Positions 1 to 62,927 of a stretch of 62,927 nt of DNA are shown in pieces; the stretch's first letter is position 1; each line of letters starts with the position of its first letter. The position numbers were made by a program, and so were the translations under genes. The DNA comes from Clostridium sp. (GTDB taxonomy: Bacteria; Bacillota; Clostridia; Lachnospirales; Lachnospiraceae): positions 1 to 62,927 of the forward strand of contig JAMPFF010000015.1 in NCBI GenBank assembly GCA_023664605.1. Direction: 5' to 3'. The notes beneath the pieces were generated by a model. It saw only the letters and a program-made list of their open reading frames with translations, did no database searches and was not told the origin of the DNA.

Positions 1-52
<52 letters not shown>

Positions 53-154
53 AGCTTACAAACCTTATAGATGGAATCCGCCAAGCCTTTCCGCTCTATC
101 GCCTGCGGAATTTATTGTACCTTGCAGCAGCAAAAATGTCAACGCTTTTTTCCG

Positions 155-2074
155 CTATCCTGCACAATACAGCCAGAGATGTGAGTTATCTTTACATTCT
201 TTCTGCAAATAATACATTTGCCCATGATACTCTAAAGTTTCTGCCGATGTCCGGGATGAAATAATATAATCAGGCACAAACGCTGCATCCTCATATCGTG
301 AACTTATATTTTCCACCATGATATGCCTGATACAAACTTCTTTCTCCTCTAACTGCTGCCAGAGCGGAAACTCATAGTCGATAGCGCCTATCAATAATCC
401 TACCTCATTTGCTTCTTCCGGTATCAAACTACATACTTTTTTATAATCATCATAAAGATATCTTTGCTCATAAAAATATCCGTAAAATCTTTCTGCATCT
501 CCGAGTTGAGAAATCGGTCTATGAAAGTTCACTAATCCTATTAACTCTACACCGCACATAAATATAATTACCGCAGCCGGCCATGTTGCTATGACCCTGC
601 TTCCCAGATATTCCCGAAAATCCTCTATTTCATATGCAATAACAGGACAAAGCAGCGCCAGATAAGATATCATATATCTGACTACATAAGGCTCCCATCT
701 GACCAAACAACAGAACAGAATAAAAATCACAGATACCGACATTGCATAAAATTTACCTATCTTATTCTTTTGCTTTCTGAATCGCCATATTCCCCATAGC
801 AAACACAAGGTAAACCACCAAATAACAATATCATTTACTGCCGTATCATGTCCATATGTCCTGAACTCATGAAGAATAAATTCTCCTCCATCTTCTGATA
901 TACTAGGGTCATTAATTGCTACTTTTAAAATGTCCGCTATGCGGTAAATAAAGGCCTCTATCCACGGTCCGCTTTTCTCCATATAAACAGTCGGCAGATT
1001 AAAAGCATAATTCTTTAACCCATTTACCAGAATATACAACGGATTTACCGTTCCCACCAACTGCCTTTGTCCGGTCATAGGCAGCGTAATCGAACCGAAT
1101 GACTGAACATTACGAAACATTTCCGGAAAAAGAAACAATAGCATTTCCGGAACTACCCAAAGCAATAATCCGATAATTGTTTTTACAGATTCCCTTTTTC
1201 TAATACATTTTACTAACAAAAGAACTGCCAAAACTGCCATACCAATCAATACTGACGGTTTGGTTAAATATCCAAACGCAATACACCCTCCCAGGATGAG
1301 GCAGATACTTATTGTTTTTTTATCATATTGGACATGATATTCTTCCTCTATCATGTCCAGATAGTAATATACGAAAATCAACAGCCAAAGCGTTGCAAAC
1401 TGATCCACCTGCGTTGTCAATGCTTCCGCGAAAGCAATCGGACAAGTAAAAAACAAAAATGCCGCAAGCTGTGAATAACGTCTGCTACATCCAATTTTTA
1501 TCGCAATCTCATACACCAGCCAAACATTAGCAAGGGCAGATAAGCACTGTAATAAATTAACAAAATAATCTTTGTTTCCAGACAGAATATAAACATGCAG
1601 ATTTATAAATTCTGCAAGCACCGGACTGACATTTCCTCTAAGGTCATATGTCGCATAATGTCCAACACTCTGATTCTGCGCCCAATTTGCAACTCTGGGC
1701 AAATGATATGCCATAGAATCCCAATTATAGGGAACGGTTCGTACCGCCAAATGAATTAATCCTACTGCAAGCAAAATCCAAATCAGATTTTTATATAAGA
1801 TGCCTGCTATACGTATCAAAAATTCTTTTTCTAACTTAATGCTTTTCGTACTGCCTTTTTTCCTCCGAATCAGAATCCATACCAATAACGCTAAATCCAA
1901 CAATCCCCAAAAAGCAATCAAGGTCCATAAAGTAACCAATGAAAATATTGACAATAACTCTAATGAAAAATAAGCCATTCCCACCCATACTAAAATGGCT
2001 CTTGTCCAAGATTCTATCAGTCGGTTTTCATGATGCTCCAAATAAAAACAATATAGCAACAAAATAAATGACAT
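155..2074 (-). CDS. GT-C fold membrane glycosyltransferase (family 39/83-like)
   Basis: A 639-residue polytopic membrane protein with about ten or more hydrophobic segments. After an N-terminal membrane block comes a large loop with NWDSMAYHLPRVANW, an acidic-residue loop of the type seen in lipid-linked-sugar-dependent GT-C enzymes (PMT/ArnT, RgtA-D). By family analogy it would move a sugar from a polyprenyl-phosphate donor to an acceptor outside the membrane; donor and acceptor cannot be read. The start is supported by GAAAGG about 7 nt upstream. A related-looking but longer GT-C type protein lies at 43500-45800. No operon partner is visible, and the amidase upstream has its own promoter. 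Confidence 0.65.
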   Translation of the reverse strand: MSFILLLYCFYLEHHENRLIESWTRAILVWVGMAYFSLELLSIFSLVTLWTLIAFWGLLDLALLVWILIRRKKGSTKSIKLEKEFLIRIAGILYKNLIWILLAVGLIHLAVRTVPYNWDSMAYHLPRVANWAQNQSVGHYATYDLRGNVSPVLAEFINLHVYILSGNKDYFVNLLQCLSALANVWLVYEIAIKIGCSRRYSQLAAFLFFTCPIAFAEALTTQVDQFATLWLLIFVYYYLDMIEEEYHVQYDKKTISICLILGGCIAFGYLTKPSVLIGMAVLAVLLLVKCIRKRESVKTIIGLLLWVVPEMLLFLFPEMFRNVQSFGSITLPMTGQRQLVGTVNPLYILVNGLKNYAFNLPTVYMEKSGPWIEAFIYRIADILKVAINDPSISEDGGEFILHEFRTYGHDTAVNDIVIWWFTLCLLWGIWRFRKQKNKIGKFYAMSVSVIFILFCCLVRWEPYVVRYMISYLALLCPVIAYEIEDFREYLGSRVIATWPAAVIIFMCGVELIGLVNFHRPISQLGDAERFYGYFYEQRYLYDDYKKVCSLIPEEANEVGLLIGAIDYEFPLWQQLEEKEVCIRHIMVENISSRYEDAAFVPDYIISSRTSAETLEYHGQMYYLQKECKDNSHLWLYCAG

Positions 2075-2188
2075 CTTTATACCTTTCTTAATGTATAACT
2101 ATCCTATCTTTCTTTACCTCCTATATCATAGAGTATTTTAAAAAAAGCGTCAACTGCCATAAAACAATAGATATTCCATTTTCCGTCT

Positions 2189-3178
2189 TCAGTCCGCCTC
2201 CAACATATACGAATCCACATCCGCAAGTAATTGTTCCCACGCGTCCTCATGCTCTACATAGTACAACGGGCAGAGTTTTCCGCCGCAGTCGTAATGGCGC
2301 AGAATATCGCTGCTTTCCAGCTTGTATTCCTGCAAAAGCCATGCCAGCATATGTACCAGAGAATCATAAGTTTCCTGCGTAAACTTTCCGTCCTCGTCCA
2401 GATAACAGCATTCTATCGAAAGAGAATCTTCATTCCTTGTCATAACGGCATATGCCTGCTCATCCGAGGGAATACACTGTATAATTTCTCCCTCGTACCC
2501 AATAATATAATGCGCGCTTGCGGCTCGTTCTTTCGTTATCGGCAGATTCGCAAAATAACTTCTGTTATTTACCGCGCTTGTTCCGGGATTTGCCGTGTAA
2601 TGCACGAAAATATTTTTTACCCCTGTCAGTTTCGTACCCGGTCTGGAATATTCGTTCACTTCCAGAAAAGCAGTCGAAATCTCCGGCGCTTCTATCTTTG
2701 ATTTTCCTATCTCGCTAAAAACCGGGATATTTATAGAAGAAATTGTATCGCTGTTTTTCCATTGCTGTACGCTTTTATATACCTCACCAATCAACATTCC
2801 TACCAGTACGCAGCAGCACAACACCATGCAAAACGCCAGTGTACGGTAGAAATAGGCGCGGCGGCGTCTTGCTTTCCTGCGCCTGTATATCTGCTCCGCT
2901 CGCGCGTCTCTGCTCTGTCTGCCATGCTGCGTTTGTACCGCTCTGCTCCTGTTCTGCCTGTTATCCTGCTGCCGTACCGCTCTGCTCTTATTCTGGCTGC
3001 TGCTTTGCGTCCGCGCATTCTTTCTGCGCCGCGCGGCAGCACCGTCATCGTCCTGTCCGATTACAGATAGTGTCTTACCGTGGCTGCCGGACTGCGGCTT
3101 CCTCTCCGTTGTGACAATTTCCCATAAGACGACTTCATCCTTTTTCTTCTGTACATTGCTATGCACGCAACTTCCCAC
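2189..3178 (-). CDS. membrane-anchored N-acetylmuramoyl-L-alanine amidase (Amidase_2)
   Basis: A 329-residue protein. The first ~105 residues are cytoplasmic, very basic and low in complexity (runs of R, Q, S and N). One transmembrane segment follows near residues 112-132 (FYRTLAFCMVLCCCVLVG), then an extracellular Amidase_2/PGRP-type domain from about residue 185. Zinc-ligand motifs are visible: VHYT near its start and RHYDCGGKLCP near its end. It should cut the amide between muramic acid and the peptide stem. The start is uncertain: the open frame begins at a GTG, and a second GTG four codons later has GGGTGG in front of it. The promoter carries the 11-bp repeat box shared with the 32 kb two-component system. 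Confidence 0.82.
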   Translation of the reverse strand: MGSCVHSNVQKKKDEVVLWEIVTTERKPQSGSHGKTLSVIGQDDDGAAARRRKNARTQSSSQNKSRAVRQQDNRQNRSRAVQTQHGRQSRDARAEQIYRRRKARRRRAYFYRTLAFCMVLCCCVLVGMLIGEVYKSVQQWKNSDTISSINIPVFSEIGKSKIEAPEISTAFLEVNEYSRPGTKLTGVKNIFVHYTANPGTSAVNNRSYFANLPITKERAASAHYIIGYEGEIIQCIPSDEQAYAVMTRNEDSLSIECCYLDEDGKFTQETYDSLVHMLAWLLQEYKLESSDILRHYDCGGKLCPLYYVEHEDAWEQLLADVDSYMLEAD

Positions 3179-3236
3179 CCTCTACACTGCTGTCTTTTTC
3201 TTAAAATTACTGCTCTAAAAATTGCTTTCTAAAAGT

Positions 3237-3270
3237 ATCATAGCAGAGTTATCTTTAAAAACTCTCTAAA
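3237..3270 (-). promoter_or_regulatory. 11-bp direct-repeat response-regulator box with -10, upstream of amidase
   Basis: On the minus strand TTTAGAGA (3263-3270) and TTTAAAGA (3252-3259) lie exactly 11 bp apart. A -10 hexamer TATGAT (3237-3242) starts 17 nt after the start of the second repeat. The same geometry occurs at 27057-27090, 29671-29704 and 32243-32276. This is the pattern of an OmpR/PhoB-type activator site replacing a -35. Confidence 0.7.
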
Positions 3271-3348
3271 AATAGCCCTTTTCAAACGACTATCTATATA
3301 TTAGAGTCATAATCTTTAGAAAAAGTTTCAAAAAATCTTAAATTTACA

Positions 3349-5649
3349 TTAATTTTCGCTTTTCTCCTCCAAATATTCCAATATTTTTTGATACAGTTCC
3401 ACCATACTTTCTTCCGATTCGGAATAGGGATAAAGTTCGCCGAACATTTCCTCCATATGGCTTCTTTCATATGTTATATTCTCATACTCCCCGCTAAAAT
3501 CGGAAGTATCTCCGCTTCCTTCCTCCTCTGCTTTCTTTATCTGGATATTGCAGTATTCCAGATTCTCAACCGCGGCAAACATAAGCGCCGCCTCCAGAAA
3601 TTGCGTGTTCGCGCTTATCTGGGCGTCGTTATCTACCTGCATCCGATAATACAAAGTGACCTCATACGGTTCGGTCGTAGTTTCTAATGACAGATATTGA
3701 TAACTCAATCCTGACGCAACCGGAAGCGCGCCCGCTATTTTAGAGGCTTTTACGGCGTCCCCTATATAGGGCGTTCTGTTTTCCACTAAAATATTTAGCA
3801 CCCGCATCATCGACTCCCTGCTCTGATACAATATCGTCACGGATTCAGCTAACTCCTCCAATTCCCGGTTCATATTCATAAGTTCCGCCTGTATGTCCTC
3901 TTCCGCGTCCGTATTGTCCGCCGATATATAGAGATAGCAGGGGGCGTCCACCGGCACATATACTTCCGTAATGGTTTCATTCGGCAGATAGTCCACGGAA
4001 TCTTCCGTTAAAACTTCCTCACTTGGTAAAGCTTCAATGTCTATTGGTGCATTTTCATCCTCATAATAGGGCAGATTTATCACTTCTTTTTCTACTTCCT
4101 CCGGCGCGGGAATCGGGTAAATATCGCCATTAGATTGCTGTGCCATCGTACCCTCTGCGGATTCGTCCGGTATCAAATAAATTGTTTCGTCCTCCGTATT
4201 GCTGTCCGTTCCCGGCACGCCGACACTATGGTTACCGCTGCCCGGCATTTCTTCATTGCCGCCGCCCGGCGTTTCCTCAGGATAATAGGTGTGTTCTTCT
4301 TCATGATACTCATGTTGGGTGGTTTCTTCCGTCAGTCTTTCCTGCTCTGCTCCTTTATTGATATAAGTCCGCAGATTCGGGCTGGAACCGTATTTCCCGA
4401 CCGGTATCACCTCCCGCTTATCGGCAAGCGCTTTTGCCTCTTCGTAATCCATCATGCAGAAACGCCCTATTTCCCTGTCGGAAGCCTTATGGTAGACAAT
4501 GACGTCCGTGCCGTTTTCCCCGCGGCAGTACGCCTTTTTCATAAAAGACGCCGGGAATGTTATCTGAAAACAGCTCGTCGTCACGGTCTGCGTACTTTCG
4601 CCCTCCAATAAATATGTGCCGTCCGGATATTTTTTTGCCTGTGTAAAAGTAAATACCGCCGCTATGCCAATGACCGCAAGGCACAGAATCAGCACGGCAG
4701 CCAACCTCTGCGGCTTTTCGACAATTCTTTGCAGCCGCTCTTTTACGCTTCCCGCGCCGCCTGTCATGGTAGTCGCCGCGCACATCATATCGGACGCGGT
4801 GGCTTTTCTGGTAATCAGGAAAACCAAAGTTTTTCCATAAGCAATCCGCTCATCCTCCCCAAGCATCCTGATAACCGCTTCGTCACAGGCAAGTTCGCAG
4901 TCCTGCTTGGACAACACCGCCGCCAGCCATACAAGCGGATGGAACCAGTAAACGGTCAGCAGGACGCAGCGAAGCGCCGACCAGAATACGTCTCCGTGTC
5001 GGTAATGGCAGTATTCATGCGCCAGTATATGTTTCACCTTTTCTTCATCGTCCGCCACATCTTCCGGCAGATAGATACTCTGTCTGCCCGGCAGACCGTA
5101 CAAACACGGTGACGGGAGATTTTTCGCCGTATAGACGGACAGCTTGCAATCTGTTGTTTCGTATTTGACGCGCTCTTTTTTCAGCTTATGGGAAAAACGG
5201 ATATTCACCGCCAGCACCCATACGCCCGCCACGACCATACCGCAGTACCAGATGATTTTCAGCCAGTCAATCCACGTCCATGTCCAGGTAACACGTCCCG
5301 CGACAAAGACCGCGGTAGGTCCGTCCGCACCCGTCTCTCCCAAAAAAGGCAGTTCATCAAAGGTAAAATTGTCATCTACAAATCTTACCTGCGTATGCTC
5401 CGTTTCCAGCGGCTCTATCAAGTCTTGCAGCGCATTTTCCGCCCTGTCCGCCACATTCATAATACTGAAATCGCTCTCCGGCAGAATATGCGGAAAAACT
5501 ACGGCAAGGCATGGCATGATTAGCCGAAGCGCCACAACCAGCCAGAGCGCATACTGCAAGCCCGCGCTGATTTTGTCTTTGCACAGCCGCCTTAAAAGCA
5601 CAATGCACAAAATTAAGATAGCAGAGGTTATTATCGCGTCTTTCATCAT
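3349..5649 (-). CDS. M56-family (BlaR1/MecR1-like) membrane metallopeptidase sensor
   Basis: A 766-residue protein with N-terminal membrane helices and a zinc peptidase motif HEYCH (His211, Glu212, His215), the HExxH of BlaR1/MecR1-type M56 peptidases. A further membrane helix lies near residues 318-336. After it comes a ~420-residue outer domain, rich in Glu/Asp, that does not look like the penicillin-binding domain of BlaR1, so the signal is probably not a simple beta-lactam. In the family, the activated peptidase triggers loss of the BlaI repressor. The ATG overlaps the blaI stop codon by 4 nt (ATGA), so the two are translationally coupled. An ATG one codon downstream is equally possible. 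Confidence 0.85.
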   Translation of the reverse strand: MMKDAIITSAILILCIVLLRRLCKDKISAGLQYALWLVVALRLIMPCLAVVFPHILPESDFSIMNVADRAENALQDLIEPLETEHTQVRFVDDNFTFDELPFLGETGADGPTAVFVAGRVTWTWTWIDWLKIIWYCGMVVAGVWVLAVNIRFSHKLKKERVKYETTDCKLSVYTAKNLPSPCLYGLPGRQSIYLPEDVADDEEKVKHILAHEYCHYRHGDVFWSALRCVLLTVYWFHPLVWLAAVLSKQDCELACDEAVIRMLGEDERIAYGKTLVFLITRKATASDMMCAATTMTGGAGSVKERLQRIVEKPQRLAAVLILCLAVIGIAAVFTFTQAKKYPDGTYLLEGESTQTVTTSCFQITFPASFMKKAYCRGENGTDVIVYHKASDREIGRFCMMDYEEAKALADKREVIPVGKYGSSPNLRTYINKGAEQERLTEETTQHEYHEEEHTYYPEETPGGGNEEMPGSGNHSVGVPGTDSNTEDETIYLIPDESAEGTMAQQSNGDIYPIPAPEEVEKEVINLPYYEDENAPIDIEALPSEEVLTEDSVDYLPNETITEVYVPVDAPCYLYISADNTDAEEDIQAELMNMNRELEELAESVTILYQSRESMMRVLNILVENRTPYIGDAVKASKIAGALPVASGLSYQYLSLETTTEPYEVTLYYRMQVDNDAQISANTQFLEAALMFAAVENLEYCNIQIKKAEEEGSGDTSDFSGEYENITYERSHMEEMFGELYPYSESEESMVELYQKILEYLEEKSEN

Positions 5650-6044
5650 CTAACCCCTTTCCTGTCCTGTTCTGCTTTTTCCGCCTGTTCCAATATCTGA
5701 TAAAGTTCTTCGATATCCTGTCTCGTCAGCGCCTTATCTTCCACCATCGCGTTCACCATCATGCCGATGCTTCCCCGGTAGACTTTATTGAGAAAGCCTT
5801 TCGCCTCCCGGATGGAAACTTCTTCCTGTAAAAGCAGCGGATAGAACTGCTTCGCACGTCCGTTCGTCCGAAAAGACACCGCGCCTTTTTTCTCCATTCT
5901 GTTAAGCATGGTAATGATAATATGCTTATCCCATCCGGTCTCTTTTTGCAACGCCGCCGTCAGCTCCGTTATGGTCGCACTTTCTCTCTCCCACAGCACA
6001 TTCATGATTTTCCATTCCCCGTCCGATAAATTTACGTTTGACAT
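5646..6044 (-). CDS. BlaI/MecI-family transcriptional repressor
   Basis: A 132-residue winged-helix protein of the usual BlaI length. It opens with LSDGEWKIMNVLWE and carries WDKHIIITMLNRMEKKG in the DNA-recognition region, both typical of the family. The C-terminal half, with NKVYRGSIGMM, fits the dimerisation and cleavage region. It is first in a two-gene operon with the M56 protein. The promoter at 6342-6370 has a dyad just after the -10, consistent with autorepression. A 206-bp palindromic element separates that promoter from the start codon. Confidence 0.9.
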   Translation of the reverse strand: MSNVNLSDGEWKIMNVLWERESATITELTAALQKETGWDKHIIITMLNRMEKKGAVSFRTNGRAKQFYPLLLQEEVSIREAKGFLNKVYRGSIGMMVNAMVEDKALTRQDIEELYQILEQAEKAEQDRKGVR

Positions 6045-6075
6045 ATATTTTTTCCTTTCTGTATGTGGATATACT

Positions 6076-6281
6076 CAAGTAATTGCGAAACGCCGAAAAA
6101 AGATTGTTTACGGGTAAAAATACAATCCAACGCGGGCACGCTCTCGCTACAGTTCAACCGTAACGGCGCATAATATGCGAAAATACCGCATATAAACGCC
6201 GACGGTTTCTCAGTCCCCGCTTATGGATTTGTATATTTTACCCCAAGCCCAACATTATCATAGGCGTTTCGCAATTACCTG
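6076..6281. repeat. 206-bp MITE-like palindromic element in the blaI leader
   Basis: The ends are terminal inverted repeats: CAAGTAATTGCGAAACGCC at 6076-6094 and its near-complement at 6263-6281 (18 of 19 match). Inside, further arms pair: GGGTAAAA with TTTTACCCC, and AACCGT-ACGGCG with CGCC-ACGGTT, so most of the element could fold into one long hairpin. It is flanked by perfect 12-bp direct repeats TGTGGATATACT at 6064-6075 and 6282-6293. These could be a target duplication, but they also resemble the operator half-site nearby. No reading frame worth calling is inside, and I saw no second copy in the window. Confidence 0.6.
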
Positions 6282-6320
6282 TGTGGATATACTTCCTGCA
6301 GGCAGATGTGTCGCCGTATG

Positions 6321-6370
6321 TAGGTATACTATCGTATACCTATTATAGCAACAAGGTATACATATGTCAA
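6321..6370 (-). promoter_or_regulatory. blaI-M56 operon promoter with BlaI-type operator
   Basis: On the minus strand there is TTGACA (6365-6370), a 17-nt spacer and TATAAT (6342-6347), both full consensus. Right after the -10 lies a perfect dyad, TAGGTATAC-N4-GTATACCTA (6321-6342). A further half-site, AAGGTATAC, lies in the spacer. The placement would block RNA polymerase and fits autorepression by BlaI. Confidence 0.75.
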
Positions 6371-6411
6371 CCGTAAAAGATAAACAAGCAATCCACCCAC
6401 AGCTAAAATAA

Positions 6412-6478
6412 TCTTAGTATTTTCTTAACAATTTCTTATATGAAAATCAATAAATTAAAATTGGATATTTGATAAAAT
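6412..6478 (+). promoter_or_regulatory. vanR promoter with three 11-bp VanR-type repeats
   Basis: TCTTA occurs at 6412, 6423 and 6434, exactly 11 bp apart, as expected for tandem OmpR-family sites. A -10 TAAAAT follows at 6473-6478, and no good -35 stands 17 nt before it, which suggests an activator-dependent promoter. A 22-bp stretch from 6410 matches 19 of 22 bases at 8351, upstream of vanW. Confidence 0.6.
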
Positions 6479-6511
6479 AGAAACACCACTCTATGGAAAG
6501 GAAAGAATTTT

Positions 6512-7219
6512 ATGTCCGATAAAATATTGGTTGTTGATGATGAAATCGAGATTGCGGATTTAATAGAAGTCTATCTTAAAAATGAAAACTATACGGTATT
6601 CAAATTTTATAATGCAAAAGATGCCCTTAATTGTATTAATACTACAATCCTCGACCTTGCTATTTTAGATATTATGCTCCCCGATATGGATGGTTTCACC
6701 CTTTGTCAGCAGATAAGAGAACGCTATACTTACCCTATTATCATGCTGACCGCGAAAGATAAAGAAATAGATGAAATCACAGGATTGACGCTTGGCGCCG
6801 ATGATTATATTACAAAACCTTTTCGTCCTCTTGAAATGATTGCAAGAGTAAAAGCACAACTGCGCCGCTATAAAAAATATAATCTTTTACATACAGAAGA
6901 AAACGATGATGCAATTCTTCATCATCTTGGACTTGTTATGAATATTAAAACACACGAATGTCTGCTGAATGAAAAGCCGCTTACATTAACGCCTACGGAA
7001 TTTTCCATTCTGAGAATCTTATTGCAGCACAAAGGTAATGTTGTCAGCTCAGAGGAGTTATTCCATGAAATCTGGCAGGACGAATATTACAGTAAAAGAA
7101 ATAATACTATTACTGTCCATATCCGCCACTTACGCGAAAAGCTGAATGACAGTCTTGATAATCCAAAGTATATCAAAACAATATGGGGGGTAGGATATAA
7201 AATTGAAGCGCAAAAATAA
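6512..7219 (+). CDS. vanR: VanR-type response regulator (OmpR family)
   Basis: A 235-residue protein with a receiver domain (residues 1-115, phospho-acceptor Asp53 in LDIMLPDMDG, Lys in TKPF) and a C-terminal winged-helix DNA-binding domain ending in TIWGVGYKIE. It is the first gene of a vanG-type operon and is followed by the sensor kinase. In van systems the phosphorylated form activates both its own promoter and the resistance promoter; the repeats at 6412-6438 and 8353-8368 are candidate sites. GGAAAGG precedes the ATG. Confidence 0.9.
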   Translation: MSDKILVVDDEIEIADLIEVYLKNENYTVFKFYNAKDALNCINTTILDLAILDIMLPDMDGFTLCQQIRERYTYPIIMLTAKDKEIDEITGLTLGADDYITKPFRPLEMIARVKAQLRRYKKYNLLHTEENDDAILHHLGLVMNIKTHECLLNEKPLTLTPTEFSILRILLQHKGNVVSSEELFHEIWQDEYYSKRNNTITVHIRHLREKLNDSLDNPKYIKTIWGVGYKIEAQK

Positions 7220-8336
7220 AAATGCTAATGCCAATTATGCACAATTAAAAACAAAATTATATTTTCGGCTTATTGGAATCACTGTTATTGCATTTATTAT
7301 TACTTTTGCTTTTTATGATATAGTATGGCGTAAACGGGGCGGTGACTGGATAATTTCTGTCTTTCAACATCTATTTCTTATGGATTATAAGAACGCCTAT
7401 AATTTATATCAGCAGCTATTTCGGAACCATTCAGATTTACTTTGGATAGGTTTTATTATGATTGTATTCTGCATTCTGCTCCGTACTATCCTAACTTGGT
7501 TTATTTCGTATTTGAGTATCGTCAATCAAGGAATCGACGCACTGTTATCTGATGACAGTGAAATCACCTTTCCATCTGAAATGGCAGAAACAGAGCGAAA
7601 ATTAACTGCGGTAAAAGCAGAATTAAGAGAGCGCGCTTTAGTAGCCGAACTGGCAAATCAGCGAAAAAATGAACTGGTTATGTATTTGGCACACGATATA
7701 CGCACACCGCTTACCTCTGTTATCGGTTATCTTGAACTTATGACAGACGCTCCGGATACGCCTTTAGAACAAAGAGCAAAATATATGCAGATTACCCTTG
7801 ATAAAGCAAACAGATTGGAAAAGATGATAAATGAGTTTTTTGAAATCACACGCTATAATTTGCAGCAGATTAGCATTAACAAAGAAAAAATAGACCTTTA
7901 TTATATGTTGATGCAGCTTTCCGACGAATTATCCCCTCTTTTAGCCGCTAACGGAAACACATCGATACTTAAAGTTGATGAAAATTTAACTGTTTATGGC
8001 GACCCGGATAAATTAGCGCGTGTGTTTAATAACATATTGAAAAATGCCGTTGCATATAGTTATCCGCATACGGAAATAGTAATTTCCGCTTTTGAAAAAG
8101 AAAACTCTATGCAAATCTCATTTTCTAATAAAGGAAAAACCATCCCCAAAGAAAAGTTACTATCCATTTTTGATAAATTTTATCGCTTAGATGAAGCGCG
8201 TGCCTCAAACACCGGTGGCGCCGGATTAGGATTAGCGATAGCGAAAGAAATCGTATTATTACACGGCGGAACTATTTCTGCCGACAGTGAAAACGATATG
8301 ACAATATTCACCGTTACACTGCCAACGGCAAATTAA
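7203..8336 (+). CDS. vanS: VanS-type sensor histidine kinase
   Basis: A 377-residue kinase with two membrane segments (about residues 22-44 and 75-97) and a short outer loop, as in glycopeptide sensors. The H-box is YLAHDIRTPLTSVIGYL with His164; the N-box is NNILKNAVAYS and the G-box GGAGLGLAIAKE. The start is a TTG inside vanR, a 17-nt overlap, and no ATG is available nearby. It is predicted to phosphorylate VanR in response to glycopeptide and to dephosphorylate it otherwise. A terminator hairpin follows, separating the regulatory from the resistance genes. Confidence 0.88.
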   Translation: MKRKNKNANANYAQLKTKLYFRLIGITVIAFIITFAFYDIVWRKRGGDWIISVFQHLFLMDYKNAYNLYQQLFRNHSDLLWIGFIMIVFCILLRTILTWFISYLSIVNQGIDALLSDDSEITFPSEMAETERKLTAVKAELRERALVAELANQRKNELVMYLAHDIRTPLTSVIGYLELMTDAPDTPLEQRAKYMQITLDKANRLEKMINEFFEITRYNLQQISINKEKIDLYYMLMQLSDELSPLLAANGNTSILKVDENLTVYGDPDKLARVFNNILKNAVAYSYPHTEIVISAFEKENSMQISFSNKGKTIPKEKLLSIFDKFYRLDEARASNTGGAGLGLAIAKEIVLLHGGTISADSENDMTIFTVTLPTAN

Positions 8337-8352
8337 GAAAATTTCTATACAA

Positions 8353-8368
8353 TCTTAGGATTTACTTA
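8353..8368 (+). promoter_or_regulatory. VanR-type repeat pair before vanW
   Basis: TCTTA at 8353 and ACTTA at 8364 are 11 bp apart, inside a 22-bp stretch that matches the vanR upstream repeats at 19 of 22 positions. This suggests a VanR-controlled resistance promoter. A clear -10/-35 pair is not visible, because the terminator stem occupies the expected position. Confidence 0.5.
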
Positions 8369-8374
8369 AAAACC

Positions 8375-8425
8375 AGCCTGCTTATTTTTGATAGCATTTA
8401 CATATCAAAATAAGCGGGCTTTTTT
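8375..8425 (+). terminator. rho-independent terminator between vanS and vanW
   Basis: AGCCTGCTTATTTTTGATA pairs with TATCAAAATAAGCGGGCT (8403-8420) across a 9-nt loop, followed by a T run (8420-8425). It would limit read-through from vanRS into the resistance genes. Confidence 0.8.
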
Positions 8426-8448
8426 AGCGCAAGAAAAAGGAGCGTCAT

Positions 8449-9273
8449 ATGAAAAGAAAACGACTTACTCAATTATTCCCGTGGCTTTTGCCACTACGGA
8501 AAAAACAGCGGATATTCTGCTTCTACATGAAAATGAAATTTGACCGCAATCATTATGCCACAAAGCAGTTTAATACGCTATTACCGTACCGCCTTTTTTC
8601 TTCAGACTGTCCTATGTATAACAGGGAAACAGGCTTTGACATGGTTTATCAAGACAATAAAGTATTTAACCTGAAATTGGCAGCTAAGACCTTGAACAAC
8701 CTCGTTATCCGCCCCGGGGAAACCTTTTCCTTTTGGGAAACGGTTAGATATGCAGATAAGAACACGCCATATAAAGACGGCCTGGTTGTATCAAATGGCA
8801 TCCTTCAAGCACTGCCAGGGGGAGGTTTATGTCAAATGAGCAATCTTCTATTTTGGCTTTTTCTGCATACGCCACTAACGATTATGGAACGTCACGGTCA
8901 TAGAATAAAAGATTTTCCGGGACCGCAAAGCGACGCGCCAATAGGCGTTGACGCTGCTGTTTCAGAGGGTTGGCTTGATTTGAAAGTAAAGAATAATACA
9001 ACGCATACTTTCCAAATTATCATTTCTTTTTCTGATGATAGTATCTGCGGCAGTATATTAACCGATATGGAACCGACGACAGCTTATCAAATAGTAAACG
9101 GACGAACTTTTTACTATCGGGATAATGACAACATTTTTGAAGAAGTTGATGTAATCCAAAATCTTGTATCTATTCACAACAATGAGCATATTTCTACAAA
9201 AATATTATATCGCAATCACTGCAAAATTGGGTATCAGCTTCCCGAAGGAACTATTGTAAACGAATTATGTTGA
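8449..9273 (+). CDS. vanW: VanW family protein
   Basis: A 274-residue protein with the VanW-family core: NLVIRPGETFSFWETV, then DGLVVSNGILQALPGGGLCQMSNLLFWL and ERHGHRIKDFPGP. The molecular role of VanW is not established. It occurs in vanB- and vanG-type clusters, where it is not needed for the D-Ala-D-Ser pathway itself. No signal peptide is obvious. AAGGAG stands 7 nt before the ATG; vanG follows after 38 nt. Confidence 0.88.
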   Translation: MKRKRLTQLFPWLLPLRKKQRIFCFYMKMKFDRNHYATKQFNTLLPYRLFSSDCPMYNRETGFDMVYQDNKVFNLKLAAKTLNNLVIRPGETFSFWETVRYADKNTPYKDGLVVSNGILQALPGGGLCQMSNLLFWLFLHTPLTIMERHGHRIKDFPGPQSDAPIGVDAAVSEGWLDLKVKNNTTHTFQIIISFSDDSICGSILTDMEPTTAYQIVNGRTFYYRDNDNIFEEVDVIQNLVSIHNNEHISTKILYRNHCKIGYQLPEGTIVNELC

Positions 9274-9311
9274 TGTGCGAAACAGGCACATAATCAGACA
9301 AGGAGAACAAT

Positions 9312-10364
9312 ATGAGTTATCAGAAAAAAATTGCTGTAGTATTTGGCGACTGCTCGCCGGAATACAGCGTTTCACTTCAATCTGCATATGCAGTTATCAA
9401 TCATATGGACAAGCAAAAGTATATTCCTGTCTTGATAGGTATCACGAGACAGGGCGACTGGCGCTTATTCAACGGTAATTATCAGGAAATCATATCCGAT
9501 ACATGGTATCATGCGGATTCTTGTATGCCTGTTGCTGTTTCTCCAAGCCGTTCTGACCACGCATTATTATGTTACACAGACGAGGGCATCAACAAAATCC
9601 CTATTGACGCCGCTTTTCCTGTTTTACATGGAAAGAATGGTGAGGACGGTACAGTACAGGGAATATTTGAACTTGCGGGTATTCCCGTTATAGGCTGTGG
9701 AGTTGTTTCCTCTGCTTTGTGCATGGATAAAGACAGGGCGCATAAACTTGTGCAAGCCGCCGGAATTGCTGTTCCAAAATCTTACGTTCTTACAAAAAGT
9801 ATGGACGCCCGGATAGCTTTATCATGGGCGGAAACAATCGGTTATCCCCTGTTTGTTAAACCTGTAAAAGCAGGCTCGTCTTTTGGCGTAACAAAGGTAT
9901 CAGACTGCAATGCGTTACCTATCGCCATAAAACAGGCTTTTCAATATGATGATAACGTGATTATTGAGGAAAATATAGAGGGATTTGAAGTTGGCTGCGC
10001 TGTTATGGGAACCGATATTTTGACGATTGGCGAAGTTGATGAAATTGAACTTGCAGACGGTTTTTTCGATTATACAGAAAAATACAGTCTCAAAACTTCT
10101 TCTATCCATGTTCCTGCAAGAATTAGCAAGGGTAAACGAAATCAAATTCGGCTGACGGCACAAAAAATTTACAGGGCGTTAGATTGTCGTTGTTTTGCGC
10201 GTGTTGATATGTTTTTATCTACCTCTGGGGAAATTGTGTTTAACGAAGTGAATACCATCCCGGGTTTTACCTTACATAGCCGTTTTCCCAATATGATGAA
10301 AGCGGAAGGGTTTTCATTTGAGCAGATAATAGAAAATGCGATTGAACAGGCGGTGAAAGCATGA
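9312..10364 (+). CDS. vanG: VanG-type D-alanine--D-serine ligase
   Basis: A 350-residue ATP-grasp ligase of the Ddl/Van family. Visible motifs are FPVLHGKNGEDGTVQG (substrate loop), GYPLFVKPVKAGSSFGV (nucleotide binding), FFDYTEKYSLK (omega loop, Tyr254 and Tyr258) and FNEVNTIPGFT (metal and phosphate binding). VanA/VanB-type D-lactate ligases have a His in place of the omega-loop Tyr, so the Tyr supports D-Ala or D-Ser use. The operon partners vanXY and vanT, a serine racemase, settle it as D-Ala-D-Ser, giving low-level glycopeptide resistance with weaker effect on teicoplanin in known cases. AAGGAG precedes the ATG; the stop overlaps the vanXY ATG. Confidence 0.93.
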   Translation: MSYQKKIAVVFGDCSPEYSVSLQSAYAVINHMDKQKYIPVLIGITRQGDWRLFNGNYQEIISDTWYHADSCMPVAVSPSRSDHALLCYTDEGINKIPIDAAFPVLHGKNGEDGTVQGIFELAGIPVIGCGVVSSALCMDKDRAHKLVQAAGIAVPKSYVLTKSMDARIALSWAETIGYPLFVKPVKAGSSFGVTKVSDCNALPIAIKQAFQYDDNVIIEENIEGFEVGCAVMGTDILTIGEVDEIELADGFFDYTEKYSLKTSSIHVPARISKGKRNQIRLTAQKIYRALDCRCFARVDMFLSTSGEIVFNEVNTIPGFTLHSRFPNMMKAEGFSFEQIIENAIEQAVKA

Positions 10365-11116
10365 TAAGCGTTACTCTGCCGCATCATCTGATATACACAG
10401 GCAATTTAATTTTAGTAAATGCTCGTTATCCATATCGGGAAAATATCATATCAAATACATTAATGCCAGTTAATTCTGATAGCGATGAGATTTTACTTGA
10501 CTGCCGTGCCGAAAAAGCCCTCAAAAGTCTTATAAATCACATGGGGAAGTGGGAACAGATTGTTCCCGTAAGCGGCTGGCGGTCTATGCACGAGCAATAT
10601 GAAATTTATAAAAACTCATTAAAAGATAACGGGAAAGAATTTACTGAAAAATTTGTCGCCCTCCCCGGTCACAGTGAACACCAAACAGGGCTGGCGATTG
10701 ACCTTGCCTTACGGCAGGAGCAAATTGATTTTATCTGCCCGGACTTCCCCTATACAGGAATATGTCAAGTGTTTCGGCAAAACGCGGCGTCTTATGGATT
10801 TATTGAACGTTATCCGAATGATAAGGAGCAGATTACAGGTATTGCACATGAGCCGTGGCATTTTCGTTATGTAGGCATACCCCATGCTGAAATTATAAAA
10901 AAGTATGATTTTGCATTGGAGGAATACATTTCCTTTTTGGCAAAATACCCCTGTCAAAAATCACCGTATGTTTACCAAGGAAAAGCGGGATATATAGAAA
11001 TTTCCTATTTGAAAGCGGAGGCAGAAAATACACTGCTTGACATTAATGGAGGCAGCGCATTTGCTGTTTCCGGCAACAACATAGACGGATTCATTATTAC
11101 TGAGTGGAGGACATAG
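10361..11116 (+). CDS. vanXY: VanXY-type D,D-dipeptidase/D,D-carboxypeptidase
   Basis: A 251-residue M15-family zinc peptidase. The family signature SxHxxGxAxD reads SEHQTGLAID (His107, Asp114), and EPWHFRYVG supplies the catalytic Glu164 and third ligand His167. Like the VanXY proteins, it lacks a membrane anchor and should act in the cytoplasm, cutting D-Ala-D-Ala dipeptide and removing terminal D-Ala from UDP-MurNAc-pentapeptide. The ATG overlaps the vanG stop codon (ATGA). No separate vanY is present, so this enzyme would cover both activities. Confidence 0.92.
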   Translation: MISVTLPHHLIYTGNLILVNARYPYRENIISNTLMPVNSDSDEILLDCRAEKALKSLINHMGKWEQIVPVSGWRSMHEQYEIYKNSLKDNGKEFTEKFVALPGHSEHQTGLAIDLALRQEQIDFICPDFPYTGICQVFRQNAASYGFIERYPNDKEQITGIAHEPWHFRYVGIPHAEIIKKYDFALEEYISFLAKYPCQKSPYVYQGKAGYIEISYLKAEAENTLLDINGGSAFAVSGNNIDGFIITEWRT

Positions 11117-11117
11117 G

Positions 11118-13301
11118 ATGGAGGACAATAAAAACCTTGGAGGTTTGGACTTATTCAAAGTAATTGCCGCTTTTCTGGTAGTTGCTATACATACCGCGCC
11201 GCTATCTATCGTCAATGATAAAATTGATTTTCTGTTTACAGGAATTTTGGCGAGAATAGCCGTTCCATTTTTTCTTATGACAACAGGCTTCTTTCTTTTG
11301 CCGCAGTATTTATTTAAAAAATTAAGAGATTATTGTCCGTTTTGGCAATTTATAAAAAAGACATTCCTTTTATATATTATCGCAATCATAATTTATCTTC
11401 CGGTCAATTTATATGCAAAGCAGTTACGAGAAATCAGCTTTTTTGATTTTCTCCGTATGCTTATATTTGACGGTACTTTTTATCACTTATGGTATCTCCC
11501 CGCCGCCATACTCGGAACAATATTACTTGTTTTTGCAAGCCGAAAGCTGTCATATGAAATAATATTTGCCGTTACTCTTGTTCTTTACTGTTTTGGTTTA
11601 CTTGGAGACAGCTACTATGGATTTATTTCAAACGGCAGTATACTCCATACGATTTATCAATCTATGTTTCAAGTATTTTCCTACACCAGAAATGGAATTT
11701 TCTATACTCCTGTTTTTCTTGTTATGGGAGCGGGTATAAAATATAAATACAAATTACATTATCCTGCGGGAATTACTTGCGGATTTATTATCTCTGTTTT
11801 ATTGATGATTTTTGAAGGACTGACTCTCAATCATTTAGGTGTACAGCGTCACGATAGTATGTATATTGCTTTACTGCCTGTCTCCTTTTTCCTGTTCCAA
11901 GCAATATTACAAGTCAAAGCCAAACCCGGAAAATCATTACGAACTATTTCGACTTGGATATACATTCTCCACCCTCTGTTTATTATTTTAATAAGAGGCG
12001 CGGCAAAAATGACCCATACCGAAGCATGGCTGATTGAAAATAGTTTGATACACTATTTAGCGGTCTGCTTGTTATCCATTATTTTTGCTGCGTTTCTACA
12101 GAAGATTTTGCTGTATATAAAGCCGCATATAAAGCATAATTTATTCCCGCGAGAACTTTGGCTTGTGGTACATAAGACAAATATCACGAAAGACAGGGCA
12201 TGGATTGAACTTGATATGAAAAACCTGCGTGAAAATGTTCACGCCTTGGAAAGCCTGTTACCACAGGATTGTAAACTTATGCCTGTCGTAAAAGCAGACG
12301 CATACGGTCACGGAGCCGTTTCCATTTCAAAAGAATTAAATCGGTTAGGAGTCAACTCCTTTTGTGTTGCTGCTATATCAGAGGGGATAACTTTACGCCA
12401 AAATGGTATTAAAGGCGATATTCTAATCTTAGGCTATACGCATCCTGATTGTTTTCCCCTGTTAAGAAAATACCGCCTGACTCAATCCGTAATTGATTTT
12501 TCATATGCCCGGCTTTTAAATTCTTATGGCAGGAAGATAAAGGTACACATAAAAATTGATACAGGTATGCGCCGATTAGGAGAACGGGCAGAAAGAATAA
12601 AAGAAATATGTCAAATTTTTCATTGTGAAAATCTTATCATAGAAGGAATTTATACCCACCTATGCGCTGATGAAACGAAAACAGAACCCAATAGAGCTTT
12701 TACTTTAAAACAAGCGCACAGTTTCTTTGATGTTATTTCAGAATTGAAAGCTCATGGCTATATCTGCAAAAAGATACATCTATTGGCAAGTTACGGTCTT
12801 ATAAATTACCCGGAATATGCGGGAAACTATGCAAGAGTGGGAATTGCCCTTTATGGTGTTTTGAGCAGCCGTACTGATATAAAGAACTGTCCGATAAGCT
12901 TATATCCCGTTCTTTCCGTAAAAGCGCGTATCGCACTTACAAAAGACTTATATGCAGGGGAAACGGCAGGATATGGATTGCAGTATACAGCGAAAAGCGA
13001 TAAGAAAATAGCCGTTTTATCAATCGGATATGCGGACGGCATTCCCCGTTCCCTTTCCTGCGAAAATGGAAAAGTTTTGATAAATGGAGCAAATGCGCCT
13101 GTTATTGGACAAATTTGTATGGACCAAATGCTGGTAGATATTACAGACATCCCAAATGTGAAAAGTGGTGATATTGCTGTCATCATCGGTAAATCCGGGC
13201 AAAAAGAAATTACGGCTTATGACCTTGCAGAAAAAAGTGGAACGATTACAAATGAAATATTATCCCGTTTAGGCGCTCGTTTAAGCAGAATACCATTGTA
13301 A
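11118..13301 (+). CDS. vanT: VanT-type membrane-bound serine racemase
   Basis: A 727-residue two-domain protein. Residues 1-~335 form a multi-pass acyltransferase-3-like membrane domain (FKVIAAFLVVAIHTAPLS at the start), thought to bring in or present L-serine. Residues ~355-727 are an alanine-racemase fold with the PLP lysine Lys392 in MPVVKADAYGHG, plus IDTGMRRLG and YAGNYARVGIALYG. It supplies D-serine to VanG. It starts 1 nt after the vanXY stop. Its last codons run into a relic of a blaI gene (13294-13340), so the natural C-terminus may have been slightly altered. Confidence 0.92.
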   Translation: MEDNKNLGGLDLFKVIAAFLVVAIHTAPLSIVNDKIDFLFTGILARIAVPFFLMTTGFFLLPQYLFKKLRDYCPFWQFIKKTFLLYIIAIIIYLPVNLYAKQLREISFFDFLRMLIFDGTFYHLWYLPAAILGTILLVFASRKLSYEIIFAVTLVLYCFGLLGDSYYGFISNGSILHTIYQSMFQVFSYTRNGIFYTPVFLVMGAGIKYKYKLHYPAGITCGFIISVLLMIFEGLTLNHLGVQRHDSMYIALLPVSFFLFQAILQVKAKPGKSLRTISTWIYILHPLFIILIRGAAKMTHTEAWLIENSLIHYLAVCLLSIIFAAFLQKILLYIKPHIKHNLFPRELWLVVHKTNITKDRAWIELDMKNLRENVHALESLLPQDCKLMPVVKADAYGHGAVSISKELNRLGVNSFCVAAISEGITLRQNGIKGDILILGYTHPDCFPLLRKYRLTQSVIDFSYARLLNSYGRKIKVHIKIDTGMRRLGERAERIKEICQIFHCENLIIEGIYTHLCADETKTEPNRAFTLKQAHSFFDVISELKAHGYICKKIHLLASYGLINYPEYAGNYARVGIALYGVLSSRTDIKNCPISLYPVLSVKARIALTKDLYAGETAGYGLQYTAKSDKKIAVLSIGYADGIPRSLSCENGKVLINGANAPVIGQICMDQMLVDITDIPNVKSGDIAVIIGKSGQKEITAYDLAEKSGTITNEILSRLGARLSRIPL

Positions 13302-13340
13302 TAATGATGTGCTTATCCCATCTGGTATCTTCCTATACGC
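13294..13340 (-). pseudogene. fragment of a second blaI-like gene at the end of vanT
   Basis: Read on the minus strand, this stretch encodes RWDKHIIITM, the same recognition-helix peptide as the intact BlaI (GWDKHIIITM). Most of the DNA differences are silent, and the frame stops just upstream. Similarity ends abruptly at 13294, inside the last vanT codons. It marks a recombination junction at the right end of the van cluster. Confidence 0.55.
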
Positions 13341-13383
13341 AGATATTCAACCAAAAAGGGGACTAAAAACTGTGAAGATTTAT

Positions 13384-13412
13384 TTGACATATTTTATGCC
13401 ATTTCATATAAT
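13384..13412 (+). promoter_or_regulatory. consensus promoter for the type III antitoxin RNA
   Basis: TTGACA (13384-13389), a 17-nt spacer and TATAAT (13407-13412) are both full consensus. Transcription would start near 13419, about 20 nt before the first 46-bp repeat. Confidence 0.85.
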
Positions 13413-13439
13413 ACTATCAGAGACGGAGCAATCCGCCAT

Positions 13440-13531
13440 CGAAAATATTGTTCGCACACCGTTTGCGACTAATAAATGTACGGCTCGAAAATATTGTTCG
13501 CTTACCGGAAGCGTCTAATAAATGTCCGGCA
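13440..13531 (+). ncRNA. type III toxin-antitoxin RNA antitoxin: two 46-bp tandem repeats
   Basis: Unit 1 is 13440-13485 and unit 2 is 13486-13531; a partial third unit begins at 13532. They share CGAAAATATTGTTCGC at the start and CTAATAAATGT near the end. Between these, each forms a small hairpin whose arms change together: TCGCA/TGCGA in unit 1, CGCTT/AAGCG in unit 2. A strong promoter lies before and a terminator plus toxin gene after, the layout of ToxIN/CptIN loci, in which the toxin cuts the transcript into repeat-length RNAs that then inhibit it. I recall that the CptI repeat of Eubacterium rectale is about 45 nt, close to 46. Confidence 0.78.
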
Positions 13532-13540
13532 TGAAAATTC

Positions 13541-13590
13541 AGCCTTATCGCCTGGGTGATACTATCGCTTATGTGATAAGGCTATTTTTA
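13541..13590 (+). terminator. terminator between antitoxin repeats and toxin gene
   Basis: AGCCTTATC (13541-13549) pairs with GATAAGGCT (13575-13583), followed by ATTTTTA. In type III systems such a terminator sets the excess of RNA antitoxin over toxin mRNA. It probably also ends van operon read-through. Confidence 0.8.
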
Positions 13591-13602
13591 CGGAGAAAAA
13601 TT

Positions 13603-13995
13603 ATGACTTATCAGAAAGGATATGTTTATCATATTAAAGATGAATATTTTATAAAAGCAAACGATCCCAACCTCATGCAAAATAAGGAAAACGGCAATTA
13701 CCGCCCAACTTTCTACTGTATGCGTGATGAAAAGACATCCTTGCTTTGGCTGGTTCCCCTTAGCAGCCGTGTTGAAAAATTTCAGATGATTTATGATAAA
13801 CAAATTGAAAAATATCTCGACCATATCCATACCCGCAACAATAATCCCGTCCCTGTTAAATACTCTATACAAACGGAAATAAGCACAAAGATGAAACGCA
13901 TTCTACAGCTTCATGCCCGTGGGAAAAAAATTGTTTTTCCCGATATCTCAAGGCTTGAAAATCTAATGTTAAAAGAAACCATGTCCGCCAACTAA
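13603..13995 (+). CDS. type III toxin, CptN/ToxN-like endoribonuclease (possibly internally deleted)
   Basis: A 130-residue protein starting at the ATG that has CGGAG 8 nt upstream; the frame is open further upstream but would run through the terminator. The N-terminal part, KGYVYHIKDEYF, NGNYRPTFYC and LLWLVPLSSRVEKF, has the feel of the CptN branch of type III toxins: a small beta-barrel RNase using the Ser-Ser-Arg region. The call rests as much on context, since promoter, tandem repeats and terminator lie directly upstream. As I remember the family, members are about 150-170 residues, with roughly 30 residues between the SSR motif and HIHT. Here IEKYLDHIHT follows closely, so an internal deletion may have weakened the toxin. 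No catalytic residue is proven by this reading. Confidence 0.68.
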   Translation: MTYQKGYVYHIKDEYFIKANDPNLMQNKENGNYRPTFYCMRDEKTSLLWLVPLSSRVEKFQMIYDKQIEKYLDHIHTRNNNPVPVKYSIQTEISTKMKRILQLHARGKKIVFPDISRLENLMLKETMSAN

Positions 13996-13997
13996 AC

Positions 13998-14732
13998 TCA
14001 CGGCGCGCCCGCGTTCCAAACCGCCACATCCACAATCCAGACCGGCTTTTCACCCTCTGCAGACTGCCTCATCATCGGAATCGTAATTTCGCTGCCGTCC
14101 GCGAAGTGGTAGCGCACCATGGATTGACCGGTCATATCGCTCTTTGCGCTGTCCTCTCCCTCTCCGCCTGTCAGGTTGAGGATATGCACGGCAGCCGTCA
14201 CCGGTTCTTCATATACGGTATTATCCACGGCGGATGTGCCATTTTCATTTTGATAAATAATGGCGTCGGCAAAACCGTTTTCTATATAGTCAACAAATTT
14301 ATACTCCTCCTGAATCCGATACGCTTTGTCAAATTCCTCTTTAGAAGAAATGCTGTCCATATATTCCAGATTCCCGTCCGCCAGCCGGTATTCTCCGCCG
14401 TCTCTGATATAGTATTTTTCCTCTTTCCAGACGGTAATATGCGGGTCGGACGTCCACGCGTAATACCATATATCCGCCTTTTCGTTCTCCCAATCAATCC
14501 TATAACGGTACGAGTCCGCTATCGCCGCGCCGTCTCTATTGCAGAAAGCTTCTGCATAATTTTCAATTAATGCCGCAATTTTCTCCTGTTCCTCTGTTGA
14601 CGGATAGGATGCTGTCTTTTTATCCGCAGAGTGAAGCATAAGCCCCACAGCTACAAGTATAGCCGCAACAGCCCCCACCGCCGCGACAATCACGGCAAAA
14701 GGTTTATTTTTTATCATCGTTTTTCTTTTCAT
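13998..14732 (-). CDS. signal-anchored extracellular protein of unknown function
   Basis: I do not recognise a named family. The chosen start (GGGAG 8 nt before the ATG) gives 244 residues: a short basic N-terminus, one hydrophobic segment (FAVIVAAVGAVAAILVAVGL), then an acidic outer domain beginning with EEQEKIAALIENYAEAFCNRDGAAI. That opening resembles the NTF2-like/SnoaL folds that begin with a helix and a count of residues, but this is only a guess. It sits downstream of and convergent to the type III toxin. A longer frame starting five codons upstream lacks a ribosome binding site. Confidence 0.55.
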   Translation of the reverse strand: MKRKTMIKNKPFAVIVAAVGAVAAILVAVGLMLHSADKKTASYPSTEEQEKIAALIENYAEAFCNRDGAAIADSYRYRIDWENEKADIWYYAWTSDPHITVWKEEKYYIRDGGEYRLADGNLEYMDSISSKEEFDKAYRIQEEYKFVDYIENGFADAIIYQNENGTSAVDNTVYEEPVTAAVHILNLTGGEGEDSAKSDMTGQSMVRYHFADGSEITIPMMRQSAEGEKPVWIVDVAVWNAGAP

Positions 14733-14775
14733 TAGGAAAACTCCCATTCATCTATAAGTGAGTTTTTGATTCTAT

Positions 14776-16017
14776 CTAAGAATAACAGATTTCCCCCTGA
14801 AACGCCACTTTTTTCTGCCCCTGCTTTATCACGCCGATTTCATAGCAGTCGTAATACTCTTTGACCTTATCCTCCACCGCTTTTTTATCCCCGGCGGAAA
14901 CCACGATAATCAGACCGACGCCGCAGTTAAAGGTGGAAAGCATCTCTTCCTGTCCGATGTTTCCCGTTTTTTGGATAAAGTCAAAAATAGGCAGCGGTTT
15001 TATCAGGCTTAAATCAATCTGCGCGCATAAACCATCCGGTATAATGCGGCACAGGTTTCCTTCGATTCCGCCGCCCGTAATATGCGCCATGCCATGCGCT
15101 TTGTCCGCTATCTTTTTTACCGCCTTATAATACGGCGTATGCACTTTCATAATCTGCTCGATAAAAGTTTGTCCCGCTACTTTTTCCAATTTTATCTGTG
15201 GTATTTTATCCATCAGCATTCTGACAAGGGAATAACCGTTCGTATGCAGTCCGTTAGAAGCGACCGCTAATACCGCGTCGCCCTCTTTTATCTTAGTGCC
15301 GTCTACTATTTTCTCTTTGGATATGATGCCCGCGATACTGGACGTGAGAATATAAACGCCTTTTTCCACGACCTGCGGCTGGATGGACGTCTCGCCGCCT
15401 ACAAGCGCGCACTCATTTTCCTTACACGCCTCGGAGATTCCCTTGACAAAAGATTTTATCGTTTCTTTTTCCGCGTTGCCGCAGACAACCGTATCCAATA
15501 CCGCCAGCGGCTTTGCGCCCATGACCGCGATATCGTTTACCAGATGGTTAATCATATCATGACAGATGGATTCGCAGTAACCGTATTCCATGGCAAGTTT
15601 CTGTTTGGAACCCGGCTCCTCCGCCTTTAATACCAGTACCGGCTCGGCTATTTCGGGAAAATCTATATTGTACAAGGACGCAAAAGCGCCGAACCCGTTT
15701 AATACGCGCTTATCCTCCGTCTGCAGATAGACTGACATTTCCTTTTTCATGGCGTCCGTATAGGAAATGTCAACGCCCGCTTTCCGGTATGAAAAGTTTT
15801 CGCCGCTTTTTTCCTGTCCGGCAAGAATTTCATCCACGCTGACGTGTAAAAGCGCTGCCAGCTCCACCAATGTCTCCACGTTAGGCAGCGTGCCGTTTTC
15901 CCATTTTGATACCGCCTGAAAAGATACCTGTAAACTCTCCGCCACTTCCGACTGCGTCATTCCGAGTTCTTTTCTCTTACCCACAATAAAATCCGCAATT
16001 TTCCTGTTATCCAGCAT
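14776..16017 (-). CDS. purM: XRE-type HTH domain fused to PurM-like AIR synthetase
   Basis: From the ATG with AAAGGAG 9 nt upstream this is a 413-residue protein; the frame is open 19 codons further but without a binding site. Residues 1-~62 are a Cro/CI-type helix-turn-helix (GMTQSEVAESLQVSFQAVSKWENG). Residues ~75-413 are an AIR synthetase (PurM) fold: YRKAGVDISY, DMINHLVNDIAVMGAKPL, LVGGETSIQP, ASNGLHTNGYSLVR, HITGGGIEGN and NCGVGL. PurM closes the imidazole ring of AIR in purine synthesis using ATP. No other purine genes are adjacent. The domain fusion suggests the enzyme, or its ligand state, may control transcription, but this is inference. Confidence 0.82.
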   Translation of the reverse strand: MLDNRKIADFIVGKRKELGMTQSEVAESLQVSFQAVSKWENGTLPNVETLVELAALLHVSVDEILAGQEKSGENFSYRKAGVDISYTDAMKKEMSVYLQTEDKRVLNGFGAFASLYNIDFPEIAEPVLVLKAEEPGSKQKLAMEYGYCESICHDMINHLVNDIAVMGAKPLAVLDTVVCGNAEKETIKSFVKGISEACKENECALVGGETSIQPQVVEKGVYILTSSIAGIISKEKIVDGTKIKEGDAVLAVASNGLHTNGYSLVRMLMDKIPQIKLEKVAGQTFIEQIMKVHTPYYKAVKKIADKAHGMAHITGGGIEGNLCRIIPDGLCAQIDLSLIKPLPIFDFIQKTGNIGQEEMLSTFNCGVGLIIVVSAGDKKAVEDKVKEYYDCYEIGVIKQGQKKVAFQGEICYS

Positions 16018-16169
16018 GATAAACTCCTTTCGCTTTATTACAGTTAGCGTACCATTTATCACATTCCGCCGCAATAACCGGATATTTGAAATTCATATAT
16101 AAACTCTACTCTGCGTTGAATTTTGTTCTAATCCCCATTCTGGAACATTTTCACGACGGGCGGCGAACC

Positions 16170-17507
16170 TTAAAATCTGACAATCTCCCCGTTTTTGATT
16201 TCTTTCGTAGAAGAAACAATCACCTGGCTTTCGCTGTCAAGCGCGCCCTCTACCGCCACCCAATAGTCGTTCTTATCCAAAACCCTGACGTTGACCTCTT
16301 CCACATAATATTCCATGCCGAGAATCCCTTCCCGCTCTTTCACCACATAGACATAGCTTCTGGTATTATCCGAATGCACTGCCAGCGGGGAAAGACAGCA
16401 ATTATATTTTTCCCCCGTCTCCGAGTGTTTCATGGTGCCGGACAAGCCGGGCATTCCCGTACCCTCCGGCAGATTAATATAGATATTGTAGCTGCCGGGC
16501 ATCGTTTCGCTCTCCGAAAGGTAATCAACGGTCATCTCGTTTTCCCTGCTGCTGCCGTCAAGTTTTAACGATACCTTATCATTTAAGCCTACATATTTTT
16601 TCTGCTCTTTATCAATCATGGTCTTAAACTGACAGGGAACCTCGTCATCGGCAAGTAACATCACCGCCGAATCGGGAATCCTGCCGCCCACGCTGATATA
16701 GACGTCCGTTACCAGCCCGCTTCGCTCCGCTGCAATCTGACCCTCTAAATCCTTAATCTCCTGATATTTTGCTAAATCCTCCCGCAGTTCTGCAAGTTCC
16801 ATCTGATAACCGGACAATGCAGCGTCCACATCCTCAGGCAGCAGAATATCTTCTACTTTTCTTCCCGCGTCTTTCATACTGTTTTCCCGCTGCCATTTCG
16901 CGTCCGCTTCCGCATATGCCGCCGACTGCAACGCTTCCTCTAACGCCTGTTTTACGGCTTCGTCCTCTTCGCTCCAGTGTTCCCCCTTTTCCTCCTGTAT
17001 CTCTATCTGCGCTTCCAATTCATGCTCCGCTTTGTTGACCTCTTCCGCCGCTCTGCCGACCAGCGTATCTTCGTATTTTGCCAGCGCGTCATAATCTTCT
17101 CTGGCTCGCGCCTCCTCCAATTCTTTTTTCTGGCTCGCCAGTTCTTTATTCTGCAAAATAGTATCAACCTGCGTCTGCACCTTGGCTATCTGCGTCTGCT
17201 TCTCCTCCATAATGGCGTTTAAATCTTCCATATCCACGCTAAAAAGCGCGTCTCCCTCTTCTATCCTGTCGCCCACCTGCACCATCACTTTATCTATCCG
17301 CAGTCCGCTAAGCGCCGTCACCGGAACTTTATCTCCGGCAATGACAATCCCCTCCGCCTCCACGATATGCTCTATATACTTCTGGTCTATCTTCTCCACG
17401 GAGACAACCGGCAGTCTGGAAGCGTATATGCTCTTGGATATCACCGTGCAAAGCCACATAAAGCCCATGAATATCAAAAAACCCGCGATAATTTTCTTTT
17501 TTCTCAT
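16170..17507 (-). CDS. HlyD-like membrane fusion (adaptor) protein
   Basis: A 445-residue protein with an N-terminal membrane anchor (residues ~6-26), then a barrel and lipoyl-type half (GIVIAGDKVPVTALSGLRIDKV, VGDRIEEGDALFSVD), a long helical hairpin of about residues 98-260 rich in E, K, A and Q, the second lipoyl half (GLVTDVYISVGGRIPD), and a C-terminal beta domain. This is the plan of HlyD/RND adaptors. No ABC or RND pump stands beside it; it follows the sugar ABC permease genes in the same direction after 142 nt, with a hairpin element between. Whether it works with those permeases or with a pump elsewhere is not decided by the sequence. Confidence 0.7.
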   Translation of the reverse strand: MRKKKIIAGFLIFMGFMWLCTVISKSIYASRLPVVSVEKIDQKYIEHIVEAEGIVIAGDKVPVTALSGLRIDKVMVQVGDRIEEGDALFSVDMEDLNAIMEEKQTQIAKVQTQVDTILQNKELASQKKELEEARAREDYDALAKYEDTLVGRAAEEVNKAEHELEAQIEIQEEKGEHWSEEDEAVKQALEEALQSAAYAEADAKWQRENSMKDAGRKVEDILLPEDVDAALSGYQMELAELREDLAKYQEIKDLEGQIAAERSGLVTDVYISVGGRIPDSAVMLLADDEVPCQFKTMIDKEQKKYVGLNDKVSLKLDGSSRENEMTVDYLSESETMPGSYNIYINLPEGTGMPGLSGTMKHSETGEKYNCCLSPLAVHSDNTRSYVYVVKEREGILGMEYYVEEVNVRVLDKNDYWVAVEGALDSESQVIVSSTKEIKNGEIVRF

Positions 17508-17556
17508 CTCTCTTACACATCCTTTCCCTTCTCATTATCGCAAATCTAACAACTAT

Positions 17557-17641
17557 GAAGAATGCCGCATTTTAGGCATTCTTCGGCATGAAACATAGTG
17601 TCTCTTAGCGAAATGCCCTCTGGCATGAGCTTTAGAGACAC
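17557..17641. repeat. paired-hairpin intergenic element
   Basis: GAAGAATGCC/GGCATTCTTC (17557-17584) is followed by GTGTCTCT/AGAGACAC (17598-17641), the latter enclosing ATGCC/GGCAT. Neither hairpin is followed by a T run in the direction of the flanking genes (minus), so a simple terminator is unlikely. Confidence 0.6.
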
Positions 17642-17649
17642 TTTTCATG

Positions 17650-18513
17650 CTATTCTTTTAAGCCGGAGAAAATAATTCCCTGCTCCAGATAATCCTGCCC
17701 CCAGACAAACACAAACACCGCCGGAATCAACGTAATAATAGACGCGCCGAAAGCATAGCCCGCCTGCGCCCATGTGATTTCGGGCAGATACAGCGAAAGC
17801 GGCCATAACGCCTTATCTTCCAGAAACGCCATCGGCTGCTCCATCATATTCCAGTATTCCAAAAAGCCCAGCACCATCGCCGATAACAGCCCGCTCTTTC
17901 CAAGCGGCAGCCCAATCTTACGGAAAATGGTAAATTCTCCGGCGCCGTCAATCCGCGCCGCCTCGAATAACTGCATAGGGATTGCACGAAAACCCCCATA
18001 GGACAAAAATACGGGGAACGTGGAAAATACCGCCGGCAGAATCACCGCCTGATAAGTATTTAACAATCCCAGCTTATTTAATACAAGATAGCTGGAAAGC
18101 ATCGTCACCTGAAAAGGCATCAGCATCAATACGACATACAGGGCAAAAAGCGCCCGGCTGCCTTTTACCTTATAAACCGCAAACGCCCATGCCGCCGGTA
18201 CGCCCACTAAAAGCTGCCCCGCTAAGATACAGCCGACCATTTTTATCGAGTTCCAGAACAGCACAAAAAACTGCGGCGTTAAAAACAGCAGTTTTCCATA
18301 ATTTTCAAACGTGGGATAATCCGGCACTAACTTCCAACTTACAAAGTCCATGCTCTCCGCAAAAATTGGCGACAAGTACTGTCGCAGTTCCCCGTTTCCC
18401 ATGACGGAACCCGTCACCAGCAAAACTATTGGCAGGCACACAAACACCGTCGGCAACAGGAGCAGAATCGTTGTTATCTCTTTTTTTATGTATTTTATTT
18501 TTATATTCATCAT
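17650..18513 (-). CDS. carbohydrate ABC transporter permease, MalG-like
   Basis: A 287-residue permease with about six membrane helices and the EAA loop EAARIDGAGEFTIFRKIGLP that docks the ATPase. It resembles MalG/UgpE-type subunits of sugar importers and pairs with the MalF-like subunit encoded just upstream. No ATP-binding subunit is in the window, which is common in Firmicutes that share one MsmK-type ATPase among sugar importers. The start is ATG-ATG, and either is possible. Confidence 0.88.
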   Translation of the reverse strand: MMNIKIKYIKKEITTILLLLPTVFVCLPIVLLVTGSVMGNGELRQYLSPIFAESMDFVSWKLVPDYPTFENYGKLLFLTPQFFVLFWNSIKMVGCILAGQLLVGVPAAWAFAVYKVKGSRALFALYVVLMLMPFQVTMLSSYLVLNKLGLLNTYQAVILPAVFSTFPVFLSYGGFRAIPMQLFEAARIDGAGEFTIFRKIGLPLGKSGLLSAMVLGFLEYWNMMEQPMAFLEDKALWPLSLYLPEITWAQAGYAFGASIITLIPAVFVFVWGQDYLEQGIIFSGLKE

Positions 18514-18545
18514 AATCTTATCCCTTGCCTTTTCTTATCCCACAT

Positions 18546-18609
18546 GTTTGTTCCAAACGCCGCAGGCATTCGCGCAGACTCGCAGTTAAAAAATCGCAGA
18601 TTTTTCAAC
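18546..18609. repeat. paired-hairpin element between the two permease genes
   Basis: GTTTG/CAAAC (18546-18558) is followed by GTTAAAAAATC pairing with GATTTTTCAAC around 18585-18609, one mismatch. It has the same order and partly the same bases (CAAAC, CGCAGTT) as the elements at 24511 and 26959. Confidence 0.55.
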
Positions 18610-19494
18610 TTATTCTCTATCCCACATATACTGCAGCAGCATAATCACCACGAACAAAAAACCGCCCACACAGACTGCCGCCGCCGCCATTTTATCGAAG
18701 TCAAGATTTACAAACCAGTTATTAAACAAATGCTGCAGCAGGTAAATATCCTGCTCCGGGTAAGACCCCGCCACCAGATACGCCTCCCTGTATATCTTAA
18801 AGGAATTGAGGAAAGAGAGGATAACGATGGTATAAAGGCTCCCTTTTAAGTTGGGCAGTATGATTTTGATAAAACTCTGCCATTCGGACGCGCCGTCCAC
18901 TCTTGCCGCCTCTATCATTTCATTGGAAATGCCCAGAATCCCGGCGAGCCATAATACCACCGTATAACCTGTATTTTTCCAGACATAACTGAATACCAGC
19001 ACCCAGAAAGCCGCGCCGCTTCCCAGATAATCCGTATGCACTTCCCCCCACCATCCGGTCAGCTCCCCTATCCGGCTTAAAAACAGATTTAAAAAACCCT
19101 GCCTGTAAAAAGCCATTTTCCACACAATAACTATTGTTGCCGTCGGCATGGCAAGCGGGAACAGATACAGGGATTTGATAGTTCCCGCGCTTTTCATCTT
19201 ACTAAGCGGCGTCGCGATAATAAGACCGACGATAACCAGTATGGGAATGCAGACAAGCGTAAAACGAATCGTATTTTTAACCGCCAATAAAAAAGCCTGA
19301 TTGGCAAAAATCGTCCGGTAATTCTGCACGCCGTTAAACTGATTCGTTACCGCCGTCGTAAAGGAGCGGCGGAACACATCCAGAAACGGAAGCAGCACAA
19401 AGACCAGCACTCCGCAAAAACTGGGCGCTAAAAACAGGAAAAACGCTCTTTGCAGTTTTCTATTCCGCCATGTAAAGTGAAACTTTTTTCTCAA
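18610..19494 (-). CDS. carbohydrate ABC transporter permease, MalF-like
   Basis: A 294-residue permease with six membrane helices and the EAA loop EAARVDGASEWQSFIKIILP, of the MalF/UgpA type. The start appears to be a TTG that lies 35 nt inside the 3' end of the preceding solute-binding gene; no ATG or GTG suits the frame, so translation is probably coupled. It forms the channel with the MalG-like subunit at 17650-18513. Confidence 0.87.
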   Translation of the reverse strand: MRKKFHFTWRNRKLQRAFFLFLAPSFCGVLVFVLLPFLDVFRRSFTTAVTNQFNGVQNYRTIFANQAFLLAVKNTIRFTLVCIPILVIVGLIIATPLSKMKSAGTIKSLYLFPLAMPTATIVIVWKMAFYRQGFLNLFLSRIGELTGWWGEVHTDYLGSGAAFWVLVFSYVWKNTGYTVVLWLAGILGISNEMIEAARVDGASEWQSFIKIILPNLKGSLYTIVILSFLNSFKIYREAYLVAGSYPEQDIYLLQHLFNNWFVNLDFDKMAAAAVCVGGFLFVVIMLLQYMWDRE

Positions 19495-21919
19495 TCGCGT
19501 TCACCGCCTCTTCCAAACTCTGTGACCCTTGCATATAGGCAAGACCCTCTTCGTATACGGCGTCTTCCAGTACATCGTCTGCGTAATATGCCGTGTCCGC
19601 CGTCTCCATATATTTTGTATAAGCCGCAATCTCTTCATCGGCCGGCCAATAATAATTCAGAGTAATTACCGTTCCATCGTATCCGTCCGCCATGACGGAA
19701 CCCCACTTTCTGTCGCCGCCTACATCATCCGGCATGGTAAGCAGCTTGGCAAAAACAGCTTTATTCACCGGCAGACCTCTTTGATCCAAATAGGACTGTG
19801 TCTCTTTGCCAAGACACGTTTTCAAAAAATCCTCCGCCAGTTCTTTCTGTGTGGAAGCAGCATTGACGCCCAGCAGCGTCTTAGCCCAGAAAACATTTTC
19901 GCACTGTCCTTTCATCGGCGTCCATTCGACATTCTCAAAGCCTGTCTTTTCTCCAATGGACGTCATTTGAATACATCGAAGCGCGCCCAATAATATCCTA
20001 TTATATCCGCCCGCATAATTCAGGATATTGACGTTCGCCATTCTCGTATAATCCGAATCCTCAAAAGACGCTACGCCATTATATAATTCATAACTTTCCG
20101 CCGTACTCCGGTAATTATCAATGACTTTCTCCGAAATGCCGTTCATCTGCGCGTCATAGATTCTCTTTGTCTGCTGCAAAAACTCTTCTACCGCGCTTTT
20201 ATTCAATTCGCCGGACTCCGTCATCCAGGCGGGTACGCAGGTCATGGCAAATAACCGCATAATGCTCTTTTCCGAACATAGTCCAAGCAAATCCTGCTCC
20301 GGGTTATCCGCCCGCAGTTTTTCCATCATATCCGCCATATCTGCTAAATCATTGACTCCGGAAAGGTATTTTTTATCCGCCAGCATAAACGGAAGCTGCA
20401 CTTCAGCGGGAACGGCATAGAGCTGTCCGCCTGTTTTCATAGCATCTACGATATTGCCGAATAGTTCTTCCTCCCCGTCAAGCGAACTTATCATAGGTGT
20501 TAAATCCATCAAAAGTCCTTTTTCGATATAGGAATCTATCGGCATATTATCAAGTATCAAAACATCCGCTCCCTCTCCCGCTATAATTTTCGTATTCAGG
20601 ATTTTTAAGGCATCCTCCCTCGTAACGGAGTCACCCCCGCCCATGCCGCATTCAAACTCGATATATACATTCGGATTCTGCGTCTGATACAGGTTAATTG
20701 CCTGTCGTACCAATTCGTTATCTTTCAGCGCATAGACGCGCAGTATTTCTCCCGGCACGGTAGGAATGTCGGGGTCATATGTGTAATGTATCGCTTTTCC
20801 GCCTGCAAATAACGCCAGAAATTCATTATTTTCCAGAGCCAGCATCCCCTGCAGCGCATTCGCCGGACTGCCAAGACTGCAAAGTTTTCCGTCGATAAGC
20901 TGCTCCATCACGCTGCCTCCCAGAACATGACGATACAGGCCCTTCTCACCTGCCAGATATATGATGTCCTCTTCCCCAAAAAAGAAAAACAAATCATAAG
21001 TATCCATGCCGGAGTCCTGCCTGTCCTTATAATTTTCCGAGATAAAATCGTTTAAAATTTCATCCTCTATATATTCTTTTTTCTCCATGTCGTAGAGCAT
21101 CAGACCGCTATAACCATAACCGTCCATCACCATCAGGTTTCCCTGAAACTGTATCAAATCCGGATGCCCTTCCTCCACCATCAAAAACAGTTCGCTGCTG
21201 CCGTCCTCCTTTACTTCGTATATATTGGAAGTTCCCCTCGTCGTCACAAAAATCCTGCCGCTGTCCGCGATATACACCTCGTCCAGATAGGCATCATCCT
21301 CCGTCAGCGCAACCTCCACGGGAATTTCCGTATTATCGGGCTTGATGATAAGAAGCTGTGGGTTTAGTGCAATTTCCTCCACGCTGTCCGCGGCTTCTGC
21401 ACTCTCCCCGGTGTCTACATCCTCTGCGCTCTCCCCGCCGTCCGAAGTTCCCACATCTTCCGCACTCTCCTTGCCGTCCGAAACCTTCGCATTATCTGCA
21501 TTCTCTTCATCCGCCTGATAGATAATGGCGACCGTGTTGTCGGCGCCTATCGCGATATTCATAATATAGACGCCGTCCTCCATCATCTTCGTGCGCCATC
21601 TTCTGCTGTCCGTCATCCAGATTGCCCCGTTATCTCCGGTTTTCATAAAATTCGACCAGATATCGGATATCACCAGATTGCCGTTTGCCAGCCTGTACAG
21701 CCTGTTTCCGTCGCCGGAGATTTTCGCCGATAAGTCGGAAATCTCCTCCACATAACGCCCCATCGCCTCTGAAGAAGTTCCGCCGCTTCCCCCGCCGCCG
21801 CTCTGCGAACCTCCTCCGTCACCCGCGCTGCCACAGCCGGTGATGGAGGAGAGCAGCAGCAAAAACACTGCCGCCATTGCCGCTATCCTCTTCACTTTCC
21901 CTTTTCCGCTTTTAACCAC
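19460..21919 (-). CDS. lipoprotein with propeller-like N-half and ABC solute-binding C-half (paralogue 3)
   Basis: An 819-residue lipoprotein: basic start, hydrophobic core and lipobox SSITGC, then a Gly/Ser linker. The marker MGRYVEEI opens a region of about 330 residues with repeated beta-rich units (IYEVKEDGSSELFL, LMLYDMEKKEYIEDE, IIYLAGEKGLYRHV), which reads like a beta-propeller. From about residue 385 (LRVYALKDNELVRQAINLY) it looks like a sugar-type family 1 solute-binding protein. Ordinary binding proteins are about 400-450 residues, so this is double length. It has a Glu/Asp/Gly-rich insertion near residues 165-190 that the sister proteins lack. The start is GTG with GGAAAGGTAGG upstream. 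Confidence 0.75.
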   Translation of the reverse strand: MVKSGKGKVKRIAAMAAVFLLLLSSITGCGSAGDGGGSQSGGGGSGGTSSEAMGRYVEEISDLSAKISGDGNRLYRLANGNLVISDIWSNFMKTGDNGAIWMTDSRRWRTKMMEDGVYIMNIAIGADNTVAIIYQADEENADNAKVSDGKESAEDVGTSDGGESAEDVDTGESAEAADSVEEIALNPQLLIIKPDNTEIPVEVALTEDDAYLDEVYIADSGRIFVTTRGTSNIYEVKEDGSSELFLMVEEGHPDLIQFQGNLMVMDGYGYSGLMLYDMEKKEYIEDEILNDFISENYKDRQDSGMDTYDLFFFFGEEDIIYLAGEKGLYRHVLGGSVMEQLIDGKLCSLGSPANALQGMLALENNEFLALFAGGKAIHYTYDPDIPTVPGEILRVYALKDNELVRQAINLYQTQNPNVYIEFECGMGGGDSVTREDALKILNTKIIAGEGADVLILDNMPIDSYIEKGLLMDLTPMISSLDGEEELFGNIVDAMKTGGQLYAVPAEVQLPFMLADKKYLSGVNDLADMADMMEKLRADNPEQDLLGLCSEKSIMRLFAMTCVPAWMTESGELNKSAVEEFLQQTKRIYDAQMNGISEKVIDNYRSTAESYELYNGVASFEDSDYTRMANVNILNYAGGYNRILLGALRCIQMTSIGEKTGFENVEWTPMKGQCENVFWAKTLLGVNAASTQKELAEDFLKTCLGKETQSYLDQRGLPVNKAVFAKLLTMPDDVGGDRKWGSVMADGYDGTVITLNYYWPADEEIAAYTKYMETADTAYYADDVLEDAVYEEGLAYMQGSQSLEEAVNAIEKKVSLYMAE

Positions 21920-21956
21920 CTTAAAAACCTACCTTTCCTTTATATGCACTTCACGG

Positions 21957-22061
21957 ACAGAATCGCCTTAAGGCGATTCTGTCGGGCAAAACAGATTTGC
22001 TCTGCAAATCGATAGAAGTTCTTGGCACTGCGTCCTATGGCGCAGCGCCTTTAGAACTTCT
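21957..22061. repeat. triple-hairpin element before solute-binding gene 3
   Basis: Three stems lie in a row: a perfect 26-bp palindrome (21957-21982, ACAGAATCGCC with its complement), GATTTGC/GCAAATC (21994-22010) and AGAAGTTCT/AGAACTTCT (22014-22061) with an inner TGCG/CGCA stem. They lie between the stop of paralogue 2 and the start of paralogue 3, in the untranslated leader. Confidence 0.65.
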
Positions 22062-22071
22062 TTTTGCCCTG

Positions 22072-24465
22072 TTATTCTGATAAATACAACTTCGCCTTCT
22101 TCTCAATATTATCCGCCGCCTCTTCCAGGCTTCTTGCCCCTTGCAGATATAAAATGCCCTCGGAATACACGATATCCTCCAGCGTCGCATTTTCCATATA
22201 CGCCGTATTTAACGATTCGATACACTCCCTCAGTCTTGCCACCGCTTTCTCATCCGGCCAGTAGGAAACATATTCCACTTCGACGCCATCTCCGCGCGAA
22301 CTGCCCTGCCAAAGATAAGAACCATCCTCTCCGACCCAATCCGGCGGCGTGGTAAAGATTTCCTCAAATACCGCTTTATTCACCGGCAGTCCGTAAAACA
22401 GCGCGCTCTGGTTTTCCCTGCTAAAGCAAAGACTGATAAAATCCTGCGCCTCTTTCGTATGAGGCGACGCCGCATTGACGCCAAGCAGCGTTTTCGCATA
22501 GAATACATTGCTGCTCTGCCCGTTCATCATTCTCCAGTCGCAGTCCTCATACCCCTTTACCCTGTTTAAAGAAATCACGTCAGCATAACTGGAAATATTA
22601 TTTACCGTACCCTGCATTAACTGCGAATAATTTCCAACATAATCCATCGCATCGAGACTTTCCCTTAAATAAATGGAATCCTCTCTTTTTTCTCCAAAAC
22701 TTTCCATCCAGTTATCGTTTCCGATAATATAGTCATTTAAAATTTCTTTCGGGGCGTCATCCATCTGCGCATGATAAATTCGGTTTATCTGTTCTAAATA
22801 TTCCGTAATTGCAGTCTTATTCAGATTGCCGTCTGCGTCCGTCCATGCGGGGACGCACACCATGGCATAAAAGCGCAGGAACATTTTTTCCGTACAAAGA
22901 TTCATTAAATTTGCCTGCGGATTATCGTGGCGGAGTGCCTCCATCATATCCGCAATGCCCTCTAAATCATCAGCATCGGAAAGATAACTTTCCCTGCCTG
23001 CAATAACCGGAATCTGTATCTCACACGGCGCCGCATAGACGCCGCCTTTCATTTTCATTGCCTCCACAATATTTCCAAACAGCGCGTTCTCTCTGCTCAA
23101 CCCATTAATGAAAGATGATAAATCCATTAAAAATCCTTTTTCTATATAAGAGTCTATCGGCAGATTATCGAGTACCAGCACATCCGGTCCCTCGCCCGCC
23201 ATAATTTCCGTATTCAATTTCTTCAGCGCATCTTCCCTTGTGATAGAGCTTCCCTGCGTCATGCCGACTTCATATTCCAGAAAAACTTCAGGGTTTGCCG
23301 CCTGATATAAGGAAACTGCCTGCTGTATTGTAGAATTTTCTTTCAAACTGTATACTTTCAATTTTTCATTCGGTACGGTCGGCATATCCGGGTCATACAC
23401 GAACTTAGCCAGTTTACCGCCGCCAAAAAGCGCCAGAAATTCATTGTTATCCAATAACAACACCGACTGTATCCGATTCGCCGGATTACCGAACGAACAT
23501 AACTTGCCGTCTATCACCTGCTCCATGGCGCTGCCGCCTATAACGTGGCGGTGCAGTCCTTTTTCTCCGGCGACATACAGGATATCCTTTTCTCCCGCAA
23601 AGAAATACATCTCGTAGCCGTCGTCCATATTAAACAGATTGCCGCCCTGATAATCTGTTTTGACAAAATCCGCAAAGACTTCATCTTCTATGTATTCCCC
23701 TTTTTCGATATCGTAAAAGAGAGGCGTCTGATAGCGGCTGCCGTCCATCATCAGCAGATTCCCCTGAAACTGCATAAACCCCGGCTGTCCCTCCGCTATG
23801 GTAAAAGCCTCTTCACAGCTTCCATCCTCTTTTATCTCATACAGACTGTCGCTGCCCAGTACAGATACAAACATCCTACCGTTCTCCGCTATGGCTGCGG
23901 TATCCGGATAAAGCTCCTCCGCTGCCATCGGAATTTCCACGGGAATCTCCGTGCCGTCCGGCTTTATGAGTAAACATTTCTGCATATATTGCCCGTCTGC
24001 GTCATAATCACTATGAATCACTACAATGGTACGGTCTGCTCCAACCGCCGTATTCATAATGGTTTTTTCCTCCGCTATGAGCCTGTCGCGCCATGCGGAT
24101 TTATCCTCTTCCCATGTCTCTCCGTTATCTTTCGAGATTAAAAACGCATTTGAACTGTCCGTCAGAAGAATACTGCCGTCCGCTAAACGATACAATCTGT
24201 TCCGCCATCCGCTGACGCGTTCCGACAAATCCGTTACGGTTTCCACATAACGCCCCATCGCCGCCGCTTCCGCATTTTGTGCATCCGCCGCATCTTTTGC
24301 ATTTTCCCCATTTTTGTCCGTACCGCTTTCTTTTGTTCCACTGATGTTACTATTTGTATCGCCCGCGCCGTTTCCATTCTCTGCCGCATTATTTCCGCAG
24401 CCGCCAAGTATTGTTATAAGCAATGCGAAAATTACTGCTGCCGCTAGTTTTCTTTTTATTTTCAT
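22072..24465 (-). CDS. lipoprotein with propeller-like N-half and ABC solute-binding C-half (paralogue 2)
   Basis: A 797-residue lipoprotein with lipobox TILGGC. Like its neighbours it has an Asn/Gly/Glu linker, the marker MGRYVETVTDLSERVSG, propeller-like repeats (LYEIKEDGSCEEAF, LYVAGEKGLHRHVIGGSAMEQVIDG) and a C-terminal solute-binding region starting near residue 370 (LKVYSLKENSTIQQAVSLYQ). Shared strings in the binding half include GEGPDVLVLDNLPIDSYIEKG and FYAKTLLGVNAAS. GAGGAAAG precedes the ATG. It probably delivers ligand to the MalF/MalG-like permease downstream. Confidence 0.75.
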   Translation of the reverse strand: MKIKRKLAAAVIFALLITILGGCGNNAAENGNGAGDTNSNISGTKESGTDKNGENAKDAADAQNAEAAAMGRYVETVTDLSERVSGWRNRLYRLADGSILLTDSSNAFLISKDNGETWEEDKSAWRDRLIAEEKTIMNTAVGADRTIVVIHSDYDADGQYMQKCLLIKPDGTEIPVEIPMAAEELYPDTAAIAENGRMFVSVLGSDSLYEIKEDGSCEEAFTIAEGQPGFMQFQGNLLMMDGSRYQTPLFYDIEKGEYIEDEVFADFVKTDYQGGNLFNMDDGYEMYFFAGEKDILYVAGEKGLHRHVIGGSAMEQVIDGKLCSFGNPANRIQSVLLLDNNEFLALFGGGKLAKFVYDPDMPTVPNEKLKVYSLKENSTIQQAVSLYQAANPEVFLEYEVGMTQGSSITREDALKKLNTEIMAGEGPDVLVLDNLPIDSYIEKGFLMDLSSFINGLSRENALFGNIVEAMKMKGGVYAAPCEIQIPVIAGRESYLSDADDLEGIADMMEALRHDNPQANLMNLCTEKMFLRFYAMVCVPAWTDADGNLNKTAITEYLEQINRIYHAQMDDAPKEILNDYIIGNDNWMESFGEKREDSIYLRESLDAMDYVGNYSQLMQGTVNNISSYADVISLNRVKGYEDCDWRMMNGQSSNVFYAKTLLGVNAASPHTKEAQDFISLCFSRENQSALFYGLPVNKAVFEEIFTTPPDWVGEDGSYLWQGSSRGDGVEVEYVSYWPDEKAVARLRECIESLNTAYMENATLEDIVYSEGILYLQGARSLEEAADNIEKKAKLYLSE

Positions 24466-24510
24466 ATCTATACTTTCCTCTCATTTATCATTTATTTCTC
24501 AGCCCGCGAT

Positions 24511-24554
24511 GTTTGCAGCGCAAACTCGCAGTTGAATGGCGCAGTCCATTCAAC
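24511..24554. repeat. paired-hairpin element before solute-binding gene 2
   Basis: GTTTGC/GCAAAC (24511-24525) is followed by GTTGAATGG/CCATTCAAC (24531-24554). It has the same order, spacing and partly the same bases as the element at 26959-27008. Confidence 0.65.
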
Positions 24555-24557
24555 TTT

Positions 24558-26939
24558 TTACTCCGCGATGTATAGCGCCACCTTTTTCTCAATGCTCTCC
24601 AGCGCATTTTCCAGACTCCGGGAACCGTCCAGATAAGCTGCGCCCTCTTCATAGACCGCCTCTTCCAGCAAATCATCCTCTATATAAGGAATACGCACAG
24701 ATTCTATCCAGTTTTGCAGTTTTTGCACATCCTCCTTACTCGGATAGTAAACCAGTAATCTGACTATATTGCCATCCTCATCCATCATTCCCATATCGCT
24801 GTATATATCGTTTGTATCCGCCTCTTGCCTTTCGCTCGTAACCGCCTCAAACGCCGCCCTGTTGACCGGCAGTCCGCCAAAAAGTGACGATTGGTTTTCT
24901 TTTCCTAATAAGAGAATCAGAAAATCTTTCGCCTGTTCTTCATTTTCGGATACCGCGCTGACGCCCGCCAGCGTTTTTGCACAGAAAATATCCGGGCTTA
25001 TCAATACGGCTTCGCAATCTTCATATTCCGCCATCTTCTCCATAGACGCCAACACCGCATACTCAAAATCTCCGTTTAATGTGCCAAACGCCAGTTTCCT
25101 AAGTCCTGTGACGTAATCTATATAATTCACGCCTTCCCTTATCCAGTCGGACTCGTTATCCAGGCTGAATCCATAGATTTCTCTATACATTTCGCTTAAA
25201 TCATAGTATCTGTCGATTTTTTCTTCGCTCAGACTCTCCATCTGCGCGTCATAGATTCTTTTTACCTGTGTCAGATATACGCTGAGTGCGTCTTTGTCCA
25301 CTTCCCCTTTATCCGTTTTCCAATACGGCACGGCAATCATGCCAAAAAGCCTCATTATACTCTCTTTGCTGCAGAATCCGCATAAATCCTCTCCCGGATA
25401 ATCTTCCCTCATACGTTCCATAGCGTCGGCGATTTTTTCCAAATCCGTCATCTTTGAAACATAGTCCTCTTTACCGAACACTACCGGCAGTTGTATTTCG
25501 CATGGTATTTCGTATATTTTATCTTCTGTGCGGAACGTCTCTACGATATTTTCAAACAGCGCATTCTCCCCGTCCATATCTTCCACAAGCGCATCAATAT
25601 CCTGTAATAGTCCTTTTTCTATGTAGGAATCTATCGGAAGATTATCGAGGATAAATACGTCGGGGCTTTCTCCCGCCGCAATTTTCGTATTCAGATTTTT
25701 CAAGGCGTCCTCCCTTGTGATAGAACTTTCACCCTCCATGCCGATTTCATATTCCACGAATACATCGGGATTTGCCGTCTGGTACAGCGTAATTGCCTGT
25801 CTTAAGGTTTTGTTATCCTCTAAGCTGTATACTTTTAACTTCCCGCTCGGAACGGTGGGAATATCCGGATTATAAGTAAAGCGGACAAGTTCCCCGTTGG
25901 TAAAAATCGCCATAAACTCGCTGCTGTTTAACATCACCATACCGCGCAGCGCATAAGAGGGGTTGTTAAAAATACTGAGCGAACCGTCAATGACCTGCTC
26001 TATCGCGCTGCCGCCGATAACATGGCGGTGCAGTCCTTTTTTACCCGCCAGATACAATACGTTTTCTTCACCCGTAAAAAAGAACATATTATAGAAGCTG
26101 CCGCCGGTATTATTCGACCTGTCTGCATAATTTTGTCTGATAAAGTCGTTTAATACGTCGTCCTCGATATATTCCCCTTTTTCCATATCATAAAGTAACA
26201 GCCCGTCGTATTCGTATCCGTCTATTATCATGAGCTGGTTCTGAAACTGAATCAGCGTCGCCGTCATTTCCAGTTCCAGAAAAAGTTCGCTGCTGCCGTC
26301 TTTTTTTATCTCATATATATTCGGAACGCTTCCATATGAACTGAATGTACTGACAAAGATTCTGCCCGAATCGGCTATCCATATTCTGTCCGGCGTCTCA
26401 CCCTCCGCCAGATTCATCTGTACCGGTATCTGCGTACCGTCCGCTTCCACTATCATGACTTCCAGATTTTCTTCAAACGGATTGTAATCTTCATCATTTC
26501 TATCCTGCACCAGCGTATCATAAATAATGCCGACAGTATTGTCCTTTCCTATCGCCAGACTTCTGACCGCATTATTCTTTTGTATCTGCTCCGCCCAGTC
26601 TCTTGTCTCGGTTGCCCAGGACTCTCCGCCGTCTTTCGTTACCATAAACATATTGTTGGCTGTATCGGCAAGGATAAGGCTTCCGTCCTCCAATACATAA
26701 ATACCGTTTGCATAACCAATGCTTCCCGACATGTCGAAAGTCTTTTCCACATACCGCCCCATCGCCGTATTTTCCGGCGATGATTCTTTCTCACTGCCGC
26801 TCTCCTGATTCTCTATGGAAGTTTTAGAGGCATTGTCGGTAAGCGTTTCCCTGCCGCACCCGCCAAGCGATACAGACAGCATACTAACCACTAATAACAC
26901 CGCCAGTATCTTCTTTCTTTTCTTCATTTCTATAACCAT
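24558..26939 (-). CDS. lipoprotein with propeller-like N-half and ABC solute-binding C-half (paralogue 1)
   Basis: First gene of the sugar ABC operon. The best start, 26939, has GAGGAAAGG just upstream; the frame is open 13 codons further without a binding site. This gives about 793 residues with lipobox SVSLGGC, the marker MGRYVEKTFDMSGS, propeller-like repeats (IYEIKKDGSSELFL, LLLYDMEKGEYIEDD, LYLAGKKGLHRHVIGGS) and a solute-binding half from about residue 370 (LKVYSLEDNKTLRQAITLYQ, SPDVFILDNLPIDSYIEKG). The three paralogues are similar along their whole length, so they arose by tandem duplication. The upstream promoter carries the two-component box. Confidence 0.75.
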   Translation of the reverse strand: MVIEMKKRKKILAVLLVVSMLSVSLGGCGRETLTDNASKTSIENQESGSEKESSPENTAMGRYVEKTFDMSGSIGYANGIYVLEDGSLILADTANNMFMVTKDGGESWATETRDWAEQIQKNNAVRSLAIGKDNTVGIIYDTLVQDRNDEDYNPFEENLEVMIVEADGTQIPVQMNLAEGETPDRIWIADSGRIFVSTFSSYGSVPNIYEIKKDGSSELFLELEMTATLIQFQNQLMIIDGYEYDGLLLYDMEKGEYIEDDVLNDFIRQNYADRSNNTGGSFYNMFFFTGEENVLYLAGKKGLHRHVIGGSAIEQVIDGSLSIFNNPSYALRGMVMLNSSEFMAIFTNGELVRFTYNPDIPTVPSGKLKVYSLEDNKTLRQAITLYQTANPDVFVEYEIGMEGESSITREDALKNLNTKIAAGESPDVFILDNLPIDSYIEKGLLQDIDALVEDMDGENALFENIVETFRTEDKIYEIPCEIQLPVVFGKEDYVSKMTDLEKIADAMERMREDYPGEDLCGFCSKESIMRLFGMIAVPYWKTDKGEVDKDALSVYLTQVKRIYDAQMESLSEEKIDRYYDLSEMYREIYGFSLDNESDWIREGVNYIDYVTGLRKLAFGTLNGDFEYAVLASMEKMAEYEDCEAVLISPDIFCAKTLAGVSAVSENEEQAKDFLILLLGKENQSSLFGGLPVNRAAFEAVTSERQEADTNDIYSDMGMMDEDGNIVRLLVYYPSKEDVQKLQNWIESVRIPYIEDDLLEEAVYEEGAAYLDGSRSLENALESIEKKVALYIAE

Positions 26940-26958
26940 GCCTTTCCTCAGTCTGCGA

Positions 26959-27008
26959 GTTTGTGCCATCAGGCACAAACTTGCGGTTGAAAATTTCTAA
27001 TTTTCAAC
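26959..27008. repeat. paired-hairpin element in the leader of solute-binding gene 1
   Basis: GTTTGTGCC/GGCACAAAC (26959-26980) and GTTGAAAATT/AATTTTCAAC (26986-27008). It sits directly before the ribosome binding site of the first gene, so it is part of the 5' leader rather than an end-of-gene terminator. Confidence 0.65.
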
Positions 27009-27056
27009 CTTTTCTCCTCTTTTTTAGTCTGCATTACCGGTAATTTGCTATATACC

Positions 27057-27090
27057 ATCATAACAGCCTTATCTCTAAATAATCTCTAAA
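27057..27090 (-). promoter_or_regulatory. 11-bp direct-repeat response-regulator box with -10, upstream of the ABC operon
   Basis: On the minus strand TTTAGAGA occurs at 27083-27090 and 27072-27079, 11 bp apart, with -10 TATGAT (27057-27062) starting 17 nt after the start of the second repeat. Geometry is identical to the box in front of the response regulator at 32356. Confidence 0.72.
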
Positions 27091-27118
27091 AATAGAAAAT
27101 TTGTTTTTATGGCAGTGA

Positions 27119-27147
27119 TTGACAGTTTACAGGCGGCATTTTATATT
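27119..27147 (+). promoter_or_regulatory. promoter of the macrodomain gene
   Basis: TTGACA (27119-27124), a 17-nt spacer and TATATT (27142-27147). A better -10, TATTAT, lies 2 nt further on. It is divergent from the ABC operon promoter about 30 bp away. Confidence 0.6.
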
Positions 27148-27211
27148 ATTTTTATAGGATGAAGCACGCGCTGCCGCCGATGCTTCCACAGCAGGAAAAG
27201 GAGATTTTATC

Positions 27212-27991
27212 ATGACGCATAGAGAAAAAAGGCAATATTTAATCAAAGAATTACTGGCGGAACTGCCGCAGTATCAGGATATGGAAATACCGGATAACGA
27301 CGAGGAGCAAAAAAAGCTTCTGCGGACGTTGATGAACATCCGCTCCCCGCGTCCAATAAGCGGGGAATTTCTCAAAGTGCAGGATGAATATTTGGGAGAA
27401 GTTGTCGCCCAAAAAGGTGTTACCGACAGCGCGGACCTGCCCGCGTCCGCTGCCGATAGCCGTCTTGTCCTCTGGCGCGGCGACATCACCACGCTAAAAA
27501 TAGACGCGATTGTAAACGCCGCTAACAGCGCGCTTCTCGGCTGTTTCGTTCCCTGTCATTCCTGTATCGACAATATCATTCACACAATCAGCGGCATCCA
27601 GCTTCGTCTCGCCTGTGACGAGCTGATGAAAGCGCAGGGACACGACGAACCGACAGGCAAGGCAAAAATCACTCCCGCATATAATCTTCCATGCCGTTAT
27701 GTACTGCACACCGTCGGTCCGATTGTGTCAGGCTCTTTAACTAAAGAACATTGCCGCCTGCTTGCGGACTGTTACCGCTCCTGCCTGCAGTTAGCTTCTG
27801 ATAACGGCTTAAAAAGCGTGGCGTTCTGCTGCATCTCTACGGGGGAATTTCATTTTCCACAGGAAAAAGCGGCTGATATCGCCATACGGACAGTGAAAGA
27901 TTTTCTGCAGGATAATTCGCAGATAAAAAGAGTGGTGTTTAATGTGTTTAAGGGAGAAGATTATGATATTTATGCGAAAAGATTATCATAA
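27212..27991 (+). CDS. zinc-type macrodomain protein-ADP-ribose hydrolase
   Basis: A 259-residue protein. After a ~75-residue N-terminal helical region comes a macrodomain: LWRGDITTLKIDAIVNAANSALLG, then GCFVPCHSCIDNIIH, the Cys/His cluster of the zinc-containing macrodomains, and VAFCCISTGEFHFPQEKAADIA near the ligand loop. Members of this branch remove ADP-ribose from proteins modified by SirTM-type sirtuins and are often beside SirTM and a GcvH-like protein. Neither partner is adjacent here, so it stands alone between the ABC operon and the flagellin gene. AAGGAG lies 8 nt before the ATG. Confidence 0.85.
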   Translation: MTHREKRQYLIKELLAELPQYQDMEIPDNDEEQKKLLRTLMNIRSPRPISGEFLKVQDEYLGEVVAQKGVTDSADLPASAADSRLVLWRGDITTLKIDAIVNAANSALLGCFVPCHSCIDNIIHTISGIQLRLACDELMKAQGHDEPTGKAKITPAYNLPCRYVLHTVGPIVSGSLTKEHCRLLADCYRSCLQLASDNGLKSVAFCCISTGEFHFPQEKAADIAIRTVKDFLQDNSQIKRVVFNVFKGEDYDIYAKRLS

Positions 27992-28014
27992 AAAAATTTT
28001 CCACTCCCTATAAT

Positions 28015-28039
28015 CTAATATGGTAAAGCATGCCGATAC
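28015..28039 (+). promoter_or_regulatory. sigma-D (sigma-28)-like flagellin promoter
   Basis: GCCGATAC (28032-28039) matches the sigma-D -10 well. CTAA at 28015-28018 is a weak -35 at slightly short spacing (13 nt against the usual 14-16). It lies about 90 nt before the flagellin start. Confidence 0.5.
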
Positions 28040-28127
28040 ATTAAATATAATTCTAATTTTATGAGGAAATTGGATGTATTTGTTGTACTCACGTATTACA
28101 AAAATCAAATAAGGATGGTAACACAAT

Positions 28128-29624
28128 ATGGTAATACAACACAACATGTCGGCCATGAACGCCAATCGAATGTTTCTAAGAAATGATGAGCAGAACGCAA
28201 AAACGTCCGAAAAACTTTCATCAGGATATAAAATTAACCGCGCGGCGGATGATGCCGCCTGCCTTGCTATTTCCGAAAAGATGCGCCGCCAGATTAGAGG
28301 TCTGACGCAGGCATCCGCCAATGCGCAGGACGGTATTTCTTTCGTACAGATTGCAGACGGGGCAATGAACGAAATCCACGATATGCTGCACCGGGGAACG
28401 GAACTTAGTATCAAAGCCGCTAATGCCACTCTGACGGATGACGACCGCTCCTATATTCAACAGGAGATAGCGCAATTATTAAAAGAAATCGACAATATCA
28501 CGGACAAAACCATTTTTAATGAAATAAGAGTATTTCAACAGCCGGAGGAAATCACGGAGGATGTTGTCTATCGAGGAAAACTTCCCTCTTGGACGCCCTA
28601 TACGACATCCGGAAACATGAATGGCACTTATACAACGCAGGAAACATATACCATTACCAAAACCGATAATACTACCACGCCGCCTACCGTAACGACCAGA
28701 ACAGGCACAGCCGATGTGGATCATGCAGCCGCAACGATAGATTTTGGTAATTTTACCGGTACGGCGCAGCAGATAGCAGACCTGATAGGAAACGGTTTTC
28801 ATGCGACATGTTGTACCTGCGACCGCCATTACAGTATCGAATTTACGGAAGGAACCGCCGCCCGCAAGGAAATAAGCGGCAAGCACTATATTTTTAAAAT
28901 AGGAATCGATGGCTGTACAAACGCCGCAGATTTAATACAGCGTATTATAGACGGAACAAACAACGGCAATCCGAACAATCATTATACAAAATTCGCAAAA
29001 GATACAACCAATCCGAATGTACTGGTTATATATGAGAACCGCTCCAAAAACGCATCCAATAATGAAATTCTTACGAAAAGCGGTCAAACTGCCTTGCAAA
29101 GCGGCGAAACCTTAAGATGGAATTCCTGGACAGGAACAGGGGCGGGTTCCCATAATACCACACCCAAACCGAATCTGGGTCGTGGACTGTTTGCACCCGG
29201 CGTTGCTTCTGAACCCGTCGATGAGCGTTATATCAGTATCGAGTTACAGATAGGCTCCGAATCCGGACAGCATCTGAAAATCGACCTTCCCAACGTATCC
29301 TGCAAGATACTGGGAATCGCAGGCGCAGATGTCAGCACAGTCGGCGGCGCTGATGATGCCATTATCATGTTTAAAGGCGCAAACGAATACGTCAGTGGAG
29401 AACGAAGCAGAATGGGCGCATATCAGAACCGTCTGGAGCATACGATAAAGAATCTGGATAATATCGTGGAAAACACGCAGGCGGCGGAATCCCTGATTCG
29501 TGACACGGATATCGCACATACCATGCTTGAGTTTTCCAATAGAAACATCTTGGCACAGGTCGGCGCATCAATGCTTTCACAGGCAAACCAGGACCGCGAC
29601 GATATGCTGGCGTTATTTCAATAA
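28128..29624 (+). CDS. flagellin
   Basis: A 498-residue filament protein. The conserved N-terminal helices (MVIQHNMSAMNANRMF, SSGYKINRAADDAACLAISE, ASANAQDGISFVQIADGAM) cover about residues 1-135, and the C-terminal helices (GAYQNRLEHTIKNLDNIVEN, SNRNILAQVGASMLSQANQD) the last ~100. The middle, about residues 140-390, is the surface-exposed variable part, rich in Thr and Asn, and includes CCTCDRHY, an unusual cysteine pair for a flagellin. No other flagellar genes are in the window. AGGATGG precedes the ATG; a sigma-D-like promoter lies upstream and a strong terminator follows. Confidence 0.92.
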   Translation: MVIQHNMSAMNANRMFLRNDEQNAKTSEKLSSGYKINRAADDAACLAISEKMRRQIRGLTQASANAQDGISFVQIADGAMNEIHDMLHRGTELSIKAANATLTDDDRSYIQQEIAQLLKEIDNITDKTIFNEIRVFQQPEEITEDVVYRGKLPSWTPYTTSGNMNGTYTTQETYTITKTDNTTTPPTVTTRTGTADVDHAAATIDFGNFTGTAQQIADLIGNGFHATCCTCDRHYSIEFTEGTAARKEISGKHYIFKIGIDGCTNAADLIQRIIDGTNNGNPNNHYTKFAKDTTNPNVLVIYENRSKNASNNEILTKSGQTALQSGETLRWNSWTGTGAGSHNTTPKPNLGRGLFAPGVASEPVDERYISIELQIGSESGQHLKIDLPNVSCKILGIAGADVSTVGGADDAIIMFKGANEYVSGERSRMGAYQNRLEHTIKNLDNIVENTQAAESLIRDTDIAHTMLEFSNRNILAQVGASMLSQANQDRDDMLALFQ

Positions 29625-29642
29625 TATATATGAACATAGTTT

Positions 29643-29673
29643 AAAGGAGTGTTGCTTTGCAATACTCCTTTTT
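29643..29673 (+). terminator. flagellin terminator
   Basis: AAAGGAGTGTTGC pairs with GCAATACTCCTTT around a TTT loop and runs into TTTTT. It overlaps the start of an 11-bp repeat box. Confidence 0.85.
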
Positions 29674-29704
29674 AGAGAATAATTAAAGATTCCCATGCTA
29701 AAAT
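29671..29704 (+). promoter_or_regulatory. orphan copy of the response-regulator box
   Basis: TTTAGAGA (29671), then ATTAAAGA (29682), then TAAAAT at 29699-29704, with the same 11- and 17-nt spacings as the box before the regulator at 32356. About 46 bp are shared with that promoter at 43 positions. No plus-strand gene follows; a transcript would run antisense to the toxin gene at 29801-30139. It may be a relic. Confidence 0.55.
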
Positions 29705-29800
29705 AAAACGTTATTCTAATCATACATTACAAATTATATTTGAATCGCCTGCTGCCAGCCTCGTCATAAACTTTATTTTCGGCAAAGGATATTTATATGC

Positions 29801-30139
29801 CTATGAATTTAATTGAATCCATTGTTGAATTATATTCTCCCAATCCATACCGTCCTGTAAGATGCGGAGTACAGTTACAATACCTTTAATATCATCAACG
29901 GTATAAAGTAATAAGTGGTTGCTTTGAGGTTTTATGTAAATATCATATCCCCGGTACTGAAAACCTGTTGTTCGATAACTGGTGGGGAAAAAGGCTAATT
30001 CTTCAGCAGATTTTTTGATTCTTTTAGAAAAATTTTCAGCGTATTCACGGTACTTGAAATTTTGAATGATATATTGCTTTTTATTTTTAACATCTATTTT
30101 ACCGCTTTGAGCGATTACCACTTTATACTGTTTGCTCAT
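29801..30139 (-). CDS. RelE/ParE-family toxin
   Basis: A 112-residue basic protein with the RelE/ParE-like course: YKVVIAQSGKIDVKNKKQYIIQNF at the start, the helix AENFSKRIKKSAEELAFFP, then YRGYDIYIKPQSNHLLLYTVDD, and VTVLRILQDGMDW near the end. Length and order fit the family. It is encoded 9 nt after a small acidic antitoxin and would be bound by it; targets could be ribosome-bound mRNA or gyrase, which sequence alone cannot decide. Confidence 0.8.
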   Translation of the reverse strand: MSKQYKVVIAQSGKIDVKNKKQYIIQNFKYREYAENFSKRIKKSAEELAFFPTSYRTTGFQYRGYDIYIKPQSNHLLLYTVDDIKGIVTVLRILQDGMDWENIIQQWIQLNS

Positions 30140-30148
30140 TTACACCTC

Positions 30149-30301
30149 TTATATGCTGTCGATTTCTTCCCATGCGTCTTCTATCGTCTGAACTCTTCCA
30201 TTTTCCATATCATCAATCGCTTCGTCAAGTTTATTAAATAATACATTCATAGCGTCATTTATTGTATACTCTCGTTCTACCGTATTTGTTGCTGTTGCCA
30301 T
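30149..30301 (-). CDS. small antitoxin paired with the RelE/ParE-family toxin
   Basis: A 50-residue acidic protein (MATATNTVEREYTINDAMNV at the start, TIEDAWEEIDSI at the end). AGAAAGGGTG stands before the ATG, and AGGTG between the two genes serves the toxin. The order antitoxin then toxin, with 9 nt between, is standard. It is too small to carry a complete DNA-binding domain, unlike RelB, so autoregulation may be weak or use another protein. Confidence 0.78.
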   Translation of the reverse strand: MATATNTVEREYTINDAMNVLFNKLDEAIDDMENGRVQTIEDAWEEIDSI

Positions 30302-30514
30302 ATATATCACCCTTTCTATTTTTGAAATGCGTTTTATTGTAATTAGTATATATCAAAATTACGGTTTTGTATACTGGCAATTTTTCAAAACAAACCTCTT
30401 TTTGCTAACAAAACTGCTAACAGGACAGTATGATACTATATAATATAAGGTAAGAACAGACTGGAAATGTTTTTTAGTACTCCAAAGCTTCCGGTAAGTA
30501 TTCCAGTTTCCAGG

Positions 30515-30658
30515 TCATTCGATTTCAGGTTCCTCCACTTCCTCAAGGTCTGCATCCGTAATTCCAAAATGTTTCAATACATCTGCTTCCGAAATTGCCG
30601 TTTTCCCTTCATTTGCAGTAAGTCTTTTCGTTATATATGAAACCTCCTCTCTTTTCAT
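30515..30658 (-). CDS. small acidic ORF of unknown function
   Basis: A 47-residue frame beginning MKREEVSYITKRLTANEG and ending in a cluster of glutamates (DADLEEVEEPEIE). No ribosome binding site stands before the ATG; a perfect GAGGAGG lies inside the first codons with no good start after it. It could be the remains of an antitoxin gene. The rest of the ~450-bp stretch 30302-30754 shows only the upstream region of the antitoxin at its left end and nothing else I can support. Confidence 0.3.
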   Translation of the reverse strand: MKREEVSYITKRLTANEGKTAISEADVLKHFGITDADLEEVEEPEIE

Positions 30659-30754
30659 TCGTATATGCGGTTTTTAGAAAAAATCAATATAAATAACTAA
30701 AATATGGCGATAAAAAGTAATGTAAATAGTAATTCATATTATGAAGAGACTGGG

Positions 30755-32098
30755 TTATAAACATATCCCCATATAAATTGGAATAAAAACAATTCCATCC
30801 TCCACCTTTAAATCTTTTGTATAGATAATATAGCTTTCTCCTGTTTTAGAGGCAAACTTTTTTCGGAATTTATCCAATGAAACATGACTTTTATAAGATG
30901 ATGACTTTACTTCAAGCGGACTGATTTTTCTTTTTTTACTAATCAAAAAATCAATTTCCATCCTGTTATCCGCATTTTCCCTGTCGCTTTTGGAATAAAA
31001 AAATAACGGATATCCCTTGCTTTTCAACATCTGTGCAACAACATTCTCAACAAACATACCCTCGTTTAACTCCAAGCGGTCAAATAAAATTGCCTTATAA
31101 ACTTCCTCTTCCAGCAGTTCTTTTTCGGAAAAAGTATGGCTGAATAACAAACCTGTATCCGCCATATAGCATTTCAACGTCATTCGTTCCTCGTTTAGGC
31201 GTAAACCGATATGCGGCTCCGTCGTATTAAAACAGGTATTAATAATCAATGCCTCATCCAGCCACATAAAAGCGTCCTCATATTCTCTGTAGCGCGCTGC
31301 CTTATGAATGGAGGAGAGTTTATATTTCTTTTCGTGTCTGGAAAGCTGTGCCGGAATCCCATCAAAAATCGCTAATACTTTGCTTTCATAACCTTTCGCA
31401 AATTTTCCTACATCATTACGATATAATGTTAAAATTCTTCTTTTTACCCTATCGGTTTTTTCAAAATCCTTCGTCTCTGCATAAATAACAACCGCCTGCG
31501 GCATACCGCCAACCAGCATATATTGTCTGAACAGATTCATTGTTTTGCGGTGCAGCGCATCCCCTAAAGGCTGCCGTTTCTCAAAGCATTCATTCAGAAA
31601 CGGTATGGTTGTTTCATCCCCCATCGCCCAGAGAAATTCTTCAAAATCCATCGGATACATAGTCACACATTCCTCTTCCGACGGAATGACAATATTTTCC
31701 ACATTCTGCTTTAATGTAATTAAAGAACCTGTTTCCAAATAATCATAGCGTCCGTCCGCAACCAGATGTTTAATCAACTGTCTTGCCCGTGGAAACATCT
31801 GTACTTCATCGAAAATAATCAAAGAATCTCTACGATATAGCTTAACGCCAAAAAATGCTGATAATTTATTAAAAAACAAGTCATAATCCGCAGCATCATT
31901 TTCAAAGACTTCGACTACCTGTTTTGGTATATTGGAAAAATCAATCAATAAGCAGGATTTATATTCCGTATTTCCAAACTTTTGCGCAATATGGCTTTTT
32001 CCTACCCGCCTTGCGCCCTCTAATAATATTGCCGTTTCCCCATTGCTGTTATGTTTCCAATGTAAAAGCGTATCATATATTTTCCTTTTTAATTCCAT
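30755..32098 (-). CDS. AAA-family ATPase with C-terminal DUF4143 domain
   Basis: A 447-residue protein. The Walker A is LLEGARRVGKSHIAQKF (residues ~30-46) and the Walker B SLIIFDEVQMFP, followed by YLETGSLI, a sensor region. The C-terminal half is the DUF4143 type with a nuclease-like motif: NRMEIDFLISKKRKISPLEVKSSS, an E-D-ExK pattern of the PD-(D/E)XK fold. Such proteins are common in anaerobes and their role is unknown. The start may also be the GTG four codons upstream. Three direct repeats lie just upstream of the gene. Confidence 0.82.
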   Translation of the reverse strand: MELKRKIYDTLLHWKHNSNGETAILLEGARRVGKSHIAQKFGNTEYKSCLLIDFSNIPKQVVEVFENDAADYDLFFNKLSAFFGVKLYRRDSLIIFDEVQMFPRARQLIKHLVADGRYDYLETGSLITLKQNVENIVIPSEEECVTMYPMDFEEFLWAMGDETTIPFLNECFEKRQPLGDALHRKTMNLFRQYMLVGGMPQAVVIYAETKDFEKTDRVKRRILTLYRNDVGKFAKGYESKVLAIFDGIPAQLSRHEKKYKLSSIHKAARYREYEDAFMWLDEALIINTCFNTTEPHIGLRLNEERMTLKCYMADTGLLFSHTFSEKELLEEEVYKAILFDRLELNEGMFVENVVAQMLKSKGYPLFFYSKSDRENADNRMEIDFLISKKRKISPLEVKSSSYKSHVSLDKFRKKFASKTGESYIIYTKDLKVEDGIVFIPIYMGICL

Positions 32099-32128
32099 TC
32101 CCGGTATCACCTGCCTTTAGCAACATTC

Positions 32129-32210
32129 TATCACGTTTTCAAGCCTATATCAATCATTATATATCACGTTTTCAAGGTTAATACCTCATATCATCTACCA
32201 CCTTTTCAAG
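32129..32210 (-). promoter_or_regulatory. three 15-bp direct repeats upstream of the AAA ATPase gene
   Basis: On the minus strand CTTGAAAACGTGATA occurs at 32129-32143 and 32162-32176, and a variant CTTGAAAAGGTGGTA at 32196-32210. The starts are 33 and 34 bp apart, close to three turns of DNA, so a protein could bind all three on one face. Confidence 0.55.
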
Positions 32211-32242
32211 CTATATTGAAATACTCACCATTAGTTTCCCCT

Positions 32243-32276
32243 TTTAGAGAATATTTAAAGATTCCTATGCTAAAAT
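32243..32276 (+). promoter_or_regulatory. 11-bp direct-repeat box in the promoter of the two-component system
   Basis: TTTAGAGA (32243) and TTTAAAGA (32254) are 11 bp apart, and TAAAAT (32271-32276) starts 17 nt after the second repeat. A TATAAT follows a few bases further on. Its place before the regulator gene suggests autoregulation. Confidence 0.72.
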
Positions 32277-32355
32277 AAAATGTTATAATAGATATAGTGC
32301 AACAACGCTTTGAAAGGAAACTTAATACTGCACAAACAAGCACGAGGGCATAATC

Positions 32356-33030
32356 ATGAGAATTTTACTGGCGGAAGATGACAGGCAGCTAAACGACACG
32401 CTTACTTATCAGTTAGAGAATGCGGGATTTGGCGTGGACTCCTGTCTGGACGGGGAAGAGGCGTTATTTTACGGAGAACAGAATATTTATGATGTGATTT
32501 TACTGGACAGAATGCTCCCTCATATGGCGGGTACGGATATTCTGACTTCCCTGCGCAAAGCAGGCATTACGACTCCGGTTATTTTAATTACTGCGCTGGG
32601 TACATTATCCGACAAAGTGACAGGACTTGACCTCGGTGCCGACGATTATCTGGTAAAGCCGTTTGCTTTCGAGGAGCTTCTTGCCCGCATCCGCTGTGTC
32701 ACCAGAAGGCCCCATACATTGACGGACGCCGATATTTTGACCGCCGCGGATATCACATGGCAGTCCTCGTCATGTATTTTAAAAGGACCGTCAGGCTCCT
32801 GCACACTTTCCAAAAAAGAAGCGTCTTTGTTTGAATCGCTTCTGCGCTCCCAGGGACAAACTCTGACGCGCCAAACGCTTCTTTTGAAAGTCTGGGGTCC
32901 TGACAGCGATGTGGAGGAAGGCAATCTGGACAACTATATTCACTTTCTGCGTCGGCGCTTACAAATAGCAGGAAGCAAATTACAGATTAAAACAATCCGC
33001 GGCGTCGGCTACAGTCTTGGGGAGAAATAG
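32356..33030 (+). CDS. OmpR-family response regulator
   Basis: A 224-residue regulator with receiver (Asp51 in ILLDRMLPHMAG, Lys in VKPFAF) and winged-helix DNA-binding domain (GNLDNYIHFLRRRLQ, IKTIRGVGYSLG). It is followed 43 nt later by its kinase. The promoter box at 32243 recurs before the amidase and the ABC operon, so these are its likely targets. OmpR-type regulators bind tandem 10-11-bp repeats as dimers, which fits the box. Confidence 0.9.
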   Translation: MRILLAEDDRQLNDTLTYQLENAGFGVDSCLDGEEALFYGEQNIYDVILLDRMLPHMAGTDILTSLRKAGITTPVILITALGTLSDKVTGLDLGADDYLVKPFAFEELLARIRCVTRRPHTLTDADILTAADITWQSSSCILKGPSGSCTLSKKEASLFESLLRSQGQTLTRQTLLLKVWGPDSDVEEGNLDNYIHFLRRRLQIAGSKLQIKTIRGVGYSLGEK

Positions 33031-33073
33031 ATTGGTGGCAGACGCAGCAATGCTCCGGAATGAGGATTAACCT

Positions 33074-34366
33074 ATGTTTAGAAAAGTACATATGCGGCTT
33101 ACCCTGTTATGCGCGGGCATCACCGCCGTGATTATGATTATCATGTCTTTATGTTATTTATATGTGTCGGAAAACGGGCTTTATCAAAACCAGTTTCAGG
33201 CTTTTCAGAATGATATCAACACCATTACGACCAATCTGGAACAGCAATCCGTCATTACCATGGAATGGCTCTCGAAAATGGAGTCGCAGGGCAATTATCT
33301 TTTCTATGTATTGGACAACGGTATTCCGTTTTTATATAATCAGCTCAACGACCCGGACGCTTCTTCTATAAGAACTTCACTATTAGTAGAAAGTCTGGAC
33401 GCTTATCAAAACATACTTTCCGTTTCGTCTGCCGACAGAGCGGATTCTTACAATGCCCGGCACCTCGAATTTGAATTTACTTCCGTATCTGCCGGCGTCA
33501 AATATTTTGGAAGCGTCCTGAACATGGGCAAAAACGCGTCCTCTCTGGAAATTATTGTGCTTTCTTCTTTGGAATCGTTAGAAAAACAAATCGAAGAACA
33601 ACGCCTGCATTTCATTTTAATCGATATTGCCGCCATCTTAATGCTGTCAGTCTTTTCCTGGATATTCACAGGCAGGCTTTTACATCCTATTATAGAGAAT
33701 CAGGAAAAACAGGCGCAGTTTGTCGCTTCGGCTTCCCACGAACTGCGGACGCCCCTTGCCGTCATCCTCTCCGCCGTGGAATGCTGTAAAACGGCTCCCC
33801 CGGAAAAACAGGAAAATTTTTTAAAAACCATCGGCAGCGAGGGCGAGCGTATGTCCGCGCTGGTAAACGATATGCTGACCCTGTCCGGCTCCGACAGCCA
33901 CCACTTTTCTGTACAGCTCAAACCAACCGAACTTGACACCCTGCTTATGAACTCCTATGAGGCATTTGCACCGCTGGCAAAAGAAAAATCCATTTCTCTT
34001 TCCATTCATCTGCCGGAACATGCACTTCCTTTATGCAATGCAGACCCGGAGCGTATCAGTCAGGTTATTTCCATTCTTTTACACAATGCCGTCAGCTATA
34101 CGCCGCCGGACGGTAAAATTGAACTGTCTCTCGCCTGCCGAAAAGCACATTTTTATATAACGGTCTGCGATAACGGCATCGGCATTTCCGACGAGGATAA
34201 AAAGAGAATTTTCGACCGTTTCTACAGGGCAGAAAAATCCCGAAGCACAAAAGAACACTTCGGGTTAGGTTTATCAATCGCCTATGAAATTGTGAAAGCG
34301 CATAACGGAAACATTCTGGTTACGGATACCGCCGGAGGCGGCAGCACCTTTACGGTTATGCTCTAA
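33074..34366 (+). CDS. sensor histidine kinase, partner of the 32 kb regulator
   Basis: A 430-residue kinase with two membrane helices (about residues 8-30 and 177-197) and a ~145-residue outer sensor domain between them. The H-box is ASASHELRTPLAVILSAVE with His222; the N-box lies at ISILLHNAVSYTP and the ATP-binding motifs at DNGIGISDEDKKRIFDRFYR and FGLGLSIAYEI. The outer domain resembles no sensor I can name. It lacks an obvious HAMP domain. Confidence 0.88.
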   Translation: MFRKVHMRLTLLCAGITAVIMIIMSLCYLYVSENGLYQNQFQAFQNDINTITTNLEQQSVITMEWLSKMESQGNYLFYVLDNGIPFLYNQLNDPDASSIRTSLLVESLDAYQNILSVSSADRADSYNARHLEFEFTSVSAGVKYFGSVLNMGKNASSLEIIVLSSLESLEKQIEEQRLHFILIDIAAILMLSVFSWIFTGRLLHPIIENQEKQAQFVASASHELRTPLAVILSAVECCKTAPPEKQENFLKTIGSEGERMSALVNDMLTLSGSDSHHFSVQLKPTELDTLLMNSYEAFAPLAKEKSISLSIHLPEHALPLCNADPERISQVISILLHNAVSYTPPDGKIELSLACRKAHFYITVCDNGIGISDEDKKRIFDRFYRAEKSRSTKEHFGLGLSIAYEIVKAHNGNILVTDTAGGGSTFTVML

Positions 34367-34393
34367 TACGGTTTTCATCTCTTACCGGAAAAC

Positions 34394-34855
34394 CTATTCC
34401 AGAGAGTTGTTGATTTCTGCCTCATACTTCTCATATAGCTGCTGCAGCTTGTCAATATCCTCCTGCTCGACGCTCTGTTCCAGATACTGCTGCACCTGCG
34501 CAATGGACTCCGAATTAATTCCGTCCTCTACTATCTCCAGACAGTCGGAAAGCGTCTCGCTGTCCGCGTATTTCCCGACAATTTCCTCCGCCTGCTTTTT
34601 ATCCTCTTCGTTCATATTCTCGACCATCTCTTTTGCCTTTTTAGCAGCCTGCGGGTCTCCTGTACTCTCCAGCGCTTTTTCAAACACCTGCTGCGTTATC
34701 TGCTCCGTGGCTTTTTCCGTTACCTTATTTTTTACAAAATCAGACATAGAACCTCTTCCCAGCAGAACAATCACGACCAGACAACATAGGATAACAAGGC
34801 TTAAAAAGACAATCATGCCGACACCTTTTTTCTTCTTTTTATGTTTTTTGCTCAT
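34394..34855 (-). CDS. small anchored helical protein of unknown function
   Basis: Starting at the ATG with GGAGAG 8 nt upstream, it is 153 residues: a very basic N-terminus (MSKKHKKKKKG), one membrane helix (MIVFLSLVILCCLVVIVLLG), then an outer domain that is acidic and fully helical, with QEDIDKLQQLYEKYEAEINNSLE at the end. I do not recognise the family. It lies 45 nt downstream of proS in the same direction and is convergent to the kinase gene. Confidence 0.55.
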   Translation of the reverse strand: MSKKHKKKKKGVGMIVFLSLVILCCLVVIVLLGRGSMSDFVKNKVTEKATEQITQQVFEKALESTGDPQAAKKAKEMVENMNEEDKKQAEEIVGKYADSETLSDCLEIVEDGINSESIAQVQQYLEQSVEQEDIDKLQQLYEKYEAEINNSLE

Positions 34856-34900
34856 AACCATCACTCTCCGCTCCACGAAAGCCGGACTTGTAAAAAATTT

Positions 34901-36331
34901 TTAATACGCCCTGCCCCAGTAAACCATCTTCTTTGCGGGTTTGCCGCAGCATACGCAGACGTCCGATATCTGCTCCTGCTCAAACGGCATACAGCGGCTT
35001 GTTACGGCAAGTTCTTCTTTAATCTTGTCCTCGCAGTCCTGCTCTCCGCACCACATCGCTTTAACAAAGCCGGATTTTTCGGTAAAAAGTTTCCGAAATT
35101 CATCCATATCCCTTGCCACATATGTATGGCTTTCCCGATGCGCTCTGGCGCGCTCTAACATCTCTGTCTGCATTTTATCCAGAATTTCCGCCGCCTTTGT
35201 TTCCAACTCATCCAGCGATACTTCTATTTTCTCTCTTGTATCGCGGCGGCAGATAACACATTTATTCGCTTCAATGTCTTTAGGACCGATTTCCACACGA
35301 ATCGGTATGCCCCGCATTTCCTGTTCGGAGAATTTCCAGCCCGGACTCTTATCCGCATCATCCACTTTGACACGGAAATTACTTAACTGCTCTTTTAAGG
35401 CGAACGCTTTCTCCAAAACGCCCTCTTTTTTCTGCTGAATCGGTATAATCATAATCTGCGTCGGCGCAACTTTGGGCGGAAGCACTAAACCGGAATTATC
35501 GCCGTGTACCATAATAATACCGCCAATTAAACGCGTGGACGCTCCCCACGAAGTCTGGTGTACATATTTTAACGTATTATCCTTATCCGTAAACTGGATA
35601 TCGAACGCTTTGGCAAATCCGTCTCCGAAGTTATGGCTTGTTCCCGACTGCAAAGCCTTTCCATCGTGCATCATCGCTTCGATTGTATATGTCGCTATCG
35701 CGCCCGCAAATTTCTCCTTGTCGGTTTTACGTCCTTTTATAACCGGAATCGCCAATACCTGCTCACAGAAGTCCGCGTATACATTCAACATCTGAATGGT
35801 TCTTTCCTCCGCCTCTTCGGCTGTTGAATGCGCCGTATGCCCCTCCTGCCATAAAAACTCACGGCTCCGCAGAAAAGGTCTTGTCTCTTTCTCCCAGCGC
35901 ACAACGGAACACCACTGGTTGCATACCTGCGGTAAGTCGCGGTAGGACTGCACCGTATTTTTATAATAATCGCAAAAAAGAGTTTCCGAAGTAGGTCTGA
36001 CGCACAATCTCTCCTGTAACGGCTGCTGCCCGCCGTGCGTTACCCACGCCACTTCCGGCGCAAACCCCTCTACATGGTCTTTTTCTTTATTTAACAAGCT
36101 TTCCGGGATAAACATCGGTAAATAAACGTTCTGCACTCCCGTCGCCTTAAACATGGCGTCCAACTGCTGCTGAATCAGTTCCCATATCGCATAACCCGCC
36201 GGTCTGATTACCATACAGCCTTTCACGCTTGTGTAGTCAATCAGTTCCGCCTTTTTTACGACGTCCGTGTACCACTGCGCAAAGTCGTCCTCCATAGATG
36301 TAATCGCTTCTACTAACTTTTTGTCTGCCAT
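34901..36331 (-). CDS. proS: prolyl-tRNA synthetase, short (type 3) form
   Basis: A 476-residue class II synthetase of the eukaryote/archaea-like type that lacks the editing insertion of bacterial ProRS. Motif 2 is seen as [24 protein letters not shown] and motif 3 near [39 protein letters not shown] is typical. The C-terminus carries the zinc-binding-like [18 protein letters not shown] ending of this form. It joins proline to tRNA-Pro. AAGGAG precedes the ATG. I saw no T-box leader in the short upstream gap. Confidence 0.95.
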
Positions 36332-36418
36332 TTTCTTTCACTCCTTTTTCTATACTTATATGGGAGTTTTCCCACGCAAAAAACACCGAAATATGCTTTG
36401 ATTTTAGAAGAAGCCCCC

Positions 36419-37987
36419 TTATTTGTCAACAGGAAATTGACTTTCCCTGCAAAGACCCTCTCCGATTCCCAATATCATAAAAACAAACGGTACGTTTAAA
36501 ACCTGTTGGAAACTTACAATATTGTGCAGCGTATAACTTAGTACGGCCGCAGCGCACAGATACAGCATCGGCTGCTTTGGCGCTTTTTTCATAAACGTCA
36601 AAAAAGCGCTTGCAAAAATCCCGATAAAACATACCAGCCCCGCGATTCCCTGATTCACCAGTATGGTAATCCACTCATTATGAGCGTTTGTAAGCCTCGA
36701 ATATCCAAAGAGCGCATATGTTTTTTCTGCCAGCTTCGGTATGTCATAAATATATTCCGCAAAACAGTCCGGCCCTGCCCCGATAAATTTATGCAGCGGC
36801 GGCATACTGCGGTATGCCTGTAACCCAATCGACCATGTTGCGCCCCTGAAACTTGCCCATTCATCATTAAAAGTAAATATCGGTATTTCCGACAACCCGG
36901 CTATTCCTCCCGGAATACAGGTATTTCCTGCCAAAAGCGCTATGTATACCGCCAAAACAATTATCAGTAAAATCAGCAGAACCGTCCGTATGCTTTTATA
37001 TCGTGCTATCTGCACGCTTTTTTGTTTTATAAGATAATAAAGGCACAGGTAAATGACTATTAAAATAATGCCCGCATATAAAGCGATATTAGAATCCGTC
37101 AACAATCTGCCCGGCTCACTTTCATAGTTGATGGCAAATCCCGGCAGATACCGGCAAATCCTTGCTATCTGACAGGAAAGCGATGATAAGATGCAGATTT
37201 CCCAAAAACGCTGCATCGCCGTATTTTCCCGAAAAGAAATACAGAATAAAAAAAGAAAAATCCCCGCCAGTGAAAGATATGCGCTGCTGCTGCCCTGTAC
37301 CACGCCGATAAGTAATGCTATTACCGTATAAATGCCTGCCGCCATCCGTTCATAGCCGTTTTGGCTATTCCAATAAAGCACAATGCCAAGCGGACATAAT
37401 ACCGCCCAGTAACCGCAAAACCAGTTAATATTTCCCAGCGTGGAAATAAACACCGGCGTCCGTCCGCTTATGGTGAGCGGATAAATGGAATATCTGTTTA
37501 AGATGCCGAGCAAAAATACCAGCCCCGAGGCCAACAGTATGATATACAGCCATCTTTTATTCCATTTAAAATACCGGGAAAACAAAAAATATATCGCAAT
37601 TAATATTATCTGACTGACAAAACCCATATACCAGCCGCCCGCTCCCCAGAATGCCTCTTTCCTATAATCGCTGAATAAATAGGAAAAGAGAATCGAAACG
37701 AAATAACCATACACAAACCAGTCCGTTTTAGACAATCTTTTATAATGCGTCGTAATGGGTACTTCTTTTCTTTGCAGCCAAAAACTAACTGCCGCAACGA
37801 GAAGCATCATACCAAGCGTTACGAGACTGATATTTCGGAAAAAATAATATTTTATTTTGCCGATTTCCTGATATCCGTTTTTGACATATAAGGGATACAA
37901 TACCATCATCACAAGAAAATAAGCCGTTAAAATACTGTTGCCGATTTCCGCGGTCATTTGCCGTAATTGCTCTTTCCGATTCTCCAA
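36419..37987 (-). CDS. O-antigen ligase-like (Wzy_C) membrane protein
   Basis: About 522 residues with some twelve membrane helices and the large outer loop near residues 370-425 (WASFRGATWSIGLQAYRSMPPLHKFIGAGPDCFAEY), the region that in Wzy/WaaL-type proteins carries the active site; TNAHNEWITILVNQGIAGL closes it. It probably joins or polymerises a lipid-linked glycan at the outer face of the membrane. The preferred start is a TTG with AGGAGAGG 8 nt upstream; the frame continues 7 codons further to another TTG with no binding site. Confidence 0.72.
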   Translation of the reverse strand: MENRKEQLRQMTAEIGNSILTAYFLVMMVLYPLYVKNGYQEIGKIKYYFFRNISLVTLGMMLLVAAVSFWLQRKEVPITTHYKRLSKTDWFVYGYFVSILFSYLFSDYRKEAFWGAGGWYMGFVSQIILIAIYFLFSRYFKWNKRWLYIILLASGLVFLLGILNRYSIYPLTISGRTPVFISTLGNINWFCGYWAVLCPLGIVLYWNSQNGYERMAAGIYTVIALLIGVVQGSSSAYLSLAGIFLFLFCISFRENTAMQRFWEICILSSLSCQIARICRYLPGFAINYESEPGRLLTDSNIALYAGIILIVIYLCLYYLIKQKSVQIARYKSIRTVLLILLIIVLAVYIALLAGNTCIPGGIAGLSEIPIFTFNDEWASFRGATWSIGLQAYRSMPPLHKFIGAGPDCFAEYIYDIPKLAEKTYALFGYSRLTNAHNEWITILVNQGIAGLVCFIGIFASAFLTFMKKAPKQPMLYLCAAAVLSYTLHNIVSFQQVLNVPFVFMILGIGEGLCRESQFPVDK

Positions 37988-38062
37988 TATGGGTTCCTCT
38001 CCTGACAATAAATTCTATTTCATTATAAAACGCCTTTTCCGCTTCCGTCAAATCCGCCTTTT

Positions 38063-39109
38063 TTATGCTTTCATCAACTCATAAATCACAATAAGCGCCA
38101 AGGGTCCTTCGATAATGCCAACCGCGCCGAAAAGTTTAATGCCCGCATAAATGCCCATCAGCATCAAAACAGGCGCAACGCCCATTTTATCGCCAATCAA
38201 TTTAGGTTCCAAAAATTCACGGATAAGGACACAAGCCGCATAAAGCGCAAGACAGACCGCCATCTGCACATAATTTCCGTTAAAAAACTGCCAAACAGAC
38301 ATTGGCACAAGCACAATTCCCGTTCCTATAAAAGGTAAAATATCCAGACAACCCGCCAAAATACCCCAGAAAATGCTTCCATAAATCCCGGCCGCCCATA
38401 AAACGGCGCAGCATAAAACACTGATAATCATTAAAATAACGCCCTGCGCCTTTAGGAAAGTAATAATATAAGCAAGAATCCCCTCCAACGCTTTCCGGAT
38501 AAACGCCATATCTTCCGACGTCTTTAGCCATCCCATAAAATCCGCATAATCTTTTTCCAATAAAATGGCCGCTATCAATGTGATAAAGAAAAATGCTATT
38601 ACTGCAAAAATACCTTTAAAGCAGCTATAAGAAGAAGAAATCATCTGCGGAATAATCTGCACCTGCACATTTTCCATAATAACCGCCATTTTTTCAATTA
38701 CAAAGTTTTCAATCTCATACCCGTTCCATCCGAATTTTCCGTCCAGGCTATAGCAGCATTGATGCAGAAAAATTTGGAGCCTTTGATACGCCGTCTCTAT
38801 AAAATCCGTAATCTTTTCCAGTTGACCGTTACTGCTATAACCAAGCGCCCATAAAAGCGCCGCCAGAAATGCCAGAACCAGTATCAGCACTCCGATGGCG
38901 AGAAACTTCTTTTTCATCGGAATCTTTCTCTGAATGCGCTGTAATAATGGATAAAATAAAGTAATTAAGATAAACGCGGCAAAAAAAGGCGCCATCAATG
39001 GAAAAACAAAGCGAAAAAAAAGATAAACCAATAAGGTTATGATACAAAACCTTACCGGCTTATTTTCCTTTAGTATACTGCTGTATGTTTCTTCCGTCCA
39101 ATCATTCAT
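38063..39109 (-). CDS. AI-2E/PerM-family membrane protein
   Basis: About 348 residues with the pattern of the family: two helices at the N-terminus (FRFVFPLMAPFFAAFILITL), a soluble stretch, then a C-terminal membrane block with LDILPFIGTGIVLVPMSVW and LEPKLIGDKMGVAPVLMLMGIYAGIKLFG. In sporulating bacteria the YtvI member of this family is linked to sporulation; other members move small molecules or ions. The start with GGAG 9 nt upstream is preferred to an ATG five codons earlier. Confidence 0.82.
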   Translation of the reverse strand: MNDWTEETYSSILKENKPVRFCIITLLVYLFFRFVFPLMAPFFAAFILITLFYPLLQRIQRKIPMKKKFLAIGVLILVLAFLAALLWALGYSSNGQLEKITDFIETAYQRLQIFLHQCCYSLDGKFGWNGYEIENFVIEKMAVIMENVQVQIIPQMISSSYSCFKGIFAVIAFFFITLIAAILLEKDYADFMGWLKTSEDMAFIRKALEGILAYIITFLKAQGVILMIISVLCCAVLWAAGIYGSIFWGILAGCLDILPFIGTGIVLVPMSVWQFFNGNYVQMAVCLALYAACVLIREFLEPKLIGDKMGVAPVLMLMGIYAGIKLFGAVGIIEGPLALIVIYELMKA

Positions 39110-39186
39110 ATCCGCCCGCTCCATACTCTTTTCGGTAAAATCTGATATTTAGTATGGGATATTTGCACGTGATTTATGAATGCTTT

Positions 39187-39930
39187 TTATGAAAACCTGC
39201 GAAAAATCTCTCCTTTCGGCTCCCTTTGGAAAACCATTCTTTCCCCTGTCCGCGGATGGTCGAAAGAAAGTTTATATGCACATAGGGCAATCTCTTTCTG
39301 ACCTATATGTTCTGATAGTTCTTTCGCCTTTTTATCGCCGTATTTGTAATCGCCCAATAAACTCATACCCGCATGGCTCATCTGTACGCGGATTTGATGA
39401 TGCCTGCCTGTCATAAGCCTGATTTTGACAAGCGCTATCCCCTCGTCCTTTAAATAACGCTGCACTTCGTAATATAGCTGTGCGCATTTAGCGTCTTTAT
39501 GCTCTTTGGAAACGACAGATGACGTATTTGTTTTCCCGTCTTTATAAAGATAATCTGTCAACGTTGCCTTTTCCGGATTCTGGGTATTTTCCGCTAAATC
39601 AGGCGCAGATATCACGGCGCAGTAATATTTTTCCATTTTATTTTCCGCTATCTGCCTGCTCAATACATTGGCCGCCTGCGGATTTTTGGCAAAAACAAGA
39701 ATGCCCTCCACCGGCTGGTCCAGCCTGTGGATAATGCCGACATAAGGTCTGTGGGTATCTGCCGCAGCCGCTTTTTTCGACGCTTTAACTTTTTCGGACG
39801 CCGACAGATAATTTGCTATTTCACTCACCATATCCCGCTGTCCGACCTTTGCCGTCTGTACCGCAATTTTTGCCGGTTTATAACATACGATTATATCATT
39901 GTCTTCATATAAAATCTGCTCTTTATCCAT
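39187..39930 (-). CDS. RluA-family pseudouridine synthase
   Basis: A 247-residue enzyme with the family motif GIIHRLDQPVEGILVFAK holding the catalytic Asp, and RLMTGRHHQIRVQMSHAGM and LLGDYKYG further on. It lacks an N-terminal S4 domain and is on the short side, so it modifies rRNA or tRNA of unknown site. It begins with ILYEDNDIIVCYKPAKIAV, as usual for this group. Confidence 0.88.
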   Translation of the reverse strand: MDKEQILYEDNDIIVCYKPAKIAVQTAKVGQRDMVSEIANYLSASEKVKASKKAAAADTHRPYVGIIHRLDQPVEGILVFAKNPQAANVLSRQIAENKMEKYYCAVISAPDLAENTQNPEKATLTDYLYKDGKTNTSSVVSKEHKDAKCAQLYYEVQRYLKDEGIALVKIRLMTGRHHQIRVQMSHAGMSLLGDYKYGDKKAKELSEHIGQKEIALCAYKLSFDHPRTGERMVFQREPKGEIFRRFS

Positions 39931-39966
39931 CCTTATTATCCCGGCCGGAACCGTCCGCCATATCCG

Positions 39967-40656
39967 CTATATTTTAAACCGGTATCCTACGCCCCAGATT
40001 GTTTCGATATACTGCGGTTTCGTCGTATCAAACTCTATTTTTTCCCTGATTTTTTTAATATGCACCGTTACCGTCGCAATATCCCCGATAGAGTCCATAT
40101 CCCATATTTCCCGGAAAAGTTCCTCTTTCGTATAAACATGGTTCGGATTCTCGGCCAAAAACGTAAGCAGGTCGAATTCCTTGGTGGTAAATATTTTCTC
40201 TTCGCCATCCAGATAGACACGTCTGGCGGTCTTATCAATCTTTAATCCTCTGATTTCAATAATATCATTGACTTTCTGATTACTTCCCACCAGTCTGTCA
40301 TAACGCGCCATATGCGCCTTTACCCTCGCCACCAGTTCGGACGGGCTGAAAGGCTTTGTCATATAATCGTCCGCACCGAGTCCGAGACCTCTGATTTTGT
40401 CAATATCATCCTTTTTGGCAGATACCATGATAATCGGCAGATTTTTTTCTTCCCGGATGTTCTTGCATACTTCAAAACCATCCATCCCCGGCAGCATCAA
40501 ATCTAAAATCACCAAGTCAAACTCTTCCGACATTGCCCGTGCCAGCCCTGCATCTCCCGTGTTTTCAATCGTGACCTCAAAGTCGCTCAATTCCAAATAA
40601 TCTTTTTCTAAATCAGCAATAGCCTCTTCGTCTTCAATAATTAATATTTTACTCAT
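39967..40656 (-). CDS. OmpR-family response regulator
   Basis: From the ATG with GAGGAGG 10 nt upstream it is 229 residues: receiver (Asp52 in VILDLMLPGMDG, Lys in TKPFSPSE) and winged-helix domain ending in IETIWGVGYRFKI. The ATG overlaps the stop codon of the kinase gene by 4 nt (ATGA). The kinase-first order is less common than regulator-first. Its target genes are not visible. Confidence 0.92.
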   Translation of the reverse strand: MSKILIIEDEEAIADLEKDYLELSDFEVTIENTGDAGLARAMSEEFDLVILDLMLPGMDGFEVCKNIREEKNLPIIMVSAKKDDIDKIRGLGLGADDYMTKPFSPSELVARVKAHMARYDRLVGSNQKVNDIIEIRGLKIDKTARRVYLDGEEKIFTTKEFDLLTFLAENPNHVYTKEELFREIWDMDSIGDIATVTVHIKKIREKIEFDTTKPQYIETIWGVGYRFKI

Positions 40657-42146
40657 GACGCGTCTACCTCCTCTTGTTCCGGTGTGATATATTTTCTGAT
40701 TACAAAGTGCATACACGTACCTTCCATTTCTTTACTGGTCGCCCATATATATCCCCCATGGTCTTCAATAATCTTTTTGACAATGGAAAGGCCGATACCG
40801 CTGCCGCCCTGCGCCGAATTTCTTGATGCGTCCGTCCGATAAAAACGCTCGAATATATTCGGCAAATCTTTTGCTGCAATGCCCTTTCCGTTGTCCTCTA
40901 TCTCAACGCGGATAGAGTCCACTTCGTCCAAAATCCGGATATCGATAATGCCGTTTGCCTTATCCAGATATTTTACACTGTTGCCGATAATGTTATTAAT
41001 AACCCTTTTTAACTGTTCCGGGTCAGCGATAATCTGTGTATCCGGCGACACTAAATCTTCATAATTCAACTGAATGTTTTTGGACTCCAAATCCAGTCCG
41101 ACTTCTTCCACGCAATCCCCGAAATATTCCGCCACATTGATGCGGTGGAAATTGTAAGGAATCCTGCTGTTATCAATTCCCGAATAAATGGTAAGCTCAT
41201 TGATAAGTTTATCCATATCGTTCGCCTTATTATAAATGGTCTTAATATATTTATCCATTTTCTCCGGCGTATCGGCGACTCCGTCCATAATGCCTTCCAC
41301 ATATCCTTTTACCGCGGTAATCGGCGTCTTTAAATCATGAGAAATATTACTGATTAACTCCCTGTTTTGCTTCTCATGTTCAAATTTTTCATCCAGGGAT
41401 TCTTTCAGCCTTAATCTCATGTCTTCATAGTTTCTGTATAATTCCCCAATTTCTCCTTTTCCGTCGCTGGAAAGCCTGTATTCCAAATTTCCCTCCGCGA
41501 TATTCTGCATTGCCGTATTCAACTGGCTGACCGGCGTAAAAACACCTTTCTGCATCCACTGCGTTAAAAACATGCTCGTAAAAATCAAAATCAGAATAAA
41601 TGCTAATATCATATCTACCAGCATCTTCTGGGAAATCAAAGAACTGACCCTCGTAACAATGAAAAAACTGCCCTCCGCGCCATCAAAAAAAGTAAAATCC
41701 AACTGTTTTACCAGTTTTCTCATATCATGATAATAATAGCCCCGTTCCGCATCCGGCATGTCGCTTCCGTATTCCGGTAGCTTTGTGAAAATCTTCTCCG
41801 CCGCGCTGATATTTCCGGCATAGAAAATATCATCATTTTTCCGGACTATGATATAAGAGGACTTTCCCGCCAATTCTTCATTCAACGACTCCAGATAATC
41901 TATATTCTCTACCGTGGAAGAGTTTTGATGAAGCTGTTCTTTTACATCTACAAGAATTTCCTCCGTCATCTGGTCATAATTTTCCAATGTATAGGCAAAA
42001 GAAGTGTAGTTTTTCCCGGGAACGTTAAATTCCTGTTCCGAATTGGCCATATAGATACCGATACCCATAAACGCAACCGCCGTCAATAACAGCGGCGCAA
42101 CAATGATAAAAACGGATGTAAATAATAAACGGGTTTTAAACTTCAA
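40653..42146 (-). CDS. sensor histidine kinase with HAMP domain
   Basis: A 497-residue kinase: a helix at residues ~8-32, a ~135-residue outer domain, a second helix near 180-197, a HAMP segment (FTPVSQLNTAMQNIAEGNLE) and catalytic core with the H-box SNISHDLKTPITAVKGYVEG, INNIIGNSVKYLDKA, and GGSGIGLSIVKKIIEDHGG. It is the first of two coupled genes with the regulator. The start appears to be TTG. The stimulus cannot be read. Confidence 0.9.
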   Translation of the reverse strand: MKFKTRLLFTSVFIIVAPLLLTAVAFMGIGIYMANSEQEFNVPGKNYTSFAYTLENYDQMTEEILVDVKEQLHQNSSTVENIDYLESLNEELAGKSSYIIVRKNDDIFYAGNISAAEKIFTKLPEYGSDMPDAERGYYYHDMRKLVKQLDFTFFDGAEGSFFIVTRVSSLISQKMLVDMILAFILILIFTSMFLTQWMQKGVFTPVSQLNTAMQNIAEGNLEYRLSSDGKGEIGELYRNYEDMRLRLKESLDEKFEHEKQNRELISNISHDLKTPITAVKGYVEGIMDGVADTPEKMDKYIKTIYNKANDMDKLINELTIYSGIDNSRIPYNFHRINVAEYFGDCVEEVGLDLESKNIQLNYEDLVSPDTQIIADPEQLKRVINNIIGNSVKYLDKANGIIDIRILDEVDSIRVEIEDNGKGIAAKDLPNIFERFYRTDASRNSAQGGSGIGLSIVKKIIEDHGGYIWATSKEMEGTCMHFVIRKYITPEQEEVDAS

Positions 42147-42292
42147 ACGTAATTGCCTTCTTTCTTGGGAAACTCATATTTGTATTTTATCACAAAATAC
42201 GTAAATAAAAATAAAGCAACTCATATATTCTTATTAAAAATTTGTAAAATTTTAGCTTCTCCTGCAAATTTCTTTTTTTAGCAAAGTTTCTA

Positions 42293-42340
42293 TTGACATT
42301 CTTTTTTTCTTTGATATACTGATATCAGTAATCATTACTG
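42293..42340 (+). promoter_or_regulatory. perR promoter with Fur-family 7-1-7 box
   Basis: TTGACA (42293-42298), a 16-nt spacer and TATACT (42315-42320). CAGTAAT-C-ATTACTG (42326-42340), a perfect 7-1-7 inverted repeat, starts 6 nt after the -10. That is the size and place of PerR/Fur operators, so autorepression by the gene just downstream is likely. Confidence 0.75.
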
Positions 42341-42388
42341 TTTTAATAATATTTATTTTCTATAACAAATTATTTTATGGAGGACAAA

Positions 42389-42769
42389 TTGGCGATTAAA
42401 CATAGTCGGCAGCGACAGGTAATCAAGGATTTTTTAATGACACGAACGGACCATCCCACCGCTGATGTTGTTTATACAAATGTCAGGCAGCAATATCCCA
42501 ATATCAGCCTTGGAACTGTATACAGGAATTTAACGCTTCTCTCGGATATAGGGGAAATTACCAGACTCCGGGTCGGCGACGGCGTTGACCATTTTGACGC
42601 GGATACTTCCCATCATTATCATTTTATCTGTTCCAAATGCGGTCAGGTCATGGATTTGAAAATGGACAATATCGACGATATCGTGGATATTGCCGGTATG
42701 AATTTCAACGGCGAAATTCAGGGGCATATGACTTACTTTTACGGTATCTGCGGCGATTGTACTAATTAG
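42389..42769 (+). CDS. PerR-like Fur-family regulator
   Basis: About 126 residues with the Fur-family plan: a winged-helix domain (HPTADVVYTNVRQQYPNISLGTVYRN) and a metal-binding dimerisation domain with VDHFDADTSHHYHFICSKCGQVMDL and YGICGDC, giving both CxxC pairs of the structural zinc site. The His-rich stretch and Asp fit the PerR regulatory metal site. A TTG with GGAGG 5 nt upstream is the likely start; an ATG four codons earlier overlaps that binding site. The rubrerythrin gene lies 112 nt downstream. Confidence 0.85.
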   Translation: MAIKHSRQRQVIKDFLMTRTDHPTADVVYTNVRQQYPNISLGTVYRNLTLLSDIGEITRLRVGDGVDHFDADTSHHYHFICSKCGQVMDLKMDNIDDIVDIAGMNFNGEIQGHMTYFYGICGDCTN

Positions 42770-42814
42770 AACCGGCATGGTCTGCCTGCTTTATCAGTTA
42801 TGTTATTTCAAAAA

Positions 42815-42852
42815 TTAAGATGTTGCCCTATGCTTTATTTTGAACATCTTAA
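42815..42852 (+). other. inverted repeat between perR and rubrerythrin genes
   Basis: TTAAGATGTT (42815-42824) pairs with AACATCTTAA (42843-42852) across an 18-nt loop. No T run follows, so it is an incomplete terminator or an operator for the rubrerythrin gene. Confidence 0.4.
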
Positions 42853-42881
42853 AAATATAGCAAAGTAAAGGAGAAAAAGTT

Positions 42882-43421
42882 ATGAAATTTGTATGTCAAG
42901 TATGCGGTTATGTTCACGAAGGAGATGCTGCACCGGATAAATGCCCGCAGTGCGGCGCACCGGCTGAAAAATTTACGGCGCAGAGCGGTTCCATGGAATG
43001 GGCTGCAGAGCATGTGGTAGGTGTTGCACAGGGTTCCAGCGAAGATATTATGGCTGACCTTCGCGCAAACTTCAACGGCGAATGTACGGAAGTCGGTATG
43101 TATCTTGCTATGGCGAGAGTTGCGCACAGAGAAGGATATCCTGAAATCGGTTTATATTGGGAAAAAGCTGCCTGGGAAGAGGCGGAGCATGCCGCTAAAT
43201 TTGCGGAACTGCTCGGTGAAGTCGTAACAGATTCCACCAAGAAGAATCTGGAAATGAGAGTCGAAGCGGAAAACGGCGCTACCGCAGGCAAGTTCGACCT
43301 TGCGAAACGTGCGAAAGCCGCTAACCTTGACGCTATTCATGATACGGTGCATGAGATGGCGAGGGACGAAGCACGACATGGAAAAGCGTTTAAGGGACTG
43401 CTTGAGAGGTACTTTGGATAA
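42882..43421 (+). CDS. reverse rubrerythrin
   Basis: A 179-residue protein with the rubredoxin-like domain first ([20 protein letters not shown], CxxC pairs at both ends) and the diiron four-helix domain second, with ExxH-type metal ligands in EEAEHAAKF and [12 protein letters not shown] and further Glu residues in [15 protein letters not shown]. In this reversed order it acts as an NADH-linked peroxide reductase in anaerobes, mainly defending against hydrogen peroxide and oxygen. PerR control is expected from the neighbour. AAAGGAG precedes the ATG. Confidence 0.93.
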
Positions 43422-43450
43422 TCAAAAATATCTTTAAAACAACATCTTTA

Positions 43451-43498
43451 AAAAATAAGGATATGTTGAGGAGTACTCCGGCATACCCTTATTTTTTA
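43451..43498. terminator. terminator between convergent rubrerythrin and PTPS-related genes
   Basis: AAAATAAGG-ATATG pairs with CATAC-CCTTATTTT, enclosing a small GGAGTACTCC stem, with A and T runs on the two sides. It can serve both directions. Confidence 0.8.
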
Positions 43499-43499
43499 T

Positions 43500-45800
43500 T
43501 TAATCGGCTGTTCCTTTTGGCAGACGCAATGTAAATGTTTTTCCTTTTGCCGCTGCTATCATATAAGATATCATACTTATCAGTGCCACTGCGGAAACAA
43601 TTTCCGCAACCCGCCAATACCATGGTTCACAAAATTCCATATGAAATGTTCCGCTGTAACCCGCCGGTACAGTCACCATAATTCGTCCATTATTTCCCGA
43701 TTTTATCTCCAGTTTTTCTTTACTCTGACTATCATATGCCGTAAATCCGCCATAATAAAGTACCGGTAATAAAACACTCTGTTCCTCCTTTGCTAAATTG
43801 CTAAGGGTAACATCATAAGTCAAATATTCATTATTCATTGCTTCAATCTGTATCGTTTCGTCTGCTTCTATTTCCTTTGTAAATTGTTGGGTATCTGCTT
43901 CTACCGGAAGAAACTCACCATTACCGACACCATAGTCATACCTGGTTTTTCCTATTCTGGAATCTAAATCCATATCCGTTAAATAGACCGCATCTGTCGT
44001 AATGGTTGTGAAATAACAAAAATCCTGATATAACGCAATACAACATAATAATCCTGCCAAAATATATTTCATTTCCGGTTTCCATATATCCATAACAAAA
44101 AACAACGCGGCTAGACAGGCCATAAAAGTAACCGCTATACTAATAAAACGATTCTGATATTGCAATGTTGTAAAATACTTTACAAATATTTTACTGATTT
44201 TAGCAATGGCAACTGCGGGAAATAAATCTGTACATACCCAGAATGCGGAAACCGCATACAGGAAAATCCCCCTGCTATACTTTGTTATGGTATTCTTCTT
44301 TTGCAGCGGCATTGTCACAATATAAAGAATCAAAACCGCTGGTATCACATAATCAATTCCTTCCGGAATAACAAAAAGACTAAATAAACTTTGGCCGTCA
44401 TCTGTAAAATCTGCTAGTTTTACATAATAATCAATCGCGCCCTCTTCCTGTGCAAGCGCAGAATTAATGCAAAGCTTTTCACAGAACATATACTGCATAA
44501 AAGGCACTAAATACCATAAGTTTATGAGAATTGCCACACCGGCAGCTTTTAACAGTTCACATATTACTTTTTTTCGGAATAATTTTTTTACCATAAATAA
44601 ACATCCCAGAACCGCATACGAGCCAACCAATATACAACTCTGCATATGCGTCATAAGAAGACCGGTAAAACCAATCGTTAAAAGTACCCATAATTTTTTA
44701 TACTCCGGACTCTCTTCATCCTCCGTAAAGATAAGATAAAATCCTGCCAGAACAAGCGGGTAAAACATCATTGCACTATGGTTTCCAACCCATGCTGCAT
44801 ACTGTAAATTCAATTTTTCCGTGCTGCAGGCATATAGAACCGTTCCCATCATGGCCGCCACATTATCTTTTGTTATTTTTCTAAAAGAATAAAATGTGAT
44901 AATAATCATAGCCGTGCCAACCACTGCCATATACCATTTATAGGCTTCTTCCACCGTAAATCCTGCCATGCGTAATAAAGCCGGAAAATACATAAAGATA
45001 TCCCCATAAAAAACAGACGAGGCATATCCATAGCCGTCCATCCAGCCCGGTTGAATCCTCACCGGAAACTGTCCGCTTAATAAACCCTTATATACGCCTT
45101 CAATACGCTGCAGATGAAATCGCAGGTCTGCACCGTGCTTAATTCCCTTTTGCCATAACGGCAGTTCTATTATAAATGCTATAATAATCAGCATTAACGA
45201 GACCATTTTTTGTTCGGAAGTCAATGTTTTATAATATTTCACATAACACCAGATTCCTAAATCCAGCATCAGTAAAATCATTAATAGATAAATTATCGGA
45301 TATACATATGTCAGACTTGACGATACAATGTGAACCTGTTGCAGCAGGATATAGTCTCCCTCCACCGCATCACCGGTTAATCTAAGTTTAAAGCGTATCG
45401 CAGAATCATCATGAATTTTTACACGAAATAAGATTTTTTCATTTTCCGGCTGCAGGATAAATTCATTATTATCAACCAGTTCATTTCCGTTTCTTGCCTC
45501 ATCATAAATAAGGCCCGCCTTTACAATCCCATGCTCTGCATAGGATGCTTCTATCCAGTAAATTCCTTTTTGCAAACGAAATGCCGGTGTTACAACAGCT
45601 TTCTTGTCTGAAAAGGATAAGTCAAAATACCCCCCCGGAACTTTATTGCCCTGCATGTCCTGTAGCTGCATAACGTCATCTGAAAATAGAAGTTCTGTTT
45701 GTGAATATGTTCCTATAGAAAAAAACATAAAAAGAAGAAAAATAACGGATTCTATTATTGCTATTAACAATTTCTTTTTCGCCAATATCGTTTTTATCAT
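43500..45800 (-). CDS. large GT-C-like membrane protein, 6-pyruvoyl-tetrahydropterin synthase-related type
   Basis: A 766-residue protein. A helix at residues 11-30 is followed by a beta-rich outer domain of ~130 residues, then about eleven membrane helices. Between helices is GADLRFHLQRIEGVYKGLLS followed by GQFPVRIQPGWMDGYGYASS, the motif of the PTPS-related membrane family. That group is predicted to be glycosyltransferase-like with the active acid in the first loop. The C-terminal outer domain (residues ~620-740) is beta-rich and ends in one more helix. It probably acts on a surface glycan. No operon partner is visible. Confidence 0.62.
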   Translation of the reverse strand: MIKTILAKKKLLIAIIESVIFLLFMFFSIGTYSQTELLFSDDVMQLQDMQGNKVPGGYFDLSFSDKKAVVTPAFRLQKGIYWIEASYAEHGIVKAGLIYDEARNGNELVDNNEFILQPENEKILFRVKIHDDSAIRFKLRLTGDAVEGDYILLQQVHIVSSSLTYVYPIIYLLMILLMLDLGIWCYVKYYKTLTSEQKMVSLMLIIIAFIIELPLWQKGIKHGADLRFHLQRIEGVYKGLLSGQFPVRIQPGWMDGYGYASSVFYGDIFMYFPALLRMAGFTVEEAYKWYMAVVGTAMIIITFYSFRKITKDNVAAMMGTVLYACSTEKLNLQYAAWVGNHSAMMFYPLVLAGFYLIFTEDEESPEYKKLWVLLTIGFTGLLMTHMQSCILVGSYAVLGCLFMVKKLFRKKVICELLKAAGVAILINLWYLVPFMQYMFCEKLCINSALAQEEGAIDYYVKLADFTDDGQSLFSLFVIPEGIDYVIPAVLILYIVTMPLQKKNTITKYSRGIFLYAVSAFWVCTDLFPAVAIAKISKIFVKYFTTLQYQNRFISIAVTFMACLAALFFVMDIWKPEMKYILAGLLCCIALYQDFCYFTTITTDAVYLTDMDLDSRIGKTRYDYGVGNGEFLPVEADTQQFTKEIEADETIQIEAMNNEYLTYDVTLSNLAKEEQSVLLPVLYYGGFTAYDSQSKEKLEIKSGNNGRIMVTVPAGYSGTFHMEFCEPWYWRVAEIVSAVALISMISYMIAAAKGKTFTLRLPKGTAD

Positions 45801-45902
45801 TATACCACCTCCCGTTTATGCCTTTCAGTGTATCAGCTCACATATGAAAAAGCAAGTTAATTTGCCATATTAAAATAATTCCTGTAAAATCATAAAATTG
45901 TC

Positions 45903-45931
45903 TTGCAAAATAGAATCATACTTTATATAAT
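45903..45931 (+). promoter_or_regulatory. promoter upstream of the Rpn gene
   Basis: TTGCAA (45903-45908), a 17-nt spacer and TATAAT (45926-45931). It lies about 190 nt before the Rpn start codon, with a hairpin-rich leader between. Confidence 0.6.
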
Positions 45932-45937
45932 TAATTC

Positions 45938-46012
45938 ATTCACATAAATTTCTATATGTGATTCTTACTATTCCGTCAGGAATAACGATTGTATCTTCCG
46001 ATACGATTTTTT
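45938..46012 (+). ncRNA. candidate small leader RNA ending in a terminator
   Basis: After the promoter, three hairpins follow in a row: CACATA/TATGTG (45941-45960), ATTCC/GGAAT (45970-45983) and ATTGTATC/GATACGAT (45988-46007), the last running into TTTTTT. The transcript would be about 75 nt, ending 110 nt before the Rpn gene. It could be an attenuator or an independent small RNA. The rest of 45801-46121 shows nothing else I can support. Confidence 0.45.
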
Positions 46013-46121
46013 AACCCACGAACAAAACAGACATTACAGAAAGTCTATATATGTTTGCGTTTTTATCTGCTCTCATCTTCGCTTTCTCTTAATGTCACCA
46101 AAAAGAAAAGGAGAAGGATGA

Positions 46122-47303
46122 ATGGACAAACAAAAGAAACAGCCAAAGCACACGCAAATAACAAACAGCAAGCCCCATGACAGCAGCAGCAAAATTATCT
46201 TCGGAAACGCCGAACTATGCTCACAGTTTCTCAGAAACTATATGGATATGCCGATTCTTAAAAATGTTAAAGCGGAGGATATTGAAGACGTATCGGAACG
46301 CTATCTTCCAATGTTTACGGAGGAGCGGAACTCCGATACGGTAAAACGTGTAAAAATATCCGAAAAAGATACATTGTTTTTCATTTCTCTTATTGAACAT
46401 AAAACAAAAGTGGATTACAATATATCTATGCAGCTTCTTCGTTATATGGTTTATATCTGGGAGGATTACGAAAAAGAGGCGGAAAAAAATCACAAAGGAA
46501 TCACCAAAACAAAGGATTTTAAATATCCTCCTATTCTGCCGATTGTCTATTATGAAGGAACACAGCGTTGGAGCGCAGCCCGCAATTTCAAAGACAGAAT
46601 CTTTTTTGACAGAGCCTTTGAACCGTTTACGCCTAAGTTTTTTTATAAACTGGTTCAGCTCAACGAATACAGCGTCAGGGAACTGGTCGAAAAAAATGAC
46701 GAACTGTCGCTTCTCATGCTGATTAACCGCATACAGAGCGCAGAAGAATTTCGAGGACTTGATTTACCCAAAAATTATTTAAAAAACCTGTCGGAACATT
46801 CCACTGATGAATTGCTGGACATTATACAAAAAGTCGTAGAAACCATGCTGCGGCACCTCAAAATTTCGGAGGAAGAGGTAGAAGAATTTACCGGACAGGT
46901 GAAGGAGCGGAAAATGGGAGAATTATTTGAGCATTTTAAGGACATTGATTTACCCGCTGCCAGAAAACAGGCGCGGGATGCCGGCTGGCAGGAGGGTCGG
47001 GATGCCGGTTTTAAGGACGGATGGGATGCAGGTCTTAAAGATGGTTTTAAACAAGGACATATAGACGGCATTCAACAGGGCATTCAGCAGGGTATGCAAC
47101 AGGGTATTCAACAAGGTGAAAATTTCTTTCTCATCAAACAGGTCTGCAAAAAACTTGCCAAAAATAAAAATATTTCGCAAATTGCCGCGGAACTGGAAAT
47201 AGAAGAACCTGTTATTGAACAAATCTGTCTGACAGCCAAAAAATTTGCCCCGGAATATAACCCGGAGCAAATTCAACATGCCATTAATAATACCGATATT
47301 TAA
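46122..47303 (+). CDS. Rpn-family PD-(D/E)XK nuclease/putative transposase, copy 1
   Basis: A 393-residue protein of the recombination-promoting nuclease (Rpn/YhgA) type. KIIFGNAELCSQFLRNY opens the nuclease fold, and FFISLIEHKTKVDYNISMQLLRYM holds the E-x-K core. The tail has a string of near repeats, DAGWQEGRDAGFKDGWDAG and GIQQGIQQGMQQGIQQG, typical of the family and prone to length change. Such proteins cut DNA and promote RecA-independent recombination in E. coli. The stop codon overlaps the convergent cotH stop by 4 bp. AAAAGGAG precedes the ATG. Confidence 0.8.
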   Translation: MDKQKKQPKHTQITNSKPHDSSSKIIFGNAELCSQFLRNYMDMPILKNVKAEDIEDVSERYLPMFTEERNSDTVKRVKISEKDTLFFISLIEHKTKVDYNISMQLLRYMVYIWEDYEKEAEKNHKGITKTKDFKYPPILPIVYYEGTQRWSAARNFKDRIFFDRAFEPFTPKFFYKLVQLNEYSVRELVEKNDELSLLMLINRIQSAEEFRGLDLPKNYLKNLSEHSTDELLDIIQKVVETMLRHLKISEEEVEEFTGQVKERKMGELFEHFKDIDLPAARKQARDAGWQEGRDAGFKDGWDAGLKDGFKQGHIDGIQQGIQQGMQQGIQQGENFFLIKQVCKKLAKNKNISQIAAELEIEEPVIEQICLTAKKFAPEYNPEQIQHAINNTDI

Positions 47304-49027
47304 TTTTTCCAGCTGCCATGCGGCCCCATCATATCACCCATGGAACCCATCGCCGACACAGAGAGGTTTTCTGCGTCAATAAATGCGGAGGCATCCTGAC
47401 TCTGTCCGTCGGCGGTCGCCGGAATAGTACCGTCTAACTGTCCGCTTATACTTTCCGCCCGCAGCAGGCAAAACTCTTTTAAGGTAGAGACGCCCTCCTT
47501 AAATTCATCATAAGTACAGAATTTAGTCGGGTCACTTTCCACATAGGGCGCAATCATCTCCTCCAGAGAATCTATCATTTCCGAAAAATAGCCGGTATCA
47601 AAATACTCCGTAATAAACTCTGAAAAATATTGATGATATAACTGCGTATATTCCTCCTCTTCAAATATCCAGGCAAGCATCGGTCTGGAGTCTAACGTTC
47701 CGCCGGAAACCGGCGTATCTATCGGATAATTGATAAGAGACTCTGCATCTGTTTGCGACAAAAATCCGCCAAACGCCAAATTATAATCCCATGGAATCAT
47801 TGATAGCTGACCGTCTTCTTCATAAAGATAATAATTATGAATCATATCGCCCGTATAACTGTCAAAATTCAAGACAAAGTTATGAACGACAAAATAGCGG
47901 ATAACCTCCTCAACGTCAACAATATCCTCTATGTTCTCATTCCCGTTTAACTGCTTTAAAGATGCAATCAGACGGCTTTTATCGCTATCCGAAATCGTTG
48001 TTTTAGCATTTTCAAAAATATTGGAATAACTGTCGTATTCATCATCGGTATAAATGAGCGAAACATCACTGCTGCCCGGCATGGCGCCGCCCATGCCCTC
48101 ACGCATTCCGTTTTCACCATCAGGTTTTCCCGACATAGAGCCGCCCTGCTGCCATAGGTCAAATCCATCCTGTCCATCCCGCTCCGGCGGCATTCTCAAT
48201 TCATCCCGGCTTCCTTGGTTTGATGATTCCGACTTATTCCACTCACTCTGCCCGCCTTGCCGCCATGACCCTGCATCATTATTCCGCGTCGGCAGTTCTG
48301 CTCCATCCTGCGTCGGCACCTCAAATCCGCTTTCTCCATCCTGCATTGGCTGCTCGAAATCAAATTGCCCCATATCAAATTCTCTTCCGTTTCCTCTGCC
48401 GCCGCCCATCGACATACTGTCCGGTTTATATAATGCTCCATAGTCATTGCCGTAATTACGCTTTAAAAAAGCTTCCTCCACACCTTCTACCGCAAGATAT
48501 AACCCCCAGTCCTCTCCGTTTACCGTTATATAAGCATAACTGCAAAGGGGTGCATCCACGCCATTTGCACGCATCAGTTGATATGTCAGGTAATCTTTCA
48601 TATAAGTATTATCCTGAATAATATTATTCAGGCAGAGTTTATCCAGCCCGTAATATGTATTCGCCTTATCATAATGGTCGAATTCAATTTTAAAGCTGTA
48701 ACGGTCATTTCCATAAGCTTCCACCTGTGAAAGAGAAGTGTTTCCCTTTGCCCGGATTGCCACATTTCTGTATGCGTCGCCATCAATTAATACCGTACAA
48801 TTTGTATATTCCTCATTAGTGCAGCTTTCCAGAAATGAATCCCAGTCATCCATAACGATATCTATCGTATGAACCGTGGAAGTATTAAACAATCTTGATT
48901 CATACCCTACAGATGCACTCACCGCCAGAACGCCCATTTTTCCGGCATTCATAAAAAGAATGGTAAGAACCAGCACACCAATAAGCGCCCCTGCACAAAT
49001 CCGGTCAATATACCTGCTCGTTGACAT
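47300..49027 (-). CDS. CotH-family kinase, cassette A
   Basis: A 575-residue secreted or anchored protein with an N-terminal helix (ICAGALIGVLVLTILFM) and a CotH kinase fold: STVHTIDIVMDDWDSFLESC, AIRAKGNTSL, LCLNNIIQDNTYMKDYLTYQ and MIPWDYNLAFGGF. CotH proteins are atypical protein kinases; in Bacillus CotH phosphorylates spore coat proteins. Residues ~205-330 are an extra low-complexity insert rich in G, Q, D, S and M, absent in the cassette B homologue. It follows the DUF4956 gene by 12 nt and is the last gene of VTC-DUF4956-CotH. Confidence 0.85.
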   Translation of the reverse strand: MSTSRYIDRICAGALIGVLVLTILFMNAGKMGVLAVSASVGYESRLFNTSTVHTIDIVMDDWDSFLESCTNEEYTNCTVLIDGDAYRNVAIRAKGNTSLSQVEAYGNDRYSFKIEFDHYDKANTYYGLDKLCLNNIIQDNTYMKDYLTYQLMRANGVDAPLCSYAYITVNGEDWGLYLAVEGVEEAFLKRNYGNDYGALYKPDSMSMGGGRGNGREFDMGQFDFEQPMQDGESGFEVPTQDGAELPTRNNDAGSWRQGGQSEWNKSESSNQGSRDELRMPPERDGQDGFDLWQQGGSMSGKPDGENGMREGMGGAMPGSSDVSLIYTDDEYDSYSNIFENAKTTISDSDKSRLIASLKQLNGNENIEDIVDVEEVIRYFVVHNFVLNFDSYTGDMIHNYYLYEEDGQLSMIPWDYNLAFGGFLSQTDAESLINYPIDTPVSGGTLDSRPMLAWIFEEEEYTQLYHQYFSEFITEYFDTGYFSEMIDSLEEMIAPYVESDPTKFCTYDEFKEGVSTLKEFCLLRAESISGQLDGTIPATADGQSQDASAFIDAENLSVSAMGSMGDMMGPHGSWKN

Positions 49028-49039
49028 GGTATACCTCCT

Positions 49040-49711
49040 TTACCCCATATAATCACCATTATAGCTGACCAATGCCGCGCTGTTTACACCTTCCATATCA
49101 GAAAGCGTATTAATAAAATCAGTATTATCGTCTTTCATCCGGATTTCCAGATTCAGTTCAATAACTCCTTTTCTTGCCGTTTTACTCTTTACGACAACGC
49201 GTTTTACCTGTTTTTCCAAAAATGCTTTCACTTTTTCTTCACTTTCATGGTTCGTACAGCTTATAACGACGATATACGGATTCGCATGAGACTTCTGATT
49301 GACAAATACCAGCAGAAAAATACCTATCATCAGGCTTCCGATAACCGCTAACGTCACCAGCCCCGCCGCCAGAACAATTCCGACCGCTATGGACCAAAAA
49401 AGAAACGCAATGTCCAACGGTTCTTTAATTGCCGTACGAAAACGGACAATCGACAACGCGCCGACCATACCAAGAGAAAGAACAACATTAGATGTTACTG
49501 CCAGAATAACAAGCGTCGTAATCATTGTAAGCGCAACTAAAGTCACCGCAAAGCTGGATGAATACATAACGCCCAAAAACGTCTTTTTATAAATAAAGAA
49601 GATAAAAAGTCCAAGGCCAAACGCCAGAATTAGGGCTAACAGCATATCAAAAACATTGATGCTTGAAATATTTTCCAAAAAATTAGATTTAAAAATGTCC
49701 TGAAAAGTCAT
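49040..49711 (-). CDS. DUF4956 membrane protein, cassette A
   Basis: About 223 residues from the ATG with GGAG 9 nt upstream. Four membrane helices come first, with SLGMVGALSIVRFRTAIKEP between helices two and three, the family signature; then a ~75-residue soluble beta/alpha domain (FLEKQVKRVVVKSKT, NTLSDMEGVNSAALVS). The function is not established; it almost always sits beside a VTC-type polyphosphate polymerase gene and a CotH gene, as here, so a complex is likely. The close paralogue is at 59802-60470. Confidence 0.85.
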   Translation of the reverse strand: MTFQDIFKSNFLENISSINVFDMLLALILAFGLGLFIFFIYKKTFLGVMYSSSFAVTLVALTMITTLVILAVTSNVVLSLGMVGALSIVRFRTAIKEPLDIAFLFWSIAVGIVLAAGLVTLAVIGSLMIGIFLLVFVNQKSHANPYIVVISCTNHESEEKVKAFLEKQVKRVVVKSKTARKGVIELNLEIRMKDDNTDFINTLSDMEGVNSAALVSYNGDYMG

Positions 49712-49737
49712 AAAATTATTCTCCATTCTTTTATTAT

Positions 49738-50409
49738 TTAATCATATGCCCTGCAAGCGGCATATTTTGAAAAAGCAATCGTGTGACAGTCTTTTAACTG
49801 TATGACGTCGCGAATAATATCCGGCAGCCAGTTATCCCATTTTACTTCCAGAATAATAGGGGAATCCACGACCGGAACCATAGGGCATTCCCTATCCAGA
49901 AAATCCGTATGGAAAAGTCCGCTGCGGATATTATAATCTATCGTTACCCTAACATTTCCGGGCGGATATATGTATGGCTCTCTTGTATAATCCACGATTG
50001 TCTTAGGCCGCAGCCCCTGCATTGTCATTTTCCTATACAGTTCCTGTACAAGTGGTTTTTCATCCCGGGTCATCCAATCATAACGGCCATCTATCACGGC
50101 CTGCGCTTCTTCTTTTGATATAAGTGCGCTTTCCTTATTCCCAAGACTTCCCTGTTTGCTTTTCTTTTCCAAATGGATGAAAGAAATATCTCCATTATAA
50201 TACCGCATACGAAACTTTTCACGCATATTAACGCCATCCAGCTTTTCACGAAGCGCCTTATCCGCCAGATTATCAAAATACAGGCTTCGGATTTCATATC
50301 TTCCCTCAATGCTATGTTCATCCGGCTGCATTACCGTCTGCAATCTATGGCGCAGCGTTATCATATCCGATAAGTTTATTTCATGCTTCCATTCATGTCG
50401 AAAAACCAT
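49738..50409 (-). CDS. VTC-domain polyphosphate polymerase-like protein, cassette A
   Basis: A 223-residue protein with the tunnel-enzyme motifs of the VTC/CYTH-like fold: FRHEWKHEINL at the start, IRSLYFDNLADKALREKLDG, KFRMRYYNGDISFIHLEKKSKQG and VRVTIDYNIRSG, and ILEVKWD near the end. The basic residues line a phosphate channel in yeast Vtc4, which makes polyphosphate from ATP. No SPX domain is present. First gene of cassette A; the DUF4956 and CotH genes follow. Confidence 0.85.
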   Translation of the reverse strand: MVFRHEWKHEINLSDMITLRHRLQTVMQPDEHSIEGRYEIRSLYFDNLADKALREKLDGVNMREKFRMRYYNGDISFIHLEKKSKQGSLGNKESALISKEEAQAVIDGRYDWMTRDEKPLVQELYRKMTMQGLRPKTIVDYTREPYIYPPGNVRVTIDYNIRSGLFHTDFLDRECPMVPVVDSPIILEVKWDNWLPDIIRDVIQLKDCHTIAFSKYAACRAYD

Positions 50410-50538
50410 GCAGCTACTCCTTTCTTCCGTACTTGCGCAGTTATTACATTTCGCTATATTATCGTATGATAAAAATTTGGCGGGTTTGTGTATATTTTAT
50501 GAAAATTTTGTGTACATCCTAAAAGACGGACGGGAACA

Positions 50539-50579
50539 CAAAAAAAGAACAGGACGCAAATCGCTGTGCGTCCTGTTCT
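50539..50579 (-). terminator. hsp20 terminator
   Basis: AGAACAGGACGC (50546-50557) pairs with GCGTCCTGTTCT (50568-50579); on the minus strand a run of T follows (50540-50546). It lies 20 nt after the hsp20 stop. Confidence 0.85.
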
Positions 50580-50599
50580 GAAAGGAACCTAACGGAATC

Positions 50600-51052
50600 T
50601 TACTTCACTTCAATCCGCTGAACGGCATCTTTCGCTTCGATATCTTTCTTCGGAAGTTTCACTTCCAGAATACCGTTATTATAACATGCGTCAATGTCTC
50701 CAGCCTCGATATTGTTGACGCGGAAGCTTCTGGAATAGGAGCTGTAGTATCTTTCCTTACGGATATATTTATTCTTCTCCTCTTCGTTCTTTTCCTCGTT
50801 GTGAGAAGCAGAAATCGTCAACAGGTCATTTTTGAGGTCGATGTTTATATCCTCTTTTCTAAATCCCGGAAGCTCCGCCTGTAACAGGTAATTATCACCT
50901 TCGTCGATTACGTCCGTTCTGAATGCGTCATGACGTCCAAGTTCATTGCCGCCCCAAAAATCTCTAAACGCATCATCGAACATCTTATCAAAAGTGTCCT
51001 CGAAAAACATTGGTTTATAGCTGCGATTGTCAAATACTGCCGGTCTTAACAT
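50600..51052 (-). CDS. Hsp20/alpha-crystallin small heat-shock protein
   Basis: A 150-residue chaperone. The alpha-crystallin domain begins near residue 42 (FRTDVIDEGDNYLLQAELPGF) and includes KNDLLTISASHNEE, YYSSYSRSFRVNNIEAGDID and the family signature YNNGILEVKLPKK. It holds unfolded proteins without ATP. AAGGAGG lies before the ATG. The promoter has a 7-9-7 dyad unlike the CIRCE sequence. Confidence 0.94.
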   Translation of the reverse strand: MLRPAVFDNRSYKPMFFEDTFDKMFDDAFRDFWGGNELGRHDAFRTDVIDEGDNYLLQAELPGFRKEDINIDLKNDLLTISASHNEEKNEEEKNKYIRKERYYSSYSRSFRVNNIEAGDIDACYNNGILEVKLPKKDIEAKDAVQRIEVK

Positions 51053-51156
51053 AATAACTCCTCCTTTTTTCTTTCCATTGTTTTCTTATTGTTGCCGGAA
51101 ATAGAAGAAACATTTCCTCTTTTCCTATAAATTTTTGTCTGTTCCTTTGTTTATAT

Positions 51157-51187
51157 TTGTTATACTACAAATATAACAAGTAATCAA
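51157..51187 (-). promoter_or_regulatory. hsp20 promoter with overlapping 7-9-7 dyad
   Basis: On the minus strand TTGATT (51182-51187), a 17-nt spacer and TATAAC (51159-51164). TTGTTAT-N9-ATAACAA (51157-51179) covers the -10 and most of the spacer. The N9 gap is like CIRCE, but the arms differ, so another repressor is implied. Confidence 0.65.
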
Positions 51188-51249
51188 TAATGGAAATATA
51201 AAGAAAAAATAAAGAAATTATAAATTGCATTCTGATGATACAGCCTCTT

Positions 51250-52149
51250 TTAACGTCTTGCTTCTTCGTATTCCGCCATGGTAATACCGATACTTTCACA
51301 TGCCTTTGACAAATCCATCTGAAGATTCTGCATAATAGAATCTATGGTCTGCACTATCGTTTTTTTCTTGCCCTCCTTAATGCCATCTGCCCTGCCTTTC
51401 TGATAGCCGTTTGCCTCACCATCCTCATATAAAACTTTTCTGACATATTCTTCATTATATTCATAAATCGACATGGCAATCACCTCGCTTTTCTGCTCTA
51501 AAAAGAAATCTTTTAAAATATCCCTTTCAATGCATTCCTCGACCGCCGCTAATGCCGCCTCCTGCAAATCCATATCTTTCAAATTCCGCCGAACCACTGA
51601 CACAAAATAGGAGTATCCATAGAGAGACGGACTTCTCTTTAACAAATCGCTATTAAAGCCATAATTGATATTCAATGTACGGACTGTAAGTTCTATACAG
51701 CCTTCCCTATTATCTTCATAGGCATCTGATAGCCTTTGCGTAAACTCCTCTTCTTTTTCGACTAAACCATTATAAAATACAATATACTGCGGCGCCGGAA
51801 TTTTTATCTGTCTGCTGACACTCAAATCGGTATCTTTTATAAGCGTTTTATATAAGTCTGCAAAATAGAAAAATCCTCTCAGCGGCATATTCGGACAATA
51901 TGTTGATTGATGCTCATATAAACACATATTATAATCAATAATGAAAGATATATCGTTTTTCATTTTAATAAAAATAGCATTTTCCAAAGTATTAACCAAT
52001 AAATCCTCTGTATTATCATAATGCGTACCATTCAGAGCATTATAAAGTTCAAGAAGCCTACGTTTATCTTTAAATAAAATACGAAATATCCTGTCCTTGT
52101 ATGTTCTATACATCGGCTTTGTCTCAGTAGTGTTTTTTACATTTGTCAA
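51250..52149 (-). CDS. Rpn-family PD-(D/E)XK nuclease/putative transposase, copy 2
   Basis: A 299-residue protein, different from copy 1 but of the same broad group. YKDRIFRILFKDKRRLLELYNAL opens the fold, SFIIDYNMCLYEHQSTYCPNM carries the nuclease core, and the tail GYQKGRADGIKEGKKK is the family repeat in short form. The start is a TTG with AAAGGAG 7 nt upstream. It has its own promoter about 235 nt away. Confidence 0.8.
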   Translation of the reverse strand: MTNVKNTTETKPMYRTYKDRIFRILFKDKRRLLELYNALNGTHYDNTEDLLVNTLENAIFIKMKNDISFIIDYNMCLYEHQSTYCPNMPLRGFFYFADLYKTLIKDTDLSVSRQIKIPAPQYIVFYNGLVEKEEEFTQRLSDAYEDNREGCIELTVRTLNINYGFNSDLLKRSPSLYGYSYFVSVVRRNLKDMDLQEAALAAVEECIERDILKDFFLEQKSEVIAMSIYEYNEEYVRKVLYEDGEANGYQKGRADGIKEGKKKTIVQTIDSIMQNLQMDLSKACESIGITMAEYEEARR

Positions 52150-52385
52150 TTAATTTCTCCTTTCTTATACAGGGAAATTAACACTGACAAAATGGTTGCA
52201 CTGATTTATCATCCCGACGTAGACATTTCCGCTTTATTCCCTGCTCACTAATTCAGTTGACTTTACTAAGCAAGGATTCTAAAACAGATAATGTATCATG
52301 TACAAATAAGATGCCCATAAAATACATATAAGAAAATATAGATTTATTGAACGTTTTTCCGCTAGAAATTCAATGCTTTGTTATT

Positions 52386-52413
52386 AGTATATCAGATGTA
52401 CGGATAATGTCAA
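52386..52413 (-). promoter_or_regulatory. promoter and long leader of Rpn copy 2
   Basis: On the minus strand TTGACA (52408-52413), a 16-nt spacer and TATACT (52386-52391). The predicted transcript has a leader of about 230 nt (52150-52380) in which I see no frame and only a weak ATTGAATT/TTCAAT stem. Confidence 0.6.
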
Positions 52414-52443
52414 TCTTTTATTATGATTTATTTTTCACATCTC

Positions 52444-53064
52444 CTACTTCAACAAAAACACAACCTCCCTGCAGATTCCCTCCGTAACCAGTTTCCGCAT
52501 GGCATTTCTTTCGTCCACGCTTTGTTTCATCCCTTTCCCCATCCACATAGCAAAACACAAAATCTTTGAAAAAATACTCATGACAAGATATTCCATTCTT
52601 TCATCGGACGGCGTCTGCCGGCTCTGAAACTCGTCGCCTATTATCTTCCAAATGATATCCATGACGGGCATTTCTCCGGATGATTTCTTTTCCTCGCACA
52701 ACTCCCTCATCCGTCTGCTTAACATGGAATTGTCCGACATCATCATCAAACGAACTACGCAATTCGTATTTGCTATCTCTTCTTCCATGGTAAGCAAGAG
52801 AAAATCTATTTTTGTATAAAAGCTTTCTTTTTCCATCATGCCCTTGTACAGATTGGTACAGAATATTTTTGTATTATAAAAAAGCGCCTTTGCAATCATT
52901 TCCTCTTTATCGGAGAAATACTCATATGCCGTGCCTTTCCCGATACCGGCTCTCTTGGTGATTTCCGACACGGTAAGGCTGTTTAAATCCGCTCCCTCTT
53001 CAAACAGCTCTACAACCGCCTGATAGATTGCCTTTTCTTTTGGTAAATATTCATTCTCCGCCAT
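52444..53064 (-). CDS. TetR/AcrR-family repressor of the RND pump
   Basis: A 206-residue regulator with an N-terminal helix-turn-helix (LTVSEITKRAGIGKGTAYEYF SDK region, residues ~25-50) and a ligand-binding C-terminal domain that resembles no named member. Its ATG follows the pump stop codon directly, with AAGGAGAG inside the pump gene end. It probably represses the operon through the dyad at 57257-57274. Confidence 0.88.
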   Translation of the reverse strand: MAENEYLPKEKAIYQAVVELFEEGADLNSLTVSEITKRAGIGKGTAYEYFSDKEEMIAKALFYNTKIFCTNLYKGMMEKESFYTKIDFLLLTMEEEIANTNCVVRLMMMSDNSMLSRRMRELCEEKKSSGEMPVMDIIWKIIGDEFQSRQTPSDERMEYLVMSIFSKILCFAMWMGKGMKQSVDERNAMRKLVTEGICREVVFLLK

Positions 53065-56000
53065 TTATAATGACTCTCCTTCTATTTCCTGATTGTCTTT
53101 TTTCTCCCGCGTAAAAATATCATAAATACAGGGAATCACTACCAATGTCAAAAGCGTTCCGTAAATCAGCCCGCCGATGGTTACAATAGACATCGGCTTG
53201 GACATATCCGCACCCATATCGCTGCTGAACGCCATTGTACTTAACGCCAGAATGGTCGTAAGCGCAGTCATCATAACCGGACGGATTCTGGTCCTGCCCG
53301 CCGTCATAATCGCCTCTTTTTTCTCCATGCCGCCCTCGCGAAGCTGATTAATATAGTCCACCAATACGATACCATTATTTACGATAATACCCGACAGCAT
53401 AACAAAACCGATTAACGCAATGACGCTGACCTCGCTTCCGCTGATAAAAAGCCCCATAAAGCCGCCCGTAAAGGCAAGCGGAATCGTAAACATGATAATA
53501 AACGGAGAAAGCAGGGATTGGAACTGCGCCACCATAATTAAATACATAAAGATAAGCGCCAGTATCAGCATCAGGTAAACCTGCTCCATCGCGTCGGTTA
53601 TCGTTTCATTTTCACCGCTCATGGTATAACTGTAACCATTTGGCATTTCATAATTCTGTAACGCCGCTTCCACATCCTGCGATACAAACCCGACATTATA
53701 GCCGTCCGCAATCCCAGCGGATACGCCTATATATCTTGTCTGCTCGATTCTGTTGACGGATTTCGGCGCTTCCGTGCTTTCAAACGTGGCAATCTCCGAA
53801 AGCTTAATTTTTTCTTTCGTATTATCCTGTTTTGTCCTGTCAAGTTCAAGGTTCTGCACCAATTCCCTTGTCAATTCCATGTCTTTCGCATGTTTTACAT
53901 AGACGTCATATTCCGCAATTTCCGTTTCCAGAGTCGTTGCACTGGCGGCGTCCGCCAGCTTCGCCTGTATCTGCTGAAATACCTGCGCAACCGTAAATCC
54001 ATGTTCGATTGCCTTATTTCTATCCACAATAATACGCAGTTCCCCGGTGGATTCCTCCAGACCGTCGGACACTTCCGTCGTACCCTCCACGTTTTCTATA
54101 ATCGCGGCAATATCTTTTGCAATACTCTGCAAGGTATCGAGTTCACGCCCCTTAACCTGTACGGTGATACCGCTTCCGCCCAATGCGCTCATATCCATCG
54201 TTGACGTCTCTATTGCGGCTTCCGCCTGATTTTCCTCTAAAATATCCGCTATCTTCTCCTGCATCTGCGCCGCAATCTCTACGTTATCCCTTTTCTTATC
54301 CTCACTGAGCGATACATAAACGGAAGTCTCGTTGGTTGCCGCATTTCCGCCTCCCGAAAGCATTCCCAGAGAAGAAGTACTCGCCATGGCGCCGACGTCC
54401 ACAACCTCTTCCATTTCCATCAATCTGTCTAACACCGCATCCGTTACCTGTGCCGTTTCGGTAAGCGGCGTATCTTTCGGCAAGGTTATCGTCATGCTAA
54501 TCTGCGTACTGTCCATATCCGGCATAAAAGCGATACCTTTGGAAAAAGACGCCGCCGCACTAAGAATCAAAAGAACAAGCACCAATATTAAAACCACCGG
54601 CTTAAAGCGCAGCGATAACGCCAAAACCTTTTCGTATACGCCCATCAGCTTATCAAAGAACCGGCTCTCTTTCTGCGTTTTTACCGTAGAAAGCACTCCT
54701 GCTGCCATAGCAGGCACTACCGTCAGGGCGACAAGCAGGCTGGCAAATAATGAATAAGCAATCGTAAGACCCATATCCACAAAAAGCTGTCTGGTAATAC
54801 CCTCCGTAAAAACAATCGGCAAAAATACGCAGACGGTCGTCAATGTGGAAGCCATAATTGCTCCGGCAACCTCCCCCGCGCCTTTCACTGCCGCTTCTTT
54901 CGCCGAATAGCCTTCGCTTCGCATACGGAAAATATTTTCGATAACCACAATCGAGTTATCCACCAGCATACCGACGCCAAGCGCCAGACCCGAGAGGGAA
55001 ATGACATTTAAGGTAATGCCGCTGAAATACATACACACAATCGCCGTTATAATACTAATCGGAATCGAACAGGCGACTACCGCCGTAGGCCGCCAGTCCT
55101 TTAAAAACAGAATCAGAATCAAAACGGCAAGGATACCGCCAAATAATACGTTATTGATAATGGAGTCCATAACAAGGTCGATATAAATACCCTGATCCAT
55201 TAAGGTAATTAAAATCAAATCCTCATTTTCCTCTTTCAGTTCCTCGAATTTATCCAGAATCTTATCGGAGACGTCGCCTGTCGAATAGCCTGTCTGCTTC
55301 TGAATCGTCACCATAATACCGGGTTCTCCGTTTACATTGGCATAAATGTCCGCAGAGTTGTCCGTCATAAATACGTCCGCGACGTCCTCCAGCGTAACCA
55401 CGTCCACGCCGTCCATCTCTGGGTTCATAAGCGGCATTTTTTTAAGTTTCTCAATATCCTCCGGCTTATCGCCCACTCTGACAAGAAAATCGATGCCCTC
55501 CTCCGTTACATATCCCGCAGGCATGGAAAAATTCTGTGCCGCCAGCAAAGATTTTACCGTATCGACTGTCAGAATACCATTCATATCCGCCTGATTATAG
55601 GCATTTTCCCTTGATTCCTCTAATTCTTCCTCATTGTCTATAATCTGCTGCAACGCATCTTTCAGCTGCTCCGCCGACTCCTGTAACTGTTCTTCTCCCT
55701 CTTTAATCTGTTCCCATGCGGAATCAATCTGCTCCTGTCCCGCTTCCAGCTGTTCCTCTCCTGCCTCCAGCTGCTTTTCGCTCGCCTCTAACTGTGTCTC
55801 CGCGGTATTGAGCTGCAGCTCGCCAAGGCTGATAGTCGTCTGCGCATTTGCAAACTCAATCGCCGCTGTCAGATTGCCCGCATAAAGTTCAGTAAGCGCA
55901 CTGTCAAGCTTGGAAATATTATTTTCGATTTCGGAAAGCTGCTGCTTGTATTGTGATATAATCATTGCATTAACTTCCGGATTAATCTCATCCAAAGACT

Positions 56001-57237
56001 TTTGTAATCCCTTTTTTGTTTCATCAAGTTTATCTCTTGTATCTACAAGACCCTGTTTAGCTATATCTATAGCAGCATCAATATCTATCTGTTGCATTCC
56101 TGCTACTTCTTCAACACTCTTTCCTATAACTGCCGCAATCGCAGCAACTTTCATCGTTGGATCAGGAATTTTACTAATATCTTCAATATTATTAATAGCC
56201 TGATTACATTGTTCTATCCCCGTCTCACATTCTGCTATCCCACTTTCTAAGGCTGTTTGTTGCGCCTCCATCGTCGCAATCTCCGCCGTCAAGTGCATTT
56301 TCATCGCTTCCAAGTCCGCTTTGGCAGTTAAAATCTGCGTTTCCGCCTCGGCAAGCTTCTTTGTCATTTCATCTTTTTGATTGGCAAGTTCGCTCTTACC
56401 CTCTTCCAGTTTTGCCTTATTTTCTGCAATTTCCGCCTTGCCGTCTTCCAGTTTTTGCTTATTTTCTTCCAGCTCCGTGCGGCTGTCATCCAACTCCTGC
56501 TGGCTGTCGGCAAGCTCTTTTTTACTGTCGGCAAGTTCTGCTTTCGCGTCGGCAAGTTCCGCCTCGCCGTCCTCAATCTCCTGTTTACCGTCGGCAAGTT
56601 TCTGTTCCGCGTCTTTCATTTCATCATCAATATACGCAAAGACCTGTTCATTGATAGCGTCAATCTTCTCCTGCCTGATAATGACATTGACGCTTTCCTC
56701 AAACAGTCCGGTCGCGCTCGCCGACGCCACGCCCTCTATGCTTTCCAACTCCGGAATCACAACATTCTGCGTCATTTCGCTGACCTCTGCGTTCGTCATG
56801 CCAACGTTACCGACAGCGGCAATCATAATCGGTAACATGTCCGGATTCAATTTCATAATAATCGGACTGCCGACAGAATCATCCCAATAACTCTTAATCT
56901 GGTCAAGATTCTCCCTGATTTCCAAAGAGGCCGCGTTCATATCCGTTGACTGGGCAAATTCCAGAATGACCGTAGAATAATTCTCACTGGAAACAGAACT
57001 GATTCCTTCTATATTACTGACCGTCGCCATAGAAGCTTCCACCGGCTTCGTAACTACCATTTCCACCGTCTCGGGGCTCGCTCCCGGATACGTCGTCATG
57101 ATGATAACATACGGCAGACTGATATTGGGTAATAAATCCGTAGACATTCTTGTAAAAGAAACGACTCCCAGAACAATCACCAGTACCACCGCCACCAAAA
57201 CAGTATACGGTTTTTTTACACTGAATTTTCCTAACAT
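53065..57237 (-). CDS. RND-superfamily efflux permease with long coiled-coil insert
   Basis: A 1390-residue AcrB/HAE1-type pump. Typical pumps are about 1030 residues; the extra length is mainly a coiled coil of about residues 195-555 in the first outer loop (ELADAKAELADSKKELADSQ, then more heptads, ending QQIIDNEEELEESRENA). Core motifs are present: PYTVLVAVVLVIVLGVVSFTR, SGLALGVGMLVDNSIVVIEN and SGIIVNNGIVLVDYINQLR. In Gram-negatives an adaptor protein and outer channel are needed; none is in this operon, so the coiled coil may replace the adaptor in crossing the wall. Substrate unknown. Confidence 0.88.
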   Translation of the reverse strand: MLGKFSVKKPYTVLVAVVLVIVLGVVSFTRMSTDLLPNISLPYVIIMTTYPGASPETVEMVVTKPVEASMATVSNIEGISSVSSENYSTVILEFAQSTDMNAASLEIRENLDQIKSYWDDSVGSPIIMKLNPDMLPIMIAAVGNVGMTNAEVSEMTQNVVIPELESIEGVASASATGLFEESVNVIIRQEKIDAINEQVFAYIDDEMKDAEQKLADGKQEIEDGEAELADAKAELADSKKELADSQQELDDSRTELEENKQKLEDGKAEIAENKAKLEEGKSELANQKDEMTKKLAEAETQILTAKADLEAMKMHLTAEIATMEAQQTALESGIAECETGIEQCNQAINNIEDISKIPDPTMKVAAIAAVIGKSVEEVAGMQQIDIDAAIDIAKQGLVDTRDKLDETKKGLQKSLDEINPEVNAMIISQYKQQLSEIENNISKLDSALTELYAGNLTAAIEFANAQTTISLGELQLNTAETQLEASEKQLEAGEEQLEAGQEQIDSAWEQIKEGEEQLQESAEQLKDALQQIIDNEEELEESRENAYNQADMNGILTVDTVKSLLAAQNFSMPAGYVTEEGIDFLVRVGDKPEDIEKLKKMPLMNPEMDGVDVVTLEDVADVFMTDNSADIYANVNGEPGIMVTIQKQTGYSTGDVSDKILDKFEELKEENEDLILITLMDQGIYIDLVMDSIINNVLFGGILAVLILILFLKDWRPTAVVACSIPISIITAIVCMYFSGITLNVISLSGLALGVGMLVDNSIVVIENIFRMRSEGYSAKEAAVKGAGEVAGAIMASTLTTVCVFLPIVFTEGITRQLFVDMGLTIAYSLFASLLVALTVVPAMAAGVLSTVKTQKESRFFDKLMGVYEKVLALSLRFKPVVLILVLVLLILSAAASFSKGIAFMPDMDSTQISMTITLPKDTPLTETAQVTDAVLDRLMEMEEVVDVGAMASTSSLGMLSGGGNAATNETSVYVSLSEDKKRDNVEIAAQMQEKIADILEENQAEAAIETSTMDMSALGGSGITVQVKGRELDTLQSIAKDIAAIIENVEGTTEVSDGLEESTGELRIIVDRNKAIEHGFTVAQVFQQIQAKLADAASATTLETEIAEYDVYVKHAKDMELTRELVQNLELDRTKQDNTKEKIKLSEIATFESTEAPKSVNRIEQTRYIGVSAGIADGYNVGFVSQDVEAALQNYEMPNGYSYTMSGENETITDAMEQVYLMLILALIFMYLIMVAQFQSLLSPFIIMFTIPLAFTGGFMGLFISGSEVSVIALIGFVMLSGIIVNNGIVLVDYINQLREGGMEKKEAIMTAGRTRIRPVMMTALTTILALSTMAFSSDMGADMSKPMSIVTIGGLIYGTLLTLVVIPCIYDIFTREKKDNQEIEGESL

Positions 57238-57256
57238 TATGTATATCCCTCTTTCC

Positions 57257-57313
57257 GTCCGACCAGTCGGTCAATTTCGTTGTTAGTATATTGCGAAAGA
57301 AATTTTTTGTCAA
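57257..57313 (-). promoter_or_regulatory. pump operon promoter with TetR operator
   Basis: On the minus strand TTGACA (57308-57313), a 17-nt spacer and TATACT (57285-57290). Downstream GACCGAC-TG-GTCGGAC (57257-57272), a near-perfect inverted repeat of the common TetR/AcrR form, overlaps the expected early transcript. Confidence 0.78.
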
Positions 57314-57376
57314 TAAATATTTAATAAAAAAGCGCAAGCTCCGCAGCTTACGCTTTTTGTACCTATAAAAAAGTAA

Positions 57377-57463
57377 TGCCGCAGACCGGAATCGAACCGG
57401 TACGGGTATCACTACCCACGGGATTTTAAGTCCCGGGCGTCTGCCAGTTCCGCCACTGCGGCA
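57377..57463 (-). tRNA. tRNA-Leu (TAA)
   Basis: 87 nt. Acceptor arms TGCCGCA and TGCGGCA pair; the anticodon loop CTTAAAA gives TAA; a long variable arm (GTGGGTAGTGATACCC) marks a class II tRNA; the T-arm is GGTTCGATTCC. CCA is not encoded. Confidence 0.95.
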
Positions 57464-57474
57464 TTTTTATAAAT

Positions 57475-57555
57475 GGATGGAGGTGGATTCGAACCACCGA
57501 AGCAATTTGCAGCAGATTTACAGTCTGTCCCCTTTGGCCACTCGGGAATCCATCC
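57475..57555 (-). tRNA. tRNA-Tyr (GTA)
   Basis: 81 nt without CCA. Acceptor arms GGATGGA and TCCATCC pair; the anticodon loop ACTGTAAAT gives GTA; the variable arm is long, as in bacterial tRNA-Tyr; the T-arm is GGTTCGAATCC. It lies 11 nt from tRNA-Leu, probably in one transcript. Confidence 0.95.
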
Positions 57556-57611
57556 ATTTCCCGCAAGATGCACGTTATCGTCTGCATCTCACAACTACCA
57601 TTTATATCATA

Positions 57612-59750
57612 TCATTCCGTAAAATGCAAGAAATTTTTCTGCTCCGTCTTCTTCTCCATATGCTTTAAAATAATAGCGGATGTCGGCGGAAGCGTAATCT
57701 GCACTTTCCCGGAAATGACAGGATATTCTTTCGGCTCTGTCGTAAAGCCATCCGCCGTCGTAAGCAGCAGTTGTTTCATCATACACTCCTTCGGCATACC
57801 AAGATACCACACGGACACATCCTTGGTAATCTCATGCTTGTTATTATTTACCAGAATAACCGATTGTTCCTCTTTGGTAAACCGTCCGTAGCCGATAACA
57901 TTATAATCCTCTTCCATATATTTTAAAGAACCCGTTAAAAATTCCTTATTCTGTTTATGGATTTTAATAATTTCCTTGTGGAAGTCTATCAATTCTTTAT
58001 CTTCATGACCCCACGGATACGTTCTTCTGTTATCCGGGTCCGTAAAACCACAGACGCCGGCCTCGTCGCCATAATAAATAGTAGGCGCGCCAATCCATGT
58101 CATCTGGATAACTACGGCCTCTCTAAGCACCGCCTTATCGACTCCCTCATCCGCCGCTTTCGCGCCCAGTGAATTCGTACGTCCGACCCGGTGATTTGTC
58201 CTTGTCAAAAACCGCGAATGGTCATGGTTTGATAATTCATTCATTGCCGTCTGCAGCGACTGCATCGGAAACGGCGCGCAGTGATGTCTCATAGCTTCCC
58301 AGAAACTCTTCGCATTGCCTAATAAATCCGCGCGGTAATCGTCGCTATGCTTCTGCATACCGGTCAAAAACCATGTGACAGGTTCCATAAAAGCGTCGTA
58401 ATTCATAACGGTATCCCATTCACCGCCCTGAATCCAGTCTTTCGGGCTTCCATAATGTTCCGCCAGGATAATGGCATCCGGATTTGCCGTTTTTACCGCC
58501 TTGCGGAACTCTTTCCAGAAAAAGTGATTATATTCCGGGCTATGTCCTAAATCCGCCGCCACGTCAAGACGCCATCCGTCCGCGTTATATGGTGCGGACA
58601 CCCATTTTCTCGCGATATGCAGCACATAGTCCAGCAATTCCTTGGAATTTTCATAATTTAACTTCGGAAGCGTATCATGCCCCCACCAGCCGTCATAGGT
58701 CGTATTATAGGGCCATCTGTTATTATCGCTGAACTGAAAATAACCGTGGTACGGACTGTCCTGCGCAATATAGGCGCCTTTCTCATAACCTTCGGCATTC
58801 TCATAGATTCTTTCCCTGTCCATCCACTTATTAAAAGAACCGCAATGATTGAAAACACCGTCCAAAATGACCTTCATGCCGCGCTTGTGCGCTTCTTTTA
58901 CCACATCCGCAAAAAGTTGATTGCTGGCATCCAGATTTTCCTTATTCGTAATGCGGTTAATATATTTTGTGGCCAATCTGTTCTCCTGCTGCCCTGGCTG
59001 TAAAACATCCCCCTGCTCGTTGACAATTTTCCCCAAATGCGGGTCAATATTATCATAGTCCTGTATATCATATTTGTGGTTGGACGGCGAAACAAAGAGC
59101 GGATTAAAATAAATCACATCCACGCCCAAATCCTGCAGATAATCCATTTTATCAAGGACTCCCTGCAAATCGCCGCCGTAAAATTCCCTTATGCCGTCTA
59201 CATCCGGATATTTATCCCAATCATCGACCTTAACGGTATTCTTATAAATATACCGGTATTCATCGCTCAAAACATCGTTGCTCTTATCTCCGTTATAAAA
59301 CCGGTCCGCAAAGATCTGATAAAAAACCGCGCCCTTTGCCCACTGCGGAACCTTAAATCCCGGAATAATCCGAAACTGATAGTACTCATTGATATCTTTT
59401 ACCACGCCTCTTGTATCGAAATAGCAGGCGGCTTTTCCTTCATATATTTCAAAATAATACAAAAGAGCTTCATTATCTAATTGCTCCGTATGGGAATAAT
59501 AATCAAAATACTCATTCGACTCGGTTCTTAACATCAGATGCTTTACGCCCTTATGCACAAAAAAGACCCTGTCAATATTATTTTTGGCTGAACGGAATCG
59601 AATCGTTACCTCACTGTATGCATTCGGCTCCGCAGGAGAAATATAATTTTCCGTAGTGTCGCTGAACAATGCCTTTCTGTTAAGGATAGGACGCATTGAG
59701 CTAATATATTGATAGCTTCGTTCTGCTTTCCAAAATTGATTGATGTCCAT
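57612..59750 (-). CDS. GH13 alpha-amylase-family enzyme (neopullulanase/cyclomaltodextrinase-like)
   Basis: A 712-residue protein without signal peptide. An N-terminal beta domain (about residues 1-130) is followed by the GH13 barrel, with the four conserved regions: DGVFNH, GWRLDVAAD (nucleophile Asp), AEHYG (acid Glu) and SNHDH. The N-terminal domain and lack of a signal fit cytoplasmic cyclomaltodextrinase/neopullulanase types that cut imported maltodextrins. It starts 52 nt after the DUF4956 gene in the same direction and is likely in one operon with cassette B. Confidence 0.88.
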   Translation of the reverse strand: MDINQFWKAERSYQYISSMRPILNRKALFSDTTENYISPAEPNAYSEVTIRFRSAKNNIDRVFFVHKGVKHLMLRTESNEYFDYYSHTEQLDNEALLYYFEIYEGKAACYFDTRGVVKDINEYYQFRIIPGFKVPQWAKGAVFYQIFADRFYNGDKSNDVLSDEYRYIYKNTVKVDDWDKYPDVDGIREFYGGDLQGVLDKMDYLQDLGVDVIYFNPLFVSPSNHKYDIQDYDNIDPHLGKIVNEQGDVLQPGQQENRLATKYINRITNKENLDASNQLFADVVKEAHKRGMKVILDGVFNHCGSFNKWMDRERIYENAEGYEKGAYIAQDSPYHGYFQFSDNNRWPYNTTYDGWWGHDTLPKLNYENSKELLDYVLHIARKWVSAPYNADGWRLDVAADLGHSPEYNHFFWKEFRKAVKTANPDAIILAEHYGSPKDWIQGGEWDTVMNYDAFMEPVTWFLTGMQKHSDDYRADLLGNAKSFWEAMRHHCAPFPMQSLQTAMNELSNHDHSRFLTRTNHRVGRTNSLGAKAADEGVDKAVLREAVVIQMTWIGAPTIYYGDEAGVCGFTDPDNRRTYPWGHEDKELIDFHKEIIKIHKQNKEFLTGSLKYMEEDYNVIGYGRFTKEEQSVILVNNNKHEITKDVSVWYLGMPKECMMKQLLLTTADGFTTEPKEYPVISGKVQITLPPTSAIILKHMEKKTEQKNFLHFTE

Positions 59751-59801
59751 ACAAGTAAGCCTCCTCTATATCTGCCTTTACAATAAATATCCGGGTCTTT
59801 T

Positions 59802-60470
59802 TCAGACAACCTCGCCGTCATGCGCCAGAAGCGATACATTACTAACGCCGTCCAGTCTGGAAATAGTATTTACCAGCTCTTTATCTTCTTTTACTTTTAC
59901 TTCATAAATCAAATCCATGCCGGATGCCGTAATATTTTTTGACCTCATTTTATAACGTCCCGCCTGTTTCAACAACTCTACTATAGTATCCTCCAGCTCT
60001 GCATTATCCGCATTAATAATCAGCAGATACGGACTGATTCTAAGCGGCAGCATTTCCAGAAAAAGAATCCCTATCGTCACTAACAGCGCCATAATAACCG
60101 CCACCTTATAAAGTCCCGCGCCGCAGATAATGCCGCTTCCAATCGACCAGAAAAGAAACAGCAAATCCATAGGGTCTTTAATCGCTGTTCGGAACCTGAC
60201 AATGGAAAGCGCGCCGACCATACCAAGCGATATCACGATACTGGACTGCATCGCCAATATGATTCCTGCCGTTACGACAGAAATAATAGCCATAGATATG
60301 TGAAAACTTTTTACATAAAAAGCGCTTTTCGTCACTACCCTGTACACCGCATAGATATAAAGGGCAATCACAAATGTGATAACAAGCGTCGTCACAATTT
60401 TTACCGTTGATAAATCCGCATATGAAAAACCTTCCATCACCGATTTTTTAATCACATCATTAAAGTTCAT
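59802..60470 (-). CDS. DUF4956 membrane protein, cassette B
   Basis: A 222-residue paralogue of the protein at 49040-49711: four membrane helices, the signature SLGMVGALSIVRFRTAIKDP, then a soluble C-terminal domain (NTISRLDGVSNVSLLAHDGE). Its ATG overlaps the VTC stop codon by 4 nt, so translation is coupled. Function is not established beyond its link to polyphosphate-type proteins. Confidence 0.85.
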   Translation of the reverse strand: MNFNDVIKKSVMEGFSYADLSTVKIVTTLVITFVIALYIYAVYRVVTKSAFYVKSFHISMAIISVVTAGIILAMQSSIVISLGMVGALSIVRFRTAIKDPMDLLFLFWSIGSGIICGAGLYKVAVIMALLVTIGILFLEMLPLRISPYLLIINADNAELEDTIVELLKQAGRYKMRSKNITASGMDLIYEVKVKEDKELVNTISRLDGVSNVSLLAHDGEVV

Positions 60471-61144
60471 CCTTGTACCTCTCTTGCGTAATAATATTTT
60501 GAAAATGCGCTCCGTTGTAGTATTCCTATATTGAGCGCCTCATATAAATACTGTGGAAACAGCGCGTCATATTTTATCTCCAGGATGCTGACCCCGCTTG
60601 GGAGTACAGGCACAGACATAATTTTTTTATCTAAAAATACGTCTGTCCGGCTGCTGCCACCGATATTCCTGTCAAACGTTATCCTGACATTTCCCTTGCG
60701 CTCCACCCACGCCGTCCTTTCATATTCCACGATACAGACCGGGTGCATTCCTTTCAGCCTTATTTTCATCTGCAGCTCTCTCTCCTGTTTGGAATGCGCC
60801 TCCGGCAGGCTTTTTACACTGCCATTCATATAATGCAGACACTCATCTCTGGAAAGAATACCCGCTTCTTTTCTATTGCGCCCCTGACATTTTATTTTCT
60901 GCTCCAGCTTAATAAAAGTATCGTCCGCATTGTACATTCTAATCCTGAATTTCTTCCTGTTTCCAATGCCGTCCTCGTTTTCTCTTTTGCAGGAGTCCTG
61001 ATAGTCGTCAAAATACAGGCTTCTTACCATATAACTTGTTCCGTTCTGGTGGATATCCGGACTCATCAATGGCTGCAGCCGATATCTGATAAGCTCCAAA
61101 TCCTTATCCGCTACAAGAAATTTCAATTCATTTCGATATTCCAT
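60467..61144 (-). CDS. VTC-domain polyphosphate polymerase-like protein, cassette B
   Basis: A 225-residue paralogue of 49738-50409. Motifs: YRNELKFLVADKDLELIRYR, VRSLYFDDYQDSCKRENEDG, KKFRIRMYNADDTFIKLEQK and VRITFDRNIGGS. Predicted to build polyphosphate from a nucleoside triphosphate. It starts 3 nt after the cotH frame and overlaps the DUF4956 gene. Confidence 0.85.
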   Translation of the reverse strand: MEYRNELKFLVADKDLELIRYRLQPLMSPDIHQNGTSYMVRSLYFDDYQDSCKRENEDGIGNRKKFRIRMYNADDTFIKLEQKIKCQGRNRKEAGILSRDECLHYMNGSVKSLPEAHSKQERELQMKIRLKGMHPVCIVEYERTAWVERKGNVRITFDRNIGGSSRTDVFLDKKIMSVPVLPSGVSILEIKYDALFPQYLYEALNIGILQRSAFSKYYYAREVQG

Positions 61145-61147
61145 ATT

Positions 61148-62693
61148 TCACTGCCCCATCTGTCCAATATAGTCATCCAGAAAATCGATTCTTTTATCAA
61201 TATATTCGTAAATATATTCATCCGACCAGTAATCACTGTTTACCGGCCAAAGCCATGCGTTTCTCGCATATGCGCCGGAAGAATAGAGATATTGATACTG
61301 TGCGTCTACAATTTCTATCAAACTTTCTTTCGTAATAATATCGCTTCTTAATTCCTGCCAGCGTTCCCACGTCAGCCGCCCTATTTCATCCGGGTCGTAC
61401 AGATACAACTGATAAATATCCGGCGCCCAGTTCCATGTACTCTCCAGATTCCTCTGCTGATATTTGTTAAAATGGCAGTCATATTCATTGCAATAGGAAT
61501 TACCCCAGGTCATATTAAGATCCCACGGAACTTTAATAAAACTATAACTGCCGTCCTGCTGATAATCCGCCCACAGAAACATATTTTTCTGCATATTATC
61601 ATCAGCCGCAGCAAGCAGAAGAAACAGATTATAATCTATCGCGTTTTCCATATTCAAAAGCGCTTTCCCCGCATCATAGTCCGTAAAATCCTCGGTTAAA
61701 AAAAGCGATATCCACTGTTTAAGCGGCTCCCAGTCCTTTTCCATATGCTCCGTCGGATATTTCATAACAAAATGCGGCTCCATATCATCCGTCAATTCAC
61801 TGTAGAAATCATCCTCTCCCGGATACCCCATCTGCTTCCATTTATATAAAATATCTTTTCCGTTCAAATCAAGCTCTTTTCTGTCTATCTGCTCCGATAT
61901 GCCATAAACGCCTCTGTATTTCCCATCCTTAACAAGCTCCACATATTCCATGCCGATACCCTCGTCATGAGAGACCTGATTGCTTTGGGCGATTCTTTTC
62001 CAGACTTCATAAGAAACCTTATTATGTATCATGCCGTCGTCATCATAGAGTGAATGCAGTATCCAGTCGTCGTCCTGACGCATTCCCAGAAGAGAGACTT
62101 TTTCTTTCGTTAAAGTTAATTTATAATTTGATTTATCATACTGGCGGGTGGTATTGCCCCGTATATGCCATGCGCACTCCATGTCCGCCATACCCCCCCC
62201 CTGGACGATACGGGTCGTACAGCCACATACTGCCAATGCTTTCCCCGTTTTCCTCCATTTCGGTTGTTAAACATAAAACCGGCATTCCCGTAAAATATAC
62301 ATTATACATCCAGCACTGGGTTTCGGTTATCCAGAATAGACGAAATACCTGATTACTGCCGATTGCGCCCGCCTTGTCCGCAAAAGCTTCTTCTTCCAGA
62401 AAATAGAGTTCTCCCTCCGGTACGGATAATCTTCCTTGAAAATTTTCTTTTTCTAAAGACTGTGGAATCAGTAGTATATTATTATCGTTATCATAGGCTA
62501 TTTTCGTATCCGATAAGGTGACGCGCGGTTCCAAAAAAATTTCCTCTTTTCCTGCACACAACGTCTCAATCTCCTCCATGGGAAGAACCTGCACATTCAT
62601 AATGCCCTTATCAAACGCACCCTGCACATGTTCCAGATTCAGATACAGTATCAGAATAAACAGCGATATCGCGATAAGCCGCAATTTCTTCAT
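61148..62693 (-). pseudogene. CotH-family kinase gene, cassette B, frameshifted at a G9 tract
   Basis: Two frames make one CotH-like protein of about 515 residues. The first (62693 down to about 62200) has a signal or anchor helix (LRLIAISLFILILYLN) and ends its true sequence at SIGSMWLYDPYRPGGG. The second (from about 62190) continues with MADMECAWHIRGNTTRQYDK and contains WDLNMTWGNSYCNEYDCH, matching the cassette A motif. Joining needs 8 (or 11) G instead of 9. Start: AAAGGAG stands 14 nt before the ATG, rather far. It lies directly before the VTC gene. It could be a phase-variable gene, a real mutation or a sequencing error. Confidence 0.75.
62193..62201 (-). repeat. G9 homopolymer inside cotH of cassette B
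   Basis: Nine C on the plus strand (nine G on the coding strand) lie exactly where the two cotH frames meet. Loss of one G restores the reading frame. Confidence 0.9.
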
Positions 62694-62852
62694 ATGTAAT
62701 ATATTGTCTCCTTTCCGGACAAAATCTTTTTCACTTATCATATATTTTGTGTTTTACCTGGGTAAAAAAATACATACATTGTTATTTTATACTATATGTA
62801 GTGGATATTCAAGTAAATCGGTATGTTTAGACAAAAATATGGGATAGAAAGT

Positions 62853-62885
62853 AAAAAAGACAGCTTTGGAATCGCTGTCCTTTTT
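62853..62885 (-). terminator. terminator of a gene beyond the right edge
   Basis: GACAGC (62859-62864) pairs with GCTGTC (62874-62879). On the minus strand six T follow the stem (62853-62858), which fits a gene running leftward from outside the window; a T run on the plus side makes it able to work both ways. Confidence 0.7.
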
Positions 62886-62927
62886 AGAGAAGGTATTTCT
62901 TTCTTATGGGGTATAGCAAAAAACTAT

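What the first reader, a model, noticed from the sequence alone, without database searches (positions are those of the whole stretch)
13384..13995. Complete type III toxin-antitoxin locus (CptIN-like) directly behind the vanG operon
Four parts line up: consensus promoter with 17-nt spacer, two 46-bp repeats whose internal hairpin arms change in a compensating way, a terminator, and a small basic protein with CptN/ToxN-like strings. Type III loci are uncommon, and one placed between a resistance operon and core genes could help stabilise or defend the region.
Basis: partly seen in the sequence, partly recalled or inferred. Interest (0 to 1): 0.75.

Follow-up and report, generated by a model that had tools for sequence, protein, structure and literature searches.

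The report
CptIN toxin-antitoxin with broken toxin
Behind a vancomycin-resistance (vanG) operon sits a known kind of bacterial toxin-antitoxin locus whose RNA antitoxin half looks intact but whose toxin gene has lost a 30-residue piece of its core, so it is most likely a decaying remnant rather than a working guardian of the resistance genes.

Summary
Relatives share the layout, and 88 distinct repeat units covary in both stems of an H-type pseudoknot, so this is a type III locus of the CptIN family. It is not complete. Intact relatives encode about 159 residues; the window lacks 30 consecutive ones between two short direct repeats, an in-frame 90-nt deletion. The lost segment aligns to residues 69-99 of crystallised CptN: five family-invariant residues, three RNA-pocket positions, two active-site positions. 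A sister genome (G037) has the same chromosomal site with a different toxin lesion, one repeat, no promoter and no vanG, so both decayed separately from an intact ancestor. The same deletion recurs in two other genomes. Of 66 near loci counted (window included), 18 have broken toxins; in the genus, 9 of 15 matching sites lack an intact toxin. vanG adjacency was seen nowhere else. Best reading: a decaying CptIN locus, antitoxin perhaps still expressed; nothing supports stabilisation or defence of vanG. No expression data; structure prediction could not be run.

The parts
13384..13412 (+). sigma-70 type promoter of cptI, TTGACA-17-TATAAT
   Evidence: 12 of 12 consensus positions; strict TTGACA/TATAAT found upstream in 36 of 44 intact and 10 of 16 broken near relatives that had 320 nt upstream
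13439..13484 (+). CptI repeat 1; stem 1 13453-13456 with 13464-13467 (13457/13463 is C/U, unpaired), pseudoknot stem 2 13459-13462 with 13480-13483
   Evidence: repeat; covariation over 88 units
13485..13530 (+). CptI repeat 2; stem 1 13499-13503 with 13509-13513, pseudoknot stem 2 13505-13508 with 13526-13529
   Evidence: 85% identical to repeat 1; 46 of 46 identical to the repeat kept in sister genome G037
13541..13583 (+). terminator hairpin between antitoxin and toxin
   Evidence: inverted repeat; fold -24.7 kcal/mol, z -6.1
13592..13595 (+). likely ribosome-binding site GGAG, 7 nt before the ATG
   Evidence: read from the sequence
13603..13995 (+). cptN, internally deleted toxin gene, 130 codons (intact relatives about 155-165)
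   Evidence: NCBIfam NF047359 122.3 bits, cut-off 90, in two stretches; intact relatives 195 and 194 bits in one stretch
13807..13815 (+). deletion junction: the one remaining copy of the short direct repeat; 90 nt are missing here
   Evidence: comparison with intact relatives L001, L003, L010 and with L004, L083
6512..13301 (+). neighbour, not part of the locus: vanG-type operon (vanR, vanS, vanW, vanG, vanXY, vanT)
   Evidence: NCBIfam: VanG 549 bits (cut-off 495), VanT-G C-term 561 (460), VanW 417 (365), VanR 381 (350); VanS 380 (400) and VanXY 271 (500) and 223 (250) fall below their cut-offs

Best explanation
This is a CptIN-family type III toxin-antitoxin locus in decay. In intact relatives (mechanism from the E. 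rectale system, PMC4627078) the CptN endoribonuclease cuts the tandem CptI transcript into single pseudoknot units that then lock two toxins into an inactive ring. In the window the antitoxin half (promoter, two pseudoknot repeats, terminator) is intact, but cptN lost 90 nt in frame, very probably by recombination or slippage between two 8-9 nt direct repeats. The product keeps the Ser-Ser-Arg motif (S54-S55-R56) but lacks the central 30 residues, so it most likely cannot fold into the RNase, cut RNA or process CptI. The locus therefore gives no addiction, stabilisation or defence; the CptI RNA may still be made. Shown: anatomy, family, deletion, separate decay in the sister genome. Inferred: loss of activity, route of deletion, expression.
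For: Family. Pseudoknot covariation. Deletion against intact relatives; the segment holds 5 residues invariant in 29 sequences and aligns to CptN_Er 69-99, which includes Ile73, Ile74, Leu88 (RNA pocket) and Asp81, Ser85 (active site) as named in PMC4627078. Sister genome G037 at the same chromosomal site (94.7% identity over 4530 aligned columns downstream) keeps part of the segment that the window lost but has a 1-nt frameshift, another internal deletion, one repeat and no promoter: the common ancestor was full length. Decay is frequent: 18 of 66 near loci; 9 of 15 matching sites in the genus without intact toxin.
Against: The frame, start codon and ribosome-binding site are intact; the protein still passes the NCBIfam cut-off and keeps S-S-R and the H76 position that aligns with Tyr104. 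The same in-frame deletion occurs in L004 and L083, and two further relatives, L045 and L068, have other in-frame deletions there, which could hint at a selected short form (tblastn, however, shows in-frame deletions more readily than others). At the aligned Asp81 and Ser85 positions the intact relatives of this subfamily have other residues (G84, A87 in L003), so catalysis there may differ in detail. cptN is 99% identical to G037 over 304 columns against 94.7% for the flank. No structure model could be made (11 attempts, machine busy).
Confidence: 0.85

Rival explanations
1. Working TA: the 130-aa protein is a functional short CptN and the locus is complete.
For: Open frame with start and Shine-Dalgarno; NCBIfam hit above cut-off; the same junction in L004 and L083; antitoxin intact.
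Against: The missing segment is among the most conserved of the family and carries RNA-pocket and active-site positions of CptN_Er. L083 has in addition lost about 35 N-terminal residues and one repeat. The sister locus is plainly dead by other lesions.
Confidence: 0.07
2. Solo antitoxin kept for its own sake: the dead-toxin locus still makes CptI, which protects the cell from cognate CptIN loci on incoming mobile DNA (anti-addiction).
For: Promoter, both repeats and terminator intact in the window; repeat 2 identical to that of the intact relative L007 (by eye); G033 has promoter plus two repeats and no cptN of this subfamily behind them.
Against: The antitoxin also decays in G037 (no promoter, one repeat), L055, L083, G012, G070, G064 and G032; an intact antitoxin is also expected if the toxin died recently or must die first. 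No fitness or expression data.
Confidence: 0.08
3. The deletion is an assembly artefact and the real locus is intact.
For: The genome is a 78-contig assembly; no reads could be checked.
Against: The repeats are only 8-9 nt, too short to mislead an assembler; the same junction occurs in two unrelated assemblies; the sister genome is broken too.
Confidence: 0.03

Closest known systems
CptIN of Eubacterium rectale (PDB 4RMO; PMC4627078)
   Same: Promoter-repeats-terminator-toxin layout; two repeats (45 nt there, 46 here); H-type pseudoknot with a one-base loop 1 and an A-rich loop 2; toxin homologous by profile (E 5e-31 for the intact relatives)
   Different: The window's toxin lacks 30 residues aligned to CptN_Er 69-99; repeat sequence differs; no activity shown here
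Intact CptIN loci of Lachnospiraceae such as L001, L003, L007, L010
   Same: About 94% identical toxin outside the gap (L003); two 46-nt repeats at the same spacing, promoter and terminator
   Different: Toxin about 159 aa and uninterrupted; other genomic neighbours, no vanG
G037 (locus L063/L090), same genus
   Same: Same chromosomal site and downstream genes; cptN 99% identical over 304 columns; repeat 2 identical
   Different: No vanG or vanT in the roughly 1.1 kb held upstream, promoter gone, one repeat, toxin frameshifted and deleted elsewhere

Membership tests
CptIN type III toxin-antitoxin (descent) | Toxin homologous to CptN | tested here: met
   NCBIfam NF047359 E 1.5e-35; PDB 4RMO E 6.5e-11
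CptIN type III toxin-antitoxin (descent) | Tandem repeats of about 45 nt directly upstream | tested here: met
   two 46-nt repeats; tandem repeats clearly present upstream in 83 of 87 homologous loci
CptIN type III toxin-antitoxin (descent) | Repeat folds as an H-type pseudoknot | tested here: met
   both stems supported by covariation over 88 units; structure itself not solved; no Rfam type III antitoxin model hit at E up to 1
CptIN type III toxin-antitoxin (descent) | Promoter before the repeats and terminator between antitoxin and toxin | tested here: met
CptIN type III toxin-antitoxin (working system) | Full-length toxin core with RNA pocket and active-site segment | tested here: not met
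   30 residues aligned to CptN_Er 69-99 missing
CptIN type III toxin-antitoxin (working system) | Toxin is an RNase that cuts CptI and arrests growth unless CptI is present | not testable with these tools
   needs expression; predicted lost
Resistance-island addiction module | TA conserved together with the resistance operon | tested here: not met
   no vanT match at any other cptIN locus held; of 77 genomes only the window's own covers vanT through to cptI

The most novel reading that the evidence does not exclude
A conserved pair of short direct repeats makes cptN prone to one particular in-frame deletion that disarms the toxin and leaves a live CptI antitoxin, so that gut Lachnospiraceae repeatedly turn an addiction module into an RNA-based immunity against related CptIN modules.
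Probability: 0.07. Interest if true: 0.55.

Novelty: new member of a known kind. Interest (0 to 1): 0.25.

Why it matters
It shows that a locus an annotation pipeline would name 'CptIN family toxin' (the shortened protein passes the curated cut-off) is most likely dead, and that type III loci in this genus are often in decay. That is a caution against inferring stabilisation of resistance genes from a neighbouring TA annotation. The recurrence of one deletion and the survival of antitoxin arrays without toxin make the 'toxin goes first' route of TA loss, and possible antitoxin-only immunity, testable in type III systems.

Tried and rejected
Rfam over 10000-17000 gave no type III antitoxin (one sub-threshold snoRNA hit taken as chance). 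Pfam gave only a sub-threshold hit and PADLOC none. Phage records: no match; viral contigs: 1 locus at 57%; plasmid records: 6, all under 60%; plasmid DNA search of the vanG region found other van regulators but no record covering 80% of the query. Single shared origin of the deletion: the set window+L004+L083 is rejected (p 1.65e-8) and window+G037+L004+L083 is rejected (p 7.5e-5), but window+G037+L004 (0.062), window+G037+L083 (0.060) and L004+L083 (0.154) are not. Because G037 keeps part of the segment, the window's deletion is its own; I claim at least two origins, probably three. The exact 9-mer stands at both ends in only 9 of 40 intact rows of the tree, and in G037 the left copy differs at its ninth base, so the repeat is 8-9 nt and not universal. 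A conserved rpsI-cptN neighbourhood for the genome's second locus: not found in other loci. Blower 2012 (recalled) was not held.

Rows dropped: loci under 60% ungapped identity, repeats of the same 200 nt, and L081 (the window again) were left out, and 1 locus cut by a contig end was not counted, repeated upstream regions were left out (91 distinct remained: 55 with two units, 5 with one, 31 with none by a window-like consensus, mostly other subfamilies with other repeat sequences); one search used the 87 distinct regions of at least 250 nt. In one search, two broken loci (L072, L083) had no upstream region on file.

Full report
Observation. All four parts are present. The promoter at 13384-13412 matches the consensus at 12 of 12 positions. 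Two adjacent 46-nt repeats lie at 13439-13530 and are 85% identical. A hairpin followed by a T run lies at 13541-13583 (-24.7 kcal/mol, z -6.1). A 130-codon gene starts at 13603 behind GGAG. The protein is CptIN family by NCBIfam (122.3 bits, cut-off 90) and is related to the crystallised CptN (4RMO, E 6.5e-11). Pfam and PADLOC give no usable hit and Rfam gives no antitoxin model. The operon in front is vanG-type: VanG, VanT-G C-term, VanW and VanR pass their cut-offs, VanS and VanXY fall below theirs.

Antitoxin. In 91 distinct upstream regions of homologous toxins, 55 carry two units of this repeat type at 46-nt spacing. By a consensus-free test, 83 of 87 regions have clear tandem repeats (identity 0.61 or more; maximum of 60 shuffles 0.57); L041 and L126 are marginal (0.58), L055 and L090 are below. 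The 88 distinct units fit an H-type pseudoknot. The pair at 18-26 (stem 1) and pairs 23-43 and 24-42 (stem 2) are kept through changes on both sides more often than in any of 1000 shuffles; pairs 14-30 and 19-25 are not supported; the others are nearly invariant. This agrees with the CptI_Er pseudoknot, which also comes from two genomic repeats (PMC4627078; I read parts 1 to 4 of 6).

Toxin. Intact close relatives encode about 159 residues. The window's protein aligns to them without gaps except for 30 consecutive residues missing in the middle (L003 positions 72-101). At the DNA level intact relatives carry a short direct repeat at both ends of this stretch, 90 nt apart, and the window keeps one copy. 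The lost stretch contains 5 residues that are invariant in 29 sequences (L90, Q92, N93, F95, P96). On the profile alignment it corresponds to CptN_Er 69-99 (counted by hand). The paper names Ile73, Ile74 and Leu88 as RNA-pocket residues and Asp81 and Ser85 as adenine-specifying active-site residues in that range. At the aligned Asp81 and Ser85 positions the intact relatives of this subfamily have Gly and Ala, so the detail of catalysis may differ. The Ser-Ser-Arg motif and the position aligned with Tyr104 (here His) remain. NCBIfam scores fall from 195 and 194 bits in two intact relatives to 122 here, still above the cut-off.

Timing and recurrence. G037 (loci L063, L090) is the sister of the window in a toxin-gene tree (99/100 support) and shares the chromosomal site: 94.7% identity over 4530 columns downstream. 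Its repeat is identical to the window's repeat 2 (46 of 46), but it has one repeat, no TTGACA/TATAAT promoter within 320 nt, no vanT in the roughly 1.1 kb held upstream, a 1-nt frameshift and a different internal deletion in cptN. It keeps part of what the window lost, so their ancestor was full length and each was broken on its own. The window's 90-nt deletion also occurs in L004 and L083; L083 has lost in addition about 35 N-terminal residues and one repeat. Tests against one origin are mixed (p 1.65e-8 and 7.5e-5 for two sets, 0.062, 0.060 and 0.154 for three others); at least two origins are needed because of G037. Distant L068 has a 123-nt in-frame deletion between a longer copy of the same kind of repeat, seen against L065.

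How common is decay. Of 66 distinct near loci not cut by a contig end (at least 60% ungapped identity, window included), 48 are intact and 18 broken. A DNA search of 77 genomes of the genus with promoter, repeats and start of terminator found 15 genomes with one site each. From: 6 have an intact toxin behind them (G003, G059, G071, G072, G075 and, of another subfamily, G004); 4 a broken toxin (the window, G014, G037, G057); 5 none or a scrap (G012, G032, G033, G064, G070). G033 has promoter and both repeats but no toxin of this subfamily in the next 1.5 kb; G032 has promoter and terminator but no repeats. A TA pair should lose its toxin first, since loss of the antitoxin alone would be harmful (established reasoning for TA pairs); the data fit that order, and they fit a recent loss equally well.

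Context. Window neighbours downstream occur next to cptIN only in G037 among the loci held, and vanT occurs next to cptIN only in the window. A vanT-to-promoter DNA query matched 14 of 77 genomes, but only the window's own genome over its full length; the rest are partial matches. The cptIN homology unit runs from about 13375 to about 13981, with different flanks elsewhere. So the juxtaposition with vanG looks accidental.

Verdict. [quoted passage not shown] ordinary TA decay beside a resistance operon. Other mechanisms (short active toxin, antitoxin-only immunity, assembly error) are less likely and are listed with tests. Literature: four searches were looked at as listings; PMC5086642 was seen in passages only. 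I saw no report of this deletion there, which is not proof that none exists.

Noticed in passing
L024, L036, L041, L126 (toxin side) and L151, L153, L154 (antitoxin side): In three genomes (G471, which gives the same result as G334; G472; G473) a mobile element sits inside the cptI terminator hairpin, so promoter and repeats lie at one end of the insert and an intact cptN at the other. Next to the antitoxin end in L153 is a large serine-recombinase-like protein (named by eye, no HMM run); the toxin side in L024 carries a CBASS-like set: cyclase 277 bits, E2 317 bits, 4TM effector 38 bits (PADLOC). An integration site between an antitoxin and its toxin would be worth a study.
   Followed up: partly
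L082 (window's own genome, contig C47, first 700 bases): A second CptIN-like locus (42% identity to the window protein over residues 5-65) with one CptI-like unit and a terminator, directly behind what reads as the end of rpsI, cut off by the contig end.
   Followed up: partly
L161 (G033:C36:10626-10793): Promoter, two CptI repeats and terminator followed not by cptN but by a P-loop NTPase-like gene (label by eye); another, about 46% identical CptN lies about 3.6 kb away in the same contig.
   Followed up: partly
L174 (G032:C25:25674-25742): cptI promoter and terminator without repeats now stand in front of a gene that reads like a choloylglycine hydrolase (label by eye): perhaps a borrowed promoter.
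   Followed up: no
window 14776-16074 (-): A 432-aa frame with an N-terminal HTH (RstR-like, below cut-off) followed by a PurM-like domain above its cut-off (259 bits, 236 needed), an unusual combination.
   Followed up: no
window 6342-6370 (-): A second perfect TTGACA-17-TATAAT between the blaI-like gene and vanR, pointing towards the blaI-like gene.
   Followed up: no
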